Positions 1 through 64,000 of a stretch of DNA of 64,000 bases are shown here, piece after piece (within the stretch, counting starts at the first letter, position 1; each line of letters opens with the position of its first letter). Both the position numbers and the translations under genes were made by a program. The notes under the pieces were generated by a model. It made no database searches. It worked only from the letters and a program-made list of their open reading frames with translations, and was not told the DNA's origin. Origin of the DNA: Chitinophaga pendula (GTDB lineage: Bacteria; Bacteroidota; Bacteroidia; Chitinophagales; Chitinophagaceae); contig NZ_CP077769.1 in the NCBI RefSeq assembly GCF_020386615.1, positions 4,030,001-4,094,000 of the forward strand. Reading direction: 5' to 3'.

Positions 1-2218
1 CGTTGTCGACCACATCTATCTGTGTTTGGCCTGCATTTGCATCATTTACTACTCGTCCCTGTTCCCAGGCAAAGCCCGCTATACCTGGGTAAGGATTACC
101 AGCGGAAGGCCTTAGCGGGTCGGTACCTGGCCGATAGGGTGATGGTGGGTTGCCATCGGTACGCAGGTCGATCGCGCCGAAGGTGCGTCCGTTATTATAA
201 TAAGCGTAACCCAGCCATGCCAATGGTATACGACCGGTAAAGAGCCCAGCGCCTCCCCGCAACACCCATCGCTGATCACCTGTCAGGTCTGCACGAAAGC
301 CCAACCGGGGTGATATTTGAGGTCTGTCGAGATAGTTTTGTGAGATCATTCGCAACGGTGTATAGGTATAAGTAGTCCCAAAATCTGCATCTGTGACAGC
401 ATTAGCAGCTCTTTCGCTCAACACCTGTTTATCCGGTACGTGTGTATAGTCTATACGCAGGCCGGGTGTAATGCGAAAGCGCTCTGAGATACGGATCTCA
501 TCCTGCACGTATACGCTCAGGAAATTGATGCGGAAACGTGCAGCAGGGTGGTTGAACAGGTATACCCTGCTATTATTGGTATAGTTGAAATTACCTTGTA
601 CCCGTTGAGGTTTGTTTACCAGAAAATCTTCTATGCGCTGATAGGTAACTCTGCCGTTCCATCCATTCACAAAGCCGTAGTCGATATTATAGAATTCGTT
701 GTGGGTACCGAAGCTCAATGTATGTTTGCCTAGGCTCAGCGTCATATTATCCGTAAGTTCGAACGTGCGTTGTTTAAGGTTGAATATGGATGCTTCCCGG
801 TCCGTACCAAAGAAAATGGTAGATCCCGGTGTTCTACCCACGATCTGTACCTGAGGGAAAGCCGGATCGCTTTGTGGTGTACGATAATCATGAATATGGG
901 TATAACCCAGCATGAGGCTGTTGGTGAACCGGTTACTGAACCGCGTCTTAAGTTCGGCCACCGTAGATGACTGATTGTTCATTTGCCGATAAGCGATGCT
1001 GCCGAAGCGGAAACTGAATTGATCGCGTTCGAGGTGTAATGCACTGGAGCGGATCGTATTATTACGAAGTACCAGCTGGTTGCGGTCATTTATATTCCAA
1101 TCGAGGCGGTTAAAGAATTTCTCACTCTTCGCAGTTGCATTGTACAGGCCATCGGTACCCGGGTCGAAGTTGTACCTGTTGATGGTATGATTGCGGATTG
1201 CATCAGCATCTGCTTTACTGAGTATACCCGACGCTGCGATACTTCCGGCTACTTGCTGTGCGGGGTCCTGTCTCCGTGTTACTTCTGCATTCGTAAAGAA
1301 GAACAATTTGTTTTTGACCAGCGGGAGACCGACGCGGAAACCTGTTTGTATCTCATGAAAGGAAGCTGGCATCTTTTTTTGCTTTTCTGTGCCGGTCCGA
1401 TCTGGTCCTATCATGGAAGCATTCCTTCCATATGCATATACAGATCCATGTATTTCATTTGTGCCGGAGCGCGTCACGGCATTGATACTTCCTCCGGTGA
1501 AATTACCAATCTTCACGTCATATGGAGCCAGGTATACCTGCATGTCTTCGATGGCATCCAGGGAGATCGGATTGGTACGGGTAGAACTACCCGGCATATT
1601 AGAAGTGCCTGTTTGTCCGCCGGTAGAAGGACTAAAGCCGATAGCATCGTTGTTGACAGCACCGTCTATTGTTACGTTATTATAGCGAAAGTTGGTACCG
1701 GCAAAGCTATTGTCCCGGGAGCCCTGTGGTACGGTGCGTGTGATGTCTGTAATGCTGCGGGAGATGGTGGGCACCTGTTGTATTTGCTGCTGGCTGATGC
1801 TTTTTCCGGTACCGTAGGTATTTATTTTAGTTGTTTTGGTACCCTTTACCACCAGCTCCTGCAGTAGCTTGCTACTCTCGGTCAGGCTCAGGTTCAGTGT
1901 AAGCGCTTCTCCCAAGGAGACCTTAGGGATGTTTCTTACTTCAGGATTCATGCCCATGAACTTTGCTTCTACTATATAAGGACCTCCTATACGCAATCCA
2001 GTGAGCAGGAATCGACCATCTGGCAGTGCGGCTACGCCATATCTGGTGCCGGAAGGTTGGTGTAAAGCGGTTACAATAGCACCCGGCAATGGTTGTCCAG
2101 AAGCATCGGTCACCCGTCCTTGCAGGCTGCTGCTGGTTTCCTGCGCCATTACTGGTACTACAGCGTTGATAAGCAAGTTAAAAACAAGAAGGACAATAGG
2201 TATTAAATATGCTCGCAT
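1..2218 (-). CDS. Oar-like TonB-dependent receptor, C-terminus cut by window edge
   Basis: An outer-membrane TonB-dependent receptor. The ATG at 2216-2218 opens a signal peptide ending near AQE, then a carboxypeptidase-regulatory-like beta-sandwich (starting LQGRVTDASGQPLPGA). A plug-like region follows with TIDGAVNNDAIG and NFTGGSINAVTRSGTN, the latter being typical of Oar/OmpA-related receptors. The rest is barrel sequence with aromatic-rich strands. The frame stays open to base 2, so the C-terminal barrel is missing because of the window edge, not because of mutation. It starts 11 bases after the last fasciclin lipoprotein gene and is probably the distal gene of that operon. The substrate is unknown. 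Oar-like receptors in other bacteria are linked to surface adhesion and protein secretion as well as uptake. Confidence 0.85.
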   Translation of the reverse strand, partial: MRAYLIPIVLLVFNLLINAVVPVMAQETSSSLQGRVTDASGQPLPGAIVTALHQPSGTRYGVAALPDGRFLLTGLRIGGPYIVEAKFMGMNPEVRNIPKVSLGEALTLNLSLTESSKLLQELVVKGTKTTKINTYGTGKSISQQQIQQVPTISRSITDITRTVPQGSRDNSFAGTNFRYNNVTIDGAVNNDAIGFSPSTGGQTGTSNMPGSSTRTNPISLDAIEDMQVYLAPYDVKIGNFTGGSINAVTRSGTNEIHGSVYAYGRNASMIGPDRTGTEKQKKMPASFHEIQTGFRVGLPLVKNKLFFFTNAEVTRRQDPAQQVAGSIAASGILSKADADAIRNHTINRYNFDPGTDGLYNATAKSEKFFNRLDWNINDRNQLVLRNNTIRSSALHLERDQFSFRFGSIAYRQMNNQSSTVAELKTRFSNRFTNSLMLGYTHIHDYRTPQSDPAFPQVQIVGRTPGSTIFFGTDREASIFNLKQRTFELTDNMTLSLGKHTLSFGTHNEFYNIDYGFVNGWNGRVTYQRIEDFLVNKPQRVQGNFNYTNNSRVYLFNHPAARFRINFLSVYVQDEIRISERFRITPGLRIDYTHVPDKQVLSERAANAVTDADFGTTYTYTPLRMISQNYLDRPQISPRLGFRADLTGDQRWVLRGGAGLFTGRIPLAWLGYAYYNNGRTFGAIDLRTDGNPPSPYRPGTDPLRPSAGNPYPGIAGFAWEQGRVVNDANAGQTQIDVVDN

Positions 2219-2229
2219 CGTAATAAGTG

Positions 2230-3228
2230 TTAAGGAAGAATGATCTGGTCGATGATATGTATGACGCCATTAACACCACCAATATTAGGTTGCTTTATGC
2301 GTGGTGCTATCAGATTGCCGGTGGTCCGGAATTTGCGTGCACCTTTTTCCAGAATGTAGCTGGGTCTTGCACCCGGTCTTACCAGGTTGGGAACGGCCTG
2401 CTCAGGTCCGATATGGATACCGATAACGAGGCCTCCTATCATATCTGGCAGGAATCGTTTTCCCCCAATTAGCAGCCTTGATAACACACTTTTTTGCATG
2501 TCGGATTCCAATGCATCAAAATCTGCCTCCTCCGGAAACCCGTTGGCTGCAAAAGCTATATTGTCAGGTGCGAAAAGCGTCATTCCACGTCCCAACACGA
2601 ATTGCCAAGTATCTTGATAGTCAGGGTCTGCCAGCAATGTTTCCATTTCCGGAAATTTTTTCAGGCAATGTGCCAACATGGACAAATCCGAACGGCTGCG
2701 GATCAGTTCCAGTAACGTACGATCAGGTACATGGCAAACACCTTTTATTTTATGCAGTACACCATCTCCTATTGCTACATTTGCCACTGCTACCGGCATG
2801 CCATCGATAAAGAGACCTTCGTAGTTTCTGCAAACCCGTGGCTTTGCAGTAGCGTGAAGAGAGGTGAGATCGATCGAAAAGAAGCCGATCATTGTTTCTC
2901 CGTTGATACGACCTGGTAGTATATGATATCGCAGGATGGCAGACAGTCTGGCTGGTTCCGTATTCCGTATGGCATTCAGATCCAAACCGGCAGCTTCGAA
3001 GGCAGAATCTATCGGTGCGAATACGGAGAACGGGCCTCCATTGAGTATGACAGCATCTTTATCGAGTCCGGACCGATAAAAAGCCTCTTTGAAAAGTGTA
3101 AGTTGCTTGTCGTTGTTAATGTACGCTACCAAAGTTGGCAGAGGACTGCTGGCAGGTGCCGCTTCTTCTTTTGTACAGCCTGTCATCATACAAATCAACA
3201 TCACACAACCCAATATGATCTTTTTCAT
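2230..3228 (-). CDS. Fasciclin (FAS1) domain lipoprotein, two repeats (fourth in array)
   Basis: A 332-residue predicted lipoprotein with the lipobox MTGC and Cys18 as lipidated residue. The residues after it (TKEEA) resemble the K-(D/E)-(D/E) surface-export signal of Bacteroidota lipoproteins. Two FAS1 domains are visible: about 30-165 (FSVFAPIDSAFEAAG, YHILPGRI) and about 170-332 (MTLFAPDNIAFAANG, ending NGVIHIIDQIILP). FAS1 domains usually mediate adhesion to proteins or polysaccharides. I use the ATG at 3226-3228; a TTG nine bases upstream is less likely. The start lies 5 bases after the preceding gene's stop, which suggests translational coupling. The ligand is unknown. Confidence 0.88.
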   Translation of the reverse strand: MKKIILGCVMLICMMTGCTKEEAAPASSPLPTLVAYINNDKQLTLFKEAFYRSGLDKDAVILNGGPFSVFAPIDSAFEAAGLDLNAIRNTEPARLSAILRYHILPGRINGETMIGFFSIDLTSLHATAKPRVCRNYEGLFIDGMPVAVANVAIGDGVLHKIKGVCHVPDRTLLELIRSRSDLSMLAHCLKKFPEMETLLADPDYQDTWQFVLGRGMTLFAPDNIAFAANGFPEEADFDALESDMQKSVLSRLLIGGKRFLPDMIGGLVIGIHIGPEQAVPNLVRPGARPSYILEKGARKFRTTGNLIAPRIKQPNIGGVNGVIHIIDQIILP

Positions 3229-3233
3229 GTGTT

Positions 3234-4238
3234 TCAAGGAATTAATATGCTGGTGATTTTATGTAATACTCCATTTTCACACGGAATGTTAGCGTAATTA
3301 GGATCAGCGCCATAGTTGGGATATTTAGCGATCTGTGCGACATTACTATTATGCTTACCACGGAACGTAATATTATTAAAGATGGCCTGGTTGCCACTTA
3401 TACTCACCCTCGAGCCATCACGCATAGTGATAGTACCATTGTTGGCTGCTGCCATGCGATATAAGCTGCCGGTAAAGAGCCTTCCTTCTGCCAGATGGTA
3501 TCGCAGTACTGCTTTCAGTCTCTCCGGGTCTGCGCTGAGTATCTTGTCCAGGGAAGACAGATCCAGGCCTTCCAGCTGGCTGGCCGACCAGATGAAAGCC
3601 GTATTTACAGGAGCCAGTACGGTCCAAGTTTTCCGGGCGTCAGCCAGAGAGTCTGTAAGGCCTGCACGTTGTAAGGCGGCAGCAAACAGTACAACGGTAG
3701 AATCATTATGTATGGCATGCATTACGGTAGGTTCGTTCTCTACATTGATATTTTCGCCAAGCACTTGTAAAAATCCATTGCCGGCCGGATTATCTACTGC
3801 CAGCAATTCTACTCCATTCACGGTCGTGACCGTATCGTTTCCCCGCATAAAACGTGTAATGTATATATTGGAGGCGGCTGTTGTAAGCATAGCGCGGTTC
3901 TCTGTCAAAGGAAGCTGGCGGAAGGCAGGCGCACCAGGTATGATCAAGTATTGCATCCAACGTCGTTTTTCGGCATAGGACAACCAATACCAACTGATGA
4001 TAGCTTGATTTGGAATAGCCATGAATGTTACCGGTCGCTCTGCCTGTAAGGTATCGCCCATTCTTGCTTCCTGTACGATCTGATATATATTTCCCAGGCT
4101 AAAATTATCTTTCAGCAGGAATAATATCCTATTCCCATATCCTGTTGGCTGTGCTGGCGTATCAGGCATTTTACTACATGCATTGAATAATGCAACAGTT
4201 AGTGCAAGAACAATTAAAAAGAAATATTTTGATTTCAT
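3234..4238 (-). CDS. Fasciclin (FAS1) domain lipoprotein, two repeats (third in array)
   Basis: A 334-residue predicted lipoprotein (lipobox LFNAC, Cys21). The C-terminal FAS1 domain is clear, at about 175-334: WTVLAPVNTAFIWS, LRYHLAEGRLF, and the closing NGVLHKITSILIP. The N-terminal FAS1 copy, about 35-170, is degenerate. It keeps the helix-strand layout but has VTFMAIPNQAII in place of the usual phase-one motif. It sits 8 bases after the preceding FAS1 gene and 5 bases before the next start, so it is part of one transcript. It is probably a cell-surface adhesion or glycan-binding partner of the operon's TonB receptors, which is inferred from context only. Confidence 0.87.
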   Translation of the reverse strand: MKSKYFFLIVLALTVALFNACSKMPDTPAQPTGYGNRILFLLKDNFSLGNIYQIVQEARMGDTLQAERPVTFMAIPNQAIISWYWLSYAEKRRWMQYLIIPGAPAFRQLPLTENRAMLTTAASNIYITRFMRGNDTVTTVNGVELLAVDNPAGNGFLQVLGENINVENEPTVMHAIHNDSTVVLFAAALQRAGLTDSLADARKTWTVLAPVNTAFIWSASQLEGLDLSSLDKILSADPERLKAVLRYHLAEGRLFTGSLYRMAAANNGTITMRDGSRVSISGNQAIFNNITFRGKHNSNVAQIAKYPNYGADPNYANIPCENGVLHKITSILIP

Positions 4239-4246
4239 ATAACGGC

Positions 4247-5476
4247 TTATCTCGGTGTATAAAAAAGCTGGTCGGTAAAGTAGATGTTCCCATTGTCGGT
4301 AATGCTACCGTCACCAGGGTATTTTTGCACGAGGGCCTTTGCAGCCGGGTCGTTCTTCCACTGTGCGAATGCCTGGTTATTCTGCCAGGAAAACACCGGG
4401 CGAAAGGGGAATTTCAGCTGGGTTTGCGCGCCCCATCCATTCACGTCCCGGTTATAATCATTATACCATTTGTTATTCAACAGAGGTTGTTGCATATCGT
4501 GGTAAAAGAAGGGCGAAAAAAGGCCACCGAGAAACAAATGCATACGTACTATCGAGTCCAGTGAAGAATGAAACACCAGGTAAGCCCCTGCTTCCCAATC
4601 GGCATCTATTCTGAGTGGATTTTTATTCGCCAGGTCACGGAGGTCATTTTCTGAATGCAAGCCAGCTGCTTCGAAGGCCTTATTTGTCGGTGCTATTACG
4701 GTAGGAAGTCCTCCTGTGAAGTCACCAATGGAACGATCAATATTCCTTGAAAGCATCCAACTATCCGAACTTGCTTCTTCGTAATACATATCCCATTGCA
4801 AGATTGCATCCTGTCTTATGCTATCTGCAATCTTCAGCGCGGACCTAAAAAGGCTGAAATCAGGATTGTTATCCAATATCTCTATCAGGTTCCTCTTGGG
4901 TACCGGTTGCAATATTCTATCAATCGGATAGATATAGCCATTTGAAGTGACAATGTTCTTTGTAAGATCGCCCGTCTCCACATCGTTGATGAACAATTTA
5001 TTTTGTCCGGAGACATAAAGCAGCGGCGCTATTATGCGGTTACCGGTGCCTGGCTTGTAAATGGTATCTTGTCGCAGGGTTTCGACAATTGCAGTCAAGG
5101 TCTTGCTAATAATACCCTGCGGAGTCATCGCAACTGGTACAATATGATAGTTTACCATTCGAGCTAATTCAGCAAGCGCCATGCTATTAATACGTGCTTC
5201 CGTATATCCCGCCGCCTGCATGGCTTCATTAGTCGGCGCAAAGATCGTCGCACCTTTATTAGGGGGTAGTTTACCGTTGGTTCCTACCCTGATGAATGCT
5301 TTGTTATAGAGTGATAATTCACTTCTGCCCGCCAATGTTTTAACTATTTCTTCTGTTGTGACCGGTTTTGTATGGCTAACAAGCAGGTCTGAATCTGATG
5401 GTTTCAAACAGGCGCCGGTCATCGCTACAATAGCAGCTAAGACGATGAGGACTCGTTTATATGATGTGCGTTTCAT
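4247..5476 (-). CDS. Fasciclin (FAS1) domain lipoprotein, two repeats (second in array)
   Basis: A 409-residue predicted lipoprotein (lipobox MTGAC, Cys23) and the longest of the four FAS1 proteins. FAS1 domain one spans about 40-190 (ATIFAPTNEAMQAAGYTE, VNYHIVPVAMT, ending NGYIYPIDRILQP). Domain two spans about 195-409 (PTVIAPTNKAFEAAGLHS, ending NGNIYFTDQLFYTP). Domain two carries a long insertion rich in Trp, Asn and Tyr between its conserved motifs. FAS1 loop insertions of this kind can form ligand-specific surfaces, but that is not established here. It lies 20 bases downstream of the preceding FAS1 gene, on the same strand. Confidence 0.87.
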   Translation of the reverse strand: MKRTSYKRVLIVLAAIVAMTGACLKPSDSDLLVSHTKPVTTEEIVKTLAGRSELSLYNKAFIRVGTNGKLPPNKGATIFAPTNEAMQAAGYTEARINSMALAELARMVNYHIVPVAMTPQGIISKTLTAIVETLRQDTIYKPGTGNRIIAPLLYVSGQNKLFINDVETGDLTKNIVTSNGYIYPIDRILQPVPKRNLIEILDNNPDFSLFRSALKIADSIRQDAILQWDMYYEEASSDSWMLSRNIDRSIGDFTGGLPTVIAPTNKAFEAAGLHSENDLRDLANKNPLRIDADWEAGAYLVFHSSLDSIVRMHLFLGGLFSPFFYHDMQQPLLNNKWYNDYNRDVNGWGAQTQLKFPFRPVFSWQNNQAFAQWKNDPAAKALVQKYPGDGSITDNGNIYFTDQLFYTPR

Positions 5477-5496
5477 TTCAGAATAATCAATGATAA

Positions 5497-6537
5497 TTAG
5501 CGAATAAGTGCTTTTTCCGGGACTACCATAGGTCTGTCAATGCGATGTACTACACCGTTTAGTGCCAGCAAATCGCTTACTCCGGTGAACAATTGGGCAT
5601 ATCCATTGCCGTATTGTAAGTCGTACGGATAACCTTCCTGAAAACGTTTGTGTCTCACCATCAGCCCCCCGCCATCAAGAAAGAACAATACGTCTTCCTG
5701 CACAATAACCCCTGGAAAAAAAGTCCCATCTTTACCAGGATAGGCATCCTGTATATCAGAAAGAAAGAACATGCTGTCTTTCAGGATATAACAGCTGAAC
5801 AAGAAGCGCTGGTGTGTTTCCGGCCCGATATGCTCCATGGCTGCCTCATCAAATCCGAATGCATTCATTTGCGTATTGGATAATGCCAGTATGGTGACAG
5901 GCCCGGGGCCTGCCAGTTGATCCAGCAAACCAAATTTTTTCAACGCGGCTGTGAACTGGCTATATTCCGGCCGGGTCATTATTATATCCTTGACGGTAGG
6001 TTTCGGTAAGCTCAACGGTTTGTTCAGTACATGCATATGCCCATTTCCTGCCGGGAGGTCTGGTTTATCCACGTTTACACCGTTGATGTGCAGGTATACC
6101 TTTCCTGGCTCAACATTATAAATGGCTTGCCCCGGCAATGGTGTAGATGTATAGACAGCCCTTCCTTCCAAGGTATTCATTCTGAATACCAGTGTTTGCG
6201 GTATGTCTATACCTTTGATCTTACCACGGAGGATATGGTACAATACCCAGTTTTTTAAGGTAGCAGCTGGCATACGCTCCAGGCTATCCGATGAAATACC
6301 TGCGCGCTCAAAAGCGCTGTTATCAGGGATCAGCCAGGTATAAGGTGTTTCGCCGGTAGTGAGAGAATCCAGTCCTGCTTTTTTTATTGCATTCCTGAAC
6401 AGGCTAAAGGCGTAGTTATTACCAAGCAATATGCTGATTGACCGGGCTTCTTTCTGTGCTGCAGGAGAGGGTGCATCCTTTTTTATACATGCTGACAACC
6501 ATAGCAGCAGCATTGAGATATAGATAATCTTTTTCAT
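5497..6537 (-). CDS. Fasciclin (FAS1) domain lipoprotein, two repeats (first in array)
   Basis: A 346-residue predicted lipoprotein (lipobox WLSAC, Cys17) starting with a short positively charged signal MKKII. FAS1 one lies at about 30-180 (YTWLIPDNSAFERAGISS, VLYHILRGKI, ending NGHMHVLNKPLSLP). FAS1 two lies at about 183-346 (VTILALSNTQMNAFGF, ending NGVVHRIDRPMVVP). It is the first of four consecutive FAS1 genes and starts 3 bases after the upstream lipoprotein gene. The four proteins have the same architecture but are clearly divergent in sequence. That points to old duplications or separate binding specificities, not a recent tandem amplification. Confidence 0.87.
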   Translation of the reverse strand: MKKIIYISMLLLWLSACIKKDAPSPAAQKEARSISILLGNNYAFSLFRNAIKKAGLDSLTTGETPYTWLIPDNSAFERAGISSDSLERMPAATLKNWVLYHILRGKIKGIDIPQTLVFRMNTLEGRAVYTSTPLPGQAIYNVEPGKVYLHINGVNVDKPDLPAGNGHMHVLNKPLSLPKPTVKDIIMTRPEYSQFTAALKKFGLLDQLAGPGPVTILALSNTQMNAFGFDEAAMEHIGPETHQRFLFSCYILKDSMFFLSDIQDAYPGKDGTFFPGVIVQEDVLFFLDGGGLMVRHKRFQEGYPYDLQYGNGYAQLFTGVSDLLALNGVVHRIDRPMVVPEKALIR

Positions 6538-6540
6538 TTT

Positions 6541-7773
6541 TTATTTTTGAGGTACCTCATTAAATCCGCGCTGTATCTGCATGAGATATACCCGGTCGTA
6601 TACTATCTCCATTATATTGATTGTTCCATAAATGTGATAGTCATTGTTAGCGTTTACGATCAGGTGTAGATTAGGTGTATAATACTTTGCCAATGTACCT
6701 GCAATTTTCAGGCTATTGAAGGTGCGGGGATTGGCGGAGCTATAGGTACTAAATTTTACGGCAGGGTTATCGATATCCTGATACCGGAATACATAACAGG
6801 GTAAGCCCCCACCGGGGTATCCGTCCAGCCGCCCCGCAGCGCCAACTACTTTATCTGAAGCATAACTTCGTAATGTATCATCGACAAAAAAATCAGACCT
6901 TGGAGGGATAGGCAGGGCAAGGTAGTCGATGTCCGTATCCATTCTTTTCTGCAAAGTGGTATGATAAATAGGAGGCGTCCCTACCGGAATTGTGACGTCA
7001 TTTGGCAGGTAGGTCGAATAGGTAATAATCGGCTTTTCGGGAAGCATTGCCCCCATTCCAATCTGTGTAAAGGATGGTTTCTCTCCTGATAGGTTTACGA
7101 ATCCGACATAGAGTTTTGCAGGATCAAAAGCTTGATGGATAAATTGTTCTTTGCGTACGTACAGTCCGAATAGTTTTTTCTCCACGTCGCGGGCGAGGGC
7201 TTCAATAGTGTATACCTCTCCGGCTGAAAGATCGATGGTAGTGTCGATCAGTATATTGCCACGAATAGTGGCAGACAAGTCTTTAAAATTTACATTGTTC
7301 CTCGGGCGGAATACAAATACAAGACGATGTCTGCCAGAAGGTACCTGTGCCCATGCGGAGAGATCGAACCCATTGATGGCGGGTGCTGTCAGCACATGCG
7401 CGTTTCCCGGGTATTCATAATTCACTGGTCCCAGTAGGGATTCGCTTCCTCTGCCATCCTGGATAAGACTGTTGAAACTACTATTAGCAGCATTAATAGG
7501 ATATGACAAGCTAAAAAGTTGCCGTGTTGCCATAAAATCTCCTACCACTTTTGCATTTACCGGCAAACCATCGGCATCTGTTTCGGGATCCATCAAAAAT
7601 GTAATAAAGGGTACAACTCCGCCCGTATGTAGTGCATCTGCTGCATAAGGTATGCTATTGAATACACGTATGTAAGCAGGATTTCCCAATAGTGGTGCTT
7701 CTTCATATTTCTTGCATCCACTCAGTATGATAAACCCCGCCAGTATAAAAAAACAAACTCTATACATGATCAT
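6541..7773 (-). CDS. Surface lipoprotein, DUF4397-like (tentative)
   Basis: A 410-residue predicted lipoprotein with lipobox ILSGC and Cys20. The segment after the signal begins AYIRVFNSIPYAAD, which resembles the opening strand of DUF4397-type beta-sandwich domains. The rest is rich in beta-strand-forming residues with no catalytic motif I recognise. The start codon overlaps the stop of the upstream gene in a TAATG arrangement (bases 7771-7775), a strong sign of coupled translation. It sits between the large 598-residue lipoprotein and the FAS1 array. A role as an accessory surface protein of the TonB receptor complex is inferred from position alone. Confidence 0.7.
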   Translation of the reverse strand: MIMYRVCFFILAGFIILSGCKKYEEAPLLGNPAYIRVFNSIPYAADALHTGGVVPFITFLMDPETDADGLPVNAKVVGDFMATRQLFSLSYPINAANSSFNSLIQDGRGSESLLGPVNYEYPGNAHVLTAPAINGFDLSAWAQVPSGRHRLVFVFRPRNNVNFKDLSATIRGNILIDTTIDLSAGEVYTIEALARDVEKKLFGLYVRKEQFIHQAFDPAKLYVGFVNLSGEKPSFTQIGMGAMLPEKPIITYSTYLPNDVTIPVGTPPIYHTTLQKRMDTDIDYLALPIPPRSDFFVDDTLRSYASDKVVGAAGRLDGYPGGGLPCYVFRYQDIDNPAVKFSTYSSANPRTFNSLKIAGTLAKYYTPNLHLIVNANNDYHIYGTINIMEIVYDRVYLMQIQRGFNEVPQK

Positions 7774-9569
7774 TAGTTGTTGTGTTTGATGATGATGATA
7801 CGTGCTTTTTCTTGCTGTGTGCCAGCACGATAGGTCCTTCCTACCAGCGCCACGCTATACACCCCATTTTCCATTATGGGCGCTGTGTTTTCCAAATACA
7901 TCCGGGGGTTGGCAGTATATGCCCGTCGCACCTGCAGAGGCACCACCTGGGGTAATAATTCACCGGGTACACCAACTGGCGATAGCGAGGAACGATATAC
8001 GCGTATCTGATCAGGTACTAATCTGGCTCCCGGCACTACCGGATAGAAAAAATTGGTTGCAGAAAAACTGGCAAACTTTACTCCCAGGTACAGTATGTAA
8101 GGGTTTTTCTCAGGTAGCAAGCCTGATGCCAGGTTGACGGTTGCTCCATAGATTGAAGTCTCAGGCTGATGGTTTGGAAGCATGTTATGATCCCCCATAA
8201 ACGTTGCATACGGCAGATCAGGGCTGAGGTTCAGGAATCTCGATTGCGATACATATGGGATGGTAGCCAATCTGCCTAGACCATTGGTACCGTCATCCGG
8301 TCCAGGACGAGAGTTGTCCGGGTTTGGCAGGTACTCATCCATATAGATGGAGCCGGTCATATCGTTTGCAGCAAATAACAAACCGGTGGTCCCATCTGGC
8401 TTTTCATGTACCCAGATCGTATGGTTATCATAAGGATATAATTTGATAGTAGCAGCAGCCAATACCCGTCCCTTATCATCGGAAGCCTCCACATGATGCT
8501 CCCCTTGTACAAAAATTCGATAATCTGCTAGTATGGGTTTTCCGGTAAATTGGCTACCTACGTATGGTAATTCACTTCCTAATTCAGTACCGTCTACTTT
8601 CACATGTATACTCTTACCAGGCAGTGCGTTTACTGCGTGCATACGGGCATAGGAGTAGTTGACGCCAGGATCATATTCTGTGACAACCCGATAACTGTTT
8701 AAACGGAATGATACGGGATTAAAGCGAGAGCAATCCCAATATCCTTGGTAGGCGTCTGTCACTATGATACAGTAAACACCACCGGGTTTGAACGTGCGTA
8801 ACTTTGGAGAGATGCCTTGTTGTGGTTGTATTACGCCAGGCGCACAGCCGTCGTAAAGCGGCACCATGGGATATTCGGCCAGTTGCTTTTCAAAATCCGG
8901 CGAAGTGCCACCTCCTGAAAACAATTTAAACTGATAAGCACCGTAAGGAATTTCTATGTATTCGGAATTTGTTCCGGCTGCGATGCCTGTCAGTGCATTG
9001 TGTACCAAACTACCATCAGCATATGTAAGGGTCATTGGCCTTCCTAATCCGAAAGGATCGTTCGCCTGCCCCAGGTGAATGATACGTAACCGGAAATGGT
9101 CCGGGCTGGCCGGTGGTGTATTCTGCCGGGGAAGTATACGCAGGGCACCATCACTGGTTACATAAAAGTCTATTGGTTTCGAATAGCTATGTTCTAGTAC
9201 GGTATCCAACAAGTCTTTAAAAGCTGTTTTCAGCTGCACACGCGCCCGGCCGTTTTTATCAAGCAGCGACATGGGTATAACGAATGGGCTACCATTTTCC
9301 GAGGTGGACCAGGCGCCTTTCGGAAACAGAGAAAGACCTATAGGCGTTCCTCCCTGAGATCCGAATGATGTTAATGGTACGTTATTGACCATTACATTCA
9401 GCGGGCTTGCTATATAAAAATTAAATAGGCGGATAGAAGATTGCGATCGGATGGAAACATCTGGTCTGAAGTCATCCATATCTTTTTTTTCCTTCAGGCA
9501 ACTGCTTAGCAATAATATACAAGCTGCCATTAAAAGGTTGCGTTTCCGGATGATAATACATTGATACAT
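7773..9569 (-). CDS. Large surface lipoprotein, DUF4397-like repeats (tentative)
   Basis: A 598-residue predicted lipoprotein. The signal peptide begins MYQCIIIRKR and the lipobox is LLSSC with Cys24, followed by a charged KEKKDMDD stretch that fits surface-lipoprotein export. Two or more segments start like DUF4397 domains: SIRLFNFYIASPLNVMVNN at about residue 45 and ARMHAVNALPGKSIHVKVDG at about residue 310. The architecture looks like a chain of beta-sandwich domains. It is the first gene after the STN-type receptor (gap 5 bases), the place a SusD usually occupies, but it has no SusD/TPR signature. It may therefore replace SusD as the substrate-capturing lid, which is an inference. Confidence 0.7.
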   Translation of the reverse strand: MYQCIIIRKRNLLMAACILLLSSCLKEKKDMDDFRPDVSIRSQSSIRLFNFYIASPLNVMVNNVPLTSFGSQGGTPIGLSLFPKGAWSTSENGSPFVIPMSLLDKNGRARVQLKTAFKDLLDTVLEHSYSKPIDFYVTSDGALRILPRQNTPPASPDHFRLRIIHLGQANDPFGLGRPMTLTYADGSLVHNALTGIAAGTNSEYIEIPYGAYQFKLFSGGGTSPDFEKQLAEYPMVPLYDGCAPGVIQPQQGISPKLRTFKPGGVYCIIVTDAYQGYWDCSRFNPVSFRLNSYRVVTEYDPGVNYSYARMHAVNALPGKSIHVKVDGTELGSELPYVGSQFTGKPILADYRIFVQGEHHVEASDDKGRVLAAATIKLYPYDNHTIWVHEKPDGTTGLLFAANDMTGSIYMDEYLPNPDNSRPGPDDGTNGLGRLATIPYVSQSRFLNLSPDLPYATFMGDHNMLPNHQPETSIYGATVNLASGLLPEKNPYILYLGVKFASFSATNFFYPVVPGARLVPDQIRVYRSSLSPVGVPGELLPQVVPLQVRRAYTANPRMYLENTAPIMENGVYSVALVGRTYRAGTQQEKARIIIIKHNN

Positions 9570-9574
9570 GACGG

Positions 9575-12500
9575 TCAGAAAAGTTTATAAGTGATACCCA
9601 GAGACACTTCGGTGCCTTTTTTGTATTGGCGATAGATATATGTATTGCCATGATATTTGCCGTTATTACCAGCATTAGTATATACCTGCTTATATTCGGG
9701 ATCCAGGATATTTTTCAGGAATCCGCGTACGAGCCAACGTTTACCGAGCGACTGGCTGAATGTCAGGTCCAGGGAGGGTGCCGGGCGGTCATAGAGATCA
9801 GGGGTACCATCCATTTGTACTTGTATAAGCCTCGCTCCTACTATATTGAAGCTCACCATAGCGCTGCTTCCGCTTTTCCTGTTCTCATAATCGATGTAAG
9901 CATTTACGGAATAAGGCGCCTGTTCAAACACTGGGCTGGTGGCGGGTGAACGGCGGTCTATTGTGCGAGCGGCATCGAGTCGTTCCGGATTTTTATTGAT
10001 GGTACTGGCGGCCATCATCACATTAGTCCCAAAATAAACATCCCTTATTGGTCGCCAGTAGCGACCCAGGCGATGACGAATCTCCAGTTCTACGCCATAT
10101 ACACGTCCTTCATTAGGATCATTCTGAAAAACAATCAGCGGGAATTCGGGTGCTGTAGAGAGATTACCCTGAGACTTGTAAAAGAACACGCGTTGCAATT
10201 GTTTCTCAATAGTTTTTCCGAATACGGATGCAGACAATACTTCTCCCGGTGCGGTAAACCACTCCCAACGGAAGTCCATACTTTTTGTAAGCTGGTTCTG
10301 CAAGTTGGGGTTGCCACCAATTACGGCAAACTGGAATGGGTCATATTCATAAATACTGATCAGCTCACGGATCTCCGGACGAGCGAGTGAGGTACTATAG
10401 GCCATCCTAAAGTTCATATCCTGTCGCCAGGTATAGATAAGGTTAAACGCGTAGAAGGGTTTATAGTCTGTGTAGTATCGGTTATCAGGTTGAAGGGTGC
10501 TATAGCGTAAGGAACCCGTAGATACGCCGGTCCGCGTTGACAGATCTCCCGGCACATGTACCTGGTTCGTGTCTACATGTGTTTTGATATCGGTGGACTC
10601 AAACCTCACCCCACCCACAAAGCGCAACGCGTCAGTAATCTTGGCATCCACCATGCCATAAAATGCGCGCGTTTCGTAGGAGCCGGTGTAATTGTTCGGA
10701 GATTTGCGGATCTGGTACAGGAATCCGCCTACTCTTGGCTTTCCTTCTTCATCGTAGGTACCCGGATCCTTTAGTCCTACATATTTTGACGACACCAGTT
10801 CATTGATGTTTCCATTTACCTGGTTCAGCAACAGCTGGCCACCACCGCCTACACTGGTACCTGGTAATCCAAGAATATGGGTTGTGAAATCCCGATCACG
10901 CCGAAGGAAGTTAACACCGAACTTTAACAACTGTTCTTTTCCGGTGATCTTAAAAGGCTGTGTGATGTCTACTTTGACATTGTAGTTCTTTTCTTTAAGG
11001 TAACGGAACTGGCGGCCATTAGGATCTGCGACCATAATGCTGGAATAATCATTTCCGACTCCATGTACCAGGCCGGCGACGAAGGCATATTCGTTTTTTC
11101 CCACAGACACCCCACCCGGATTGCCATATCGCACGCTATACAGGTTAGCCAGGTTAGTGGAACGGAAGTCGGGATCATTTTGTGTGCTCCTGGAGGAACT
11201 GATATTGTAGCTTACCCTTGGTGACCACCACATGGTAAGGAGTTTGTGGTCGCCCTGCAGATTGTAAGTATCAAAAGCACGGTAGGATAGTTTCAGCTGG
11301 TTGATGGTATTGTATACCGGTGCGGTAAGCCCCGTGTTCTGCCAGGCACCTTTGAGGTTACTCCCCACAGATTCAGCACCACGGCTGCCAACGAACTGAG
11401 CCTGGATGATATGGCGTTCGCTAAACCGGTAGGTGATACCGGCCAGCGCGCCATAGTTCAAGGTTTTTTTGCCGGTATTCTCAATATAGGATAAATAGCT
11501 GCCGAGGCGTGGATAGGCAGGTGTGATAAAGTTCGGGATAGTCAGCTGGTTGAATATCCTGTAATCCCCCGTCACTACTCCCTGAAAGAGGCTATAGTTA
11601 TTACGAACACCGTTGTGGATATCTTCTGTGCGAGTGTAATAATTTCCATTCAGTATTATTCCCAACTTGTGTGCATTACGTAATTTAAAAGTATTGCCGA
11701 ACGATATGTTATATACCTGATTGGGATCTGCCTTTTGATATGAAGTAGTAAGCACTGGTTCGAAGCGTTGCATGATATTGCTAATACGTTGTGCTTCTGC
11801 TGCCAACGCAGGATTTTGGCGGCTTTGTATGAACATCTCCTGTATCTGTACCAATCCGCCCGGGTATTGTTGTTTCAGCGCCTGAAAATCGGCAGACAGG
11901 TTATGTACTTTGACGCGTTGCCCCCAGAATCCCAGGCGGTTGTTGTAAAATCCATTGTATTTACCGTTGAGTCCGATAGTAGAATTGAAGCCTGCCTGTG
12001 TGGTAAATTCGAGTGTCAGTGAATCTGGAATAGAGCGTGTTTTCAATTCGACGATACCTGCGGAGGCATCCGCCGGTCTGTCTGGCGAAAGCGTTTTATA
12101 AATAGTCACGTTATCGAGTAAACCGGCCGGTATGATATCTAATGGTACAACGCTTCTGTCCGGATCTGCGGAGGAAAGTCTGGCGCCGTTCAGCTGGGCG
12201 ATCACACTACGATCCCCCAGCCCACGGATCGCGACGTATTTATCATCTGTGATGGTTACTCCTGTTACACGCTGTAACGCCTGTGTGGTGGTGATGCTGC
12301 CGCTTTTGGTCATCTGTGCGGCGGATATCGCGTCCTGGACGATGCCGGCATTCCTCCTTTCGTTGAGAGTGGCTACCTCGTTGTTTACTTTACGGCTAGC
12401 TGTCACCTGCACCTCGCCGAGTTGAGTCTGGCTTTCCCAAAGGCTGATGTTAATACCAGTGCTGCCACCGGTTACTTTTACTTCGCGGGACAGGTAACCA

Positions 12501-13003
12501 ATATACGACACCGTAAGGGTAACTGCACCCGCTGGAGTTTTGATAACGAATGATCCATCTGGTCCGGAAAGTACACCATTACCGGTACCTTTGATCTTGA
12601 TGGTCACTCCGGGCAGTGGTGTTCCCCCCTTTGCATCTGTTACTTTACCACGGATGATCGTTTCCCCCTGCCGGTTATCTTTTAGTACAACGAAGCCCTG
12701 GTTCATGCTATAATCCAGTCCGGCATTGCTTTTCATAGCATCTAACGCAGTCTGCAGATTGATATTCCCAGCAGGTAACTGTACCGTTTGTTGCAATTTA
12801 CCGGCGATAGCATCGCTATAGGAAATGCGAACATGAGTTTCCTTTTCCAGTAAGCTGATAAGATCGGCGACCTTTAGCCGTGTACGGCCAGGATTGAATG
12901 TTCTACTCTGCTGCGCGTAACCTATAACGGGGTACACGAATACTGCCAGGATAACAGTGTACAATATTTTTTTTCTCACATGACGGTGTAACCGTTTCTT
13001 CAT
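9575..13003 (-). CDS. TonB-dependent receptor with STN domain
   Basis: An 1142-residue outer-membrane receptor. I choose the ATG at 13001-13003 (MKKRLHRHVRKK) over an upstream in-frame ATG because the signal peptide begins there. Visible parts in order: signal peptide to about residue 31 (ending GYAQQ), STN/secretin-like domain at about 45-105 used to talk to a FecR anti-sigma factor, carboxypeptidase-regulatory-like domain at about 115-195, plug with ITTTQALQRVTGVTI and VAIRGLGDRS, and a beta-barrel ending in the typical aromatic terminus LGITYKLF. The gene follows FecR by 106 bases. Together with the upstream sigma factor it forms a trans-envelope signalling cassette. Substrate is unknown. 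Confidence 0.92.
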   Translation of the reverse strand: MKKRLHRHVRKKILYTVILAVFVYPVIGYAQQSRTFNPGRTRLKVADLISLLEKETHVRISYSDAIAGKLQQTVQLPAGNINLQTALDAMKSNAGLDYSMNQGFVVLKDNRQGETIIRGKVTDAKGGTPLPGVTIKIKGTGNGVLSGPDGSFVIKTPAGAVTLTVSYIGYLSREVKVTGGSTGINISLWESQTQLGEVQVTASRKVNNEVATLNERRNAGIVQDAISAAQMTKSGSITTTQALQRVTGVTITDDKYVAIRGLGDRSVIAQLNGARLSSADPDRSVVPLDIIPAGLLDNVTIYKTLSPDRPADASAGIVELKTRSIPDSLTLEFTTQAGFNSTIGLNGKYNGFYNNRLGFWGQRVKVHNLSADFQALKQQYPGGLVQIQEMFIQSRQNPALAAEAQRISNIMQRFEPVLTTSYQKADPNQVYNISFGNTFKLRNAHKLGIILNGNYYTRTEDIHNGVRNNYSLFQGVVTGDYRIFNQLTIPNFITPAYPRLGSYLSYIENTGKKTLNYGALAGITYRFSERHIIQAQFVGSRGAESVGSNLKGAWQNTGLTAPVYNTINQLKLSYRAFDTYNLQGDHKLLTMWWSPRVSYNISSSRSTQNDPDFRSTNLANLYSVRYGNPGGVSVGKNEYAFVAGLVHGVGNDYSSIMVADPNGRQFRYLKEKNYNVKVDITQPFKITGKEQLLKFGVNFLRRDRDFTTHILGLPGTSVGGGGQLLLNQVNGNINELVSSKYVGLKDPGTYDEEGKPRVGGFLYQIRKSPNNYTGSYETRAFYGMVDAKITDALRFVGGVRFESTDIKTHVDTNQVHVPGDLSTRTGVSTGSLRYSTLQPDNRYYTDYKPFYAFNLIYTWRQDMNFRMAYSTSLARPEIRELISIYEYDPFQFAVIGGNPNLQNQLTKSMDFRWEWFTAPGEVLSASVFGKTIEKQLQRVFFYKSQGNLSTAPEFPLIVFQNDPNEGRVYGVELEIRHRLGRYWRPIRDVYFGTNVMMAASTINKNPERLDAARTIDRRSPATSPVFEQAPYSVNAYIDYENRKSGSSAMVSFNIVGARLIQVQMDGTPDLYDRPAPSLDLTFSQSLGKRWLVRGFLKNILDPEYKQVYTNAGNNGKYHGNTYIYRQYKKGTEVSLGITYKLF

Positions 13004-13109
13004 AAATTTTGATTTTCGATGGCATAGCAATTCCCCTTCAACAGTATTTCCGTGTTTCGCGGATATACTGCCGATCATAGTATGCACCCGTTCACATACG
13101 GGCCGCCGG

Positions 13110-14057
13110 TTAGTATATGATAATGTATTCCCCTTCTTTCTGGTAACTGCACCCCACCGTCTGGGTTAGTATCTGCATGGCTGTTTCCATAGACTGCCCG
13201 CTAAGGTTGATCGTTACTTTTCTTCCTACGAGTTGTTGCTGGCGGATGACAATCTTTATATTGAACCAATCGCTGATCATTTTACATACTTCGGATAAGG
13301 GTACCTGATGAAAGGATAATGTACCACTTGTCCAGTTGAAACTTTCTATACCGGAAATTTTTTCGCTTCGCAAGTCGGCTTTTACGGTATCATATATCAG
13401 TCGTCCCCCTGCTTCTACATCCGACAGGTGACGACTACCATATTGGACACGTACTTTACCCGTTCGTACTGCCACTACCGCATTAGGACCTTGCTGTTGT
13501 ACTTCGAAAGAAGTACCTAATACGGTGGTACTCAGTTGTCCCGTCTCCACCCGGAATGCCTTCGTGGAGTTGCCCTCTACTTCAAAGAAAGCACGCCCGG
13601 TTACTCTTACGAGACGCTGTTTTTCGTCGTAATCTGCTGGTATCTGTACGGCAGACCCCGGGAACAGGTATACGATGGAACCATCGATCAACCTTACTTT
13701 CTTCATCACACCGGGTGGTGTCTCTACACGCCGGTCGGCCATTTGGATCATATTGGCCTGACGGCGGGAATGCTGCACGAGCATAAAGAGCGCTACGCCA
13801 GCTACTACCGCCACCAATATAGCGGCACAACGCAGTAAAAGGTATGTAATACGAAGACGGCGGGGAGCAACCGTACCTGTTTCATGGCCAACGAAAGCCC
13901 ACATATCTCCTTTGATACGGCGGCGGTCGGTATCGTTAAGCATAATTTCTTCATTACGCTGCAACATCACCCATTTCTGTATGAATGCGATTTCTTCCGG
14001 ACTGGCATTTCCTTCCAGGTAGCGGTCGATTATGTTACTGAAGTCCTGAATATTCAT
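13110..14057 (-). CDS. FecR-family anti-sigma factor
   Basis: A 315-residue inner-membrane regulator. The cytoplasmic N-terminus (about 1-65) resembles FecR sigma-binding regions. A single membrane segment lies at about 68-95 (YLLLRCAAILVAVVAGVAL). The periplasmic FecR domain follows (GSIVYLFPGSAVQIP, LVRVTGRAFFEVEGNS, FRVETGQLSTTVLGTSFEV). The C-terminal STN-like DUF4974 domain is at about 240-315. It holds the upstream ECF sigma factor inactive until the partner receptor binds substrate, by analogy with the Fec system. It lies 84 bases after the sigma gene. Confidence 0.92.
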   Translation of the reverse strand: MNIQDFSNIIDRYLEGNASPEEIAFIQKWVMLQRNEEIMLNDTDRRRIKGDMWAFVGHETGTVAPRRLRITYLLLRCAAILVAVVAGVALFMLVQHSRRQANMIQMADRRVETPPGVMKKVRLIDGSIVYLFPGSAVQIPADYDEKQRLVRVTGRAFFEVEGNSTKAFRVETGQLSTTVLGTSFEVQQQGPNAVVAVRTGKVRVQYGSRHLSDVEAGGRLIYDTVKADLRSEKISGIESFNWTSGTLSFHQVPLSEVCKMISDWFNIKIVIRQQQLVGRKVTINLSGQSMETAMQILTQTVGCSYQKEGEYIIIY

Positions 14058-14141
14058 AGTCCTTTCTTGCTGCCTATATGAGTAGCTATTGGAAGGTTTA
14101 ACCAGTCTATCTGTGTTACGAAATTGTTAAGCGTCTTAAAG

Positions 14142-14720
14142 TCAGACCAAATCGGCTAAGAGGATAAGTAATAATGCTTCTTTCAGCCCGAAGCGCAACT
14201 TTTTCAAGGCGGCGTTGAGGTGGTTTCGTACGGTTTGTTCAGACAGTTCCAACCTGGAAGCGATCTCCCTGACGCCAAGTTGTTCCTCATGACTAAGCCG
14301 GTATACTTGCTGCATACGATCTGGCAAGTCATTCACAAGGCCATCGATATGGTTAAAAATGATCTCTTTTTGCATGGGGGTTAACAATTGCTCCAGTTCT
14401 GGTTGTAATAGTGTTTCCATTTCCTGTTGACGGCTACGGTCCTTAATACTACGGGATATCCCTTTTAGCATTTCATTGCGGAGCATGGTATAGAGATAAG
14501 GTTCTGCAGCGTTGTTTACCATCATTTGTTCCCGTCGGAGCCAGATGTTCACAAATACGTTCTGCACCACGTCTTTGGCGTCGTCTTCATTTCTAAGGCG
14601 GCGATAAACGAAAAGATAAAAAGGCTCCCAAAAGCGGCCATACAGCTCGCTGAAGGCGGCGGCGTTCCCGGAACGAACATTGAGCAGGAGCGCATCACTG
14701 TCTAATTGCGAATACTTCAT
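14142..14720 (-). CDS. RNA polymerase ECF sigma-70 factor
   Basis: A 192-residue ECF sigma factor. Region 2 is at about 10-75 (AFSELYGRFWEPFYLFVYRR, DAKDVVQNVFVNIW). Region 4 is at about 125-180 (LPDRMQQVYRLSHEEQ, VREIASRLELSEQTVRNHL). The C-terminus ends in a short hydrophobic tail (LLLILLADLV), a feature often seen in Bacteroidota FecR-linked sigma factors. It heads the operon that runs to the start of the window and is expected to activate its own operon when released by the adjacent FecR. Confidence 0.93.
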   Translation of the reverse strand: MKYSQLDSDALLLNVRSGNAAAFSELYGRFWEPFYLFVYRRLRNEDDAKDVVQNVFVNIWLRREQMMVNNAAEPYLYTMLRNEMLKGISRSIKDRSRQQEMETLLQPELEQLLTPMQKEIIFNHIDGLVNDLPDRMQQVYRLSHEEQLGVREIASRLELSEQTVRNHLNAALKKLRFGLKEALLLILLADLV

Positions 14721-14807
14721 CCGGATCTAAGGGCAAGAGTTGACCTGCAAGTTAGCCAACAAGCACAGAAGCGGGATTTAACTTTACGTTAAGAAGTACC
14801 GAGAGGT

Positions 14808-14827
14808 ACTACCGGAAAACCAGTAGT
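14808..14827 (-). terminator. Stem-loop after the antiporter gene (possible terminator)
   Basis: An 8-base-pair stem with one wobble pair: ACTACCGG (14808-14815), loop AAAA, CCAGTAGT (14820-14827). It lies 20 bases past the antiporter stop on the minus strand. There is no long T-run, so termination is uncertain. A second small hairpin, AGTACC-GAGA-GGTACT at 14795-14810, overlaps it and could be an alternative fold. Confidence 0.35.
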
Positions 14828-14846
14828 TTTCTTCGATCGGCCTTTA

Positions 14847-16427
14847 TTATAACAACCTAATACGTTCTTCTTCCAGGTCAATCTGGAAGATCTGCCGGCG
14901 AATAATTTCATCATGTAGCTCCGGATCCTGACTCATTGTTGTGAGAAAACTTCTTTGCCTTTCGAGTAATTCCAGATAATTTTGTTTTGACTCTTTACTC
15001 ATTCTCAGGTTATCGGGCTGTTTTATTTTATGTTCCCATTGTTCGATCATTCGCTGAAGGTGTGGGTCTTTGAGCAAGCCCATTTCCTGTTGCTCTTTCA
15101 AAATCCGTACGGTCTCTCTTACTAGGCTGTCTTTTACCTTTATTTTCATTTCTTCCTCCGGCAGTTCGCTGGAAAATTCTGTAATTCTTGATCTTCTGAT
15201 GATATAGGGAAGTGTGAGGCCCTGGATCAGCAGCGTGAGCAGGATAACGACAAATGTTATAAACAGTATCAGGTTTCTGTATGGGAAGGGGACGCCTGAT
15301 TGGAGAGTTACCGGGATCGCTAATGCTGCAGCCAGCGACACTACGCCTCTCATTCCCGTCCAGCCTAATAGTATGGGCATTCGCCACATTCTGCGTGGGC
15401 TGCCTGCATTAGGTGCTACTCCCGGCCTGAATATGAGTGTAGCTATCAGTGCAGCATAGGAACTGATGATCCTGGCGACAATCAAAATGGCAGTTACCAG
15501 CGCCCCATATCCAATCGCTTCACGTAATGGTATGCCGTCGGCACGGAGACCAGCCACTACTTCCGGCAATTCCAAGCCAATCAACATGAAGACGACGCCA
15601 TTTAATATAAAGATCAGGGCTTCCCAGAAGCTGGAACCTTTAACCCGGCTGGAGCTGGATAGATATTGAAAGCGCCTGTTGGCCAGGAATAGGCCTCCGA
15701 CCACTACCGCCAATACGCCGGAACTATGCATTTCTTCTGCTATCCAATAAAGGAAGTAGGGTTCAATCAATGAAAACACTATATCCGAAGGAGCGTCAGT
15801 AGGTAATAATTTGTGTGCCTGCATAAAGAGCCACCCAAAAATTAATCCTATACCAATGCCGCCCATGACCATCCATGAAAACTGTAGGGCTGCGTCCTGG
15901 AAGATGAATTGTCCAGTGCCGATAGTCACCAATGCAAATCTGAAAATGATGAGAGAGGACGCGTCATTGAGTAAACTTTCTCCTTCGAGTATCGAAGCGG
16001 TAGATCTGGGCACTTTCACGAACTTCATAATTGCACCGGTACTCACGGCATCGGGTGGAGATACAATACCACCCAACAAAAATCCTAATGCCAATGTAAA
16101 TCCCGGGATAAAGTAGTTAGTCAGCAAGGCGACTGTCAGTGCAGAAAAAAGCACAACAAGAAATGCAAAACTGCCAATGATGCGCCACCATTTTTTCATT
16201 TCTTTAAAGGAAATGCCCCAGGCGGCGTCAAATAAAAGCGGTGGCAAAAAGATGAAAAAGATCATATTCGGATCAACCTGTACACTGGGCAGACCTGGCA
16301 CAAAACTGATCAGGAGACCTGCTACGACCAGTAATACCGGATAAGCCACCCGTAACCTGGTAGCTAACATTTCGATAAGTACGATGATGCCGATAAGTGC
16401 CAATAAAAAAGGTAGATGTTGATGCAT
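14847..16427 (-). CDS. Na+/H+ antiporter, CPA1 (NhaP/NHE) family
   Basis: A 526-residue inner-membrane antiporter exchanging cytoplasmic Na+ for protons. About 12 hydrophobic segments fill residues 5-410. CPA1 hallmarks are visible: FLPPLLFDAAW, GGIVSPPDAVSTGAI, the ion-binding ND pair in GESLLNDASSL, and GWTGMRGVVSLAAALA. A charged cytoplasmic tail of roughly 110 residues follows, as is usual in this family. I start at the ATG at 16425-16427 (MHQHLPFLL), because the 20 residues upstream of it are not signal-like. It is a stand-alone gene involved in pH and salt homeostasis. Confidence 0.9.
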   Translation of the reverse strand: MHQHLPFLLALIGIIVLIEMLATRLRVAYPVLLVVAGLLISFVPGLPSVQVDPNMIFFIFLPPLLFDAAWGISFKEMKKWWRIIGSFAFLVVLFSALTVALLTNYFIPGFTLALGFLLGGIVSPPDAVSTGAIMKFVKVPRSTASILEGESLLNDASSLIIFRFALVTIGTGQFIFQDAALQFSWMVMGGIGIGLIFGWLFMQAHKLLPTDAPSDIVFSLIEPYFLYWIAEEMHSSGVLAVVVGGLFLANRRFQYLSSSSRVKGSSFWEALIFILNGVVFMLIGLELPEVVAGLRADGIPLREAIGYGALVTAILIVARIISSYAALIATLIFRPGVAPNAGSPRRMWRMPILLGWTGMRGVVSLAAALAIPVTLQSGVPFPYRNLILFITFVVILLTLLIQGLTLPYIIRRSRITEFSSELPEEEMKIKVKDSLVRETVRILKEQQEMGLLKDPHLQRMIEQWEHKIKQPDNLRMSKESKQNYLELLERQRSFLTTMSQDPELHDEIIRRQIFQIDLEEERIRLL

Positions 16428-16833
16428 ATGCCAATAAAATACATCAAAAAAATGACACTGCAAATCTGCGGCAGCCTTATTGGGCAAACGATTGTGGATA
16501 TCGGATAAGATATAATTTCCGTGACTTTATTATGTACGTTACGTTTATAACTATCCTATCTGGCCGTATCCTGCCTATTTATATAAAAAGTTTTAATACC
16601 CAACCTGCTTTTCCTTCACTCCAAAAATCCATCATTATGAAAAAGATTAAACATTTTTCAACTGGTACAATGAGACACCTTAGAAAGCATTCACGATGGA
16701 GGCGAAATGCCGCATACAGCAAGATCAGGGCGAGTAGCACCGCCCTTCGCTGCGTTACTATTTCAGCGATCTGTTTTAATTTGATATGGCATCTATTTCG
16801 AAAACTATATATTAAACATTAAAGACTGTCATT
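16428..16833. other. Intergenic region upstream of the antiporter and GG peptide
   Basis: About 400 bases between the divergently oriented antiporter and the small peptide gene. It must hold both promoters. A short ORF (16637-16822) is listed separately as a weak candidate. I see no convincing -33/-7 pair or terminator. Confidence 0.4.
16637..16822 (+). CDS. Possible small basic peptide, unrecognised
   Basis: A 61-codon ORF starting MKKIKHFSTG and very rich in Arg, Lys and His, with a hydrophobic patch SAICFNLIWHLF near its end. Its start context (CATTATGAAA) is the same as that of the cysteine-rich peptide gene 11 bases downstream, the only real argument that it is translated. No family is recognised and codon use is unremarkable. 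It could equally be untranslated leader of the downstream peptide gene. Confidence 0.25.
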   Translation: MKKIKHFSTGTMRHLRKHSRWRRNAAYSKIRASSTALRCVTISAICFNLIWHLFRKLYIKH

Positions 16834-17013
16834 ATGAAATCTACCCATTCATTCCCACTCATTTCCCGATCTGACATGAAAAAAGTGAAAGGCGGCGGTG
16901 TTGCTGTGGTTGCAGTTTGTCCTGTTGTCAAGTGTATAGACCCCGATCGTTGTCCCGGCACGACCAGCAGTGCATGTGTATGTAATGCCAGAGGAGCCTG
17001 TGTAAATAGGTAA
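16834..17013 (+). CDS. Cys-rich peptide with GG leader (peptide A)
   Basis: A 59-residue peptide. The leader occupies residues 1-22 and contains LISRS at 9-13 and KGGG at 19-22. The remaining 37 residues hold six cysteines (29, 34, 40, 48, 50, 56) with CxC at 48-50. This matches the general plan of Bacteroidota GG-leader natural-product precursors, which are cleaved after GG by peptidase-containing ABC exporters. No modification enzyme or exporter gene lies nearby, so maturation would need genes elsewhere. A second gene at 19576-19746 shares the leader with identical spacing. Secretion and disulfide pairing are inferred. It converges on the EamA gene with 18 bases between stops. Confidence 0.7.
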   Translation: MKSTHSFPLISRSDMKKVKGGGVAVVAVCPVVKCIDPDRCPGTTSSACVCNARGACVNR

Positions 17014-17031
17014 TGTAAAATTATGCTCATC

Positions 17032-17913
17032 TTACCTTTCCAGTACGCCAGACGGCTGACGTTTGAATTTGATCTCGGACACCAGCGTTCCTATAAGGAT
17101 CAATATACCACCGATTAACAAGCGCCAGGAAAGGCCCTCTCCCAGTAGTAATATAGCTGCTACAGCAGCAAAAACAGGTTCGAACAAATAAATGATCGCT
17201 ACCTTTTCTGCGCTGATGTATTGTTGGGCGATATTTGAAATAGTGTACATATACGCTGTTGAAAATAGCGCGCAATAGATTATACCAGTCCAGAAACCGC
17301 GCCCCTGTGGAAACCAAGTAGCAGCAGGATCAACACCGGCTACACAAAGCATCACCAAGGTGCAAGCCAGGAACATAGGGACAATTGTCGGGACGATATT
17401 ACCTTCCGCGGATAATTGTTCCACCCTGATCAAATAGGCTGCAAAGCCGAAAGTTCCGATAATCGTATATAGGTCTCCTATACTAACCGAAAGATTATCT
17501 TTAATGGATATAACGGCTAGCCCCAGCAGCGCGATGATAGCCGCGAGCCAGATCCTCCCGTCAATCCTGCTTCTGTAAACAAGCAGTTTTATGATAGGAA
17601 TTACAACAACACTGGTACCGGCGACAAAGGCGCATTGAGAAGCAGTGGAATGTTTGAGACCCAGCGTCTGGAAGTTGATACCGATTAATAGTGGTATGGC
17701 CAGAGATATGCTATCGAAAATATGTTTTTTTGTTATTTTATTTAGCTGCCGGTGTAAGACTAGTGCCAATACGACGGTTGCTAACAGGAAGCGGTATAGT
17801 AAAAATGTCGATTGGGAAACGCCCTCTACTGCCATTTTGGTAACGGGAAATGATATTCCCCAAAAAGCAGTCCCTAGTACAAGTAAGAAAATAAGGAGGT
17901 ATTTCTTGTTCAT
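17032..17913 (-). CDS. EamA-family (DMT) transporter
   Basis: A 293-residue inner-membrane protein with about ten hydrophobic segments in two EamA repeats (about 5-140 and 150-285). Typical motifs are FWGISFPVTKMAVEG in the first repeat and YLFEPVFAAVAAILLLGE in the second. I start at the ATG at 17911-17913, which has GGAAG nine bases upstream; the longer form would add a charged nine-residue extension. Family members export amino acids, nucleotides or other metabolites, but substrate cannot be read from sequence. It lies 69 bases after the GNAT gene in the same direction and may be co-regulated by the divergent LysR gene. Confidence 0.88.
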   Translation of the reverse strand: MNKKYLLIFLLVLGTAFWGISFPVTKMAVEGVSQSTFLLYRFLLATVVLALVLHRQLNKITKKHIFDSISLAIPLLIGINFQTLGLKHSTASQCAFVAGTSVVVIPIIKLLVYRSRIDGRIWLAAIIALLGLAVISIKDNLSVSIGDLYTIIGTFGFAAYLIRVEQLSAEGNIVPTIVPMFLACTLVMLCVAGVDPAATWFPQGRGFWTGIIYCALFSTAYMYTISNIAQQYISAEKVAIIYLFEPVFAAVAAILLLGEGLSWRLLIGGILILIGTLVSEIKFKRQPSGVLER

Positions 17914-17982
17914 CTTTTTCTTCCATCTATTTATTAGCACTGCCGATATCCAATGATCATTGGAGAGGCAGCGATTTAAGTA

Positions 17983-18504
17983 TTATTTCAATGTCTTTTT
18001 TACGAGGATATCGATCTGATCATCCCCACCTAATCTGAAAATATGCTGTCCGAACGGTGAAAATCCATTCTTCTCATAAAAGCGAAGTGCTCTTGCATTC
18101 TTTTCCCAGACGCCCAGCCAGACAAAATCCATATCCTTTTCGCGGGCAATCCGGAAGGCCTGTTCATAGAGTAATTGCCCTATGTTCTTCCCATGATATT
18201 CTTTCCGAACGTAGATACGTTCGATTTCCAGCGCCCTGTCACCCAGCACTTCTGTTTGAGCCGCTCCTGTGTTGATTTTCACATAACCGATCACCTGCTC
18301 CCCCGATCTCGCAAAATAAAATGCAGATCCGGCATCACCAAGCTCGGCCATTAACTTCTCCTGCGAAAAACTCTCTTCTAAGTATTGTGCCATATCCCTT
18401 TCGGCATTATGGGAAGCGAAGGTATCGACAAAGGTTTGTATACTAATCCTTTGCAGTTCTTCTATTTCTGTCACTCCTACACTGGTAATGTGGATATCTT
18501 CCAT
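17983..18504 (-). CDS. GNAT-family N-acetyltransferase
   Basis: A 173-residue acetyl-CoA-dependent acyltransferase. The acetyl-CoA-binding motif A is ERIYVRKEYHGKNIGQLLYE (about 114-133). The downstream motif B region is WEKNARALRFYEKNGF (about 137-155). The acceptor is unknown; small polyamines, amino acids or antibiotics are common in the family. It is divergent from the LysR gene with 109 bases between starts, a layout typical of a LysR target. It is followed by the EamA exporter, so the two may acetylate and export related compounds. Confidence 0.88.
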   Translation of the reverse strand: MEDIHITSVGVTEIEELQRISIQTFVDTFASHNAERDMAQYLEESFSQEKLMAELGDAGSAFYFARSGEQVIGYVKINTGAAQTEVLGDRALEIERIYVRKEYHGKNIGQLLYEQAFRIAREKDMDFVWLGVWEKNARALRFYEKNGFSPFGQHIFRLGGDDQIDILVKKTLK

Positions 18505-18583
18505 GTATATGCGTGGTTTTATTTACCTGTATTAGGCAAATCTACCACTACTTTGATGCATTAAAAATGCTAAATTTGAATAA

Positions 18584-18606
18584 ATTGATGCAAAAATCGC
18601 ATCAAT
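18584..18606. promoter_or_regulatory. Inverted repeat, candidate LysR operator
   Basis: A perfect 8-base inverted repeat, ATTGATGC-N7-GCATCAAT, ending 7 bases before the lysR start. A further half-site TTTGATGCA lies at 18552-18560. The position between divergent genes and the T-N-A interrupted dyad shape fit LysR-type operators. Autoregulation and control of the GNAT/EamA pair are inferred. Confidence 0.55.
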
Positions 18607-18613
18607 AACAGAT

Positions 18614-19471
18614 ATGACCACACAGCAAATCGAATACTTTCTGCAATTATCTGAGGAACTCCATTATTGGCGTACTTCTTATAAAGTGAATATTACGCAG
18701 TCTGCGCTTAGCCGGCAAATAAAGGCTTTGGAAGACGAGTTAGAGATTGAACTTTTCAAGCGCTCCAACCGAAAAGTTGAGTTGACGCCTGCAGGTAAGT
18801 TCCTGCAACAAAAGTGGAAACCAGTGATAGAACAGCTGAACGCTGCTACCCGCTATGCCAGAAAGATCCATGCGGGAGAAGGCGGAAGTATTGTTATTAA
18901 TCACCCCGGGTCTGTGAGCTACGATCTTTTACCGGCACTACTTGGTCGCATATCCTCGCTTTTCCCGGAGATAAAAGTTGAGCTGGTACAGCTGAAACAT
19001 ACACAGGAAATTGAATTGATGAAGGCCTTTCAGGTGGACCTTTGTTATAGCCGGCATCAATACATTGATGAGCTGTTGACGTCAAAATTAGTACGACATG
19101 ATAAACTTGCGCTCGTAGTGCCGGAGGCTCATCCGATAGTTCAGGTAACTGACATCAGCACGGCGACTTTGGAAAATGAACGTTTTATCCTATCTACCTT
19201 AACAGATGGGGAGACTTATCAAATGAAGCTGGGAGAGATCTTTACACAATATGGTATTGTTCCTAATGTCAGTTTTGAATCTGATTTTGGTTCGGTGTTA
19301 TTGAGTCTTGTGCAGCGAGGTCTCGGCATATCTATTATGCCTTTGTCGTATTCATATGCTCAATATCCTGGTGTTCGTTTTGTCACCATGCCTTTTGAAG
19401 TGCCCTTGTATGTGCACTGGCGAAAAGAAGAGGACAATACAGTGATCAGGAATATCCTGCCATTAATATAG
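18614..19471 (+). CDS. LysR-family transcriptional regulator
   Basis: A 285-residue LTTR. The winged HTH is at residues 1-62 (QIEYFLQLSEELHYW, ITQSALSRQIKALEDELEIE, LFKRSNRKVELTPAG). The effector-binding domain is at about 88-285. The sequence after the first helix (HYWRTSYKVNITQSALS) is longer than the usual HFGRAA loop, a variant seen in some LTTRs. Its effector is unknown. A perfect dyad directly upstream suggests autoregulation, and the divergent GNAT/EamA genes are likely targets. Confidence 0.92.
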   Translation: MTTQQIEYFLQLSEELHYWRTSYKVNITQSALSRQIKALEDELEIELFKRSNRKVELTPAGKFLQQKWKPVIEQLNAATRYARKIHAGEGGSIVINHPGSVSYDLLPALLGRISSLFPEIKVELVQLKHTQEIELMKAFQVDLCYSRHQYIDELLTSKLVRHDKLALVVPEAHPIVQVTDISTATLENERFILSTLTDGETYQMKLGEIFTQYGIVPNVSFESDFGSVLLSLVQRGLGISIMPLSYSYAQYPGVRFVTMPFEVPLYVHWRKEEDNTVIRNILPLI

Positions 19472-19513
19472 CTGGTATATTACCTGTAAGGGCTGACATC
19501 ATCCTGTAGCATA

Positions 19514-19550
19514 CAAAAGGCTGTAAATCAGTAATGTTTACAGCCTTTTG
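19514..19550. terminator. Bidirectional intrinsic terminator
   Basis: A perfect 14-base-pair stem (19514-19527 with 19537-19550) and a 9-base loop. The stem starts with A-run CAAAAGG and ends CCTTTTG, giving a U-tract in both directions. It separates the convergent lysR gene and the minus-strand cysteine-rich peptide gene. Confidence 0.85.
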
Positions 19551-19575
19551 CCTGTCCATGAATGTGGGTGGTCTA

Positions 19576-19746
19576 TTACTCAGGGATGATATAAACGCAG
19601 CGATTTCTTGCTACCCAACATATCTGATCGGGTGGACAATCCTTATCGCTTTCACAATAGAGTGCAGGCGCAGCGTTGGCACCACCACCTTTAATTTCAA
19701 TTAAACCGGAACGGGAAATAAGATCAAATTGGTTTTCTTTTTTCAT
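19576..19746 (-). CDS. Cys-rich peptide with GG leader (peptide B)
   Basis: A 56-residue peptide with the same leader plan as the peptide at 16834-17013: LISRS at residues 9-13 and KGGG at 19-22, in exactly the same positions. The mature part has four cysteines (31, 37, 43, 50) with spacing C-x5-C-x5-C-x6-C. It contains SDKDCPPDQIC, a pattern like small disulfide-knotted modules. The upstream A-rich ribosome site and a terminator just after the stop support a real single-gene transcript. Function is unknown; secretion after GG cleavage is inferred from the leader. No exporter or modifying enzyme is adjacent. Confidence 0.72.
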   Translation of the reverse strand: MKKENQFDLISRSGLIEIKGGGANAAPALYCESDKDCPPDQICWVARNRCVYIIPE

Positions 19747-19856
19747 AGCAGGAATTTTAACCTAAGATATTCACAACACCTGCTATAATATCTCAGCATA
19801 CCGATTCGTAAACGCTGTTGATTTGAATATTAATTAATGCCCCTTATTTAAAAGTA

Positions 19857-19891
19857 AACCCTCCGGAATGCAGTTGATTTTCCGGAGGGTT
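19857..19891 (-). terminator. Intrinsic terminator of the phosphatase operon
   Basis: An 11-base-pair GC-rich stem (19857-19867 with 19881-19891) around a 13-base loop. On the minus strand it is followed by TTTACTTTT. It lies 23 bases past the alkaline phosphatase stop. Confidence 0.75.
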
Positions 19892-19913
19892 ACATTTTAA
19901 GCGAAGGCGGTCA

Positions 19914-20972
19914 TTAGAAGTTCAGGGCTTGCATAAATTTCCCGAAGATGGAATTATTATGATAAATGCCCATGAATGCTTCTGCTCCAGGACCATACGC
20001 AAATACCGGCACCATTACACCTGTGTGGTCATCGGTAGAAAATTTACCGGTGATCTTTCCTGTTTTAATATCCCCTTCAGCAATCGTGAGCCCACCTGTT
20101 TCATGGTCAGCAGTAACGATTACCAGTGTTTCGCCATTCTTGTCTGCAAAATCCAATGCAGCTTTGATCGCTTTATCGAAATCGATCACTTCTTCGGTTA
20201 CATATTGCAGGTCATTAGTATGGCCGCCATCGTCGATCTTAGCACCTTCTACTACCAGGAAAAAGCCTTTCTTATTTTGCTGCAGTAGTCGAAGAGCAGC
20301 ATTTGTGGTGCGCATCAGCCGTTCGCCCCTTCCCGCTACGCGTTCTTCCTTTATTATCCCGACCAGTTTGCCCTGTTTCACTTGTGTGACCTCATCCGTT
20401 GTGTATTTCACCTGGTAACCTTTACTGGTGAACTCGGAGAGGAGATTACGTCCATCCATGCGCTGATCAAAATGTTCGCGGCCGGCACCTATTAATACAT
20501 CTATGTTGGCGTTGACGTAGTCGGCAGCTATTTGGGGTTGCATTTCGCGGGTCTTCTGATGGGTAGCAAATGCGGCAGGTGTCGCATCGGTAAGATCAGT
20601 GGTAACGACGATACCCGTTGACAACCCATGCCGCTTTGCGATTTCCAGTATTGTTGGCTGCGGGTTACCGGCACTGTCCACGCCGATAGCACCATTGTAA
20701 GTTTTTTGTCCGATAGCAAACGCTGTAGCGCCTGCCGCAGATTCGGTGATATAGTTATCGACAGCATTAGTCTTGGAAAAACCGATACATCTGAAGCGTT
20801 CCAGACTCAGTGTGCCTTTGTTGGCTGTTAGGCCTGCATAAATCTGTGTAGTACCCATTCCATCTCCTATCATAAATATGATGCTTTTTATTTTAGGCAA
20901 TGGGTGTCTGGATTCCATGCAGGACATGGTGTATGTAGAAAAAATGAGTGTTGTGATAATATATTTTTTCAT
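19914..20972 (-). CDS. Alkaline phosphatase, lipoprotein-type
   Basis: A 352-residue phosphomonoesterase. The N-terminus looks like a lipoprotein signal (lipobox YTMSC, Cys18), so the enzyme is probably membrane-anchored in the periplasm or on the surface. Family motifs: metal site in FMIGDGMG (Asp37), nucleophile Ser79 in TESAAGATAF (the usual D-S pair is E-S here), VEGAKIDDGGHTND, and TADHETGG near the end. It is shorter than E. coli PhoA but normal for this Bacteroidota branch. It is the last gene after SusC/SusD (34 bases after SusD), suggesting it releases phosphate from imported or captured substrates. Confidence 0.9.
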   Translation of the reverse strand: MKKYIITTLIFSTYTMSCMESRHPLPKIKSIIFMIGDGMGTTQIYAGLTANKGTLSLERFRCIGFSKTNAVDNYITESAAGATAFAIGQKTYNGAIGVDSAGNPQPTILEIAKRHGLSTGIVVTTDLTDATPAAFATHQKTREMQPQIAADYVNANIDVLIGAGREHFDQRMDGRNLLSEFTSKGYQVKYTTDEVTQVKQGKLVGIIKEERVAGRGERLMRTTNAALRLLQQNKKGFFLVVEGAKIDDGGHTNDLQYVTEEVIDFDKAIKAALDFADKNGETLVIVTADHETGGLTIAEGDIKTGKITGKFSTDDHTGVMVPVFAYGPGAEAFMGIYHNNSIFGKFMQALNF

Positions 20973-21006
20973 ATCGTCTTTTTAGTCTGATATGTAAAGT
21001 CTGTCT

Positions 21007-22506
21007 TTAAAATCCAGGATTCTGTAGCAATACGCCCTGACTCAGGCTAACCTGCGACTGGGGTATAGGAAATAGTTCATTCACACCCGCCTTAAATGAT
21101 GCCCCTTTCTGGCTGTTATATTTTCTTGCAAATTCGTTGAGCACTTTTGCTGCTCTTTTGGTACGTACCAGGTCAAAAAAGCGAAATACTTCGGTGGCAT
21201 ATTCTACCCTTTGTTCCTGCCAGATAGCCTGGCGGAGTGTTTCTTTGTTTGTGGCTGTTACATCGGGCAGGATCTGTTGGTTGCCTTCCCTTGCGCGTGC
21301 TCTTACCTGGTTTAGCGCCTGGAGTGCTTCCTGTGTATGCCCATTTTCGTTAGCGGCTTCTGCATACCACAACAGAATATGTCCCAAACGGAAAACGATC
21401 TGATCTTTGGCGGAGCTTTTAGGTTGGTCGGGCATTTCATTTTTCAGGATAAGATATTTCGTGCATAGGTATCCTGTAGCACTGGTACCCGTATTGCCGA
21501 TGGTACCGTCAGGCAGTATGTCGCCAGTTTTATATACGGTAGCTTTCTTACGGGGATCACCTGGTTCAAAAGCATCTACCAAGTCCTGGGTGGGGTTATC
21601 ATAGCACCAGCCGTAGGATAGTGGCCCACGGGTTCTGCCGTCTCCATCGCCGGACCCCTCTTCATCATAGAAGCGGGCATCATATTGAAAGTTGATCTCA
21701 AAGATGGGTTCTACGCCATATTCCCCATCGATTGTGAAATTATGATAGTATACAGGGTCCAGGCTATACTGTCGTGAATCCATAATCTTCCTGGTCCATA
21801 TTTCCGTTTCGATAAACTTCGACTGCATGAGATATACGCGGGACAGTAAGGCCTGTGCAGCACCTTTGGTGGCACGGCCATAATCAGATTTTTCCTGATC
21901 GCTTTTGTTAGGCAGTATAGCTTCTGCATCCAGCAGATCCGTTTCTATCTGCCGGTAAATTTCCTCCCTTGTATTCCGGGGAATATTGTAATTGGTCAGC
22001 ATTTCCTGCAGCATCAGTGGCACTCCGCCGAAGATCTGCACCAAGTTGAAATAATAATATGCCCGGAGAAATTTCCCTTCAGCCACGTATATCTTTTTTG
22101 TTCCTTCTTCCATGCCTTTTACGCCAGGTGCTTTTTCAATCACGATATTGGCGGCGTGTATACCCTGGTACAAGGTAGACCAGGCATTTTCGTAGAATGG
22201 GTTAGTTGCGTTGGCAGTAAAAAATTCCACCTGTATCATATCGGGGTTATCACCACCATTGGCCCTGGCATCATCTGAGCAGACATCTCCGAAGACCCAT
22301 CTTACATATCCCGGATAGTTAGTGCGATAATTTGATTGTAGTGCTTTGTAGGCAGCGATTAATCCTTGTCTGGCAGTAGCCGGTGTCGTAAAAAATGTGG
22401 CGGTAGTTTGCCTGCCATGTGGTTCTATTTCCAGTAGTTTATTACAGCCGGCAAAAACGCCAGCGATCAGGAGCAGTATTGTTATGAAAAATCGATTCTT
22501 CATCAT
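21007..22506 (-). CDS. SusD/RagB-family nutrient-binding lipoprotein
   Basis: A 499-residue surface lipoprotein (lipobox VFAGC, Cys21). The N-terminal SusD-like region follows with LLEIEPHGRQTTATFF, and TPR-like helices such as FLRAYYYFNLVQIFGGVPL. The C-terminal RagB/SusD segment contains RLGHILLWYAEAANENGH and VEYATEVFRFFDLVRT. It forms the lid of the SusC transporter just upstream (20-base gap) and sets ligand specificity. The ligand is not readable, but the adjacent phosphatase hints at a phosphorylated compound. Confidence 0.94.
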   Translation of the reverse strand: MMKNRFFITILLLIAGVFAGCNKLLEIEPHGRQTTATFFTTPATARQGLIAAYKALQSNYRTNYPGYVRWVFGDVCSDDARANGGDNPDMIQVEFFTANATNPFYENAWSTLYQGIHAANIVIEKAPGVKGMEEGTKKIYVAEGKFLRAYYYFNLVQIFGGVPLMLQEMLTNYNIPRNTREEIYRQIETDLLDAEAILPNKSDQEKSDYGRATKGAAQALLSRVYLMQSKFIETEIWTRKIMDSRQYSLDPVYYHNFTIDGEYGVEPIFEINFQYDARFYDEEGSGDGDGRTRGPLSYGWCYDNPTQDLVDAFEPGDPRKKATVYKTGDILPDGTIGNTGTSATGYLCTKYLILKNEMPDQPKSSAKDQIVFRLGHILLWYAEAANENGHTQEALQALNQVRARAREGNQQILPDVTATNKETLRQAIWQEQRVEYATEVFRFFDLVRTKRAAKVLNEFARKYNSQKGASFKAGVNELFPIPQSQVSLSQGVLLQNPGF

Positions 22507-22526
22507 GATATCAAATAGTTTCGGTA

Positions 22527-25500
22527 TTAGAAGTTTACATTCAGGCCAAGGGAGAGCGTACGGGGACGGGGGTAGTAAGCGCGGTCGATCCCTACATCCA
22601 GCGGATCACCGTCATTGCCATCGCGCATACCTACTTCGGGATCAAAGCCATCGTATTTCGTGATGGTAAACAGGTTCTCTCCACCTGCATATACTCTGAC
22701 TTTAGCGATTCCCCATCTTTTTAGCAGTGACTGCGGGAATGAATAACCTAGTTGCAGGCTATTGAGGCGGAGGAAACTACCATTCTGGATCCAGCGGTCT
22801 GAAGGGCGCATGTTATTATTCGGGTCCAGCATGGTTATGCGCGGTTCTTTATTTGAGGAGCCTTCTCCGGTCCATACCTGCTCTTTATCCGGAGCGAAGT
22901 AGTTGGAAATACCGGATGAGTTAGTATAGTGTTTCCAACCGGTATATATCTGGTTTCCACCACGGCCGCTGATGGTCAGGTTGAGATCAAAACCTTTGTA
23001 CCAGAAAGTAGCGGAAAGTCCATAAATCCGGGTAGGCCAAGGACTGCCGATATAGGTCTGGTCTTTATCGTCGATGACATAGTCGCCATTCAAGTCTTTA
23101 TAACGGATATCACCAGGAGCGGCGCCAGGTTGTTTTGCTGCGGCGTCTACTTCTTTCTGGTTCTGGAAGATGCCATCTGTCACATAGCCGAAGAAACCGC
23201 CTATAGGATGTCCTGCCATTGTTTTACTTACCCTTACCCCACTGGTGATCTCACCTGCGTAGAAGGCGGCTCCATTGTTTGTCAGACTGGTCACTTCATT
23301 GCGATTGATAGCATAGTTCAAGGAGATATCATAACCGAAAGTATTTTTACGATTGCTGTGGAAACCCAGGGTAAATTCAACACCTTTATTTACCACGTTG
23401 CCACCATTTACATAAGGAGCTTCAGATACGCCTACAGTAGCGAGGATGGGCAGTCTCACCAGGATGCCGGAAGTAGCACGGTGATAATAATCTGCCCCCA
23501 GGGTAATATGATTATCTAATAAGGTTGCATCGATACCCAGATCTGTTTCTCTTGTAGCCTCCCATCTCAGATTCATGTTACCGATGCTGGAAGGCGTTGC
23601 GCCTAATTGTACCTCTTGTCCTTTGCCACTTCCGAAGGGATAGGGTATGTTCACTCTAAGTGTGGAAACGGTAGCGCTGGTAGACAGTGAGCTTTCATTA
23701 CCCAGCGCACCCCAGCCGCCACGTATTTTAAGATCATTAATAAATTTCACATTACGCAGGAAGGGTTCATTGGACAGTCGCCATCCCAGGGAGAAGGAAG
23801 GGAAAGTGCCGAACCGGTTGTTGGCGCCAAATTTGGAAGATCCGTCACGGCGTATATTTACGGTGGCCAGGTAGGTGTTGCGATAGCTGTAGTTTATGCG
23901 GCCGAAATAGGATAACATACCCCATTCATCCCCTCCTCCACCAACGACCATACCGGACGAAGCGAGGTCCAGGTATTGCAGTGAGCGGGTAAGGCTGGCA
24001 TCTGCTGGCAGGTTTCGCCCATAAGCACGGATGTAGGCATCATAGGAATGCTGAGCGGTGATGCCCACTAATCCATCGACCCGGTGCTTACCGAAAGTAC
24101 GGCTATAATTCAATGTATTTTCCCATGACCAGTCAGTTCCGTTGGAGGCTTCCTCTTCTAGGCTGCTAACATCTTCCTTCTGTGAATTACTGACAAAATA
24201 TACCGGGATATAGGAACGGTGTCGGCTATTTCCTACGTTGATATTAAACTGTGATTTGAAATTGAGCCCTGCCAGGAGGTCGGCCTGAGCGTAAAAAGAG
24301 CCCATCAGCATCCAAGCTTTATTCAGGCGTTGAATATTTTCAACAGCGGCAACAGGATTGTAGGTGTTAGCAAAAGGCGATACGCCATAGCTTCCGTCCG
24401 GATTCTTTACGGGCACGGTGGGCGCCATTTGGATAGCGGTACTGATGATACCTCTGGCATCGCTATCATAGTCAGAAATACTATTTCGTGTTGTATAAGT
24501 AAAGTTCAGGTTCTCTCCGAATTTCAGCCAGCGTTTCAGCTGGTGTGTACTGTTCATCGATACGCCAGTCTTAGTATAGTCTGTTCCTATTACGGTACCT
24601 TTCTGTGACAGGTAGCTGGCGCTCATACGATATACAGCACCCTCCTTTCCACCGGAGAAGGCCACTTCATATTTGCTGATGGGTGCTGTTCTGAAGATTG
24701 CGTCCTGCCAGTCAGTGCCTTGTCCATAGCTATCAGGGTTGTTAAATACAGGAGGTAATCCACCAGATGCCAATGCGGTATTGTAGTAGTTGGCGTAGGT
24801 AGCGGCGGTTGTCAGTTTGAGTTTTTTATATACCTGTTGCATACCGGTAAATGTGTGGAAGTCAACCTTCATCGGACCGGCACTTCCTTTTTTGGTAGTT
24901 ACCAGGACTACGCCGTTAGCACCACGGGAGCCATAAATAGCGGCAGCAGATGCACTTTTCAGTATTTCTACGGATTGGATATCTTCGGGATCCAGGTTGT
25001 TAATGTTACCAAAGGGGTTGCCATCTATTACATACAGCGGATCGCTGTTATTGATGGTACCTACTCCGCGGATACGAATCATCATTCCCGTGCCAGGAGC
25101 ACCGGAATTATTAGACACGCTCAGCCCTGCAACCTTTCCTACCAGTGTCTGATCCAGGCTAGCTGCTGTTCTGTTGTTTATCTGGTCACCGGCGACGGAG
25201 CCTACTGCCCCGGTGATATCTTTTTTCTCCTGTGTACCATAACCGATTACCAATACTTCGCCTAAGGCACTGGAGGATTGTTTCATTACAACGGATACTT
25301 CCAGGCTCTTTCCTTCCTCTACCTGTATTTTGGTAATTCGCTGAGGGGCGAACGAGATGAATCTCACCTCGAGTGTATATTCTCCCGGGGGTACTATCAG
25401 GCTAAAAGAGCCATCGCTTTCGCTTACGGTGCTTTTGTTCAGTTCCGTGATCCGGATACTGGCGCCTGGGAGTACATTACCTTTTTCATCTGTTACCTTT

Positions 25501-25892
25501 CCTATTATTTTACCAGGACTAATTTTAGCCGGTTTAACATCTTTTACGATCACAATGGTGTGGTTGATGATCTCATAGCGATAACCGCTATTTTGTAGCA
25601 GGCGCTGCAGGATGTCGCTGAGTGGCACATTATTAAAATTATTTTCAGCGATTGTTTTTTCGCTCAGTGCAGCTTTGTCGAATGCAAAGGCTAGTTTGCT
25701 AGCCATTGATAGCTCCGACATAGCTGCAGCGAGTGTCTTACCCTTCAACCGGATATGTAGCCTGATATGGCCAAGATCCTGGGCCGTACCGGTACGAGCC
25801 TGCAAGCAGAGTGTTCCGGCAAACACCATACTCAAAAGGAATACAGCAACTCTCATAAAATGTTTGATGGACCCCGAAAGGTTTTTTTTCAT
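22527..25892 (-). CDS. SusC/RagA TonB-linked outer-membrane transporter with STN domain
   Basis: An 1121-residue importer. Order of parts: signal peptide 1-38, STN domain about 50-115 (FAFDKAALSEKTIAENNF), carboxypeptidase-regulatory-like domain about 127-205, and the SusC plug with EVLVIGYGTQEKKDITGAVG, VAGLSVSNNSGAPGTGMMIR and SAAAIYGSRGANGVVLVTTK. The barrel closes with the terminus LSLGLNVNF. The STN domain marks it as a signal-transducing receptor that would act on the FecR protein encoded 134 bases upstream. It works with the SusD encoded immediately downstream. Confidence 0.95.
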   Translation of the reverse strand: MKKNLSGSIKHFMRVAVFLLSMVFAGTLCLQARTGTAQDLGHIRLHIRLKGKTLAAAMSELSMASKLAFAFDKAALSEKTIAENNFNNVPLSDILQRLLQNSGYRYEIINHTIVIVKDVKPAKISPGKIIGKVTDEKGNVLPGASIRITELNKSTVSESDGSFSLIVPPGEYTLEVRFISFAPQRITKIQVEEGKSLEVSVVMKQSSSALGEVLVIGYGTQEKKDITGAVGSVAGDQINNRTAASLDQTLVGKVAGLSVSNNSGAPGTGMMIRIRGVGTINNSDPLYVIDGNPFGNINNLDPEDIQSVEILKSASAAAIYGSRGANGVVLVTTKKGSAGPMKVDFHTFTGMQQVYKKLKLTTAATYANYYNTALASGGLPPVFNNPDSYGQGTDWQDAIFRTAPISKYEVAFSGGKEGAVYRMSASYLSQKGTVIGTDYTKTGVSMNSTHQLKRWLKFGENLNFTYTTRNSISDYDSDARGIISTAIQMAPTVPVKNPDGSYGVSPFANTYNPVAAVENIQRLNKAWMLMGSFYAQADLLAGLNFKSQFNINVGNSRHRSYIPVYFVSNSQKEDVSSLEEEASNGTDWSWENTLNYSRTFGKHRVDGLVGITAQHSYDAYIRAYGRNLPADASLTRSLQYLDLASSGMVVGGGGDEWGMLSYFGRINYSYRNTYLATVNIRRDGSSKFGANNRFGTFPSFSLGWRLSNEPFLRNVKFINDLKIRGGWGALGNESSLSTSATVSTLRVNIPYPFGSGKGQEVQLGATPSSIGNMNLRWEATRETDLGIDATLLDNHITLGADYYHRATSGILVRLPILATVGVSEAPYVNGGNVVNKGVEFTLGFHSNRKNTFGYDISLNYAINRNEVTSLTNNGAAFYAGEITSGVRVSKTMAGHPIGGFFGYVTDGIFQNQKEVDAAAKQPGAAPGDIRYKDLNGDYVIDDKDQTYIGSPWPTRIYGLSATFWYKGFDLNLTISGRGGNQIYTGWKHYTNSSGISNYFAPDKEQVWTGEGSSNKEPRITMLDPNNNMRPSDRWIQNGSFLRLNSLQLGYSFPQSLLKRWGIAKVRVYAGGENLFTITKYDGFDPEVGMRDGNDGDPLDVGIDRAYYPRPRTLSLGLNVNF

Positions 25893-26026
25893 AATTTCGA
25901 CTTGTTTAAATGGTGATGAACTATTTAAATACAGCGGTATTCACAGACCTTCCCGGGACTGATACCGCGCTGATCAATGACGGAAGTTGTTTCCAGCAGC
26001 TTCCGTTTTTTATGTTTCAATATGAT

Positions 26027-27001
26027 TTAATAGATATTGATGATCGTTCCGTGAATACGATAATGTGTCTGCGTAATACTGCATATGATATGCATTACGT
26101 CCTCAATTTTATTATTGATGATAATATTCATAGAAAACCGAACTTTTCTAATATCTGTCCGCTTCGTTTGCAGGTGATAGTTAAAATTGTGCTCCAATAC
26201 AGCTCGCAGTTCATCAAATGATACGCCATCCAGGTTAATATTGCCTTGTCTCCAGGCATTGGTAGCACCTGCCTCTTTTGTTTCTGTACTATAGGTATGA
26301 TCTTGTTTGTTATAGGTCAGTTGCTGATCCGGCAGTAAGGTAGTCAGTGTATTTGTTCCGACGATAACCCCTACTTTACCCGATGCGACATTGATACGGA
26401 TGTTGCCCAATTCGGGATATGCTTTAATGTTAAAAGTCGTGCCCAATACTACTGTGGCAATTGTATCCGTATGCACTACGAATGGTTGTTCTGGTAGCGA
26501 CGCGACGTTAAAGAAAGCTTCCCCCTGTAAATATACATCGCGGTATCGGCTCTTGAAACTAGCAGGATAGCGAAGAGTGCTTCCCGCATTCAGCCAGACT
26601 TCGCTCCCATCAGTCAGTGTTACTTTTGACATCTTACCGGCAGGGGTAACGCTGTGGAGCCATGCTAATTCCTGTTGCCTTGCTACCTGTCCGGGCCGAA
26701 AAAAATAGGTAGCACAAGATAGACCTATCAGCACTAATACTGTGGCAGCCATCCGGAAGAAGACCCAGGTTTTCTGTTTTTGTACCGGCCTTGGCAGATC
26801 TGGCATGTCTGTGGTCAGCTGTTTATAGATACGATTACGCAGCCGGGTACGTACCTGTTCTTCTTCTACTTTATCTCTGAATACAGGCGTAGACTTAGCA
26901 TCGAAGGAAACATACCAAGCATCCAACTGTGCCATTTCCTCGGGGGTACAGTTGCCTTTGGCTTCTTTCTGCAGTAATTGTAGTAAGTCGCGTTTGTTCA
27001 C
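26027..27001 (-). CDS. FecR-family anti-sigma factor (SusC-linked)
   Basis: A 324-residue inner-membrane anti-sigma factor beginning at a GTG (26999-27001); an in-frame TAG lies just upstream, so no earlier start exists. The cytoplasmic part carries CTPEEMAQLDAWY. The membrane segment is at about 80-100 (FFRMAATVLVLIGLSCATYF). The FecR domain has SEVWLNAGSTLRYPASF, DVYLQGEAFFNVAS and TIATVVLGTTFNIKAYPE. The DUF4974 C-terminal domain is at about 250-324. It would hold the sigma factor encoded 80 bases upstream until SusC signals substrate. Confidence 0.92.
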   Translation of the reverse strand: MNKRDLLQLLQKEAKGNCTPEEMAQLDAWYVSFDAKSTPVFRDKVEEEQVRTRLRNRIYKQLTTDMPDLPRPVQKQKTWVFFRMAATVLVLIGLSCATYFFRPGQVARQQELAWLHSVTPAGKMSKVTLTDGSEVWLNAGSTLRYPASFKSRYRDVYLQGEAFFNVASLPEQPFVVHTDTIATVVLGTTFNIKAYPELGNIRINVASGKVGVIVGTNTLTTLLPDQQLTYNKQDHTYSTETKEAGATNAWRQGNINLDGVSFDELRAVLEHNFNYHLQTKRTDIRKVRFSMNIIINNKIEDVMHIICSITQTHYRIHGTIINIY

Positions 27002-27081
27002 CTACGGTCTTTATAACATACTCGAACAACCAGACCTAATGTACCGGTCTATTCTCCAGCTTAACATTAAGGTAACATTGG

Positions 27082-27693
27082 TCAGCGCGGGGTTAACAGT
27101 ACCGCGGTGACAGCCAGGATCATACGTGTACCAGCGTCATGAGCTAGATTATACTGATAAAGTGCTTTCCGTATCCTTTTGATGGCTGCGCTGATCTGAT
27201 TGCGTACGGTTTGATGTGAGATATTGAGTTCATGGGCGATTTCCTCATTGGATAGCATTCCTTTTCTGCTCATCAGGAAAACGGTTTGCATACGTTCTGG
27301 CATACCACCGATTTCCTTTTCCAATAGTGTCTCCAGCTCTTTATGCATCAGATAGGTATCGGGATGATTAGTATGACCCGCAGCAGAGAGGGCGGAATAG
27401 CTTTCAAAAGTTTCTTTCAACAGGCTTTTTCTGTAAAAATCGATCACTCTCCCTTTAAGGGCTTTATGTAAATAAGCGCGGATAGACCCTTCTTTTGCTA
27501 TCACGGAAGGGTTTTTAAGCAGCGACAAGAACAGGTCTTGCAGCATGTCTTCGGCATCTGCCGCCATTGGTAGGCGTCGATAGGCTACTTCATATAATTC
27601 TTTCCAGTACAGTTCGTAGATTTCATCAAAATGAGGGCGGCTTTGCTGTCTGTTTGGTTCGCCATTGCCTGTTTTGCTATCTGATCCGAGCAT
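27082..27693 (-). CDS. RNA polymerase ECF sigma-70 factor (SusC-linked)
   Basis: A 203-residue sigma factor from the ATG at 27691-27693 (MLGSDSKTGN). A longer form from 27819 would add 42 residues that do not look like sigma sequence. Region 2 has FDEIYELYWKELYEVAYRR and DAEDMLQDLFLSLL. Region 4 has MPERMQTVFLMSRKGM, NEEIAHELNISHQTVRNQI. A hydrophobic C-terminal stretch follows (MILAVTAVLL). It heads the FecR/SusC/SusD/phosphatase operon and probably drives it. Confidence 0.9.
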   Translation of the reverse strand: MLGSDSKTGNGEPNRQQSRPHFDEIYELYWKELYEVAYRRLPMAADAEDMLQDLFLSLLKNPSVIAKEGSIRAYLHKALKGRVIDFYRKSLLKETFESYSALSAAGHTNHPDTYLMHKELETLLEKEIGGMPERMQTVFLMSRKGMLSNEEIAHELNISHQTVRNQISAAIKRIRKALYQYNLAHDAGTRMILAVTAVLLTPR

Positions 27694-27855
27694 CCTGCTT
27701 GCAGTTAGGTGTTTATAATGCGACGCAAAACTCCGCTTTGAATCACAAAGAAATAGCTGTTCACAATAATTTAATGTAAATAAACACTTCTGTTGGGGAT
27801 AAAATGAAACAATATTCACCCGCTTGCATGCTATTTAAACGTACTCAATGAATTT

Positions 27856-29325
27856 TTAAGCCGGCATTGTAAACTTAAAGGTTGTGCCTTTTCCTCTTTC
27901 ACTAACAACGTCAATTGTGGAATGGTGTAATTCCAGTATTTTTTTGACAATTGCCAGTCCGATACCCATTCCCTTTTTGGCGGATGACTCTTTATCCAGC
28001 TGCTTATAGCGTTCAAAAATATACTGCTGGTCTTCAGTGGTGATACCTACACCGGTATCAGCTACCTGCACTTTTACACCATTTATTTCTTTCGAAAGGA
28101 TAATGCTGATATGTCCACCATCTGGTGTAAATTTAAAGGCATTGTCCAGCAGATTCTGTAGCACGCGTTCGGTAAGTGCAATGTCGGCAAAGATGGCAGG
28201 GAGATCAGTTGTGGCATCAAGATCCAGCCGGATCGACCGCGCCGCTGCTTTGAGCTGATAGGACATCAAAATATCTGAGGCCAATTCATTTATCAAAAAG
28301 CGCTCTTTCTCCGGAATCACCAGATTCGCTTCAAGCTTGGCATATTGAAAAAGTTGTTCTACTAATCCAGATAGCCTTTGGGAGCTGGCGTGAACAATGG
28401 TGAGATATCGCTCCTGTTCTTTTTCCGATAGCTTATCTTTTTTGATCATTAATGTCTCCACATATCCCTGCATAATGGATAGCGGGGTACGAAGATCGTG
28501 GGATACATTGGCAATTAATTCCTGCCTGAATTTATCTGTGGCGGTTATCCTATCGATATTACTTACTATCACATCTGCCATTCCATTAAAGGTAGTTGTT
28601 AGTAATCCCAGGTCACCTTTGGTATTCCCTTCAATGCGGGCTGAATAATCTCCCTCTTTAAAGCGTTTTACAACGTTTGCTATCTTTCTGATGCTATTGG
28701 TCAGTAAAAGGAAAGTGGCAATACCTACGATAAAGGCAACTATCAACGTCACAAAGAAAATGTATACCCCCAGCTGGAGGTATAAATGATTGTTTACCGT
28801 CGCAAGTACTTCTCTTTGTTTTTGGCTGGCCAGGACAGCGTATACATAACCGGATAACCGGCTGTTTTCATAGACGGGTGCGGCAGAAAAAATAGCTGGT
28901 TCATGCGGAAGTTTGGGATTATCCCCCATGGGGCGTTCCCGCTCCTTTGCTGTCAGCCATTTTTTGACGACTGCAATATCGACACGACGTATTTGTACCG
29001 TTGTATCCGGCACTACAAAATCTATTATGTTGCCGTCAGTATCGAGTAAATAGACTTCGACACTGGGATTTGCCACCATTGTGGAATGTATAATATCATG
29101 TGTTACTGCGGTATCGGGCTTACCATCCCGGATAGGTTGTGTAAAGGTAGCCAGGTGATGTGCAATATCGCCAAACAATTGCTGGTGGGCGGCCGTATAA
29201 TAAGACCGGGAGAAGGTCGAAGCGATTACTCCAAATACCAATCCCAGGACAACCAATACTATCGTAAATACAGCTGCAATTTTCCAGAAAAGCAAGTTGC
29301 CTTTTAAGGCTGTACGTTTTTCCAT
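27856..29325 (-). CDS. Sensor histidine kinase
   Basis: A 489-residue membrane kinase. TM1 at about 13-35, an extracytoplasmic CACHE-like sensor at about 36-180 (VEVYLLDTDGNIIDFV, APVYENSRLSGYVYAV), TM2 at about 183-208, HAMP at about 209-260, HisKA with phospho-acceptor His276 in ANVSHDLRTPLS, and HATPase_c with N box NLLDNAFKF, G1 ADTGVGI, and GMGIGLAIVKKIL. Its ATG overlaps the stop of the response regulator by one base (TAATG), so the two are coupled. The divergent spondin-like lipoprotein gene is a likely target. The signal is unknown. Confidence 0.93.
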   Translation of the reverse strand: MEKRTALKGNLLFWKIAAVFTIVLVVLGLVFGVIASTFSRSYYTAAHQQLFGDIAHHLATFTQPIRDGKPDTAVTHDIIHSTMVANPSVEVYLLDTDGNIIDFVVPDTTVQIRRVDIAVVKKWLTAKERERPMGDNPKLPHEPAIFSAAPVYENSRLSGYVYAVLASQKQREVLATVNNHLYLQLGVYIFFVTLIVAFIVGIATFLLLTNSIRKIANVVKRFKEGDYSARIEGNTKGDLGLLTTTFNGMADVIVSNIDRITATDKFRQELIANVSHDLRTPLSIMQGYVETLMIKKDKLSEKEQERYLTIVHASSQRLSGLVEQLFQYAKLEANLVIPEKERFLINELASDILMSYQLKAAARSIRLDLDATTDLPAIFADIALTERVLQNLLDNAFKFTPDGGHISIILSKEINGVKVQVADTGVGITTEDQQYIFERYKQLDKESSAKKGMGIGLAIVKKILELHHSTIDVVSERGKGTTFKFTMPA

Positions 29326-30029
29326 TATAATTCCTCGTTAAACCTGTAACCTACGCCCCAGGTAGTTAGAATATATTTCGGGGTTGAGACATCTGCTTCT
29401 ATCTTTCCTCTCAAACGATTGATATGACTGTTGACGGTATGTTCATACCCCTCAAAATCGTAGCCCCACACCAGGTTGAGTAATTGTTTGCGGGTATAGC
29501 TTTTTCCCGGTCTGGATGCGAGTAAAGCTAATAATTCAAACTCCTTGGGTGAAAGATCTATCCGTAGTTCATGTAAAGCGACTTTCCTTTTGTCCAAATC
29601 TATTGTCAACCCATCGTACTGTATTAAGGTGGCATTATCCCGGATAGGTCCGGGAGACACATTTTGTTCGTTTCTCCTGAAAATGACTTTTACGCGCGCT
29701 ATAAACTCTCTTACACTAAACGGTTTGGTCAGGTAATCGTCTGCACCGGTTTCCAATCCGATGACTTTATCAATTTCTTCCGACCGGGCCGTCAGCATCA
29801 GGATAGGTGTATAACGATCGGTTTGCCGGATCTTCCTACATATTTCCATACCATTCAGGCCAGGTAACATCAGGTCCAATATGATGAGATCGAACTTATT
29901 GTCTCTGGCTACCGTCAGGCCCTCCTGCCCGTCTTCGACCGCATACACTTCACCCCCGAGATCCTTCAAATGGATCTCCAGCAGTTCTATTATTTCCCGG
30001 TCATCTTCAATGATGAGTACTTTTTGCAT
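29325..30029 (-). CDS. OmpR-family response regulator
   Basis: A 234-residue regulator from the ATG at 30027-30029 (MQKVLIIEDD). The receiver domain covers 1-118 with the acidic pocket at 8-10, phospho-acceptor Asp52 in LILDLMLPG, Thr80 and Lys102 in LTKPF. The winged-helix DNA-binding domain covers about 140-234 (LSPKEFELLALLASRPGKSY, YEHTVNSHINRLRGKIE, GVGYRFNEEL). It is the partner of the kinase encoded downstream. Its start is only 131 bases from the divergent spondin-like gene. Confidence 0.93.
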   Translation of the reverse strand: MQKVLIIEDDREIIELLEIHLKDLGGEVYAVEDGQEGLTVARDNKFDLIILDLMLPGLNGMEICRKIRQTDRYTPILMLTARSEEIDKVIGLETGADDYLTKPFSVREFIARVKVIFRRNEQNVSPGPIRDNATLIQYDGLTIDLDKRKVALHELRIDLSPKEFELLALLASRPGKSYTRKQLLNLVWGYDFEGYEHTVNSHINRLRGKIEADVSTPKYILTTWGVGYRFNEEL

Positions 30030-30160
30030 GGTGTTCATTAGCTGGATACTGCAAATTTCAGTAAAAAACACGTCAAAAAGCGGTTGTGATACTTTTGTTA
30101 TAACTCTGTTATGCCTTTGTAATATCGACCTCGTTCTTTTGTATTCAAAAAGGAAACACC

Positions 30161-31459
30161 ATGCAAAAGAATATCCTGAAGTCAGTTACAATTTTGTCGA
30201 TTGCCAGTTTTCTGGCATCCTGCAGTAAGGGAGATGATATGCCTCCTGTGCAGTCCAACACTATTACGATCGAAAATGTCCTTGCCAGTAAACCATTGGT
30301 TGAATCCGGCACATTCAAAGGCACCGGTACTGCGCCGGTAATACTTCCCGGGCAGCAGGTGTCATTTTCCTTTTATGCTGCCAAGAACCAGCGTCTCACG
30401 TTTGCATCTATGTATGGCTGGAGTAATGATCTGTTCTTTGCACCCGCTAATCCCGGTATTAAATTATATAACGATGATGGCAGTCCAATAACAGGTGATG
30501 TATCTGCGCAGATAAAACTCTGGGATAACGGAACGCGGGTGAACCAGGTACCGGGAGCCAATGTAATGCATCCAGGCACGGCGGAAGCTACTCAGAAAAG
30601 TATTAAGGAGGTGAATGGAATGGATGATTATGGAAACAGCTATGTAGCTGCTTCTCAACTGATGAATGTATCGTTAGCTTATGACGGTGATTCCAAATTT
30701 ACGATCACCATAAAAAACACTTCGGGAGGCACTGCTAATGCAACTCCTTTCAGTCCGGGCGTATGGGCCATTTCATATGTCGCGGGCAATAAACTGTTGT
30801 TGCCTGAACCAATCTATTCGGCCGGCAAACCCACAGCTAATGGTCTTACCAACATTGCTGAAATGGGCGACGTGACCATGCTTGGTAGCTATCTCACTCA
30901 AAATACCGGCATTTTCACCCCATTATCTCCTGTACTGGTAGTGGTATATAATGGCACTGAAAACCCCTTCTACAAGACAGGTGAAAAAGATCGTGGAGAA
31001 GGATTAAAAGATCTGGCTCAGAAAGGGAATGCGGATATACTGGCAGCTGCTCTTAAAAGTAAGCCCGGTGTAAAAAGTGTTTATGTACTGAAAGATCCTA
31101 CCAATACCGTGTTACTTCCAGCTATAAATAATGCTGCGGGCGGTAAGGTCTCTCAGCTGTTATCGCTACAGCCAGGCGATAAGATTGCCATCGCTACAAT
31201 GTACGGCTTTTCCAACGACTGGTTCTTCGCTACTACTGGAAATGATATTGCGGGTAACCAAAAAGGGGACGTGACCGGATCGATAGGTTTATTTGATAAC
31301 GGTACCGCTGTGGATCAATACCCCGGTGCGGGAGTTACGCAGGCCAACTTAGCCGGCACACCACTGACAGAAAGTAAACCCATCCAGACGGTTCCCAATC
31401 CCAATGCATTCAACACATTACCTACAGTTGCCAATATCATCAAGGTAACATTGCAGTAA
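30161..31459 (+). CDS. Spondin-domain lipoprotein, two repeats
   Basis: A 432-residue predicted lipoprotein (lipobox FLASC, Cys21). Two Spondin_N-like units are visible. Unit one, about 30-215, has SGTFKGTGTAPVILPGQQ, FASMYGWSNDLFFAP and IKLWDNGTRVNQVPGAN. Unit two, about 225-432, has QPGDKIAIATMYGFSNDWFF and IGLFDNGTAVDQYPGAG. The paired SMYGxSND/LFDNGT motifs are the clearest sign of duplication. Spondin_N folds bind membranes or matrix in eukaryotes; the role in bacteria is not established. It is divergent from a two-component system that may control it. Confidence 0.85.
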   Translation: MQKNILKSVTILSIASFLASCSKGDDMPPVQSNTITIENVLASKPLVESGTFKGTGTAPVILPGQQVSFSFYAAKNQRLTFASMYGWSNDLFFAPANPGIKLYNDDGSPITGDVSAQIKLWDNGTRVNQVPGANVMHPGTAEATQKSIKEVNGMDDYGNSYVAASQLMNVSLAYDGDSKFTITIKNTSGGTANATPFSPGVWAISYVAGNKLLLPEPIYSAGKPTANGLTNIAEMGDVTMLGSYLTQNTGIFTPLSPVLVVVYNGTENPFYKTGEKDRGEGLKDLAQKGNADILAAALKSKPGVKSVYVLKDPTNTVLLPAINNAAGGKVSQLLSLQPGDKIAIATMYGFSNDWFFATTGNDIAGNQKGDVTGSIGLFDNGTAVDQYPGAGVTQANLAGTPLTESKPIQTVPNPNAFNTLPTVANIIKVTLQ

Positions 31460-31580
31460 AAACCAAAAACCAACCGTGTACTCATTTATTCTACCGTCAA
31501 GTATTCAGGATATGCCGCAAACAGTTTCCCATCGTTCATTTGACACTCGTTTTATTCTCTTTTTACTGGTCTAATTGTGT

Positions 31581-31943
31581 ATGCAATTCAGTGCGATGGC
31601 CCAGACAAAATCGTTATCTACCTATTATTCTCCGGCGATGCCGGAGGATATCAGCCCGCTAGAAAAGCTGGGCTACGTCCTACTTTCAGATGCCGATCTC
31701 GCTGTATCTAAACAATTAGGGATTGCCTATCGGGCATCCGGGCAATATGCAACAATACTTCCGAAAAGCAGTAGTGGAAAAAATAATGACCTCCTGCTTC
31801 CGGTACCTGCCGTATTTATCCTGGATAAAAAAGGTGTGATCCGGTTTGAATACATAAATCCTGATTTTAAGCAGCGTATCAGTGCTTCCTTGTTACTAGC
31901 GGCAGCGGGTGCGCTGTATGAAGAACTGGTATCTGCTCACTAA
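31581..31943 (+). pseudogene. Peroxiredoxin-like (AhpC/TSA) C-terminal remnant
   Basis: A 120-codon ORF that matches only the back half of a peroxiredoxin-like protein: LLSDADLAVSKQLGIAYR, then LPVPAVFILDKKGVIRFEYI and the closing helix. The thioredoxin-fold front half with the peroxidatic cysteine is absent, and the ORF starts abruptly without a matching N-terminus. The 121 bases upstream do not encode it in any frame I could read. I treat it as a truncated gene lacking activity. A small stand-alone protein cannot be excluded. Confidence 0.6.
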
Positions 31944-31957
31944 GCAGCCCATCACCC

Positions 31958-32875
31958 TTAATTATTTTTAAATGACTGTCGAAATTCCTGCGGGGTGACA
32001 CCTGTTTTGTTCTTGAATAATTTGCTGAAGGATTGTAGATGTTCGAACCCCAGTTTATAAGCGATCTCGCTGACTGACAGATGGGTAGTACACAATTCTT
32101 CTTTAGCCCTGGCAATCAGTTTTTCATGAATGTGCTGCTGCGTGTTCATTCCCGTCAGGGATTTCAACAAGGCCCCCAGGTAGCCGGGGGAGACATTTAA
32201 TTCCCGGGCGATATGCCGGACGGTTGGCAGGCCGTTGTCGGTATCTGCAAAGTGGGTATCGAGTATTTCTTCCAACCGTTGCAATACCTGGTGGTTGGTA
32301 ATCTTACGCGTGACAAATTGCCTTTGGTAAAACCGCTCCGAGTAGTTCAGCAAAGTTTCTATCTGTGCAATAATAATGTTCTGGCTGAATTTGTCTATGT
32401 GTGACCGGTATTCCTGCTCGATATTTTCGATGATATTATTGATCAATATCTCTTCTCTTTCAGAAAGGAATAGCGCTTCATTAACCGCGTAATCGAAAAA
32501 TTCGTACTTCTTTATGCCGGCAGACAGCGATGTATTCCATAGAAAATCCGGATGAATCAACAATAGCCATCCTGTGTGTGCTGGTGTTGTTTTTCTGCTA
32601 TGTTTAACATTGAACGCCTGGTTAGGCGCCAAAAAGAAAAGGACGCCCGAGTCGAAATCGTATTCCTGCTGACCATAAATCAATTTCGCATTGGTCGTCC
32701 TCTTTAGTGAAATCGAATAAAAATCAAATATAAACCCCTGGGACTCATCTTCGGTGCCAGGTTTGATCAAGGCATAATCCACCACACTAATTAAGGGATG
32801 TTCAGGCATCGGCAAGTTCCTGAATTTGTGAAAATCGCTGATGCTGTTTATCCGTCTTGGCGTCTGATGCTTCAT
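31958..32875 (-). CDS. AraC-family transcriptional regulator
   Basis: A 305-residue regulator. The N-terminal cupin-like sensor covers about 25-180. The C-terminal double HTH covers about 205-303 (VRHIARELNVSPGYLGALLK, SVSEIAYKLGFEHLQSFSKL, KNKTGVTPQEFRQSF). It follows the NmrA-like oxidoreductase gene by 13 bases and is in the same operon, so it may regulate that gene and itself. The ligand is unknown. It converges on the peroxiredoxin remnant. Confidence 0.92.
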   Translation of the reverse strand: MKHQTPRRINSISDFHKFRNLPMPEHPLISVVDYALIKPGTEDESQGFIFDFYSISLKRTTNAKLIYGQQEYDFDSGVLFFLAPNQAFNVKHSRKTTPAHTGWLLLIHPDFLWNTSLSAGIKKYEFFDYAVNEALFLSEREEILINNIIENIEQEYRSHIDKFSQNIIIAQIETLLNYSERFYQRQFVTRKITNHQVLQRLEEILDTHFADTDNGLPTVRHIARELNVSPGYLGALLKSLTGMNTQQHIHEKLIARAKEELCTTHLSVSEIAYKLGFEHLQSFSKLFKNKTGVTPQEFRQSFKNN

Positions 32876-32888
32876 TTATTGAAATTAA

Positions 32889-33773
32889 TTATTTATCAGC
32901 AAACACTTTAGCAAATTCGACGGCGTACGCTTCCAGAGTTACCGTTCCCAATGCCGGGGTATGTTTGTCATAGTCCGCTCTTAGCTTTCCGGTATGAATA
33001 GCTTCGCCTAATTCTACATATTTATTGGCGAACTCTTCCGGCATTCCATTGTTTTTCAATGCTCTCAATACTTCCTCTTTAGGTAGCACCAGCCATTTCA
33101 GGCCTGGTATCCCAATGGCCTCTCCCAATACAGCCGCGATTTCTCTGCAAGTACGATCATCACTGGCTACATATCGAATGTGTTTGATGTTATCGGTTTT
33201 AGTCAGCTCTTCGGCAACGGCCACAGCGATGTCCTTTGGAGCAACCATGGTTAACCTGTCTTCTCCACCATATACACTGCCTATGAAGCCTGCCGATCTT
33301 ATCATGCCTATAAATGCCAGCAGGTTATAATAGAAAAAGGAGGGACGGATATGTGTCAGGGCTATATTAGTAATACTATTGAGTATTTGTTCTGACTTAT
33401 AAGAACCGGTAATAAATCCCGTGCCTGCTGGCAGATCAGCGCCATAGCTACTAAGAAATACTACCCGACCGATCGCGGAGGCTTTGACAGCCTGTTCATA
33501 CGACCTGGCTATGGTTTCGTAATAACCAAGCTGATCTGGATTTGTATAGTCGGGTGGGATCATACAGAATGCGCTGTCAGCTCCCTTGAACGCGTTGGCT
33601 AAAAAATCAACATCAGCCAAATTACCTATTGCGGCTGTTGCCCCTAATCGCTCAATACTTTCTTTTCTTTCGAGATGGCTACTTATTACTTTGACACTAT
33701 GGCCGTCCTTAATAAGCGTTTCTGTGAGTGGTTGTCCTATGTTGCCCAAGGACCCTGTAACTACTATATTCAT
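32889..33773 (-). CDS. NmrA-like NAD(P)-binding oxidoreductase
   Basis: A 294-residue Rossmann-fold protein starting at the ATG at 33771-33773. The dinucleotide motif is IVVTGSLGNIGQPL at residues 2-15, an atypical SDR-type GxxGxxG. Later features are VVFLSSYGADLPAG, LTHIRPSFFYYNLL and APKDIAVAVAEELT, which fit the NmrA/HSCARG group. Such proteins act as quinone oxidoreductases or redox sensors. It lies upstream of an AraC regulator in the same operon. The extended form starting at 33803 adds ten residues and is less likely. Confidence 0.88.
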   Translation of the reverse strand: MNIVVTGSLGNIGQPLTETLIKDGHSVKVISSHLERKESIERLGATAAIGNLADVDFLANAFKGADSAFCMIPPDYTNPDQLGYYETIARSYEQAVKASAIGRVVFLSSYGADLPAGTGFITGSYKSEQILNSITNIALTHIRPSFFYYNLLAFIGMIRSAGFIGSVYGGEDRLTMVAPKDIAVAVAEELTKTDNIKHIRYVASDDRTCREIAAVLGEAIGIPGLKWLVLPKEEVLRALKNNGMPEEFANKYVELGEAIHTGKLRADYDKHTPALGTVTLEAYAVEFAKVFADK

Positions 33774-33907
33774 TTTCTTAAATTTTGATGATACAAAATT
33801 CAATAATAGTAGTTGCCCTTATTTAGGCAAATCCGCTTTTGGTGTAGCCAAAATTAAGATTCAAGGTTGGGCGAGAGGGGACGGAGAAGGGATTCAATGT
33901 ATCATCC

Positions 33908-34630
33908 TTATTTACCCATTAGCCTCCTAGCTATTGAACGGATCTCTTCAGGTGTTTTACCGTTGCCATCACCGCTATGCACGAAATAATAGATCTTGAG
34001 TGTGTTATTGGCAATACCAGTATATTTCTTCACCTTCTTTTTCCCATCATACGATGACACATTTTTTTTACTTACGGCGATATCTAAGGTATTTGCCAAC
34101 GCCAAGGATATCTCCGACTTACTCTCATCTGTATTTTTACTAAAATCAGCAAATATCGCTGCACTTTCCCTGCTATTATCCAGGTTTTTCACATAAGCAA
34201 TATCGCAATTCTTTATGCCTCTTTTTTGCCAGTTAGGTGTAAGTGCGATGTATGGTATCATCTCCGCATCTGCATATCGATCCGGATCACTTTCTGCTTT
34301 ATGCCTATTGTAGACAGTTGTCTGGGAAACGAAATGTCCGCTGGGCTGGATAAAGCCAATGTAATATTTACCATCTTCTGAGCGCTTTTTTGCAATACCG
34401 TAACCACGTTTCTTACTAAATCTATTCTGTGTCGCTTCCTCCTTATTAATCCCTCCATTTTCATTATAATCGCAGCCTTCATTATTCGGATGATAGGCTG
34501 TTCTGGCTCCGTCGAGATCCAGCGAAATTTTTGTGGTAGTGACGTGATGTGTGGTATCAATATTAGACTGCGCCAGCAAGCACGCTGAGGGTAGGAACAG
34601 CAGGATGAAAGAACCGGTAATTTTTTTCAT
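33908..34630 (-). CDS. Secreted GH75-like chitosanase
   Basis: A 240-residue protein with a signal peptide (MKKITGSFILLFLPSACLLA). After it, LDLDGARTAYHPN, SGHFVSQTTVYNRH, RYADAEMIPYIAL and NCDIAYVKNL match the layout of glycoside hydrolase family 75 chitosanases, which cut chitosan internally. The expected acidic pair is present as Asp162 (FADF) and Glu173 (SEISLA), 11 residues apart, in the region that holds the catalytic Asp and Glu of the family. The residues between them (SKNTDESK) differ from the usual glycine-rich loop, so activity needs testing. A chitinous lifestyle fits Chitinophaga. Confidence 0.72.
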   Translation of the reverse strand: MKKITGSFILLFLPSACLLAQSNIDTTHHVTTTKISLDLDGARTAYHPNNEGCDYNENGGINKEEATQNRFSKKRGYGIAKKRSEDGKYYIGFIQPSGHFVSQTTVYNRHKAESDPDRYADAEMIPYIALTPNWQKRGIKNCDIAYVKNLDNSRESAAIFADFSKNTDESKSEISLALANTLDIAVSKKNVSSYDGKKKVKKYTGIANNTLKIYYFVHSGDGNGKTPEEIRSIARRLMGK

Positions 34631-35224
34631 GGTATTGAGGTTAAGCAATTAAGATAAAAGTAAAAAGATAACGCCCCTGTAGTGATCGCATTCCACTGCT
34701 CAATGTTGTTATGGTAGCAATACGTTGGAATTCCATGGATATTGTATTGTCTCCACGCGATACATTTATATACGGTCCCTTGACAAAAAGGGATTGGTAT
34801 TTAATCAAATGAGCTCGTTTCATTACCGGAACTATAAGGAACTACCAATCCGAGTACCATTTGTACCTCAATATCTATTTTTCGCAGACCACCATAAGCT
34901 GCCTTTAGTTTATTGCGCTGTCCTACTAAAAGGCCTATTGACGGACCAGCATTCAGATAGTCAGGTCCAAAACTGAATTTAGCCAAAACAGGGAGTATTA
35001 TTCACTGTTTTCCTTGCGCTTTTCACCTATCTGCACAAACCGGAAAAATCAAATGCCGAAACAGCAATCTGTATCACCCAATTGTATTTGATATTAAATA
35101 CGATGAAATATTCCGGAGACAGCTATTTAAAAAATGAATGCCCGGTAAGACTATCAGGCATTTTTATAATCGGCTGACTTGTTCGCCAGCCGCTAATTGG
35201 AAAGGATATTTTGTCCTTTTTTGT
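34631..35224. other. Intergenic region with possible barrel-protein remnant
   Basis: About 590 bases without a confident gene. On the minus strand, 34801-34986 encodes a 61-residue stretch beginning MAKFSFGPDYLNAGPSIGLL that reads like part of an outer-membrane barrel, with no signal peptide or partner sequence. It could be a decayed gene fragment or chance. The region also holds the terminator listed at 35137-35192. Confidence 0.35.
35137..35192 (-). terminator. Double stem-loop terminator of the LytTR gene
   Basis: Two hairpins lie after the LytTR stop. The first is CGGCTG (35171-35176) with CAGCCG (35187-35192). The second is AATGCC (35137-35142) with GGCATT (35157-35162). On the minus strand the second is followed by CATTTTTT, giving a U-tract. 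Confidence 0.6.
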
Positions 35225-35980
35225 TTAGTAATCTAACCAATCTTTAAATTGAGCGGATTTATCACGACTAACAATAATATCTGTTCCCGTTCCACCTTTC
35301 AGATAGATCTTTAATTTCCCGTTCACATCATTACTTACATGGCTGATGGCATCAATATGAACAATATATTGGCGATTTGCCCGGAAGAAAAACCTGGGAT
35401 TTAATTGTCGTTCTAATTCTTCGAGCGTCTGTGGTATCGTTTCAACGGAACCATCCCACTGTTTTGCGTAAGTTATTTTCAGTTCGGAGCAGAAACAGAT
35501 GATATGCTCTATCAAAATTGTTTTATAGCCATTCTTATATGGCAATAAAAACCGGGTACGGTAGTCTTTAGGCCGGAGGTAGTGCATCAGCATTTCATGT
35601 GACAGTCTGGCCGGCTCTTCCAGTATGTTATCTACCTTATTTAACGCTACCTGTAGTTCCCTTTGATCGATAGGCTTTAATAAGTAGTCTACACTGTTAT
35701 ATTTAAATGCTTTTATGGCATGCCTATCAAAAGCCGTAATAAATATTACTTGGGATGACACCTTGACCCTATCAAGTAACTCAAATGTTGAACCATCAGA
35801 TAGTTGTACATCCATTAGTATGACATCAGGCGGAAGATTTTTGCTAAACCATTCCATACTACCTTCTATACTTTCAATCACTCCGACGATTTCAATCTCC
35901 GGACGTAATATATTAATCAGCCGAACTAACCTATCCGCATTGAGCCTTTCGTTTTCAATAATCAGTAGTGTTTCAATCAT
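35225..35980 (-). CDS. LytTR-type response regulator
   Basis: A 251-residue regulator. The receiver domain covers about 1-120 with phospho-acceptor Asp57 in VILMDVQLSDG, Thr/Ser switch in VIFITAFD, and Lys in LLKPID. The LytTR DNA-binding domain covers about 145-250 (FLLPYKNGYKTILIEHIICF, QLNPRFFFRANRQYIVHIDA). These proteins normally pair with a LytS/YehU-type kinase, but none is encoded next to it in this window. It is divergent from a large outer-membrane receptor gene, which is a plausible target. Confidence 0.92.
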   Translation of the reverse strand: MIETLLIIENERLNADRLVRLINILRPEIEIVGVIESIEGSMEWFSKNLPPDVILMDVQLSDGSTFELLDRVKVSSQVIFITAFDRHAIKAFKYNSVDYLLKPIDQRELQVALNKVDNILEEPARLSHEMLMHYLRPKDYRTRFLLPYKNGYKTILIEHIICFCSELKITYAKQWDGSVETIPQTLEELERQLNPRFFFRANRQYIVHIDAISHVSNDVNGKLKIYLKGGTGTDIIVSRDKSAQFKDWLDY

Positions 35981-36404
35981 ATTTGATCAGTGGAATTGTG
36001 GAACTGCCAATAAATAAGCAGTATTGTTACGCGTCCTGCTCCAAAGTTGGCATCTTATTTATTTGAGCAACGGACTTTTAGTATCAATCCTATTTATTGA
36101 GGGCTGAAACGGCAAAATTACCTACTGAAGCGAAAGCGGATATATTCAATTTCGCCCGATCCGGACAGGAGACAAAGGGAGAGATAAAACGGAGCAAACG
36201 TTTGAATACTGGGTTGTCCGGTTTTGAATAACCAATCCCGATCTGGGAGATCTGACATGACAGATTTTACGGGTTCAGGATTTCTTCTAAATCGGGTTGC
36301 ACCTTTGCTACCGTATACTAACCAAATCTGGGATACGGGTACGGATCGGCTACCTGTATTCCTGGCAGGTTTAACAAATCTTCGAACGTAAAAGGTTATT
36401 TATA
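35981..36404. promoter_or_regulatory. Intergenic region between LytTR regulator and barrel receptor
   Basis: A 424-base divergent promoter region. It contains an inverted repeat ATCTG-N6-CAGAT centred on CATG at 36250-36265, and two copies of ATCTGGGA (near 36241 and 36327). These could be regulator sites. No clear -33/-7 promoter pair was recognised. Confidence 0.35.
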
Positions 36405-38813
36405 ATGAAAGCTCGGTTACTTCTGTTTATTATTCCAATGCTCTTTGGATTTTCGGCAATTGCGCAGGTTACCAGTGTAACGATTTCGGGTATTGTGAAA
36501 GGCCGGTCTGATAAATCCGCGATGCCATATGTAAATGTGATCATAAAACATGTTAAGGATTCATCATTTGTTGCTGGAACCATTACCAATGAGGAAGGCC
36601 GCTTCACCATTGCCAATATTAATCCGGGCAGCTATAACCTGGTTATTTCCTATATAGGATATGAAAGTATCCTTCAACCGTTATTTATTGGCAGCCTGTC
36701 TGCCTTCCTGGACATTCCCCCTATCGAATTGACGGAAGCTTCTACCACGCTAAAAACCGTATCCGTTACCGCCGAGGCTCCTGAACTCAGTAACAAACTT
36801 GATAAAAAGACCTATGCTGTCGCAGACAATATTAGTCAAAGTGGGGGGTCGGTGTTACAGACCATGCAAAATCTTCCCGGCATTTCTGTACAGGATGGGA
36901 AAGTACAGTTACGCGGAAATGATAAAGTAACCGTTTTGATTGACGGGAAACAGACGGCGCTGACTGGTTTTGGTAGCCAGTATGGGTTGGATAATATCCC
37001 TGCCTCAGCGATTGACAAGATCGAAGTCATCAATAACCCTTCTTCGAAATATGATGCCAACGGCAATGCAGGTATTATCAATATTATCATGAAGAAAAAC
37101 AAACAAAGCGGCTGGAACGGTAAAGTAGGGTTTTCTGCAGGACTTGGCTCACTTTGGGTAAGGCAGGATAACCTTCCGACCATACGGCCTCAATATAAGT
37201 TCACACCGAAGATCAATCCTTCAATTGCAATAAATTATCGTAAAAATAAGGTCAACCTATTTTTACAGGCGGATAATTTGTATACCAAGACGTTAAACAA
37301 GAATGAATTTGTAACGCGGACGTACGACGACGGCACTGTGATCCGTTCTCAGTTGAAAAGGAACAGGAACACAAACTTCCTCACAACAAAGGCCGGGGTA
37401 GACTGGACAATTGATAATAGCAATACGCTTACTGTTTCGGGATTGTATGGTAGTGAAAAGATCATCGACCACGGCGATCAGCCATTTTTCAATGGAGACC
37501 TGTCTCAGCGTCGTCGCCTCTGGCAGTTTCTTGAGGACGAACTGAAGACCACAGCGATGGCCACTGCTGCCTACCAGCATAAGTTCAAGGAGGCAGGTCA
37601 CCTATTGAATGTAGGTTTAAACTATACCTTTCACCGCGAGGATGAAAAGTATTTCTATGACAACTTCTTAATATCTTCCAAGGGTACAGACGCGTTTAAG
37701 CTGTTATCTGATGAACAGGTGTACGATCTGAACATTGATTATGTGAAACCTTTGAAGTATGGACGTATTGAAACAGGGATTAAACTCCGGAACCGATCTA
37801 TTCCTACGAACATGGATTTCAGGCCCGGCACTAATTCTGTACTAGATACAACTGCCGGTGGATGGGCTACTTATAAAGAGCTGATTCCCGCGGTATATGG
37901 GAACTATGTTTTCGAGAATGCCAAATGGGAGGCTGAAGTAGGCTTACGCATAGAGTATGTGAGGATACAATATGATGTAAATCCCAACCACAAGACCTAC
38001 AAAAGCGACGGTTATAATTATACCCAGCCATTTCCCAATCTGCGACTTGCCTATAAATTCGATGATAACAATAAGATATCCCTTTTCTATAACCGCCGGG
38101 TTGACCGTCCTAATGAGGTTGATATCCGCATTTTCCCTAAATACGATGACGCAGAAATAATAAAAGTGGGTAACCCGGCCTTGCGTCCGCAATTTACTAA
38201 TTCATTGGAGCTAGCCTATAAAACCAGCTGGCATACCGGCTATTTTTATTCCGCGTTATACCATCGCTTTTCGGACGGTACGATCACCCGCATATCAAGC
38301 ATCGTTCCCGGCAGTACGCTCGTATATGCTATATTCCAGAATGCCGGAAAAAGCTACAATACAGGGCTGGAAGCAGTCTGGAATCAGAAGATCTCTCCGA
38401 TATATTCCTTCAACCTGAATGGAAATCTTTACCGGAACCAGATCAACGCATTTACTGTACACAATCTGTATCCAACACCTAATACTTTTTCTGCGGACCA
38501 ACAGCATGCTATCTCGGGGAATGTGAAGCTGAATAATACCTTTCACTTTTCAAATGGCCTGGACGCACAACTAACAGCTGTGTATTTAGCGCCGGACATT
38601 CTCCCACAGGGAAAGATATTAACCAGGTTTTCAGTAGATCTTGGTGTGAAGAAGGCTATTCAGAAAGGTAAAGGTGAAGTCTTTGTTAATGCAACAGATC
38701 TATTCAACACTATGATTATAAAGAGAGCAATCCAAGGTACAGGGTTCAGATATACGAGTGATGATTATTACGAAACGCAGGTAATACGGTTGGGTTACAG
38801 TTATAAATTCTAG
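36405..38813 (+). CDS. TonB-dependent receptor, outer-membrane beta-barrel family
   Basis: An 802-residue receptor. Signal peptide 1-20 (ending SAIAQ), carboxypeptidase-regulatory-like domain about 24-110 (VNVIIKHVKDSSFVAGTITN), plug about 130-225 with SGGSVLQTMQNLPGISVQDG, VTVLIDGKQTALTG and NGNAGIINIIMKKN, and a barrel ending LGYSYKF. This is the shorter class without STN or SusD partner, found widely in Bacteroidota. Substrate is unknown. A strong terminator follows, so it is probably transcribed alone. Confidence 0.92.
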   Translation: MKARLLLFIIPMLFGFSAIAQVTSVTISGIVKGRSDKSAMPYVNVIIKHVKDSSFVAGTITNEEGRFTIANINPGSYNLVISYIGYESILQPLFIGSLSAFLDIPPIELTEASTTLKTVSVTAEAPELSNKLDKKTYAVADNISQSGGSVLQTMQNLPGISVQDGKVQLRGNDKVTVLIDGKQTALTGFGSQYGLDNIPASAIDKIEVINNPSSKYDANGNAGIINIIMKKNKQSGWNGKVGFSAGLGSLWVRQDNLPTIRPQYKFTPKINPSIAINYRKNKVNLFLQADNLYTKTLNKNEFVTRTYDDGTVIRSQLKRNRNTNFLTTKAGVDWTIDNSNTLTVSGLYGSEKIIDHGDQPFFNGDLSQRRRLWQFLEDELKTTAMATAAYQHKFKEAGHLLNVGLNYTFHREDEKYFYDNFLISSKGTDAFKLLSDEQVYDLNIDYVKPLKYGRIETGIKLRNRSIPTNMDFRPGTNSVLDTTAGGWATYKELIPAVYGNYVFENAKWEAEVGLRIEYVRIQYDVNPNHKTYKSDGYNYTQPFPNLRLAYKFDDNNKISLFYNRRVDRPNEVDIRIFPKYDDAEIIKVGNPALRPQFTNSLELAYKTSWHTGYFYSALYHRFSDGTITRISSIVPGSTLVYAIFQNAGKSYNTGLEAVWNQKISPIYSFNLNGNLYRNQINAFTVHNLYPTPNTFSADQQHAISGNVKLNNTFHFSNGLDAQLTAVYLAPDILPQGKILTRFSVDLGVKKAIQKGKGEVFVNATDLFNTMIIKRAIQGTGFRYTSDDYYETQVIRLGYSYKF

Positions 38814-39129
38814 ACCTGCATTCCACTAACACCAATACCAGAAAAAAAAAGAAGAAGGCTAGCGCCTTCTTCTTTTTTGCGTTAATATATTCCGGTTATT
38901 CCTATAGAAAAAATTCATACATTATAAATAAAAAGACTGTCTATTATTTTTGTTTTTGTGAGAGTTACTGCCTATAAGCCGATAATTGTACGGGGGCTGA
39001 GGTGTAAGATGACTGTTGTATCCCAACGGATGGCAATAAGGTAACATGAAAGAAAAGATAGCGCCCTCACCTTCCGGACTATTGTTTAACGCATGATGAT
39101 AAGCTGACGGCTATACCGTCTTACCATAC
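38814..39129. other. Intergenic region between receptor and AraC genes
   Basis: About 316 bases between convergent genes. It contains the strong terminator at 38845-38878 and a small hairpin GACGG-CTATA-CCGTC at 39106-39120 just after the AraC stop, which lacks a T-run. Nothing else is recognised. Confidence 0.5.
38845..38878 (+). terminator. Intrinsic terminator of the barrel receptor gene
   Basis: A 15-base-pair stem (38845-38859 with 38864-38878) and a TAGC tetraloop. The 3' arm ends in a six-T run, with matching A-run upstream, so it may work in both directions. Confidence 0.88.
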
Positions 39130-39918
39130 TTAAAGCATCGCCCTGAAAGCTGAAGGACGCATATTTGTAAGTTGTATAAAGTTATTACTGAACAAAGAAA
39201 TACCGGAATATCCTACCTCGTAAGCAATCTCACTAATGCTGAGTTCCGTATCCTTTAGTAATTCCATGGCGCGAATGATACGTAACATTTTCAGGTACTG
39301 TGTAAAGGAAGTATTTAACCTGCTTTGAAAAAGCCTCGTCAAGCTACGTACGCTGAAGCCAAATCTACTGGCCGTATTTTCCAGTGTAACAGGGTCTCCT
39401 AATGCGCCCCTTAAATAGTCCGTAATTTGGTTCAGCCGCTGATCGTCCGTTGTGGGTAACTGAATGGAAAATCTTTCCAGGTTTTCTTTTGGCAGCAGGT
39501 GTTTGAGGGTGATCAGGAACTCATATTCCCAGGAGTTAGCGAAAAAATTGCCCTGCCAGCTTTCGCAGAAGGCCAACATTTCTGACAGTAAGCGACTAAC
39601 AGAATAAATACCCAGCTCATCATAAAAAGCATGAGCCTTTTTTGTTTCATTGGGGAAATAGATATTGATAATAAATAAGTCTTGGGTATTAAATACCAAG
39701 TTGTGTGCATATTGCCCCGGTATCCAAATGTAGTGGCTGGAAGGAATATAAAAATCCCGCTCTGCAGTCTGTAAATAAGCAATTCCTCCAAACACCAATA
39801 AAAGCTGTCCTTTATCATGCTGATGGGACGGTAGCCGTTGCTCCGTTTGTTGTCGCATCACAACGATCGACGTGGGATGCTCATCCACTATTCTTATCAG
39901 CGTATCGACATTATTCAT
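39130..39918 (-). CDS. AraC-family transcriptional regulator
   Basis: A 262-residue regulator from the ATG at 39916-39918 (MNNVDTLIRI); a start 51 bases upstream would add an unlikely hydrophobic extension. The N-terminal cupin has LPSHQHDKGQLLLVFGG and SSHYIWIPGQYAHN, with possible metal-binding histidines. The C-terminal HTH pair covers about 165-262 (LENTASRFGFSVRSLTRLFQ, SISEIAYEVGYSGISLFSNN). It is divergent from the TolC/HlyD/MFS operon and probably controls it, as is common for drug or metabolite efflux systems. Confidence 0.92.
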   Translation of the reverse strand: MNNVDTLIRIVDEHPTSIVVMRQQTEQRLPSHQHDKGQLLLVFGGIAYLQTAERDFYIPSSHYIWIPGQYAHNLVFNTQDLFIINIYFPNETKKAHAFYDELGIYSVSRLLSEMLAFCESWQGNFFANSWEYEFLITLKHLLPKENLERFSIQLPTTDDQRLNQITDYLRGALGDPVTLENTASRFGFSVRSLTRLFQSRLNTSFTQYLKMLRIIRAMELLKDTELSISEIAYEVGYSGISLFSNNFIQLTNMRPSAFRAML

Positions 39919-40022
39919 TTGGCCAAAATTAGCAAATATTAGGCTATTTATATAAAACCAATGCTTCAAAACGCAAATAGTTTTGTGTTACTGATTCATA
40001 CAAAAACGACAGAAGAATGAAT

Positions 40023-40089
40023 GATACAATAGTTAGGAAGAAAATGATTAAACCAGTTGCTCAGCTGGTTTAATCATTTTAATTGTATC
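40023..40089 (+). promoter_or_regulatory. Stem-loop in the leader of the efflux operon
   Basis: A perfect 16-base-pair stem (40041-40056 with 40065-40080), loop TTGCTCAG, ending in TTTT. It is enclosed by a second inverted repeat, GATACAAT (40023-40030) with ATTGTATC (40082-40089). It stands 36 bases before the tolC start and has no gene in front of it on this strand. It could be an attenuator, a leader terminator, or a protein-binding palindrome. Confidence 0.6.
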
Positions 40090-40116
40090 ACCAATGAATT
40101 CTATAGTACTTAAAAT

Positions 40117-41445
40117 ATGCAACTATATAAATACTTAATTCCCCTCTCCTTTTTCTCTTTGCCAGCAATCCTTCATGCGCAACGGGTTGCAGACGAGCCG
40201 ATGACATTGGAAAAGATCTGGCTGATCACTGATACTGCCAACAGACAATTGAAGCTTGCCGACCTGGAGAAAGCGGAAAGTGCCATGGATGTGAGGATAT
40301 CCAGGGATAAGCTCCTTCCTCAGCTTGCTGTAGCTGGAGACCTGGCTATACGGACAAATATGCCGATCTATACAAAAGGGTTACTGTCAAAGCCGGATAT
40401 CATACCTATTTCCAGGTTAGGATACCGATTTGGCTACAACCTGGATTTCAATCTTTACAATGGGGGGAAAGACAGGCGCTATATCGAGATTAAAAAAAAG
40501 GAAGCATTGCGCCAGGAAAACGAAAATGCATTAAGACGAAACAATCTCCGTTATACTGTTGCGACGGCATATTACAATCTGTATAAGTTCTTGCAATTCC
40601 GGTCCTTTTTATCCAATGAGATTGCCACTGAAAAAAAACAGCTGGCAACGATTGAGAGCTTTTATCGCAATGGCATCGTGTTAAAAAGCGATGTACTAAG
40701 AAGTGAGGTAAAGATATCTCAGCTGGAGTTGACCTTATCCGACGTCGAAAAGAGTATTATGGTGGCCCGGCAGCGCCTGAATATGCTCATGGGGCGTGGA
40801 GACGAGGAGCTGCTCACTATCACGCCCCCGGAAATTCTGGAATCGGCAGCGCCCCTACTTTATGCGGATTATGGCGACTATGTAGCCATTGCCCTTAATC
40901 GGTCTCCGGATTATAAGCTTTCGATGGATAATTTAAAGATCAGTGAGCTGAATATCCAACAGATCAAAGCTGAATTGCTGCCCAGGGTTTCGTTCTTTTC
41001 CAACTATTTGCTTACGTATCCGCAAACCAGTTTCTATCCTTATTCCAATGATCCCTGGGGCTTTACCCAGGCCGGGATAAAGGTGGCCCTTTCCCTTGAT
41101 AGTTTCTACAAGAACAGGCATTTATCTGCAAAGGCGATGCTCATAAACCGGCAGGAGGCGGAGAAGGTGCGTATAAAGAGGGATGAGATCACCATGGACA
41201 TCCGGGAGGCCTATCTACGTTACGAACAGGCCTTGGAAAGCGTAAAAACAGCAACAGCACAGATCAAACAGCATACAGAAAGTGTGCGGGTGATCCGCAG
41301 CAGTTATTTAAACCAGGAATCATTGCTGACGGACCTGTTGGATGCAGAAAGCGCACTGCTGGAAGCCAATTTCAACCTAGTTGCTGCTGAGGTGGATGTG
41401 AGATTAGATTACATCGGGCTCTTAGTAAAAACAGGGATACTTTAA
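40117..41445 (+). CDS. TolC-family outer-membrane efflux protein
   Basis: A 442-residue protein with signal peptide 1-21 (ending LHAQR). Two OEP repeats of long helices and short strands follow, for example ESAMDVRISRDKLLPQLAVA and QIKAELLPRVSFFSNYLL. It should form the trimeric outer-membrane tunnel of a tripartite pump. It is the first gene of an operon with HlyD (10-base gap) and MFS genes. Confidence 0.9.
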   Translation: MQLYKYLIPLSFFSLPAILHAQRVADEPMTLEKIWLITDTANRQLKLADLEKAESAMDVRISRDKLLPQLAVAGDLAIRTNMPIYTKGLLSKPDIIPISRLGYRFGYNLDFNLYNGGKDRRYIEIKKKEALRQENENALRRNNLRYTVATAYYNLYKFLQFRSFLSNEIATEKKQLATIESFYRNGIVLKSDVLRSEVKISQLELTLSDVEKSIMVARQRLNMLMGRGDEELLTITPPEILESAAPLLYADYGDYVAIALNRSPDYKLSMDNLKISELNIQQIKAELLPRVSFFSNYLLTYPQTSFYPYSNDPWGFTQAGIKVALSLDSFYKNRHLSAKAMLINRQEAEKVRIKRDEITMDIREAYLRYEQALESVKTATAQIKQHTESVRVIRSSYLNQESLLTDLLDAESALLEANFNLVAAEVDVRLDYIGLLVKTGIL

Positions 41446-41455
41446 ACAACATGAC

Positions 41456-42502
41456 ATGAACAAAAACAGATTTGACCGTATTGTAGTTATCTCGACCCAG
41501 TGGGTAGGAATGGTGTTTGTGCTGGGCCTCATTGTATGGAGCGTATTTTATGCTATAGATATATTCCGTTATGAGCAGACCAACGATGCACAGGTGGATG
41601 CCTATCTTTCACCTGTTAACGTAAAGGTGGGAGGTTATATCAAAAAGATATACTTCCAGGATAATCAAAGGGTGCACCGCGGGGATACGCTTGTACTCAT
41701 AGCAACAGATGAGTTTCAGCTGAAAGCAGACGCGGCGGCGGCGGAGTTGCTCAGTGTACGTGCCAAGCTCGGTGTTTTGCAAGCCAATGAGGAAACGCAA
41801 AAAAGGAATATAGAGGTCATCCATGCACACCTATCAGGTGTACAGGCTAAATTACATCATCAGGAGTTGGATTACGAGCGCTATCAAAACTTACTAAAAG
41901 AGGAAGCTACTACCCGGCAAAAGTTCGAGCATGTACAGGCGGCGTTGCTGGTCAACCAATCAGACTACCAGGAAGCCACTGCGGCGCTTAAAGTGGCGGT
42001 TTCAAAATTAGACGACCTGTATGCGGAGAAGGCTGCTATAGCCGCCGACATTAAAATCAAGGAGGCCCTATTCCAGCGGCAGCAACTGGATATTGCCTAT
42101 ACGGTGATCAGTGCTCCCTTCGATGGAGAAGTCGGTAGAAAGACTATCCAGGAAGGGCAGCTTGTTCAGGCAGGTCAAACGTTGGTCTTTCTCACCAACG
42201 AAAAGGAAGCAAAATGGATCGTGGCCAATTTCAAGGAAACGCAAATTGCCAAATTCCAGGTGGGGCAGCAAGCGAAAATAGTATTGGATGCTTTTCCAGG
42301 TGAGCATTTTTCCGGTGTGATCGAATCTTTTTCGCCAACTACCGGTTCCAGGTATTCTCTTTTACCACCTGATAATGCTACCGGCAATTTTGTGAAGGTG
42401 ATCCAGCGAATACCGGTAAGGATCAAACTCACGGAATCGGGGGACAGGTTATCAAAGCTGTCGGCGGGTATGAATGCCAATGTATCCATCGAAAAAAATT
42501 GA
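41456..42502 (+). CDS. HlyD/EmrA-family membrane fusion protein
   Basis: A 348-residue periplasmic adaptor. TM anchor about 14-36 (WVGMVFVLGLIVWSVFYA). The biotinyl-lipoyl-like halves flank a coiled-coil hairpin: TNDAQVDAYLSPVNVKVGGY before it, and AYTVISAPFDGEVGRKTIQE after it, with the coiled coil at about 85-205. A beta-barrel domain follows (GQQAKIVLDAFPGEHFSG). It links the TolC tunnel to the MFS pump encoded next; the stop is 4 bases before the MFS start. Confidence 0.92.
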   Translation: MNKNRFDRIVVISTQWVGMVFVLGLIVWSVFYAIDIFRYEQTNDAQVDAYLSPVNVKVGGYIKKIYFQDNQRVHRGDTLVLIATDEFQLKADAAAAELLSVRAKLGVLQANEETQKRNIEVIHAHLSGVQAKLHHQELDYERYQNLLKEEATTRQKFEHVQAALLVNQSDYQEATAALKVAVSKLDDLYAEKAAIAADIKIKEALFQRQQLDIAYTVISAPFDGEVGRKTIQEGQLVQAGQTLVFLTNEKEAKWIVANFKETQIAKFQVGQQAKIVLDAFPGEHFSGVIESFSPTTGSRYSLLPPDNATGNFVKVIQRIPVRIKLTESGDRLSKLSAGMNANVSIEKN

Positions 42503-42506
42503 TCAT

Positions 42507-44099
42507 ATGTCTGCAAATAAAATCCCCCTATTCAAAGACTGGGTTCCCCACTGGCTGGCTGCGATCACTATATTTGCTATTTTGCTGACCTCTCTGTTCA
42601 GCTTTGCATTATATTCCAGCAATGCTGCATCTGCAATGGGTTACTATGGAATTGAGCCTACAGACGTCCAATATTCTATTGTACTTATGTATGCCGCAGC
42701 TGTCGCCTTTCTGGCGCTGGACTTCCGGATCATTAAGTATATCACAGCTCGGAAATACCTGTTAGCAGGCCTGATAGCCAATGCAGCGACTTACCTGGTT
42801 TGTTTTTATACTAAGAACTGGGATTTGTTTATGATATGCCGGTTTCTACAAGGCGTTGCTTGCGCATTATTGTGCAGTATAGTCCTGCATTTGATATTTC
42901 CGCGGTTGCATCCGAGCCGTTCAAGGGTGATCGGTTATACGATATTTTACTTTGGTCTGCAAATGTCCATCCCGTTATGTGCCATTTATTGCACGCTCGT
43001 AGTGGATATTGTAGATTTCAATTGGCTTTTTTATGGCCTAAATGTGGTTATGCTGCCGGTAGTATTATTGGTATTAGTGACGATGAATGCCAAAGCGCGG
43101 TTTCATAAGCGACTTCCACTCTATCAGGTTGACTGGATCGGTTATGTCCTATATACTTTGCTTTGCCTGGATATAGGATTTGTGCTGGTGTATGGTCAAA
43201 AGCTCAATTGGTTTGGGCACCCATTGATCAGCTGCGGTTGCATTGCCGGTTCGTTATTATTAGTGACATTTGTCCTGCGAGAAATGCGGCTAAAGCGTCC
43301 TCTTATCAATCTACGACTATTCACCATCAAACACTTTACAATTGGACTGTTATTATTGGCCACTTTCTATATTTTAAAGGGTACGACCGGGATTCTTTAC
43401 CAATATCTTGAGAATGTACTAGGCGTTGCCCCCCTGCATTTTATCCCTATTTGGGGGGCGAACATCCTGGGTATAGGTGTGGGTATGTTCATTACTTCCA
43501 GGTTCATCCTGGAAGGAAAATCATTACTTCATCTTATTCTATCGGGCTTTTTCTTACTGGCTCTCTTTTATTTATACATGCTGCGTACTATCTCTACTAC
43601 CGGAGAAACGACTTCTTTTATATTCCCATTATTCGCCTATGGCATCAGTACAGGCATTTTGTTTGTTCCGCTAGTGGTATTTACGTTATCTTCTGTACCA
43701 CCAGCGATGGCTTTCAACGCATCTTTGCTCGGCATCTTTTCAAGATTCATCGGGTTCTGCGCGAGTATATCCATCAACAATTATCTGCAGCTGTACACTA
43801 AGTCTGCTGTGAGGGAAAAGGTCCGGGAGTTTGTAACGGTGATCAACCCGCAGTTATCCCGTACTGTAAATGGTCTTGAGAAAGCCTATGCCTATGCAGG
43901 TAATGATGCTTTACATGAAAGTGCCGGGGCATCTGCTCATCTTAACAAGCTACTGGCCCAACAAATCTTTGCCAGGTCAGTAAGGGACTATTTTGATTAC
44001 ATGTTGATCGCGTGTGTTATTCTGATCTTCTTACTGTTCTTATTACCGTGTATGACGAATGTGGTGCTCAGCTTTCGAAGGGGTAGTACACCCGTGTAA
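42507..44099 (+). CDS. MFS transporter, EmrB-like, of tripartite efflux
   Basis: A 530-residue inner-membrane transporter from the ATG at 42507-42509. About 12-14 hydrophobic segments and a long extracytoplasmic loop near the C-terminus (about 445-495, with RTVNGLEKAYAYAG) are visible, as in DHA2/EmrB transporters. The canonical DHA2 motifs are weak, so the exact family is uncertain. With the two upstream genes it forms a proton-driven efflux pump spanning both membranes. Its substrate is unknown, and it may be a drug or a metabolite. Confidence 0.87.
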   Translation: MSANKIPLFKDWVPHWLAAITIFAILLTSLFSFALYSSNAASAMGYYGIEPTDVQYSIVLMYAAAVAFLALDFRIIKYITARKYLLAGLIANAATYLVCFYTKNWDLFMICRFLQGVACALLCSIVLHLIFPRLHPSRSRVIGYTIFYFGLQMSIPLCAIYCTLVVDIVDFNWLFYGLNVVMLPVVLLVLVTMNAKARFHKRLPLYQVDWIGYVLYTLLCLDIGFVLVYGQKLNWFGHPLISCGCIAGSLLLVTFVLREMRLKRPLINLRLFTIKHFTIGLLLLATFYILKGTTGILYQYLENVLGVAPLHFIPIWGANILGIGVGMFITSRFILEGKSLLHLILSGFFLLALFYLYMLRTISTTGETTSFIFPLFAYGISTGILFVPLVVFTLSSVPPAMAFNASLLGIFSRFIGFCASISINNYLQLYTKSAVREKVREFVTVINPQLSRTVNGLEKAYAYAGNDALHESAGASAHLNKLLAQQIFARSVRDYFDYMLIACVILIFLLFLLPCMTNVVLSFRRGSTPV

Positions 44100-44106
44100 G
44101 TTAGTC

Positions 44107-45468
44107 TTATGATACTACTCCATTGATTTCTTCGAGTGACATTCCTTTGGTTTCAGGTATTTTTTTCCATGTCAGCCAGAAGGCAGAGGCACTGCATACG
44201 GCAAATATCAGGAAGGTAAGTGCGGGGCCGGCATGTAGGAGCAATAGCGGGAAGAATTGTCCTACGATCCAGTTAGCGATCCAGAGGCTCATGGTAGCCA
44301 GGGCGATGGCACTGCTACGTACTGTTACCGGGAATATTTCATTGATGATCACCCAGGTAACGGGGCCAAATGAAAATGCGAAGCAGGCGATGAACAGCAT
44401 GATGGGCAAGAGTAATAGCCAGCCGCTGGTGAGGTGGGTACTGAACAACCAGGCCGTAGCCATTAGTGAGAGCACAGCGCCGCCTATTCCCCAGAGCAAT
44501 AAAGGTCTGCGGCCATAGCGATCGATACTATAGGTTGCCACCAAGGTGAAGAGCATATTCACGATGCCAATGGTTACCTGTCCGCCCAGTGCCTGCCCCC
44601 AACCAAAGCCCGCCTGTTCCAGTAATGAAGGGCCGTAGTAGATCACGGCATTGATACCGCTGAACTGTGATAGGGCGGCCAACAATATGCCGATAAGCAA
44701 TGCCTGCCGATAATGGCTCTTGAACATATCTTTCAGTTTTACCTGTGTTACCGAAAGGGCGCTGCGGATCATAGCCATCTCGCGAACGGCAGCTTCTGGC
44801 CCCGAGATCTTTTCGGTAATGGCCTGCGCTGCGGCATATTTTCCACGCATCGCCAGCCAGCGAGGGCTTTCAGGGATCATTCCACTCATCACGATGAAAA
44901 GTATTGCCGGTATTGCACTAACAGCAAACATATATCTCCATATCTCCTCTCTAAATAAGAAATTGTGCGTGCTATCCCGCCATGGTTGTATTATCGCATT
45001 GGAAAAATAGGCTGCGAGTATACCGATTGTGATGGCCAGCTGATAGTAAGTCACCATCCTGCCGCGCAGGTTAGACGGCGCCAGTTCTGATATATACATC
45101 GGCGATATCACGGAGGCGGCGCCGATACCAATGCCTCCTATCAGCCGAAAAAAGATAAGGCTGTAAGCATTACCTGCGAAGGTACAGCCGATGGCTGACA
45201 GCGCAAATAATAACGCGGACAGCAGCATCACCGGCCGCCGCCCCAAACGGTTACCCATCCAGCCACTCACAGATACGCCAAGAATACAACCTGCCAGGGC
45301 TGATCCTACGAAAGAACCTTCAAGTAAGGCATCCATGTGGTACAATACTCTTACATAGGGAATCACACCGGAGATAACAGCCGTATCAAAGCCAAAAAGG
45401 AAACCTCCCAATGTAGCAGTGAACGTTAGTAACAATAAGTACCGGGTGTTGTGGGGAGATGGTATCAT
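44107..45468 (-). CDS. Sugar porter (MFS), XylE/GLUT type
   Basis: A 453-residue proton-linked sugar importer with 12 TM segments. Sugar-porter motifs are clear: GGFLFGFDTAVISGVIPYVR in TM1, GNRLGRRPVMLLSALLFALS after TM2, ESPRWLAMRGKYAAA in the central loop, QFSGINAVIYYGPSLLEQAG in TM7, DRYGRRPLLLWGIGG, and KKIPETKGMSLEEI at the end. It follows the ROK-PMI fusion gene by 17 bases on the same strand. It probably imports the hexose handled by that enzyme. It is convergent with the MFS efflux gene. Confidence 0.92.
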   Translation of the reverse strand: MIPSPHNTRYLLLLTFTATLGGFLFGFDTAVISGVIPYVRVLYHMDALLEGSFVGSALAGCILGVSVSGWMGNRLGRRPVMLLSALLFALSAIGCTFAGNAYSLIFFRLIGGIGIGAASVISPMYISELAPSNLRGRMVTYYQLAITIGILAAYFSNAIIQPWRDSTHNFLFREEIWRYMFAVSAIPAILFIVMSGMIPESPRWLAMRGKYAAAQAITEKISGPEAAVREMAMIRSALSVTQVKLKDMFKSHYRQALLIGILLAALSQFSGINAVIYYGPSLLEQAGFGWGQALGGQVTIGIVNMLFTLVATYSIDRYGRRPLLLWGIGGAVLSLMATAWLFSTHLTSGWLLLLPIMLFIACFAFSFGPVTWVIINEIFPVTVRSSAIALATMSLWIANWIVGQFFPLLLLHAGPALTFLIFAVCSASAFWLTWKKIPETKGMSLEEINGVVS

Positions 45469-45485
45469 ATATTCAGTTTTTCATA

Positions 45486-48101
45486 TCAGCAGCATTCGTC
45501 TTTCACGTAGGCGACTACCAGGAAGGCTTTTCCGGCCCCCTTGTAGTGTACGTTGTATGTAGGCACCGATGCAGGCACGACGAATGTTTCTGCATAGTGG
45601 AATATTTCATTGGATGTCGGCGTGTATACAGATATTTCATCACCTTCTACCAACATACAGATGTGGCAGTGGCCATTGGTAGAGATCTCTACGTTGCCGG
45701 TAAATTCATAACGGTCTACCGTATAAAAGTGAACCTGGTGCGTTGGTAACTCGACTTTACGCCCGTGCTCCCAGGAAGTCACTATTTGAGGGGTGGATAT
45801 CAGTTCCTGTTTTACTTTCTCTCCTCTCCGGTCGAAATACAGGTTATTGAAGGCATGTGCGATATTGATGGGACGAGGCTTACCATCGAGTCCAGGTCTT
45901 AGCCAGTCATACATTTTAAAGGTAAAAATATATGGCGTGCTGCTGATCTCCAATACCAGGTTATTCTTTCCGGAGGCATGTACGGTACCATTTGGAATAA
46001 GGAAAAGATCATGTTTATGTGCTTCATGCACCTGTATATATTGCGCTACTGGTAGTGGAATATTATGCTCCTGTGCATTTTCCAATGCTTGCTTGAACTG
46101 CTGCGGATCGATATTTTCCTGGAATCCGAGATACACTTCTGCCCCTGGTTCACAGTCGAGGATGTAATAAGTTTCGTCTTGTGTGAAGGTCTCCCCGAAA
46201 TGTTCGCGGATGTATGCTGTACGAGGATGGCATTGTATGGAAAGGTTTCCTCCATCGAAGGTGTCGAGGAAGTCGAAACGAATGGGGAAATCTTGACCGA
46301 AGCGGGCCGCGGCTTTGCCCAGTATCTTTTTATGGTCGTGGTACAACAGGAAATCGAATGACGCTTCCATCAGTAAGCCGTTGTGTTCCAGCACGATACC
46401 GTTTTCAGGAGTGATCAGTTCGAATGACCAGGCATAATTGGGGGAATGAGGGTCGAGACCAGCGAGATGTTGTTTCATCCATTGTCCTCCCCATACACCA
46501 GTTTCGAACCAGGGCCGTGCCCGGAAAGGCCGATGCAACATGGCATCCAGCGATTCGCGAAAAGAAGTGCCCGTAGTCCAGGTGATATCATGTACCCGTT
46601 GCTCATCTACGATGATGGCTATTCGGGGCAGCAGGTATGCTTTGTGTGTATTGAGTACGGGCCAGTCGGCGAAGTAAAATCGCTTATACATCTGTACCGG
46701 TTCAAGGGTATCAGTAGCACCCAGGTTGTTGATACTACCGGCACGCATGCGGTATTGTATTTCGTTTTTGGGTATATCAAGATAGATCAGCAGTCCTTGC
46801 CACCCACTCAGTGCAGCACCTGTACCATAAACGATATTGATGTCTGCTTTTTTATCCGGCTGTAACATTTCCAGTTTAGCCGTATCAAAAAAATCCCGGA
46901 GCGTACCGGTAAATTTCTTCCCAAAGACAGGGTCATTGCCATTCAACGTGGTTTGCAGCATATCCTCTATGCTGGCAGCTGGTTTGAGGCAGGCACTGAC
47001 ATCATACCAATAGGCGGTAAGGCCCAGCCGTTTTATGGCAGCGCCGAGTTGTGTGCGGAACTGTTCCCATAGAACACCACCATATCCATCTATCACCAGG
47101 CATTTCTCCCGAGCGACCTGTGCTGCTAAGGCATCGAATCCGCTATAGATGGTCATGTGTGTATGAAAGGAGGGGAATATATTATAGCCTGTTACAGCCG
47201 GCTGGTAAACCGGCAGCAAGGGTTGATTTGATTTTCTAAAGTCCTTTTGTTGCGTGGTCTGTTCTGTTGGTATCATGCCTGCGCCGTTTATGATCAGCTG
47301 TTCTGTATCGTGTGTAAAAATTATTTGTGTGTTCAGCCCCTGTTGCAGCTGTGAAGCGAACAGATATTGTGCTTTTGCGATGCTGCCACCGATCACCAGT
47401 GCATGACAGCGGAATCGTTGTATCCATGGCTGCAGGAATATGCATAGGTTGAGAGCGAATGTATCAAACAATTGTGCGGCTTCTTGCGGATATGCCGTTA
47501 CTAGTTCTTTCACGGAGGTCACTTTTTCTCCCGTCAACCCTTCAAATGCTTGCAGGAACCAGCGGGTAGAAAAATAATCATCCGCGATGCCTTCCTTAAA
47601 CGTTTCGCAATAAAATGCCGCCTGTGCGGGTATATCCGGATGTGAGTGTAGCAGCTGTCCATTGCTATAGAATGCAGATCCGAATCCGGTTCCCAGTGTC
47701 AGGAATATATAGTGCTCGTTGCCGAGGGCCATGGCTGCATGACAGCCTATAGCGAAGCAGTGTGCATCGTTGGCGAAGTCTATGGAGAGGCGGTTATTGA
47801 AAGCTTCCTGTAATGCTGCTTTCAGGTGCAGTCCGAAAAATTTTTCAAATTTGTTCCCTACCCCGCTGATGGTACTTACCCCTTTTTTGTAATTAAATGG
47901 GCCAGGAAAGGCAATACCTACACCGTACACCGGGTATTCCGGTATTATTAGGTCGTCAATACAGGATTTCATGGCGGATAAGATGGTAGTGGCATCTGCA
48001 TAGCTATCGACGGGTCTTGTCACTGTATGCCCATTGATGCCTGTCAATGCTGCGCTGATATGGCTCCCGCCTACGTCCATTCCGATGCTAAATTTACTCA
48101 T
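45486..48101 (-). CDS. ROK kinase fused to class I mannose-6-phosphate isomerase
   Basis: An 871-residue fusion from the ATG at 48099-48101 (a GTG nine bases upstream is less likely). Residues 1-280 are a ROK sugar kinase: phosphate motif GMDVGGSH (7-14), catalytic Asp112 in FANDAHCFAIG, and TLGTGFGSAF. The usual CxCGxxGCxE zinc motif is missing. Residues 320-520 are a linker domain found in some PMI proteins (LVIDGYGGVLWEQF). Residues 525-871 are a PMI cupin with QCHPRTAYIREHFG (623-636) and PNGTVHASGKNNLVLEIS (703-720). The predicted pathway is hexose phosphorylation followed by mannose-6-P/fructose-6-P interconversion. The sugar porter lies just downstream. Confidence 0.87.
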   Translation of the reverse strand: MSKFSIGMDVGGSHISAALTGINGHTVTRPVDSYADATTILSAMKSCIDDLIIPEYPVYGVGIAFPGPFNYKKGVSTISGVGNKFEKFFGLHLKAALQEAFNNRLSIDFANDAHCFAIGCHAAMALGNEHYIFLTLGTGFGSAFYSNGQLLHSHPDIPAQAAFYCETFKEGIADDYFSTRWFLQAFEGLTGEKVTSVKELVTAYPQEAAQLFDTFALNLCIFLQPWIQRFRCHALVIGGSIAKAQYLFASQLQQGLNTQIIFTHDTEQLIINGAGMIPTEQTTQQKDFRKSNQPLLPVYQPAVTGYNIFPSFHTHMTIYSGFDALAAQVAREKCLVIDGYGGVLWEQFRTQLGAAIKRLGLTAYWYDVSACLKPAASIEDMLQTTLNGNDPVFGKKFTGTLRDFFDTAKLEMLQPDKKADINIVYGTGAALSGWQGLLIYLDIPKNEIQYRMRAGSINNLGATDTLEPVQMYKRFYFADWPVLNTHKAYLLPRIAIIVDEQRVHDITWTTGTSFRESLDAMLHRPFRARPWFETGVWGGQWMKQHLAGLDPHSPNYAWSFELITPENGIVLEHNGLLMEASFDFLLYHDHKKILGKAAARFGQDFPIRFDFLDTFDGGNLSIQCHPRTAYIREHFGETFTQDETYYILDCEPGAEVYLGFQENIDPQQFKQALENAQEHNIPLPVAQYIQVHEAHKHDLFLIPNGTVHASGKNNLVLEISSTPYIFTFKMYDWLRPGLDGKPRPINIAHAFNNLYFDRRGEKVKQELISTPQIVTSWEHGRKVELPTHQVHFYTVDRYEFTGNVEISTNGHCHICMLVEGDEISVYTPTSNEIFHYAETFVVPASVPTYNVHYKGAGKAFLVVAYVKDECC

Positions 48102-48299
48102 TATTGCCACAAAGTTATTTTGTTCATATGTGCGAACATATTACTTTTTCACGAATAAGAAAAATTTAAAGTATTAATGATGCCGCAATTCACTCGCTAG
48201 ACAATATTTGTCCCCTGTAGCTGAAACCTGACAACTCAACAGGTTATCCATAAAACAGGGTATAAAGGTTATAAAGGCTCTAAATGGCTTTCAAAAACG

Positions 48300-48331
48300 A
48301 AAAGGGAAACGAGGTATCTCATTTCCCTTTT
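48300..48331 (-). terminator. Intrinsic terminator after the small secreted protein gene
   Basis: A 14-base-pair stem with one mismatch (48300-48313 with 48318-48331) and loop GTAT. On the minus strand it ends in TTTTCGTTTTTG. It lies 60 bases past the stop of the gene at 48392-48754. Confidence 0.75.
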
Positions 48332-48391
48332 TTATTTTTTCCAATAGTTATCCTTAAAAGACAATTGAAAAATACGGTTTTAAAAACTGTA

Positions 48392-48754
48392 TTAGTTTAA
48401 ATTATGTAAATATATATTGGGGTAAATAGACATACCGGTGAGTTGTCCATTGTAAGTAAATAACTTCGCATCGATCACCTCCAAACTGGGTAAAAGCGTG
48501 ATAGAAAAAAAAGGATCATAACGTCCACCGCGCCTATCCGGGTCATAACCTTGTGCCACTAAACCGATAGGCTCGTTTGCGAAAATGGCGCGCGCTTCTG
48601 CTTCTGTATAATAGCCCGAAAAGTTGACGCCCTGCCAATTCACCCTGAACCATACATATTTCTTTTCCGATGGCTGATTTTGAGCGGACAAAGTACTGCT
48701 GAGAAAACCAAAACTGAGTAGTAATAATGCGAATAAAAAATATTTACGTTTCAT
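48392..48754 (-). CDS. Small secreted protein, unrecognised
   Basis: A 120-residue protein with a clear signal peptide (MKRKYFLFALLLLSFGFLSS, ending near LSAQ). The mature part of about 95 residues contains YVWFRVNWQGVNFSGYYTEAE early and ends in a hydrophobic turn-rich segment. No family is recognised. It has its own terminator and sits alone between the ROK-PMI and exporter genes. Upstream and downstream gaps of about 170 and 290 bases suggest a single-gene transcript. Confidence 0.75.
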   Translation of the reverse strand: MKRKYFLFALLLLSFGFLSSTLSAQNQPSEKKYVWFRVNWQGVNFSGYYTEAEARAIFANEPIGLVAQGYDPDRRGGRYDPFFSITLLPSLEVIDAKLFTYNGQLTGMSIYPNIYLHNLN

Positions 48755-48924
48755 AACTAAGTGTTTTCTGAAAAATAACCGGCTTTATATATAGTCTTTT
48801 ATCTTTTCAGACGTACCTTATTGATCAAATCGGACGAAGTCTGCTGTCATTTTGCATTCCATACTACCTTTCACTGGTTCTTACCAATTAGATAAGGGCC
48901 ATCGGTGATTTTATGACAGTAAAA

Positions 48925-50145
48925 TTATTTGTTCCGGTTGTCTTTGATGCACCACCTTGCCATCAAAGAGATGGCGGCAAATACCAGGTAACTTAATCCA
49001 AGGTTCAATCCATCTCTTGCAGGTAGTAGTTCCACCACCCCATAACTTAATATGGAAACTGTGATCAGGTTTAAACCTCCAGCAAGGCCAATGGCTATAC
49101 CTGCGTTTTCCGGGAACATTCCCATACAATGGGTCAGCAAGTTGTTAAAGATGTACCCTGCACAGACCTGTATCAGGAAAGCAAAGCATAAAAGGAAATA
49201 TGAGTTATCCAAGAGAACGGTTGTAAAGATCATAAAGGTTACCAGCAATAACTGCAGGTTATTGCTCCAGGTCAGTTTTGACCGAAAGGGCATCTCCCTC
49301 GTTATTCTGCCGGCCAGTCCTCCGCAGAGCCATGCAAAACCCAATACCAGCGAGGCATACCCGGCAGTGACTGCACTCAGGCCGAAATGATGTTCAATGA
49401 TAAATGGACCTGTCATGTTGTAAATCATGGTGATCGAATAAGCAGTCCCGACTATTAATACTCCGAAGGTAAATGGTGGTGAGCGAAGCATGCTGCCATA
49501 GGCTTTCGTTACTTTTGAAAGGTCGAATACCTTGGGTTTCTTGAGGGTTTCGCCACTGAAGATCAATTCCAGTACGACCATTATTGTTGCGGTAATAGCC
49601 AAGACATAGAAGTTAGCCGACCAATTAAAAGCCATTTGAAGATAACCTCCTATAAATGGAGCCAAAATGGGTCCCAGCGACCAGATAATGGAAAACAGGC
49701 TTAAGTAATGCCGTAGTTTTTCTCCTGTATACAAATCTACAAAAAATGCCCTCTTTCCTATGATAATCGCACTAACTGTCAGGCCTTGTATTACACGCAT
49801 AACATCTATAAAGTAAATATTATTACTAAGCGCAATTGCGAGACTTGATAGTGCATAAATGATCAGCGATACAAGACTGATCCAATATCGTCCATAACTA
49901 TCCATAATACCACCGATGAGCAGCTGGCCAACTCCGTAACTAACTAAGAAAAGTGTGAGGGTAAGCTGTACCTGCAGATTGCCCGTGTGTAAAGCAGCAG
50001 CCATATCTGGAAGGGAGGGGACATATATATCTGTTGTAAACCCTGAAAGCGGCAGCAGCGAAAAGGCAAGTATCTTTGATATATCCCTGTATTGTTTTTT
50101 GACCTTTTTGCGGGAGGAAATAAAGTTTGCTATTATAGACGCCAT
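48925..50145 (-). CDS. MFS exporter, Bcr/CflA type
   Basis: A 406-residue transporter with 12 hydrophobic segments, starting at the ATG at 50143-50145. Drug:H+ antiporter-1 marks: LPLSGFTTDIYVPSLPDMA in TM1 (Bcr/CflA signature), YGVGQLLIGGIMDSYGRYW (motif A region), and RVIQGLTVSAIIIGKRAFF. Relatives export bicyclomycin-type drugs, sulfonamides or cysteine. It is 78 bases downstream of an AraC regulator in the same direction, which likely controls it. Confidence 0.9.
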   Translation of the reverse strand: MASIIANFISSRKKVKKQYRDISKILAFSLLPLSGFTTDIYVPSLPDMAAALHTGNLQVQLTLTLFLVSYGVGQLLIGGIMDSYGRYWISLVSLIIYALSSLAIALSNNIYFIDVMRVIQGLTVSAIIIGKRAFFVDLYTGEKLRHYLSLFSIIWSLGPILAPFIGGYLQMAFNWSANFYVLAITATIMVVLELIFSGETLKKPKVFDLSKVTKAYGSMLRSPPFTFGVLIVGTAYSITMIYNMTGPFIIEHHFGLSAVTAGYASLVLGFAWLCGGLAGRITREMPFRSKLTWSNNLQLLLVTFMIFTTVLLDNSYFLLCFAFLIQVCAGYIFNNLLTHCMGMFPENAGIAIGLAGGLNLITVSILSYGVVELLPARDGLNLGLSYLVFAAISLMARWCIKDNRNK

Positions 50146-50223
50146 ATGTAAAATTATGTACGTCAAAAATAGCTCAAGGGCCACCTGTTGGAGTTATTGG
50201 GTCCAAACGAATCCTTATGCAAA

Positions 50224-51156
50224 TCAAACAATGTTATCCCTTATCTTCAAAGGAGAGGTTCCGGTATGTCTTTTAAAGAAGCTATTGAAATTAGAAGGAT
50301 GTTCAAAGCCGAGTGCATAGGCAATTTCAGAAATATTTAGATTGGAATAATTCAGTAATGCGATCGCCTCGTTAATGAACCGGGCCGCAATAAGTGCAGT
50401 ACTAGTTTTGCCTGTAACACTTTTCAATACGCGATTAAGATGGTTCGTATGGATAGACAGTTCCCTTGCAAAATCAGCCGGTGTACGTAAAGTAACCGGT
50501 TCTTCAGGCGTATAAACAGGGAATTGCTTTTCCAACAATTCCACAAACAGCCGGGCTATTTCAGCCGAGGCATCTATTTTGCCTTTCTGGACGGATGCCG
50601 GCTGGACCTTTAACGCCTCATGCAAGATCAAATGGAGATAGCTCGTCAATACATCAAACTTATAGGCATATGCCGAGTTAACCTCTTCCCTCAATTTCTC
50701 AAAAAGATATGACAGGGTCTTCTGCTGTTCCTTATTCAGATAAAAAACAGGGAGATCGCCCGTTTGGAATAACCTCGAAAATTGCCAGAAGCCTATGCGG
50801 TTTGCTTGTAAAAAAGTATCTGTAAACAAACAATGCCATCCACTTTGTACCTTAGATTGGGCCTCCCAGGAATAAGCGATCCTGGGGTTGAAGAAAAGTA
50901 ATGCCGGCTTCGTCAATGCCAGCCTAGTCTGTGCATAACGGAAATATCCGGTTCCAATTATAAGAGATATCTTGTAGAAATCGCGCCTGCGAAATGGGGA
51001 ATATCCTGAATACGCACTACGAGGAAACACCTTGAGGGCAGACACTTCAGTGTGATCCAATAAAAGCTGTTTTTCCTGTTCCCGGCATTTATTTATATAA
51101 TAGTCTTGTATAGTCTCTTTTCTAATCATACTGCCATTAAGATAACCGTTTAACAT
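50224..51156 (-). CDS. AraC-family transcriptional regulator
   Basis: A 310-residue regulator. The ATG at 51154-51156 is preceded by AAGGAAACT, a good ribosome site, so I prefer it over the ATG at 51127-51129. The N-terminal cupin-like part covers about 35-190 (LLFFNPRIAYSWEAQSKVQS). The C-terminal double HTH covers about 215-308 (FARELSIHTNHLNRVLKSVT, NISEIAYALGFEHPSNFNSF, HTGTSPLKIRDN). It is upstream of and co-directional with the Bcr/CflA-type exporter. Confidence 0.92.
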   Translation of the reverse strand: MLNGYLNGSMIRKETIQDYYINKCREQEKQLLLDHTEVSALKVFPRSAYSGYSPFRRRDFYKISLIIGTGYFRYAQTRLALTKPALLFFNPRIAYSWEAQSKVQSGWHCLFTDTFLQANRIGFWQFSRLFQTGDLPVFYLNKEQQKTLSYLFEKLREEVNSAYAYKFDVLTSYLHLILHEALKVQPASVQKGKIDASAEIARLFVELLEKQFPVYTPEEPVTLRTPADFARELSIHTNHLNRVLKSVTGKTSTALIAARFINEAIALLNYSNLNISEIAYALGFEHPSNFNSFFKRHTGTSPLKIRDNIV

Positions 51157-52133
51157 AGTTTCCTTATTCCAAAGTTACTACAGGAATGCGAAAAAGGATA
51201 CTAATCGGCAGGTCTTGCTTCTGCCGGTCGGTATCATCGTATGGCAGTTTTGAAATACCTAATGACTTTTTCAGCTTGATCATTGGTAGCGATGACCGCT
51301 TTGATCAGCAGTACACTGTCAAATGCCCATCAGGGCGTTGTTATCTTTATCAGACCGAAAAGGAGCATAATTTTCAGATTCAGGTAGCAGTATTAAGATA
51401 CTTCGCTTTTGATACATCGATAAAAATCTGATTCTTTAATAACTAAAATATACGCCATTCTCTTCTTCCGCTTTCAATATTCAAATACAAATAACTTCTG
51501 GACCTATCCTTTAAAAGGTAAGCCCTTACTATACAGTTAACGGAATGTCCGCCAAATGCAGAAAGAATCTCCTTATTTATCCCACTTAATGAATTAGCCG
51601 TGAAATACAACATATACTTGACATGAAAACACCTGATATCTTGCAGAAAGAACTTATTTAACGGATAGTAGATATCAAACTTACTTTTACCTTTTCTATG
51701 TTTTTAGGGGTTATTACAGAAAAGCAACTGTCATCTGTTGTTATCCTGGAAGTGGTTTGAGCGCACCAAACACATCATTGGCTATATAGATGGTATGCTC
51801 ATACCTGATTGGTTCTATATTGCAAGAAGGACTGTGTAAAATATAAACAACAAATGTATATACATGTTTTCTATGGCTTAAAAGTTGTGGAGGCAATTAT
51901 CAGTAATTAGCTGATTATTTCCACATGGCGTTATTCACGCTTTTATAACATAACAACTGCTATGTATCGAGCTGAACATTTAAAGAATGATTCGGAAGGA
52001 AGATATCAAAAACTGATTCATGATATGGATCAGGGATATGGAGCAACGTTTTTAAGAAACGTAGAAGTTAAAGCTACTGATTGCCACCTGGCTCCATTTT
52101 CTCATTTACTTTATCCTATAATTCAAAAATCCA
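51157..52133. other. Gene-poor region of nearly 1 kb
   Basis: No convincing gene in 977 bases. Short open stretches exist on both strands, such as a plus-strand reading around 51690-51839 that includes WKWFERTKHIIGYIDGMLIP, and one at 51962-52198 overlapping the next gene by 65 bases. None has a start, length and family match together. These may be decayed coding sequence. It also contains the AraC and response regulator promoters. Confidence 0.4.
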
Positions 52134-52493
52134 ATGAAGAGTATTGTATTGGTAGAGGACGACGAATCCATCAGAGACATTTATTTGCTCTCATTTAAGG
52201 CTGGTACCTACGATATTATGGCATTTGAAAATGGAAATGTCATTATGAATAGCGAGATTGAGGTTCCTGATCTGTTCATACTTGATAAACAGATCGCTGG
52301 TACAGACGGTCTTGAACTATGCAGGTTTATTAAAAAAAGCGAGCGGTATAAAGGCGTACCAGTTATTATGTCTTCCGCCAATCCTGATATTGAGATATTA
52401 GCAAAAAATGCAGGAGCAGATGGCGTATTGACTAAACCCTTTTCATTGAAGGAATTGCGGGAAACAATATCGGACTTCCTAAAGCAATGTTGA
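52134..52493 (+). CDS. Single-domain response regulator
   Basis: A 119-residue CheY-like receiver with no output domain. Acidic residues Glu8, Asp9 and Asp10, phospho-acceptor Asp51 (FILDKQIAG), Ser85 in IMSSANPD, and Lys105 in LTKPFSLKE are all present. Such proteins act in phosphorelays or by protein contact. It is convergent with a histidine kinase gene (82 bases apart), but that kinase already has a partner regulator. The cognate kinase is therefore unknown. Confidence 0.9.
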   Translation: MKSIVLVEDDESIRDIYLLSFKAGTYDIMAFENGNVIMNSEIEVPDLFILDKQIAGTDGLELCRFIKKSERYKGVPVIMSSANPDIEILAKNAGADGVLTKPFSLKELRETISDFLKQC

Positions 52494-52574
52494 TCTCAGG
52501 GAATTTTTTATGGGATTTAGAACGGAGTGTCCAATTATCCATTCATAATAATGTTAAAAAAATACAATGTAAAT

Positions 52575-53918
52575 CTAATTGTAAATGTACGGAATAATAA
52601 GAAGTGCTTTAAACGTGTAGTTGTAGCTTGTAAACGTCAATTTCCCCTGATGGGCTGTTATTATTTCATTAGACAGCCAAAGACCCATACCAGAACCGGG
52701 CTGCAGTAAATCACCCCGGTAAAATGCATTGGTCAATTGAGCGAGATCAATCCTTTCGGCATGTATTGTATTTATTAGGCAAACGGAAATATAAGCGGGA
52801 TCATTCCTTGTTACGACAGAACATTTTATCTGAGTGTTAGGTAAACTGTATTTAATGGCATTTTCAAGTAAATTGAGTAAAACAATCCGCAGTTTATCCT
52901 TATCTGCTTTAGCATTCAAATTTTCGGATTCTTCATCAAAATGAATATCCAAGGAAATTTTCCGGGCATCTGCTAAAGGCTGTAATTGCCGGCATGTCTT
53001 CAGTATAAGTTCTGAAATATCGATGTCCTCAATGCGTAGCTTTAGTTTGTTGTCCTTGATCTCGCTGATCACTAAAAATTCCTGAACGACATTTTGGAGC
53101 CTGTTAATTTCCTCGAGCTGGCTTTTCAATAAGTCTTTAAATTCTTTACCCAAACCTGCTTTTTGGAGATTGACCTCCACTTCTGCACGCAGGATAGCAA
53201 GTGGCGTTTTCAGTTCATGTGATGCGGAGGCGAAGAAGTTGCGCTGTTGCTTTAAGGAAAGATCGATACGGCCAAGCATTGCATTAATGGTTTCTGAGAG
53301 TTCCTGGAGTTCATCATTCGTTTCTTTTACAGGTACCCGTTCCAGTAGCTGACCGGTATTAATTTTTTTACTAGTGTTGATGATCCGCTGCACCGGCAAT
53401 AAGAAAAAACGCGCTAACCAATAAGAAACTAAGCCGGCGATAATTACGCTAGCCAGCGTTGATAGCAGTAATAGTAACAGCAAGTCTCTCAATGTTGACT
53501 GCAAGGGTGCGCTGCTGATCGCCAGCATAAGTTCGGCAGGGTTATCCTCGCTACTGCTGGCCACATATGCTATCCTTAATCCCAACGTATCAAAAACGCC
53601 TTGTCGCTGAGGTAGCCCTATTTGACTGATAATTCCCGGAGATTGAAAGAGTAATGTTTTGATCCCGTCATAACTTCTGGCGTAAATTTTCAGTTCTGTA
53701 TTTTTTTCTGGCAATGGTATGATCACAGGGCTGACTTCCGTCTTATCAAGCAGTGATTTCGCACGTGATAAAAGATAATTATTGTTGTCGGCGATGATCA
53801 GTGCCTGGATACGCTGATAGCTATAGATATTAAGGATCGTGCTCAACACAGTGAACACCAGTCCGAATGCCAGTGTTATTTTAAGTCTGATACCTGGATA
53901 TCTGCTAAATTTCATCAT
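52575..53918 (-). CDS. Sensor histidine kinase
   Basis: A 447-residue membrane kinase. TM1 about 12-34, periplasmic part about 35-145, TM2 about 146-168, HAMP about 169-222, HisKA with His234 in ASASHELKTPLA, and HATPase_c with NLLENAIKYS and GSGMGLWLSNEI. The D-box is less standard (CLINTIHAERI in place of DxGxG), so the ATP lid is unusual. It overlaps the regulator stop by 4 bases (ATGA). This is the last gene of the ArsB-like permease operon. Confidence 0.92.
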   Translation of the reverse strand: MMKFSRYPGIRLKITLAFGLVFTVLSTILNIYSYQRIQALIIADNNNYLLSRAKSLLDKTEVSPVIIPLPEKNTELKIYARSYDGIKTLLFQSPGIISQIGLPQRQGVFDTLGLRIAYVASSSEDNPAELMLAISSAPLQSTLRDLLLLLLLSTLASVIIAGLVSYWLARFFLLPVQRIINTSKKINTGQLLERVPVKETNDELQELSETINAMLGRIDLSLKQQRNFFASASHELKTPLAILRAEVEVNLQKAGLGKEFKDLLKSQLEEINRLQNVVQEFLVISEIKDNKLKLRIEDIDISELILKTCRQLQPLADARKISLDIHFDEESENLNAKADKDKLRIVLLNLLENAIKYSLPNTQIKCSVVTRNDPAYISVCLINTIHAERIDLAQLTNAFYRGDLLQPGSGMGLWLSNEIITAHQGKLTFTSYNYTFKALLIIPYIYN

Positions 53919-54595
53919 TTTAATCGCTTTCCTTTGATGGTATATCCTCTACCAACCACTGTTTGGATCAAAGGAACGTCGAAATCACGGTCAATCTTTT
54001 TGCGTAATTGGGAAAGATGTACCTCTATCACATTACTGCCCGGATCAAAATTCATATCCCAAACTTTCTCTAATATCTGGGTTTTGGTCACTACCCGGTT
54101 AGCGTTGCTGATCAGGTACTCCAACAAGGCAAACTCTCTATTGCTCAAAGGGATGCTTTTTCCTGCACGTGAAACCTCGCGGCTTAAAAGATCGATTTCA
54201 ACGTCCTCAAATTGCAATTTCGTAGCGGATTGGCCCAAGGCTCGGCGTCTTACTGTACGTACTCTTGCTAATAGTTCGTCTAATTCGAACGGTTTGCGTA
54301 GGTAATCGATAGCTCCGTAATCCAGGCCCCTGATCACATTTTCTGTGTCTGAAAGGGCGCTGAAAATAATTACTGGTACCATTTTTCCGAAATCCTGGAG
54401 GTTTTTTAAAACTTCGAAACCATTCATCGAAGGCAGCATCAGATCGAGTAATATCAGGTCATAATCATTCATCAGTGCAGCCTCCAATCCTTTTGCACCA
54501 TCAGCTGCCTGATCACAAATATGGCCAGCCTGTGATAAGCCTGCACAAACGAAAGTGCATAACTTTGGTTCATCTTCAACTACCAGTATTTTCAT
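53915..54595 (-). CDS. OmpR-family response regulator
   Basis: A 226-residue regulator. Receiver 1-116 with Glu7, Asp8, phospho-acceptor Asp51 (LILLDLMLPS), Ser79 in IIFSALSD and Lys101 in YLRKPFE. Winged helix about 130-226 (LSNREFALLEYLISNANRVV, VIEVHLSQLRKKID, VVGRGYTIKGK). It overlaps the upstream small-domain protein gene and the downstream kinase gene by 4 bases each. The system resembles metal- or envelope-stress sensing pairs such as CusRS, but the signal is unproven. Confidence 0.93.
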   Translation of the reverse strand: MKILVVEDEPKLCTFVCAGLSQAGHICDQAADGAKGLEAALMNDYDLILLDLMLPSMNGFEVLKNLQDFGKMVPVIIFSALSDTENVIRGLDYGAIDYLRKPFELDELLARVRTVRRRALGQSATKLQFEDVEIDLLSREVSRAGKSIPLSNREFALLEYLISNANRVVTKTQILEKVWDMNFDPGSNVIEVHLSQLRKKIDRDFDVPLIQTVVGRGYTIKGKRLK

Positions 54596-55314
54596 CGTAT
54601 CATGAAGGTTTTATTGTCAATGGTGATACTGATAACAAGGTATACCTCATCGTTATGAATATTAATAAATCCCTGATCACCTCTATTTATTGCCAGTAAA
54701 CTAAAATTATGGCCATTTTTGATCAATGCCTGAATATCTTCGACCTGTTCGGGTTTGAAATGGAACAATTTACCATTGGATTGAAGACCATCTATGCCTC
54801 CATAACTGTCTTTAATCACTTCTGGTTTAATTACTGTAAATGTCTGGGCCAGCTTTCCCGGGGGAATTCTTGGCGGTGGCGGTAGCTGGTCAACGTTTAC
54901 CTGTTTGCCTGATCTAATATCTCTAACGGTATGCAGATGATATCCTATGGCTTCATCATTAGGGCGTGTATTATATCCTATTTCCACCTCGTTGCCGATT
55001 TGGGCTATGGATAAGACAAGGCTAGCCGTATGCGGACGAAATTCGAAACTCAGGAGGCCATCACCATCCTTTTGGATCTGCACACTATTGATATCTAGAT
55101 GCTGATTGTGTTGATAACCGGTCACGGTACCCCGGATTTTCTTAAGATCACCGGCGTGCGCAGGAGGTTCCACTTCCGGCAAGGGGGCGGGCGGGCCTGG
55201 CGGTAGTGGACCGATCCGATTGATCAACAGCCCAATCACTACCAATAAAATCCCGACTACAATCACCAGGGCGATGGTCAGCACGGAGAAACCTTTATCT
55301 GCATTATGGGACAT
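54592..55314 (-). CDS. Membrane-anchored protein with two small beta domains
   Basis: A 240-residue unrecognised protein. A membrane anchor is at about 9-32 (VLTIALVIVVGILLVVIGLL), then a proline-rich linker (GPLPPGPPAPLPEVEPP). Domain one is about 57-130 and domain two about 150-240, separated by a second proline stretch (PPPPRIPPG). The strand pattern resembles small OB-like barrels. The C-terminal half aligns by eye with the protein at 57137-57859: both have NGK followed by a PP/KPEQ-type segment and end IDNKTFMIR or IGGQTYLVR. It is coupled to the two-component genes and may be their sensor partner, which is inference. Confidence 0.75.
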   Translation of the reverse strand: MSHNADKGFSVLTIALVIVVGILLVVIGLLINRIGPLPPGPPAPLPEVEPPAHAGDLKKIRGTVTGYQHNQHLDINSVQIQKDGDGLLSFEFRPHTASLVLSIAQIGNEVEIGYNTRPNDEAIGYHLHTVRDIRSGKQVNVDQLPPPPRIPPGKLAQTFTVIKPEVIKDSYGGIDGLQSNGKLFHFKPEQVEDIQALIKNGHNFSLLAINRGDQGFINIHNDEVYLVISITIDNKTFMIR

Positions 55315-55344
55315 AATTATTCCTCTTGATCAATAAATTTACAA

Positions 55345-56592
55345 CTAAATCCATAATGCCGCCAGCGCCGCGAACAGCGCCGGAAGCATGACCAGTACTC
55401 CTAATTTCAAAAATTGCCACGCACTTACTTTCAGGCCACACCGCCGTAGTTCCGTTAACCAAAGAATAGTGGCCAATGAACCCGTCACAGAAAGGTTGGG
55501 GCCAAGATCAATACCTATCAGCACACACGCCTTTACAATTGCTGGCAGATGATTAGTTGCTACTGCGCTACCGGCTATCAATCCTGCAGGAAGATTATTG
55601 ACCAGATTACTCCCGATAGCTATCGTTGTTCCACTCACCCATCCAGTGACAGCTGGGCTGCGCTGTGCATACGCCTGCAATAAATGACTAATTCCTTCTA
55701 CGAATCCCATTTGACTGAGCGCTTCTACCAGCACGAATAACCCCGCAACTAAGGGTAGTATAGCCCAGGAAATATTACCGATCAGTTTAAACGGGCTTTT
55801 TTTCCCTGTTATCATGACAATAGATGCGGTGACAATACCTGCCGAGGCAGTAGGTAGTCCTAATTGCCAATCCTTCAAAGATGCCAAAAGCAAAACAACG
55901 ATGGTTCCAATAATACCCGCAAATGCGATCCTAGCTCCTTTTGACAGCGGCAATTCCCGGATATTATCAGCTACTGGTTGCCGTATTGCTTTCTTTTGTG
56001 TTAAAAAAAGTATCACAAACGTCAATATTACCGCGCATAATGATGGTAATGCATAGAGCTTTAGCCAAGCCAATAGCGGGGGCATGTGCCTACCATAAAT
56101 AACCAGGTTTGCAGGATTAGAAATGGGTAAAATGAAGGATGCGGCATTTGCAACGAATGCGCAAATGTATAAATATGGTAAAGGCGCTCTAACTTTCGCC
56201 CTTTGCATTGCAGCCGCTACTGCAGGGGTCAATACGACTGCAGTGGCGTCATTAGACATGAAAGCAGTGATCACTAAGCCAACTATATAAACGAGGATGA
56301 AAAGTTTTATGCCTGAACCATGGGAAACTTTCGTGGCATGGCAAGCAAGCCAGTCAAACAGCCCCTCTTCCCTTGCAGATTCGGCAAGTAACATCATTCC
56401 TGTTAGAAACAGGTATACATCGATACCTTTTGTAACACCTAACCATGCAGTTGAAGGGTTGATCAATCCGGAAACAACCAATAAGATAGCACCGCCTACT
56501 GCCCATACGAATTCCGGCAGTTTAAAGGGTCTGATAATTACACCAGCTGTAGCCAAGATCACAATTGCATAGACAAAAAAACAAGACGGCAT
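55345..56592 (-). CDS. ArsB-like permease (arsenite/anion, SLC13-type)
   Basis: A 415-residue inner-membrane transporter with about 11-12 hydrophobic segments, from the ATG at 56590-56592. ArsB family marks: FMSNDATAVVLTPAVAAAM, CAFVANAASFILPISNPANL, and the second-half repeat IGSNLVNNLPAGLIAG and IGIDLGPNLSVTGSLATILW. No arsR, arsC or acr3 gene is adjacent, so arsenite export is likely by family but not shown by context. It heads an operon with a small-domain protein, a regulator and a kinase. Confidence 0.85.
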   Translation of the reverse strand: MPSCFFVYAIVILATAGVIIRPFKLPEFVWAVGGAILLVVSGLINPSTAWLGVTKGIDVYLFLTGMMLLAESAREEGLFDWLACHATKVSHGSGIKLFILVYIVGLVITAFMSNDATAVVLTPAVAAAMQRAKVRAPLPYLYICAFVANAASFILPISNPANLVIYGRHMPPLLAWLKLYALPSLCAVILTFVILFLTQKKAIRQPVADNIRELPLSKGARIAFAGIIGTIVVLLLASLKDWQLGLPTASAGIVTASIVMITGKKSPFKLIGNISWAILPLVAGLFVLVEALSQMGFVEGISHLLQAYAQRSPAVTGWVSGTTIAIGSNLVNNLPAGLIAGSAVATNHLPAIVKACVLIGIDLGPNLSVTGSLATILWLTELRRCGLKVSAWQFLKLGVLVMLPALFAALAALWI

Positions 56593-56702
56593 ATGCAAAT
56601 CTCCAATATGAGCATATAATAGTGTTTGTTGTTTTGTAGTCATCATTACGATTCATTAAACAGTTCGTGGATCATAGTCTTTTTTGAGTGTTTTATGATA
56701 GG

Positions 56703-57035
56703 TTAACCAAAGCCCAATTGACATAAGGCACCATTATCCAAGTGGAAGCAAGCCAGTACGGTGGCAAGGATGAGCAAAGATCTGCAGCTAAAAAGTACTT
56801 GCATTCCGCTTGCTTTATTATCACTGCTACCGGCAATGGCCGTAGCTATCTGTGATAAGATCACATATCTACGTTTATGAGTAGTTGCATCGATGACCGC
56901 GCCGGCCGGCGCGGTCATTAATATTCCCGCCACGCTTCCAATTGTCGTTACCGTACCGATAGGTCCGCTATACCAGCCTTTTGCAAGCAGAAAAACACCT
57001 AAAAAAGGGCCTATTCCTACCTGCATGTCGGCCAT
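56703..57035 (-). pseudogene. MFS transporter remnant
   Basis: A 110-codon fragment of an MFS transporter: MADMQVGIGPFLGVFLLAKG, then the loop motif PAGAVIDATTHKRRYVILSQ, the classic TM2-TM3 MFS signature. It then goes out of register and ends. Full-length relatives have about 400 residues, so most helices are missing. The preceding codons still fit the family for three residues before an in-frame stop, which suggests decay at both ends. It is probably non-functional. Confidence 0.75.
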
Positions 57036-57136
57036 GGAAAAAATTTAGCGATTTAAGCGCACACACTATACTTTTTTGGTGGTTTGGCGGTAACTGCCAA
57101 GGTATTCATAAATAGCGTTTGAAAAAAGCTTAACAG

Positions 57137-57859
57137 TTATCGAACCAGGTAAGTCTGGCCACCGATGGACAAGGTCCTTGCGTCTAAAAGTCCCATATTA
57201 TTTTCAACCACGACCCCAGCTGGAACGGGTCTTTTGATACCTGTACCGGCAAGCTCGGTGTTTATTTTCAGGTATTGAGCTAATTGCTCTACTGCTGGCG
57301 GTGGCAAAGAAACCACCATTTTTCCGTTAAGTACGATACCACTGATCATTCCCCGATGATTATGGTTTAAGTCCGATATCTTACCGGAAAAGTTGATCAG
57401 CTGTTCGCTGCCAGGGGGCTGCATTAATGGCGCTGGCGTATCAATGATCAAATTACCGCCCGACTTCAGACTATAGAAGCTGAAAACATCGCTGTCCACA
57501 TCGGGTTTTGTATCCAACGTACCTTCTACAGTTACGGTATTTCCTTTACCTGCCATTTTCATCAGTTGGGCTCCCAGGTGAGGCGGAAATTTCACGATCA
57601 GGTTTTTACCCCCAGTTTGCAACCGGAAAGCATCAAATTCATGACGGTCGTTAGCAATATACTCTACAATCGTACCGCTGACTGTTGTAAGTTGAGCCAG
57701 GGGCGCTGGTCTTCCCGGCGGGCGGTGAGACAGGGTTCCTGCCAATTCATTACCAGGTGCTGGCGGCGGAGGCGTACCGTTTATCTGCTGGGCCTTACAC
57801 CACAATCCCGAAAGTAGCACAACCGCTAAAAGGGTCGAAGTTTTTGTTGCATTTTTCAT
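57137..57859 (-). CDS. Secreted protein with two small beta domains
   Basis: A 240-residue protein from the ATG at 57857-57859 with a signal peptide (ending WCKAQ), then a proline-rich stretch (GTPPPPAPGNELAG). Domain one is about 55-130 (TVSGTIVEYIANDRHEFDAF, VKFPPHLGAQLMKMAG). Domain two is about 150-240 (INFSGKISDLNHNHRGMISG, PPPAVEQLAQYL). The internal repeat and OB-like strand pattern match the protein at 54592-55314, so the two are probably paralogs. No catalytic motif is seen. A role in sensing or binding at the envelope near the ArsB-like permease is inferred. Confidence 0.75.
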   Translation of the reverse strand: MKNATKTSTLLAVVLLSGLWCKAQQINGTPPPPAPGNELAGTLSHRPPGRPAPLAQLTTVSGTIVEYIANDRHEFDAFRLQTGGKNLIVKFPPHLGAQLMKMAGKGNTVTVEGTLDTKPDVDSDVFSFYSLKSGGNLIIDTPAPLMQPPGSEQLINFSGKISDLNHNHRGMISGIVLNGKMVVSLPPPAVEQLAQYLKINTELAGTGIKRPVPAGVVVENNMGLLDARTLSIGGQTYLVR

Positions 57860-58112
57860 ACTCACTTTTCTTTATTTTGAATTATTTAATAATCCAAAAT
57901 TCAGCCCAGAAGCTGAAAATGGTATGAAATAGAAATTAATTTTTCTTCATACTATTATTTTCACGAATCATCCCGGATGTGTAGATCTTGGGGGAGAGTA
58001 TAACTCCATACAGGAGTAGTCTGATGCAAGGGAATTAAAAGAGTTATAGTGCTACATGTATACACTAAACCCAACAAGTTCACTATGCTCGTGCTTTTGT
58101 TTTACGTCCTTA

Positions 58113-59288
58113 CTAAAATAGCTTACATCGGAAAAAAAATTCTGCAAACGCAGCCTTTAGAAAAGGTAAAACTGGTAAATTTAAAAAAATCGATATCTCT
58201 TCACGAATAGTTGACCGGTTATGCAAAAATCTTATAACCACTTCTATGCTATTCTTTTTAAAAAGTTGAAAAAAAATCTGCTGTCCTTTTTCCGGATGCT
58301 TTTTCAGAACACGCAATAATACACTATCATAAAAAGAGAACCTTCGGGGAATAAAGAAAGAGTAGGACGTTGGCAGTTCATTTGCTATAAGTGAATCTAT
58401 TATGTGCAACGTGTGTAATCGCACAAAAGAAAATGTATAACCCGACGACGCCTTACTGCACCCTCCGGCAGTGCCGATAGGGATAATGCGTTTATTTTTT
58501 TCTCCTGACGGAAAATTACCCATTGGGATAACACCATACTCCTTACTTGTAGTCACCATTGTCGTATCGTCAAAATGCTCCAACACATAATCATCCACAC
58601 CTTTTTCTAACACTGTCGGCGGGTATATTTGATCTGTAAAAATGGTATATTCCAAAAGTGCTTCTGTGGAAGAAAACGGTAATAAATAACAAAATGCTAC
58701 CTTTTTATCTTGCATCATTCTGAAATCCATCAACCGGATATTTGTTGCATTAAAAACCGGTTTCTGAGATTTGACAAACCGTCCTGCAAATTGCTGATAC
58801 AATAACGGCCCATCATAGTTGTCAATAGTTGATTGTGGCAAACGGCTATCAAACACCATGTCAGCAGAAAATACGTCATCCGGCGTTACAACTGTGACCT
58901 TACTTTCGTTATCTATTACCTCTTCTACCGCTGCCTGCTTAAAAGTGATATTTGAATACCTATTTATTATGGAAAATGCACGATTAAAAAAACGCTCCGA
59001 ACTTAACATTTGATAACTATAGGGATACATATCAGTTGTGAGATGAGAGGACCCCGCAAACAACTCTGCTATTCTCCACTGCTTAGTAATGATGTCATCA
59101 AATGAGGATGGCCCTTTTTCCCAAAAGCACCAGGTGCGTGGCGCCTGCTCCTTTTGATATTTGTCAAGTAACAGGATTTTTTTATCTCTGAGTTCTTTAC
59201 GATTAAGTATTTCCCAAATAAGCATTATACCGGAGAGGCCCGCACCTACGATAATAATTTCAAAGTGTTTTTTTTCTTTGTAATTCAT
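58113..59288 (-). CDS. crtY: Lycopene beta-cyclase
   Basis: A 391-residue FAD/NAD-dependent cyclase. N-terminal dinucleotide site IIVGAGLSGIMLIWEI. Family motifs: APRTWCFWEKG (about 50-60) and IPIGTAGGCSKASSGYTFSF (about 270-290). It converts lycopene to beta-carotene at the inner membrane. It overlaps the crtZ reading frame by 29 bases. It is the last gene of the crt operon, and no recognisable terminator was found in the 250 bases after it. Confidence 0.93.
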   Translation of the reverse strand: MNYKEKKHFEIIIVGAGLSGIMLIWEILNRKELRDKKILLLDKYQKEQAPRTWCFWEKGPSSFDDIITKQWRIAELFAGSSHLTTDMYPYSYQMLSSERFFNRAFSIINRYSNITFKQAAVEEVIDNESKVTVVTPDDVFSADMVFDSRLPQSTIDNYDGPLLYQQFAGRFVKSQKPVFNATNIRLMDFRMMQDKKVAFCYLLPFSSTEALLEYTIFTDQIYPPTVLEKGVDDYVLEHFDDTTMVTTSKEYGVIPMGNFPSGEKNKRIIPIGTAGGCSKASSGYTFSFVRLHTLHIIDSLIANELPTSYSFFIPRRFSFYDSVLLRVLKKHPEKGQQIFFQLFKKNSIEVVIRFLHNRSTIREEISIFLNLPVLPFLKAAFAEFFFRCKLF

Positions 59289-59748
59289 CGTCCTGCTTTA
59301 TTTTATTCCTGTATTTTTTCTCAACATATAAGAAACCAAAAGACTCACCTTGAGTCGCACCTATATGACGATGATGCATTTTATGCGCCCATCTGATTGC
59401 TCTTACGTATTTGTTTCGTGATCTGGAAAAAATTTTAATTCGCTGATGAACTATAATATCATGAACAAAAAAATACGCCATTCCATACAGCAATATTCCC
59501 GCAGCGACTGCATTAAGCCAATTATTATTATAATACATTCCTGCCCAAAATAAGAGTATGCAGGGTATGGAAAAAATGACAGCAAACCAATCGTTTTTTT
59601 CTAATGTTCCATGGTGTGGCTGGTGATGATCACGATGCAGGCTCCACAAAAAACCATGCATAATATACCGATGTGAGGCCCACGCAATAACTTCCATGAA
59701 GGCAAAAACCCCTAAACTGACCAATAAATAAGCTAGATATAACAACAT
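59260..59748 (-). CDS. crtZ: Beta-carotene hydroxylase
   Basis: A 162-residue membrane diiron hydroxylase that adds hydroxyls to beta-ionone rings to give zeaxanthin. Histidine clusters are all visible: HRYIMHGFLW, HRDHHQPHH, HDIIVHQRI, HKMHHRHIG. About four hydrophobic segments surround them. It lies 9 bases after crtB and overlaps crtY by 29 bases, so expression is coupled. Confidence 0.93.
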   Translation of the reverse strand: MLLYLAYLLVSLGVFAFMEVIAWASHRYIMHGFLWSLHRDHHQPHHGTLEKNDWFAVIFSIPCILLFWAGMYYNNNWLNAVAAGILLYGMAYFFVHDIIVHQRIKIFSRSRNKYVRAIRWAHKMHHRHIGATQGESFGFLYVEKKYRNKIKQDDELQRKKTL

Positions 59749-59757
59749 AGGAATTTT

Positions 59758-60621
59758 TTAATGGCTTAATTGCCAACGGTTAATCTTTAATAATCTTGAC
59801 ATCAGCAGTTGTAATACGAGCGCTATCTTTTTAATTTTTGGCACGCTTACCCGCCTTGACAAAAGCCGGTGAGGGTGAATTTTAGTTATTTTCTGAAAAA
59901 GACAGATGTAGTACTGATATGCGATCAGTACACCGAATCGTGCCTTCTCCGGAAGCGAATGAATTCCCTTTGCAGCCCTTTCGAAATCCGCCAGTATATC
60001 GGCTTCCACAAGCTTCTTTTGGGCTGTCGTAAAATTATTGAAATCAATACCCGGAAAATACTGTCTGCCGAGACCGTTTATATCATCTTGCAAGTCCCTT
60101 AAAAAGTTAACTTTCTGGAATGCAGCTCCTAATGCTGTAGCTGCATCCCGCAATTTTTCTACCAAATAGTAGTTTCCATCGCAAAAGACCTGCAGACACA
60201 TCAATCCTACCACTTCTGCTGATCCGTAGATATACTCACTTAATTGCTTTTCATTCTCCCACTTTACTTTATCAAGATCCGTAAACATACTGTCAAAAAA
60301 AGCATCGATCAAATGATGGCCTATATGGTATCGATTAACTACCTGTTGAAAGCTATGAAGGATCGGATTTGTACTGATTCCCTCTTCTATCGCACGATAG
60401 GTATCGGCTTTAAACTGCGTTAGCAATGCCCTTTTATCATAGTCATGGAAAGAATCGACGATCTCATCCGCTACCCGTACAAATCCATAAATTCCATATA
60501 TCTGTGCCCTTAGGTCAGCGTGCAGTAAGCGGATGGCAGATGAAAACGAACTGCTATAAGTTGACGTGATGAGGCGGCTGCAACCATAACTTACTTGTCC
60601 GTAAATATTGACTGTATTCAT
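59758..60621 (-). CDS. crtB: Phytoene synthase
   Basis: A 287-residue prenyltransferase that condenses two GGPP molecules into phytoene. Aspartate-rich motifs: VADEIVDSFHDYD (about 50-62) and FLRDLQDDINGLGRQYFP (about 172-190). The N-terminus SYGCSRLITSTYSSSF is typical. The start overlaps the crtI stop by 4 bases (ATGA). GGPP synthase (crtE) is not in this window and must be encoded elsewhere. Confidence 0.94.
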   Translation of the reverse strand: MNTVNIYGQVSYGCSRLITSTYSSSFSSAIRLLHADLRAQIYGIYGFVRVADEIVDSFHDYDKRALLTQFKADTYRAIEEGISTNPILHSFQQVVNRYHIGHHLIDAFFDSMFTDLDKVKWENEKQLSEYIYGSAEVVGLMCLQVFCDGNYYLVEKLRDAATALGAAFQKVNFLRDLQDDINGLGRQYFPGIDFNNFTTAQKKLVEADILADFERAAKGIHSLPEKARFGVLIAYQYYICLFQKITKIHPHRLLSRRVSVPKIKKIALVLQLLMSRLLKINRWQLSH

Positions 60622-62120
60622 GCTTTCAACAATTTTGAGGATGGGAAGGATGCGGATACCTGCTGCATATGTTTTATTGCGGTCAATGCAGCCATTTTTC
60701 CGGAAAGAAAGGCAGGCGGTAAACCAGGGCCAGGTACGGTCAATTGGCCTGCAAAAATGAGGTTATTTACTTTACGGCTTTTGAGGCGTGGTTTTCCGAA
60801 TGCCGTTTGGCGCAAGGTATTGGCAAGGCCATATGCATTCCCTTTGTACGCATGATAATCGTGACTAAAATCTGTAATGCCGTAACTTTTCCGGTAAATA
60901 ATATGATCAGCTATCGATACTCCCGTTGCTTGCTCCAGCCTTCGCATTGTCTGATTGAAATAATCATCACGCAGTTGCTGGTTATCTCCTTGCATTCCCG
61001 CTGCAACCGGAATCAGGATAAACAAATTTTCGCATCCTTCCGGCGCAACCGAATGATCTGTTACTGAGGGCGCGCACACATAAAATAATGGATGCTCGGG
61101 CCAACAAGGGTGATCATACAATGCGCTTGCATGGGCCTCAAATGAAGTATCAAAAAATAGGGAATGATGCGCTAATGGTAGTTTCTTTTTTACACCGACA
61201 TAGTATAATAAACAGGAGGGTGCCATTTGGCGACTTGCCCAATACGTCTGAGAATATTGCCTTGACGCTTCTGGCAGTAATTGCTCCATATAATGATAGT
61301 CTCCCGCACCTACCACCAGGTCAGTTTCGTAGAAATTATTGGTGGTAGCCACACCTGTAGCCAGCTTGCCCTCAACCCTGATGCTGGTTGCATCCTCTCC
61401 GAATTTAAACTGTACACCCAGCAGTGTGGCAAGCTCAAAAACGGCTTCTACAATCTTATACATCCCTCCATTGGGATACCATGTGCCTAAACCTGTATCG
61501 GCATGATTCATCAAACTATACATGGCAGGTATATGACTAGGCATCGCACCCAAAAAGATCACCGGGAACTGCATAATCTGTCTTAACAGCGGATGGCGAA
61601 AATACCGGCTTACATGTCCTTTCATCGACCTCAACAGCTGCAGTTTGCTTATTGCGGACATCGTGTCAGTTGACAGATATTCACTAAAATTAAGCGAAGG
61701 CCTGTTTGCGAATCGATTCATTCCAATGTCATATTTGGTTTTTGCATCTGAAAGAAACCTTTCAAGCCTTCTGCCAGCTCCCTCCTCCATCTGTTCAAAC
61801 AGATCAGCAACAGCTTCAGCTCCAGCAGGTACTTTAATAGATTTATTATCGAAGTAGACCTGGTAAGAAGGATCCAAACGTATCAAATTGTAATAATCTG
61901 AAGACTTCCTACCGAAATCGGCAAAAAAGTTTTCAAAAACGTCTGGCATCCAATACCAGCTTGGTCCCATATCGAACTGAAATCCCGCTGCTGAAAAAGA
62001 CCTGGCCCTCCCACCAGGCAAATCGTTCTTATCAATTACGGTAACGTTGTATCCTTCCTTTCTTAAATAACAGGCACTCACCATACCTGCTATTCCTGCT
62101 CCAATAATGGAAACATGCAT
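60618..62120 (-). CDS. crtI: Phytoene desaturase
   Basis: A 500-residue FAD-dependent desaturase taking phytoene to lycopene. N-terminal FAD site IIGAGIAGMVSACYLRKEGY and LPGGRARSF. The C-terminal motif NLIFAGQLTVPGPGLPPAFL (about 460-480) is the carotenoid-desaturase signature with a variation at the usual TxPGxG(V/L)P. It is the first gene of the operon crtI-crtB-crtZ-crtY. The end product is predicted to be zeaxanthin, because no ketolase gene is present. Confidence 0.93.
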   Translation of the reverse strand: MHVSIIGAGIAGMVSACYLRKEGYNVTVIDKNDLPGGRARSFSAAGFQFDMGPSWYWMPDVFENFFADFGRKSSDYYNLIRLDPSYQVYFDNKSIKVPAGAEAVADLFEQMEEGAGRRLERFLSDAKTKYDIGMNRFANRPSLNFSEYLSTDTMSAISKLQLLRSMKGHVSRYFRHPLLRQIMQFPVIFLGAMPSHIPAMYSLMNHADTGLGTWYPNGGMYKIVEAVFELATLLGVQFKFGEDATSIRVEGKLATGVATTNNFYETDLVVGAGDYHYMEQLLPEASRQYSQTYWASRQMAPSCLLYYVGVKKKLPLAHHSLFFDTSFEAHASALYDHPCWPEHPLFYVCAPSVTDHSVAPEGCENLFILIPVAAGMQGDNQQLRDDYFNQTMRRLEQATGVSIADHIIYRKSYGITDFSHDYHAYKGNAYGLANTLRQTAFGKPRLKSRKVNNLIFAGQLTVPGPGLPPAFLSGKMAALTAIKHMQQVSASFPSSKLLKA

Positions 62121-62129
62121 AAATTGTAT

Positions 62130-62218
62130 GTTTTAATACGTAAATTAAGTCAAAAAGTATTAAAATATACATTCTACTTGCAAAATTCTATATTTTACAT
62201 TTATTTTGGTATTAAAAC
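62130..62218. promoter_or_regulatory. Repeated operator-like sites between crtI and the MarR gene
   Basis: Three copies of the same 9-base element: TTTTAATAC at 62131-62139 and its reverse complement GTATTAAAA at 62158-62166 and 62209-62217. The first two form an inverted repeat with an 18-base spacer. On the minus strand, TTGC followed about 21 bases later by TACTTTTTG overlaps the middle copy and could be the crt promoter (-33/-7 type). A MarR binding role is inferred. Confidence 0.5.
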
Positions 62219-62225
62219 ACACATA

Positions 62226-62900
62226 ATGGCTAATACTTCATTGATAATGAAGATCTTACCAGAAATAGATCGTTTTGAGAAAGAACATGAAGGGGAAGAA
62301 TTAGACTTGAACAAATTTTCTCAATGGTTATATGCCAACAAAGAACAAAGTGAAAAACAGCCTACTTATACAAGTCCACTAAAATGGCATGGCCAGGGAA
62401 AGGGAGGAAAAGCTCATTTTACTGCCTCCAATTTATTAACTGCCATTAGCAGGTATAAGAACAATTATGTCAAATTAGCACTAGAGGGATCTCCTTTTGA
62501 GACTTATGATGAATTTGCATTTGTCCTGAGCCTTGTTTTCATCGGGCCTTGTACACAAACGGCACTGATAGAAAAGCATATTCAACTTAAACCTACCGGA
62601 GTAGAAATAATAAAACGACTAATAAAGAAGAAATTGATAATACAATCCGCCGGAGAAAACGATCGGAGAAGTAAAATTTTAAGTGTAACCCCATCGGGAA
62701 GAGCCTCGTTTCATACTTCATTAACAAAAATAAACCTGGTGACGGACCTGATGATGTCTCCACTCAATGAGGAAGAAAAATTATTACTGCTACAATTACT
62801 TCAGCGGCTGGATACTCCTCACCGGCAAATCTTTAATGAAAGTAAAAAAATTACACTTGATTATTTGCAGGCATATTTTAATCATCCTCTTTCGAGTTAA
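62226..62900 (+). CDS. MarR-family transcriptional regulator
   Basis: A 224-residue winged-helix regulator from the ATG at 62226-62228; an upstream start at 62115 overlaps crtI and adds implausible sequence. The HTH and wing cover about 115-170 (TQTALIEKHIQLKPTGVEII, GENDRRSKILSVTPSGRA). The N-terminal extension of about 75 residues is longer than in most MarR proteins. It is divergent from the crt operon and next to repeated operator-like sites, so it probably controls carotenoid synthesis. The effector is unknown. Confidence 0.87.
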   Translation: MANTSLIMKILPEIDRFEKEHEGEELDLNKFSQWLYANKEQSEKQPTYTSPLKWHGQGKGGKAHFTASNLLTAISRYKNNYVKLALEGSPFETYDEFAFVLSLVFIGPCTQTALIEKHIQLKPTGVEIIKRLIKKKLIIQSAGENDRRSKILSVTPSGRASFHTSLTKINLVTDLMMSPLNEEEKLLLLQLLQRLDTPHRQIFNESKKITLDYLQAYFNHPLSS

Positions 62901-63041
62901 AAAATTAAGATAGCATCATGCAGCAAAAAATAGCAGCGCGCTTTATAACTTTCGTTTCAGCGGTTAATTGTAGCATAGGAATTAGGTCTGCTGTATTGAC
63001 GCCGGCAGCATTTTTTAAACATTAAATTTGTATTGCAATAA

Positions 63042-63629
63042 ATGCAAAAGGGAATGTTTGAACAGTTCAGAAATAACTTCGAGCTCAGTGATGAAAAATG
63101 GAACCATTATACAGCCTGCTTTCATAAAATTCAGGTTCCTACCAAAACCATACTTTTAAAAGAAAATGAAACTTCAAAAAAGATGTACCTGATTGAAAAA
63201 GGCTGCATCCGCGTATGGTTTAATAACGATGGAAAAGAAATTACCTCTCAATTCTTTTTTGAGAATGAAACAGTGGGTTCTATTGAAAGTTTTATGAAAA
63301 ACATCCCAAGTCCCACAAATATCGAAACTATTGAGCCAAGTATACTTTGGTGGATACATAAGGATGATTTGGATATAATACTTTCAGAAATCAAGGAAAT
63401 CCCACATTTGAGGGATATGTTCATCAACAAAATATTTGAGCGCACCTTTGATTATATGAAATACTTCATTACGACCATCAAAGATACACCACAGCAACGC
63501 TATCTTAATCTGATGAAAGAACGACCACAAGTCATCAAGCGTATTCCACAGCATTATATCGCTTCCTACCTTGGAATCTCTACCGTTCACCTGAGCCGTA
63601 TAAAAAACAAATTGGCCCAAGCACATTAA
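63042..63629 (+). CDS. Crp/Fnr-family transcriptional regulator
   Basis: A 195-residue regulator. Cyclic-nucleotide-binding-like beta-roll at about 20-125 (LKENETSKKMYLIEKGCIRV, ITSQFFFENETVGSIESF). C-terminal HTH at about 155-190 (RIPQHYIASYLGISTVHLSR). No Fe-S cysteine set and no clear cNMP-binding PRAAT motif is visible, as in many Bacteroidota Crp-like proteins. It is 106 bases upstream of an oxidoreductase gene it may regulate. Confidence 0.92.
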   Translation: MQKGMFEQFRNNFELSDEKWNHYTACFHKIQVPTKTILLKENETSKKMYLIEKGCIRVWFNNDGKEITSQFFFENETVGSIESFMKNIPSPTNIETIEPSILWWIHKDDLDIILSEIKEIPHLRDMFINKIFERTFDYMKYFITTIKDTPQQRYLNLMKERPQVIKRIPQHYIASYLGISTVHLSRIKNKLAQAH

Positions 63630-63735
63630 ACTACATTTGATAACAAATGTTATCGCCCCTACCTTAACTACGGTGTAATTTTGTTTTGCATTTAAGACAA
63701 AATGATTAGTTATCACCATTTAAACCGTACTTAAA

Positions 63736-64000
63736 ATGAGAGCTGCAGTAGTATATCAAAGTACTGGCATACCAACATTTGTCGAAGATTTTGCAGTACC
63801 CATCGTCCAGAATGAAAATGAATTAATAATTTCTGTAAAAGCGGCTGCCGTAAAAAATCTTGACAAGACACGTGCAAGCGGAAAACATTATTCCATGGAA
63901 AACGAACCGCATACCGCTAGAATTCCTGGTGGTGATGGTGTAGGCATATTAGCAGATGGAACAAGGGTTTATGGCATTGGGACAAGTGGTATGCTTGCCG
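63736..64000 (+). CDS. Quinone oxidoreductase-like MDR protein, 3' end cut by window
   Basis: The first 88 residues of a medium-chain dehydrogenase/reductase. It starts MRAAVVYQSTGIPTFVEDF, contains the substrate-domain pattern VKAAAVKNLDKTRASGKHY and RIPGGDGVGILADGTRVYG, which fits zinc-independent NADPH:quinone oxidoreductases. The coenzyme domain lies beyond base 64000. It follows the Crp/Fnr gene on the same strand. Confidence 0.85.
   Translation, partial: MRAAVVYQSTGIPTFVEDFAVPIVQNENELIISVKAAAVKNLDKTRASGKHYSMENEPHTARIPGGDGVGILADGTRVYGIGTSGMLA

Follow-up and report, generated by a model that had tools for sequence, protein, structure and literature searches.

Two short open reading frames in the 64,000-nucleotide stretch of Chitinophaga pendula DNA analysed here (the window) raise the question of whether such small cysteine-rich peptides are genuine genes, whether they belong with the genes lying between them, and how their products would be folded and exported. 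P0001 (16834..17013, + strand) encodes 59 residues and matches the A1 profile at 4.4e-15 (60.6 bits), and P0002 (19576..19746, − strand) encodes 56 residues and matches it at 1.0e-12 (53.0 bits). Translation bears out the layout given in the first-pass annotation, with LISRS at residues 9-13 and KGGG at residues 19-22 of both peptides, six cysteines in P0001, all C-terminal to the leader, and four in P0002. Residues 1-22 form the leader (16834..16899 in P0001, 19681..19746 in P0002), ending at KGGG, where we place the putative cleavage site. The core that follows is C-x4-C-x5-C-x7-C-x1-C-x5-C in P0001 (16900..17010), the C4-x-C5 class, and C-x5-C-x5-C-x6-C in P0002 (19579..19680). A homologue of P0001 on a 5.9-kb public contig, P0003, is identical at 46 of 59 residues and keeps all six cysteines. 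Among 79 species compared, one other (G350) has a large dispersed peptide set, and its closest peptide to P0002, G350:8280234 (37% over 43 residues), has six cysteines with the third and fourth adjacent.

Both ORFs are genuine genes and belong to a large family dispersed over the chromosome. The A1 profile identifies 84 members at 43 sites of the 7.66-Mb chromosome, 25 of these sites holding a single gene, when members are counted as distinct ATG-started ORFs scoring at least 20 bits in 52 stretches of the genome; 12 rows below 20 bits, some of them plausible members, are excluded, and A1 matches such as 6509818 are uncounted because ORF calling was ATG-only. None of 8640 reversed and none of 8640 shuffled ORFs matches the profile, even at 15 bits. 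The DNA upstream of the genes carries an initiation signature: A at positions −13 to −11 averages 71% in the 84 members, compared with 52% in 422 ORFs of at least 200 residues and 26% in 1125 other ORFs of 50-75 residues, whereas G at −28 to −4 falls to 5.8%, against 13.9% and 23.7%, respectively. Four recent duplicate pairs, all those computed, are under purifying selection, with pN lower than pS for leader and core alike and no sign of positive selection. Comparison of flanking DNA revealed homology in just a few pairs of members, and a promoter scan returned 8 sites where 10.2 were expected. The pentamer AACCC is mildly enriched upstream (18/84 members, 19/422 ORFs).

The two peptides had been taken to bracket one small block, and ORF typing agrees that an EamA-family transporter (17032..17940, − strand, from the first GTG as listed; ATG from 17925), a GNAT acetyltransferase (17983..18504, − strand) and a LysR regulator (18614..19471, + strand) sit between them. 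The block itself dissolves, the peptides being two of the 84 paralogues. When the gene families neighbouring the paralogues were compared, none was clearly recurrent; a gene-cluster reading was rejected on this ground, and the three intervening genes are most likely bystanders. Some small families do lie mostly near members, an SDR-like one (3/4) and a short HTH-like one (3/5), but the labels are tentative and the numbers too few to judge. The LysR gene, used as a probe for the empty site, gave no match at E ≤ 1e-60 in the 24 relatives searched, and a plasmid search with the window locus gave none.

The leader is the constant part of the family. M1, R12 and G20 are invariant and G21 and G22 nearly so among 45 aligned members, the double glycine is conserved in alignments A1 and A2, and mean pairwise leader identity is 41%, compared with 25% after shuffling. 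Pfam double-glycine families match relatives of the window peptides (ComC 11 of 45 members, Bacteriocin_IIc 8 of 45, at E ≤ 0.1), which supports the earlier proposal of a constant leader and a variable cysteine core of the secreted-precursor type. Known GG-leader models, to which the same proposal had looked, resemble this leader, but the window ORFs score under all curated cut-offs: P0001 reaches 14.4 bits with TIGR04149 (GG_sam_targ_CFB, cut-off 25) and 17.4 bits with NF047798 (leader_Chryseo, cut-off 23.5), P0002 is unlisted for either at E ≤ 1, and P0002 reaches 23.2 bits with NF047792 (CCPGW, cut-off 80). One peptide of a relative, at L125, passes the TIGR04149 cut-off with 26.2 bits.

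The cores, on the other hand, vary almost freely around their cysteines: with matched cysteines removed, mean pairwise identity is 19.9%, against 18.6% when shuffled. Of the 84 own-genome cores, 83 contain an even number of cysteines, and more than one cysteine framework follows a single leader type (1/84 own-genome and 3/42 G350 peptides being unparsed or misparsed in this classification). The C4-x-C5 class accounts for 68 of the 78 six-cysteine own-genome cores, P0001 included, while P0002 is one of only two four-cysteine cores in the family. By an in-house rule, C-x3-5-C-x3-C-x9-C-x4-8-C-x-C, a minority of cores (6 own-genome and 5 in G350) has spacing that we assign to the defensin (CS-alpha-beta) type. 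One protein of this subset reaches the Pfam Defensin_2 cut-off, the other nine that were scored being below it or unmatched, and the subset's profile matches 32 distinct PDB chains at E ≤ 0.01, including solved defensins and scorpion toxins. Neither window peptide has this spacing (gaps 4,5,7,1,5 in P0001 and 5,5,6 in P0002). The C4-x-C5 profile finds at E ≤ 1 just four PDB entries, all cystine knots and including MCoTI-II, at a non-significant E of 0.15-0.52; the adjacent-cysteine class reaches at best 0.016 in the cystine-knot comparison. AlphaFold models of P0001 (pLDDT 65, pTM 0.34) and P0007 (pLDDT 64, pTM 0.28) are of low confidence.

The first-pass annotation correctly saw no C39 peptidase-ABC gene adjoining the two ORFs and advised looking elsewhere in the genome. 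One is indeed found about 158 kb away, in a hub operon (G000:C1:4207648-4214598) where it is accompanied by a short HlyD, nine family peptides and a C39-like/VKOR/thioredoxin fusion, a putatively disulfide-forming protein that the earlier annotation had not seen. The exporter comprises C39, ABC_membrane and ABC_tran domains, and the fusion exceeds the Pfam cut-offs for Peptidase_C39, VKOR and Thioredoxin_4. Across 16 fusions, the four VKOR cysteines and the thioredoxin CxxC are always kept, whereas the C39 catalytic Cys and His columns hold Cys or His in none; from these residues, the C39-like domain is predicted to be catalytically dead. The remaining 75 of the 84 family genes are located outside the hub. 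No family member of at least 20 bits lies near the other own-genome C39 loci that were fetched (L092-L096).

The fusion and the peptides are associated across genomes. It is present in all 11 other peptide-positive congeners but in 14 of the 36 peptide-negative genomes examined (p 3e-4), and by hand count, of the 17 peptide matches outside C. pendula and G350, 11 have a fusion gene no more than 10 kb away and six do not. The VKOR loci of relatives yielded 20 GG-leader peptides in 13 of 15 loci, 19 of them with six core cysteines and one with eight, and no peptide was found in L112 and L122; eight regex matches, one with six cysteines, had been removed by eye as chance ORFs (L116:16874, L118:10206, L119:2793, L119:8055, L121:17538, L122:8362, L123:3996 and L124:8844). 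In a Mucilaginibacter record (L098), the fusion is adjoined by two eight-cysteine GG peptides.

Taken together, these data point to leader-guided oxidation and export in trans, through the hub, of peptides that are rich in disulfides and probably antagonistic in function, a reading that we consider probable by a fair measure. Each precursor would join a conserved double-glycine leader of 20-25 residues to a small core whose cysteines are even in number. The dead C39-like domain of the fusion would bind the leader and the fusion would then oxidise the core cysteines into disulfides, after which the leader would be cleaved off behind the glycines and the hub C39 peptidase-ABC, with its HlyD-type partner, would export the core. 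Dispersed members, P0001 and P0002 included, would be served in trans, and the released peptides most likely hit competitors in a bacteriocin- or defensin-like manner. Duplication and divergence, perhaps together with exchange of cores between leaders, may have diversified the cores; P0007 and P0008 agree at 33 of 35 core positions but at just 12 of 22 in the leader. Several observations count against this reading: the hub HlyD has 171 residues, compared with 426-457 in 12 of 13 ORFs of relatives, which makes the outer-membrane step less clear; five further C39 proteins are encoded in the genome; the 14 peptide-negative genomes carry a fusion all the same, albeit in one case a 113-residue fragment; the P0002 core, in the window, contains just four cysteines; six of the 17 peptide matches in congeners fall outside the 10-kb range of a fusion gene; two of the 15 VKOR loci yielded no peptide; the four duplicate pairs bear no mark of positive selection; and mean core charge is near neutral (+1.0). 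In addition, the comparison of neighbour families showed no immunity gene recurring beside the peptides, although very short or very divergent genes could escape it, and this makes a bacteriocin reading odd.

The near-neutral charge would also suit secreted signals of the competence or pheromone kind, as would the ComC matches, the matches of a few members to the NCBIfam ComC and EntF induction-factor models, and the LytTR/response-regulator-like ORFs near some members. Yet the signalling-peptide models fall largely on the leader; of 38 copies of the regulator family, 13 sit within 2 kb of members, no enrichment over the 11 or so expected from 209/696 ORFs; 84 divergent cores are many for signals; and no receptor gene is recurrent. 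We regard signalling as unlikely. A role in protecting the producer rather than in killing, as protease inhibitors of the knottin type or as metal binders, is improbable for the peptides: the majority C4-x-C5 spacing and the cystine-knot entries are compatible with it, and one member matches a metallothionein model (E 0.0026), but the class has no significant fold match, no reactive loop is conserved in the cores outside the cysteines, and neither AlphaFold model is confident.

Enzymatic modification of the cysteines, of the rSAM or lanthionine type, is hinted at by the name of TIGR04149, which matches 3 of 45 members at E ≤ 0.01 as well as the L125 peptide. Against this stand the sub-threshold score of P0001, the typing of the hub ORFs, which revealed VKOR and thioredoxin domains but neither an rSAM nor a Lan enzyme in the hub, and the even cysteine numbers, which fit disulfides; such modification is very unlikely here. 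Chance or decay accounts for a few degenerate copies at most (A1 matches 2361038 and 3526169 have two in-frame stops each, and 7387738 is a leader-only remnant). For the family as a whole, the idea is scarcely credible and is refuted by the reversal and shuffle controls, the initiation signature, the selection on duplicates and the homologue P0003, although single members may be silent.

In having a double-glycine leader, a small core and a C39 peptidase-ABC with HlyD, the family and its hub resemble the class II bacteriocins and competence peptides that leave the cell through C39 peptidase-ABC (AMS/PCAT) transporters; here, however, precursors lie mostly far from the exporter, cores mostly have six cysteines, a VKOR/thioredoxin fusion carries a dead C39-like domain, and no immunity gene recurs. 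Conotoxin-like and plant knottin and defensin repertoires likewise combine a constant leader with a hypervariable core between fixed cysteines and many paralogues per genome, but the present set is bacterial, would use the double-glycine/ABC route and has more than one cysteine framework per leader type, with folds that are putative for most cores. Bacterial CS-alpha-beta defensins (actifensins, actinomycesin, five proposed classes) share their spacing with a minority of family cores, which differ in the double-glycine leader and the VKOR hub. The bacterial defensins described in PMC8819291 and PMC11561630 are of actinobacterial, myxobacterial, proteobacterial and, in one case, acidobacterial origin, and the string "bacteroid" does not occur in either main text.

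It is quite possible, though a shade short of probable, that the family amounts to a venom-like arsenal: more than 80 dispersed genes would depend on a single leader type and a single oxidation-export hub, their cores would cover several disulfide scaffolds, with true CS-alpha-beta defensins and probably also cystine knots among them, and the dead C39-like domain fused to VKOR/thioredoxin would act as a disulfide catalyst that reads the leader. Large repertoires, for the most part different from each other, are found in two congeneric species, so such an arsenal would turn over fast or have radiated twice. If true, one leader and one folding-export machine would handle dozens of unrelated disulfide scaffolds, offering a model for the origin of venom-like repertoires and a route for producing disulfide peptides, and the range of defensin-like peptides would grow by a new export route and by the Bacteroidota. 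Short-gene repertoires of such size can stay largely uncalled; the earlier remark that the two peptides are too short for gene calling is partly right, yet at least 12 further own-genome members, besides the window ORFs, are already in the protein database, as found by two profile searches with 80 and 86 candidates scored.

Translation confirmed both short open reading frames (ORFs) proposed in the first-pass annotation: P0001 (16834..17013, plus strand), a 59-residue peptide with cysteine gaps C-x4-C-x5-C-x7-C-x1-C-x5-C, and P0002 (19576..19746, minus strand), a 56-residue peptide with gaps C-x5-C-x5-C-x6-C. The leader of P0001 alone matched known GG-leader models, weakly and below all curated cut-offs. 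P0003, from a public 5.9-kb contig, shares 46 of 59 residues with P0001 and keeps all six cysteines. At E <= 10, P0001 as a single query gave 52 matches within the source genome and a family profile built from 45 members (A1) gave 92; at E <= 0.01 the profile gave 86. Scanning all ATG-started ORFs of the fetched stretches returned 96 rows at E <= 1, of which the 84 ORFs with at least 20 bits constitute the family; none of 8640 reversed and 8640 shuffled ORF versions reached even 15 bits. Joining members at most 5 kb apart gives 43 sites, 25 of them single-member. The core carries six cysteines in 79 members, eight in two, four in two (P0002 being one) and seven in one.

Mean leader identity was 41% (3403 pairs) against 25% for a shuffled sample of 800 pairs, and mean core identity outside the matched cysteines was 19.9% (3403 pairs) against 18.6% when shuffled. 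P0007, from the same genome, and P0008, from a 156-kb public contig, agree at 33 of 35 positions in the core but at only 12 of 22 in the leader, and this near-identity of cores beside mismatched leaders suggests that leaders and cores may have been exchanged. The upstream composition of family genes is distinct from that of other short ORFs, and from that of long ORFs too. In four hand-chosen recent duplicate pairs pN was lower than pS in leader and core alike, and one adjacent gene pair has a block duplicate approximately 7 Mb away. A few copies are degenerate, with in-frame stops at 2361038 and 3526169 and a leader-only remnant at 7387738, as expected from birth and death of genes. The members at 1862850, 1876467 and 3493971 are preceded by some 50 bp of similar sequence, which may mark either the end of an upstream gene that they share or a route of insertion. 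Three tandem 66-residue peptides at 5885396-5886178 (six to eight cysteines, 14-15 bits) have a leader that is related to the family leader, yet different, and possibly form a sister family.

A search for C39-peptidase ABC transporters elsewhere in the genome had been advised, and one was found in an operon, the hub, beside nine family genes, the biggest cluster (contig positions 4207648-4214598, minus strand; L015:4649-11599). In transcription order the hub encodes a 548-residue fusion of C39-like, VKOR and thioredoxin domains, the nine peptides, the 733-residue C39 peptidase-ABC and a 171-residue HlyD-type protein. Among 16 aligned fusions, all retain four VKOR cysteines together with the CxxC of the thioredoxin domain, and none has cysteine or histidine at the C39 catalytic columns, from which we infer that the C39-like domain would bind leaders without cleaving them. 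The HlyD-type ORF (L015:4649-5164) is short, its relatives having 426-457 residues in 12 of 13 cases and 137 in the other (L117); the coiled-coil part may be absent, which bears on the outer-membrane step. Besides the fusion the genome has six C39 matches including the hub ABC, and the other five loci (L092-L096) are without a family member of at least 20 bits. Near one of these C39 ABC genes, a GG-type cysteine-rich ORF with a different leader (L092:10303-10529) perhaps forms, with that exporter, a second, unrelated export system.

At E <= 1e-4, with at most 81 candidates scored per genome, A1 matched at least 12 of 79 genus genomes: at least 80 times in the source genome, 33 in the congener G350, four each in G346 and G362, two in G017 and once in each of seven more. 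A separate scan at E <= 0.01 matched 5 of 24 congeners. At family and phylum level at least 9 of 294 and 10 of 395 genomes matched, the source included, others with at most three each among the matches listed; with 21 and 16 candidates scored per genome, these counts are lower bounds. An extended profile found 42 peptides of at least 15 bits in G350 (20 stretches picked around matches). Compared with their best counterparts in the source genome, they mostly show 25-50% identity (61% and 54-59% in the clearest cases), so that the two repertoires are, by sequence, mostly different.

A search for the fusion covered 47 of the other 78 genus genomes and gave a match in 11 of 11 peptide-positive versus 14 of 36 peptide-negative ones (p 3e-4, kinship ignored), one of the 14 being a 113-residue fragment. 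Of 17 peptide matches outside the source and G350, 11 sit no more than 10 kb from a fusion gene and six do not (hand count), several of the 11 being mutual neighbours. Fifteen fusion loci were read (14 congeners, one other genus): 13 contain GG-leader peptides (20 in total, 19 with six-cysteine cores and one with eight), 14 a C39 ABC and 13 an HlyD. Among loci retrieved via the fusion, two eight-cysteine GG-type peptides adjoin it in Mucilaginibacter (L098) and one six-cysteine peptide in a Chitinophagales member (L097), and sequence patterns revealed no GG-type peptide in L099. These named relatives, along with SusC/SusD-like genes in the source, suggest that the source is a Chitinophaga-like member of Bacteroidota.

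The even cysteine counts, together with the linked disulfide machine and exporter, make it likely that the family comprises secreted disulfide peptides, and we infer, by resemblance, a putative antagonistic role. A classic bacteriocin is disfavoured, since no recurring immunity gene was found when neighbour families of members were compared and core charge is near neutral; one possibility is that the targets would be unlike the producer, e.g. fungi or other eukaryotes. In the literature, covered partially and with few subscription papers, neither the peptide family nor a VKOR-linked GG-peptide hub was found described, and six sought terms do not occur in the text of PMC10352776.

By our own spacing rule, the six-cysteine cores of the source and G350 are, respectively, C4-x-C5 (68 and 26), defensin-like (6 and 5), adjacent C3-C4 (3 and 4) and other (1 and 2). 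A second gap of 3 with a third of 9 occurs in 8 of 11 cores ending in C-x-C versus 2 of 104 others (p 1e-8, kinship ignored). At E <= 1 a profile of seven defensin-like cores matched 58 different sequences in the PDB, of which 32 also reached E <= 0.01 (best 5e-6); the matched molecules are named as defensins, gamma-thionins and scorpion-type and other venom peptides, which we take to share the CS-alpha-beta fold. Control profiles drawn from this peptide family gave one match for A1 (0.59), six for the adjacent-cysteine class (best 0.016) and four for the C4-x-C5 class (best 0.15). One G350 protein passed the Pfam Defensin_2 cut-off (21.8 versus 20.4). A profile of eight full-length defensin-like members matched in 5 of 79 congeners, its weaker matches being of mixed cysteine classes. 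Seven matches outside the profile reached E < 1e-8: two have eight cysteines, with similar spacing plus extra cysteines, and five, from G349 and G350, have plain defensin-type spacing with G-x-C before the fourth cysteine. Among these five, L174 carries a seventh cysteine and has its GG replaced by CG, L173 has AG, and L172:5958-6167 adjoins the G349 fusion gene.
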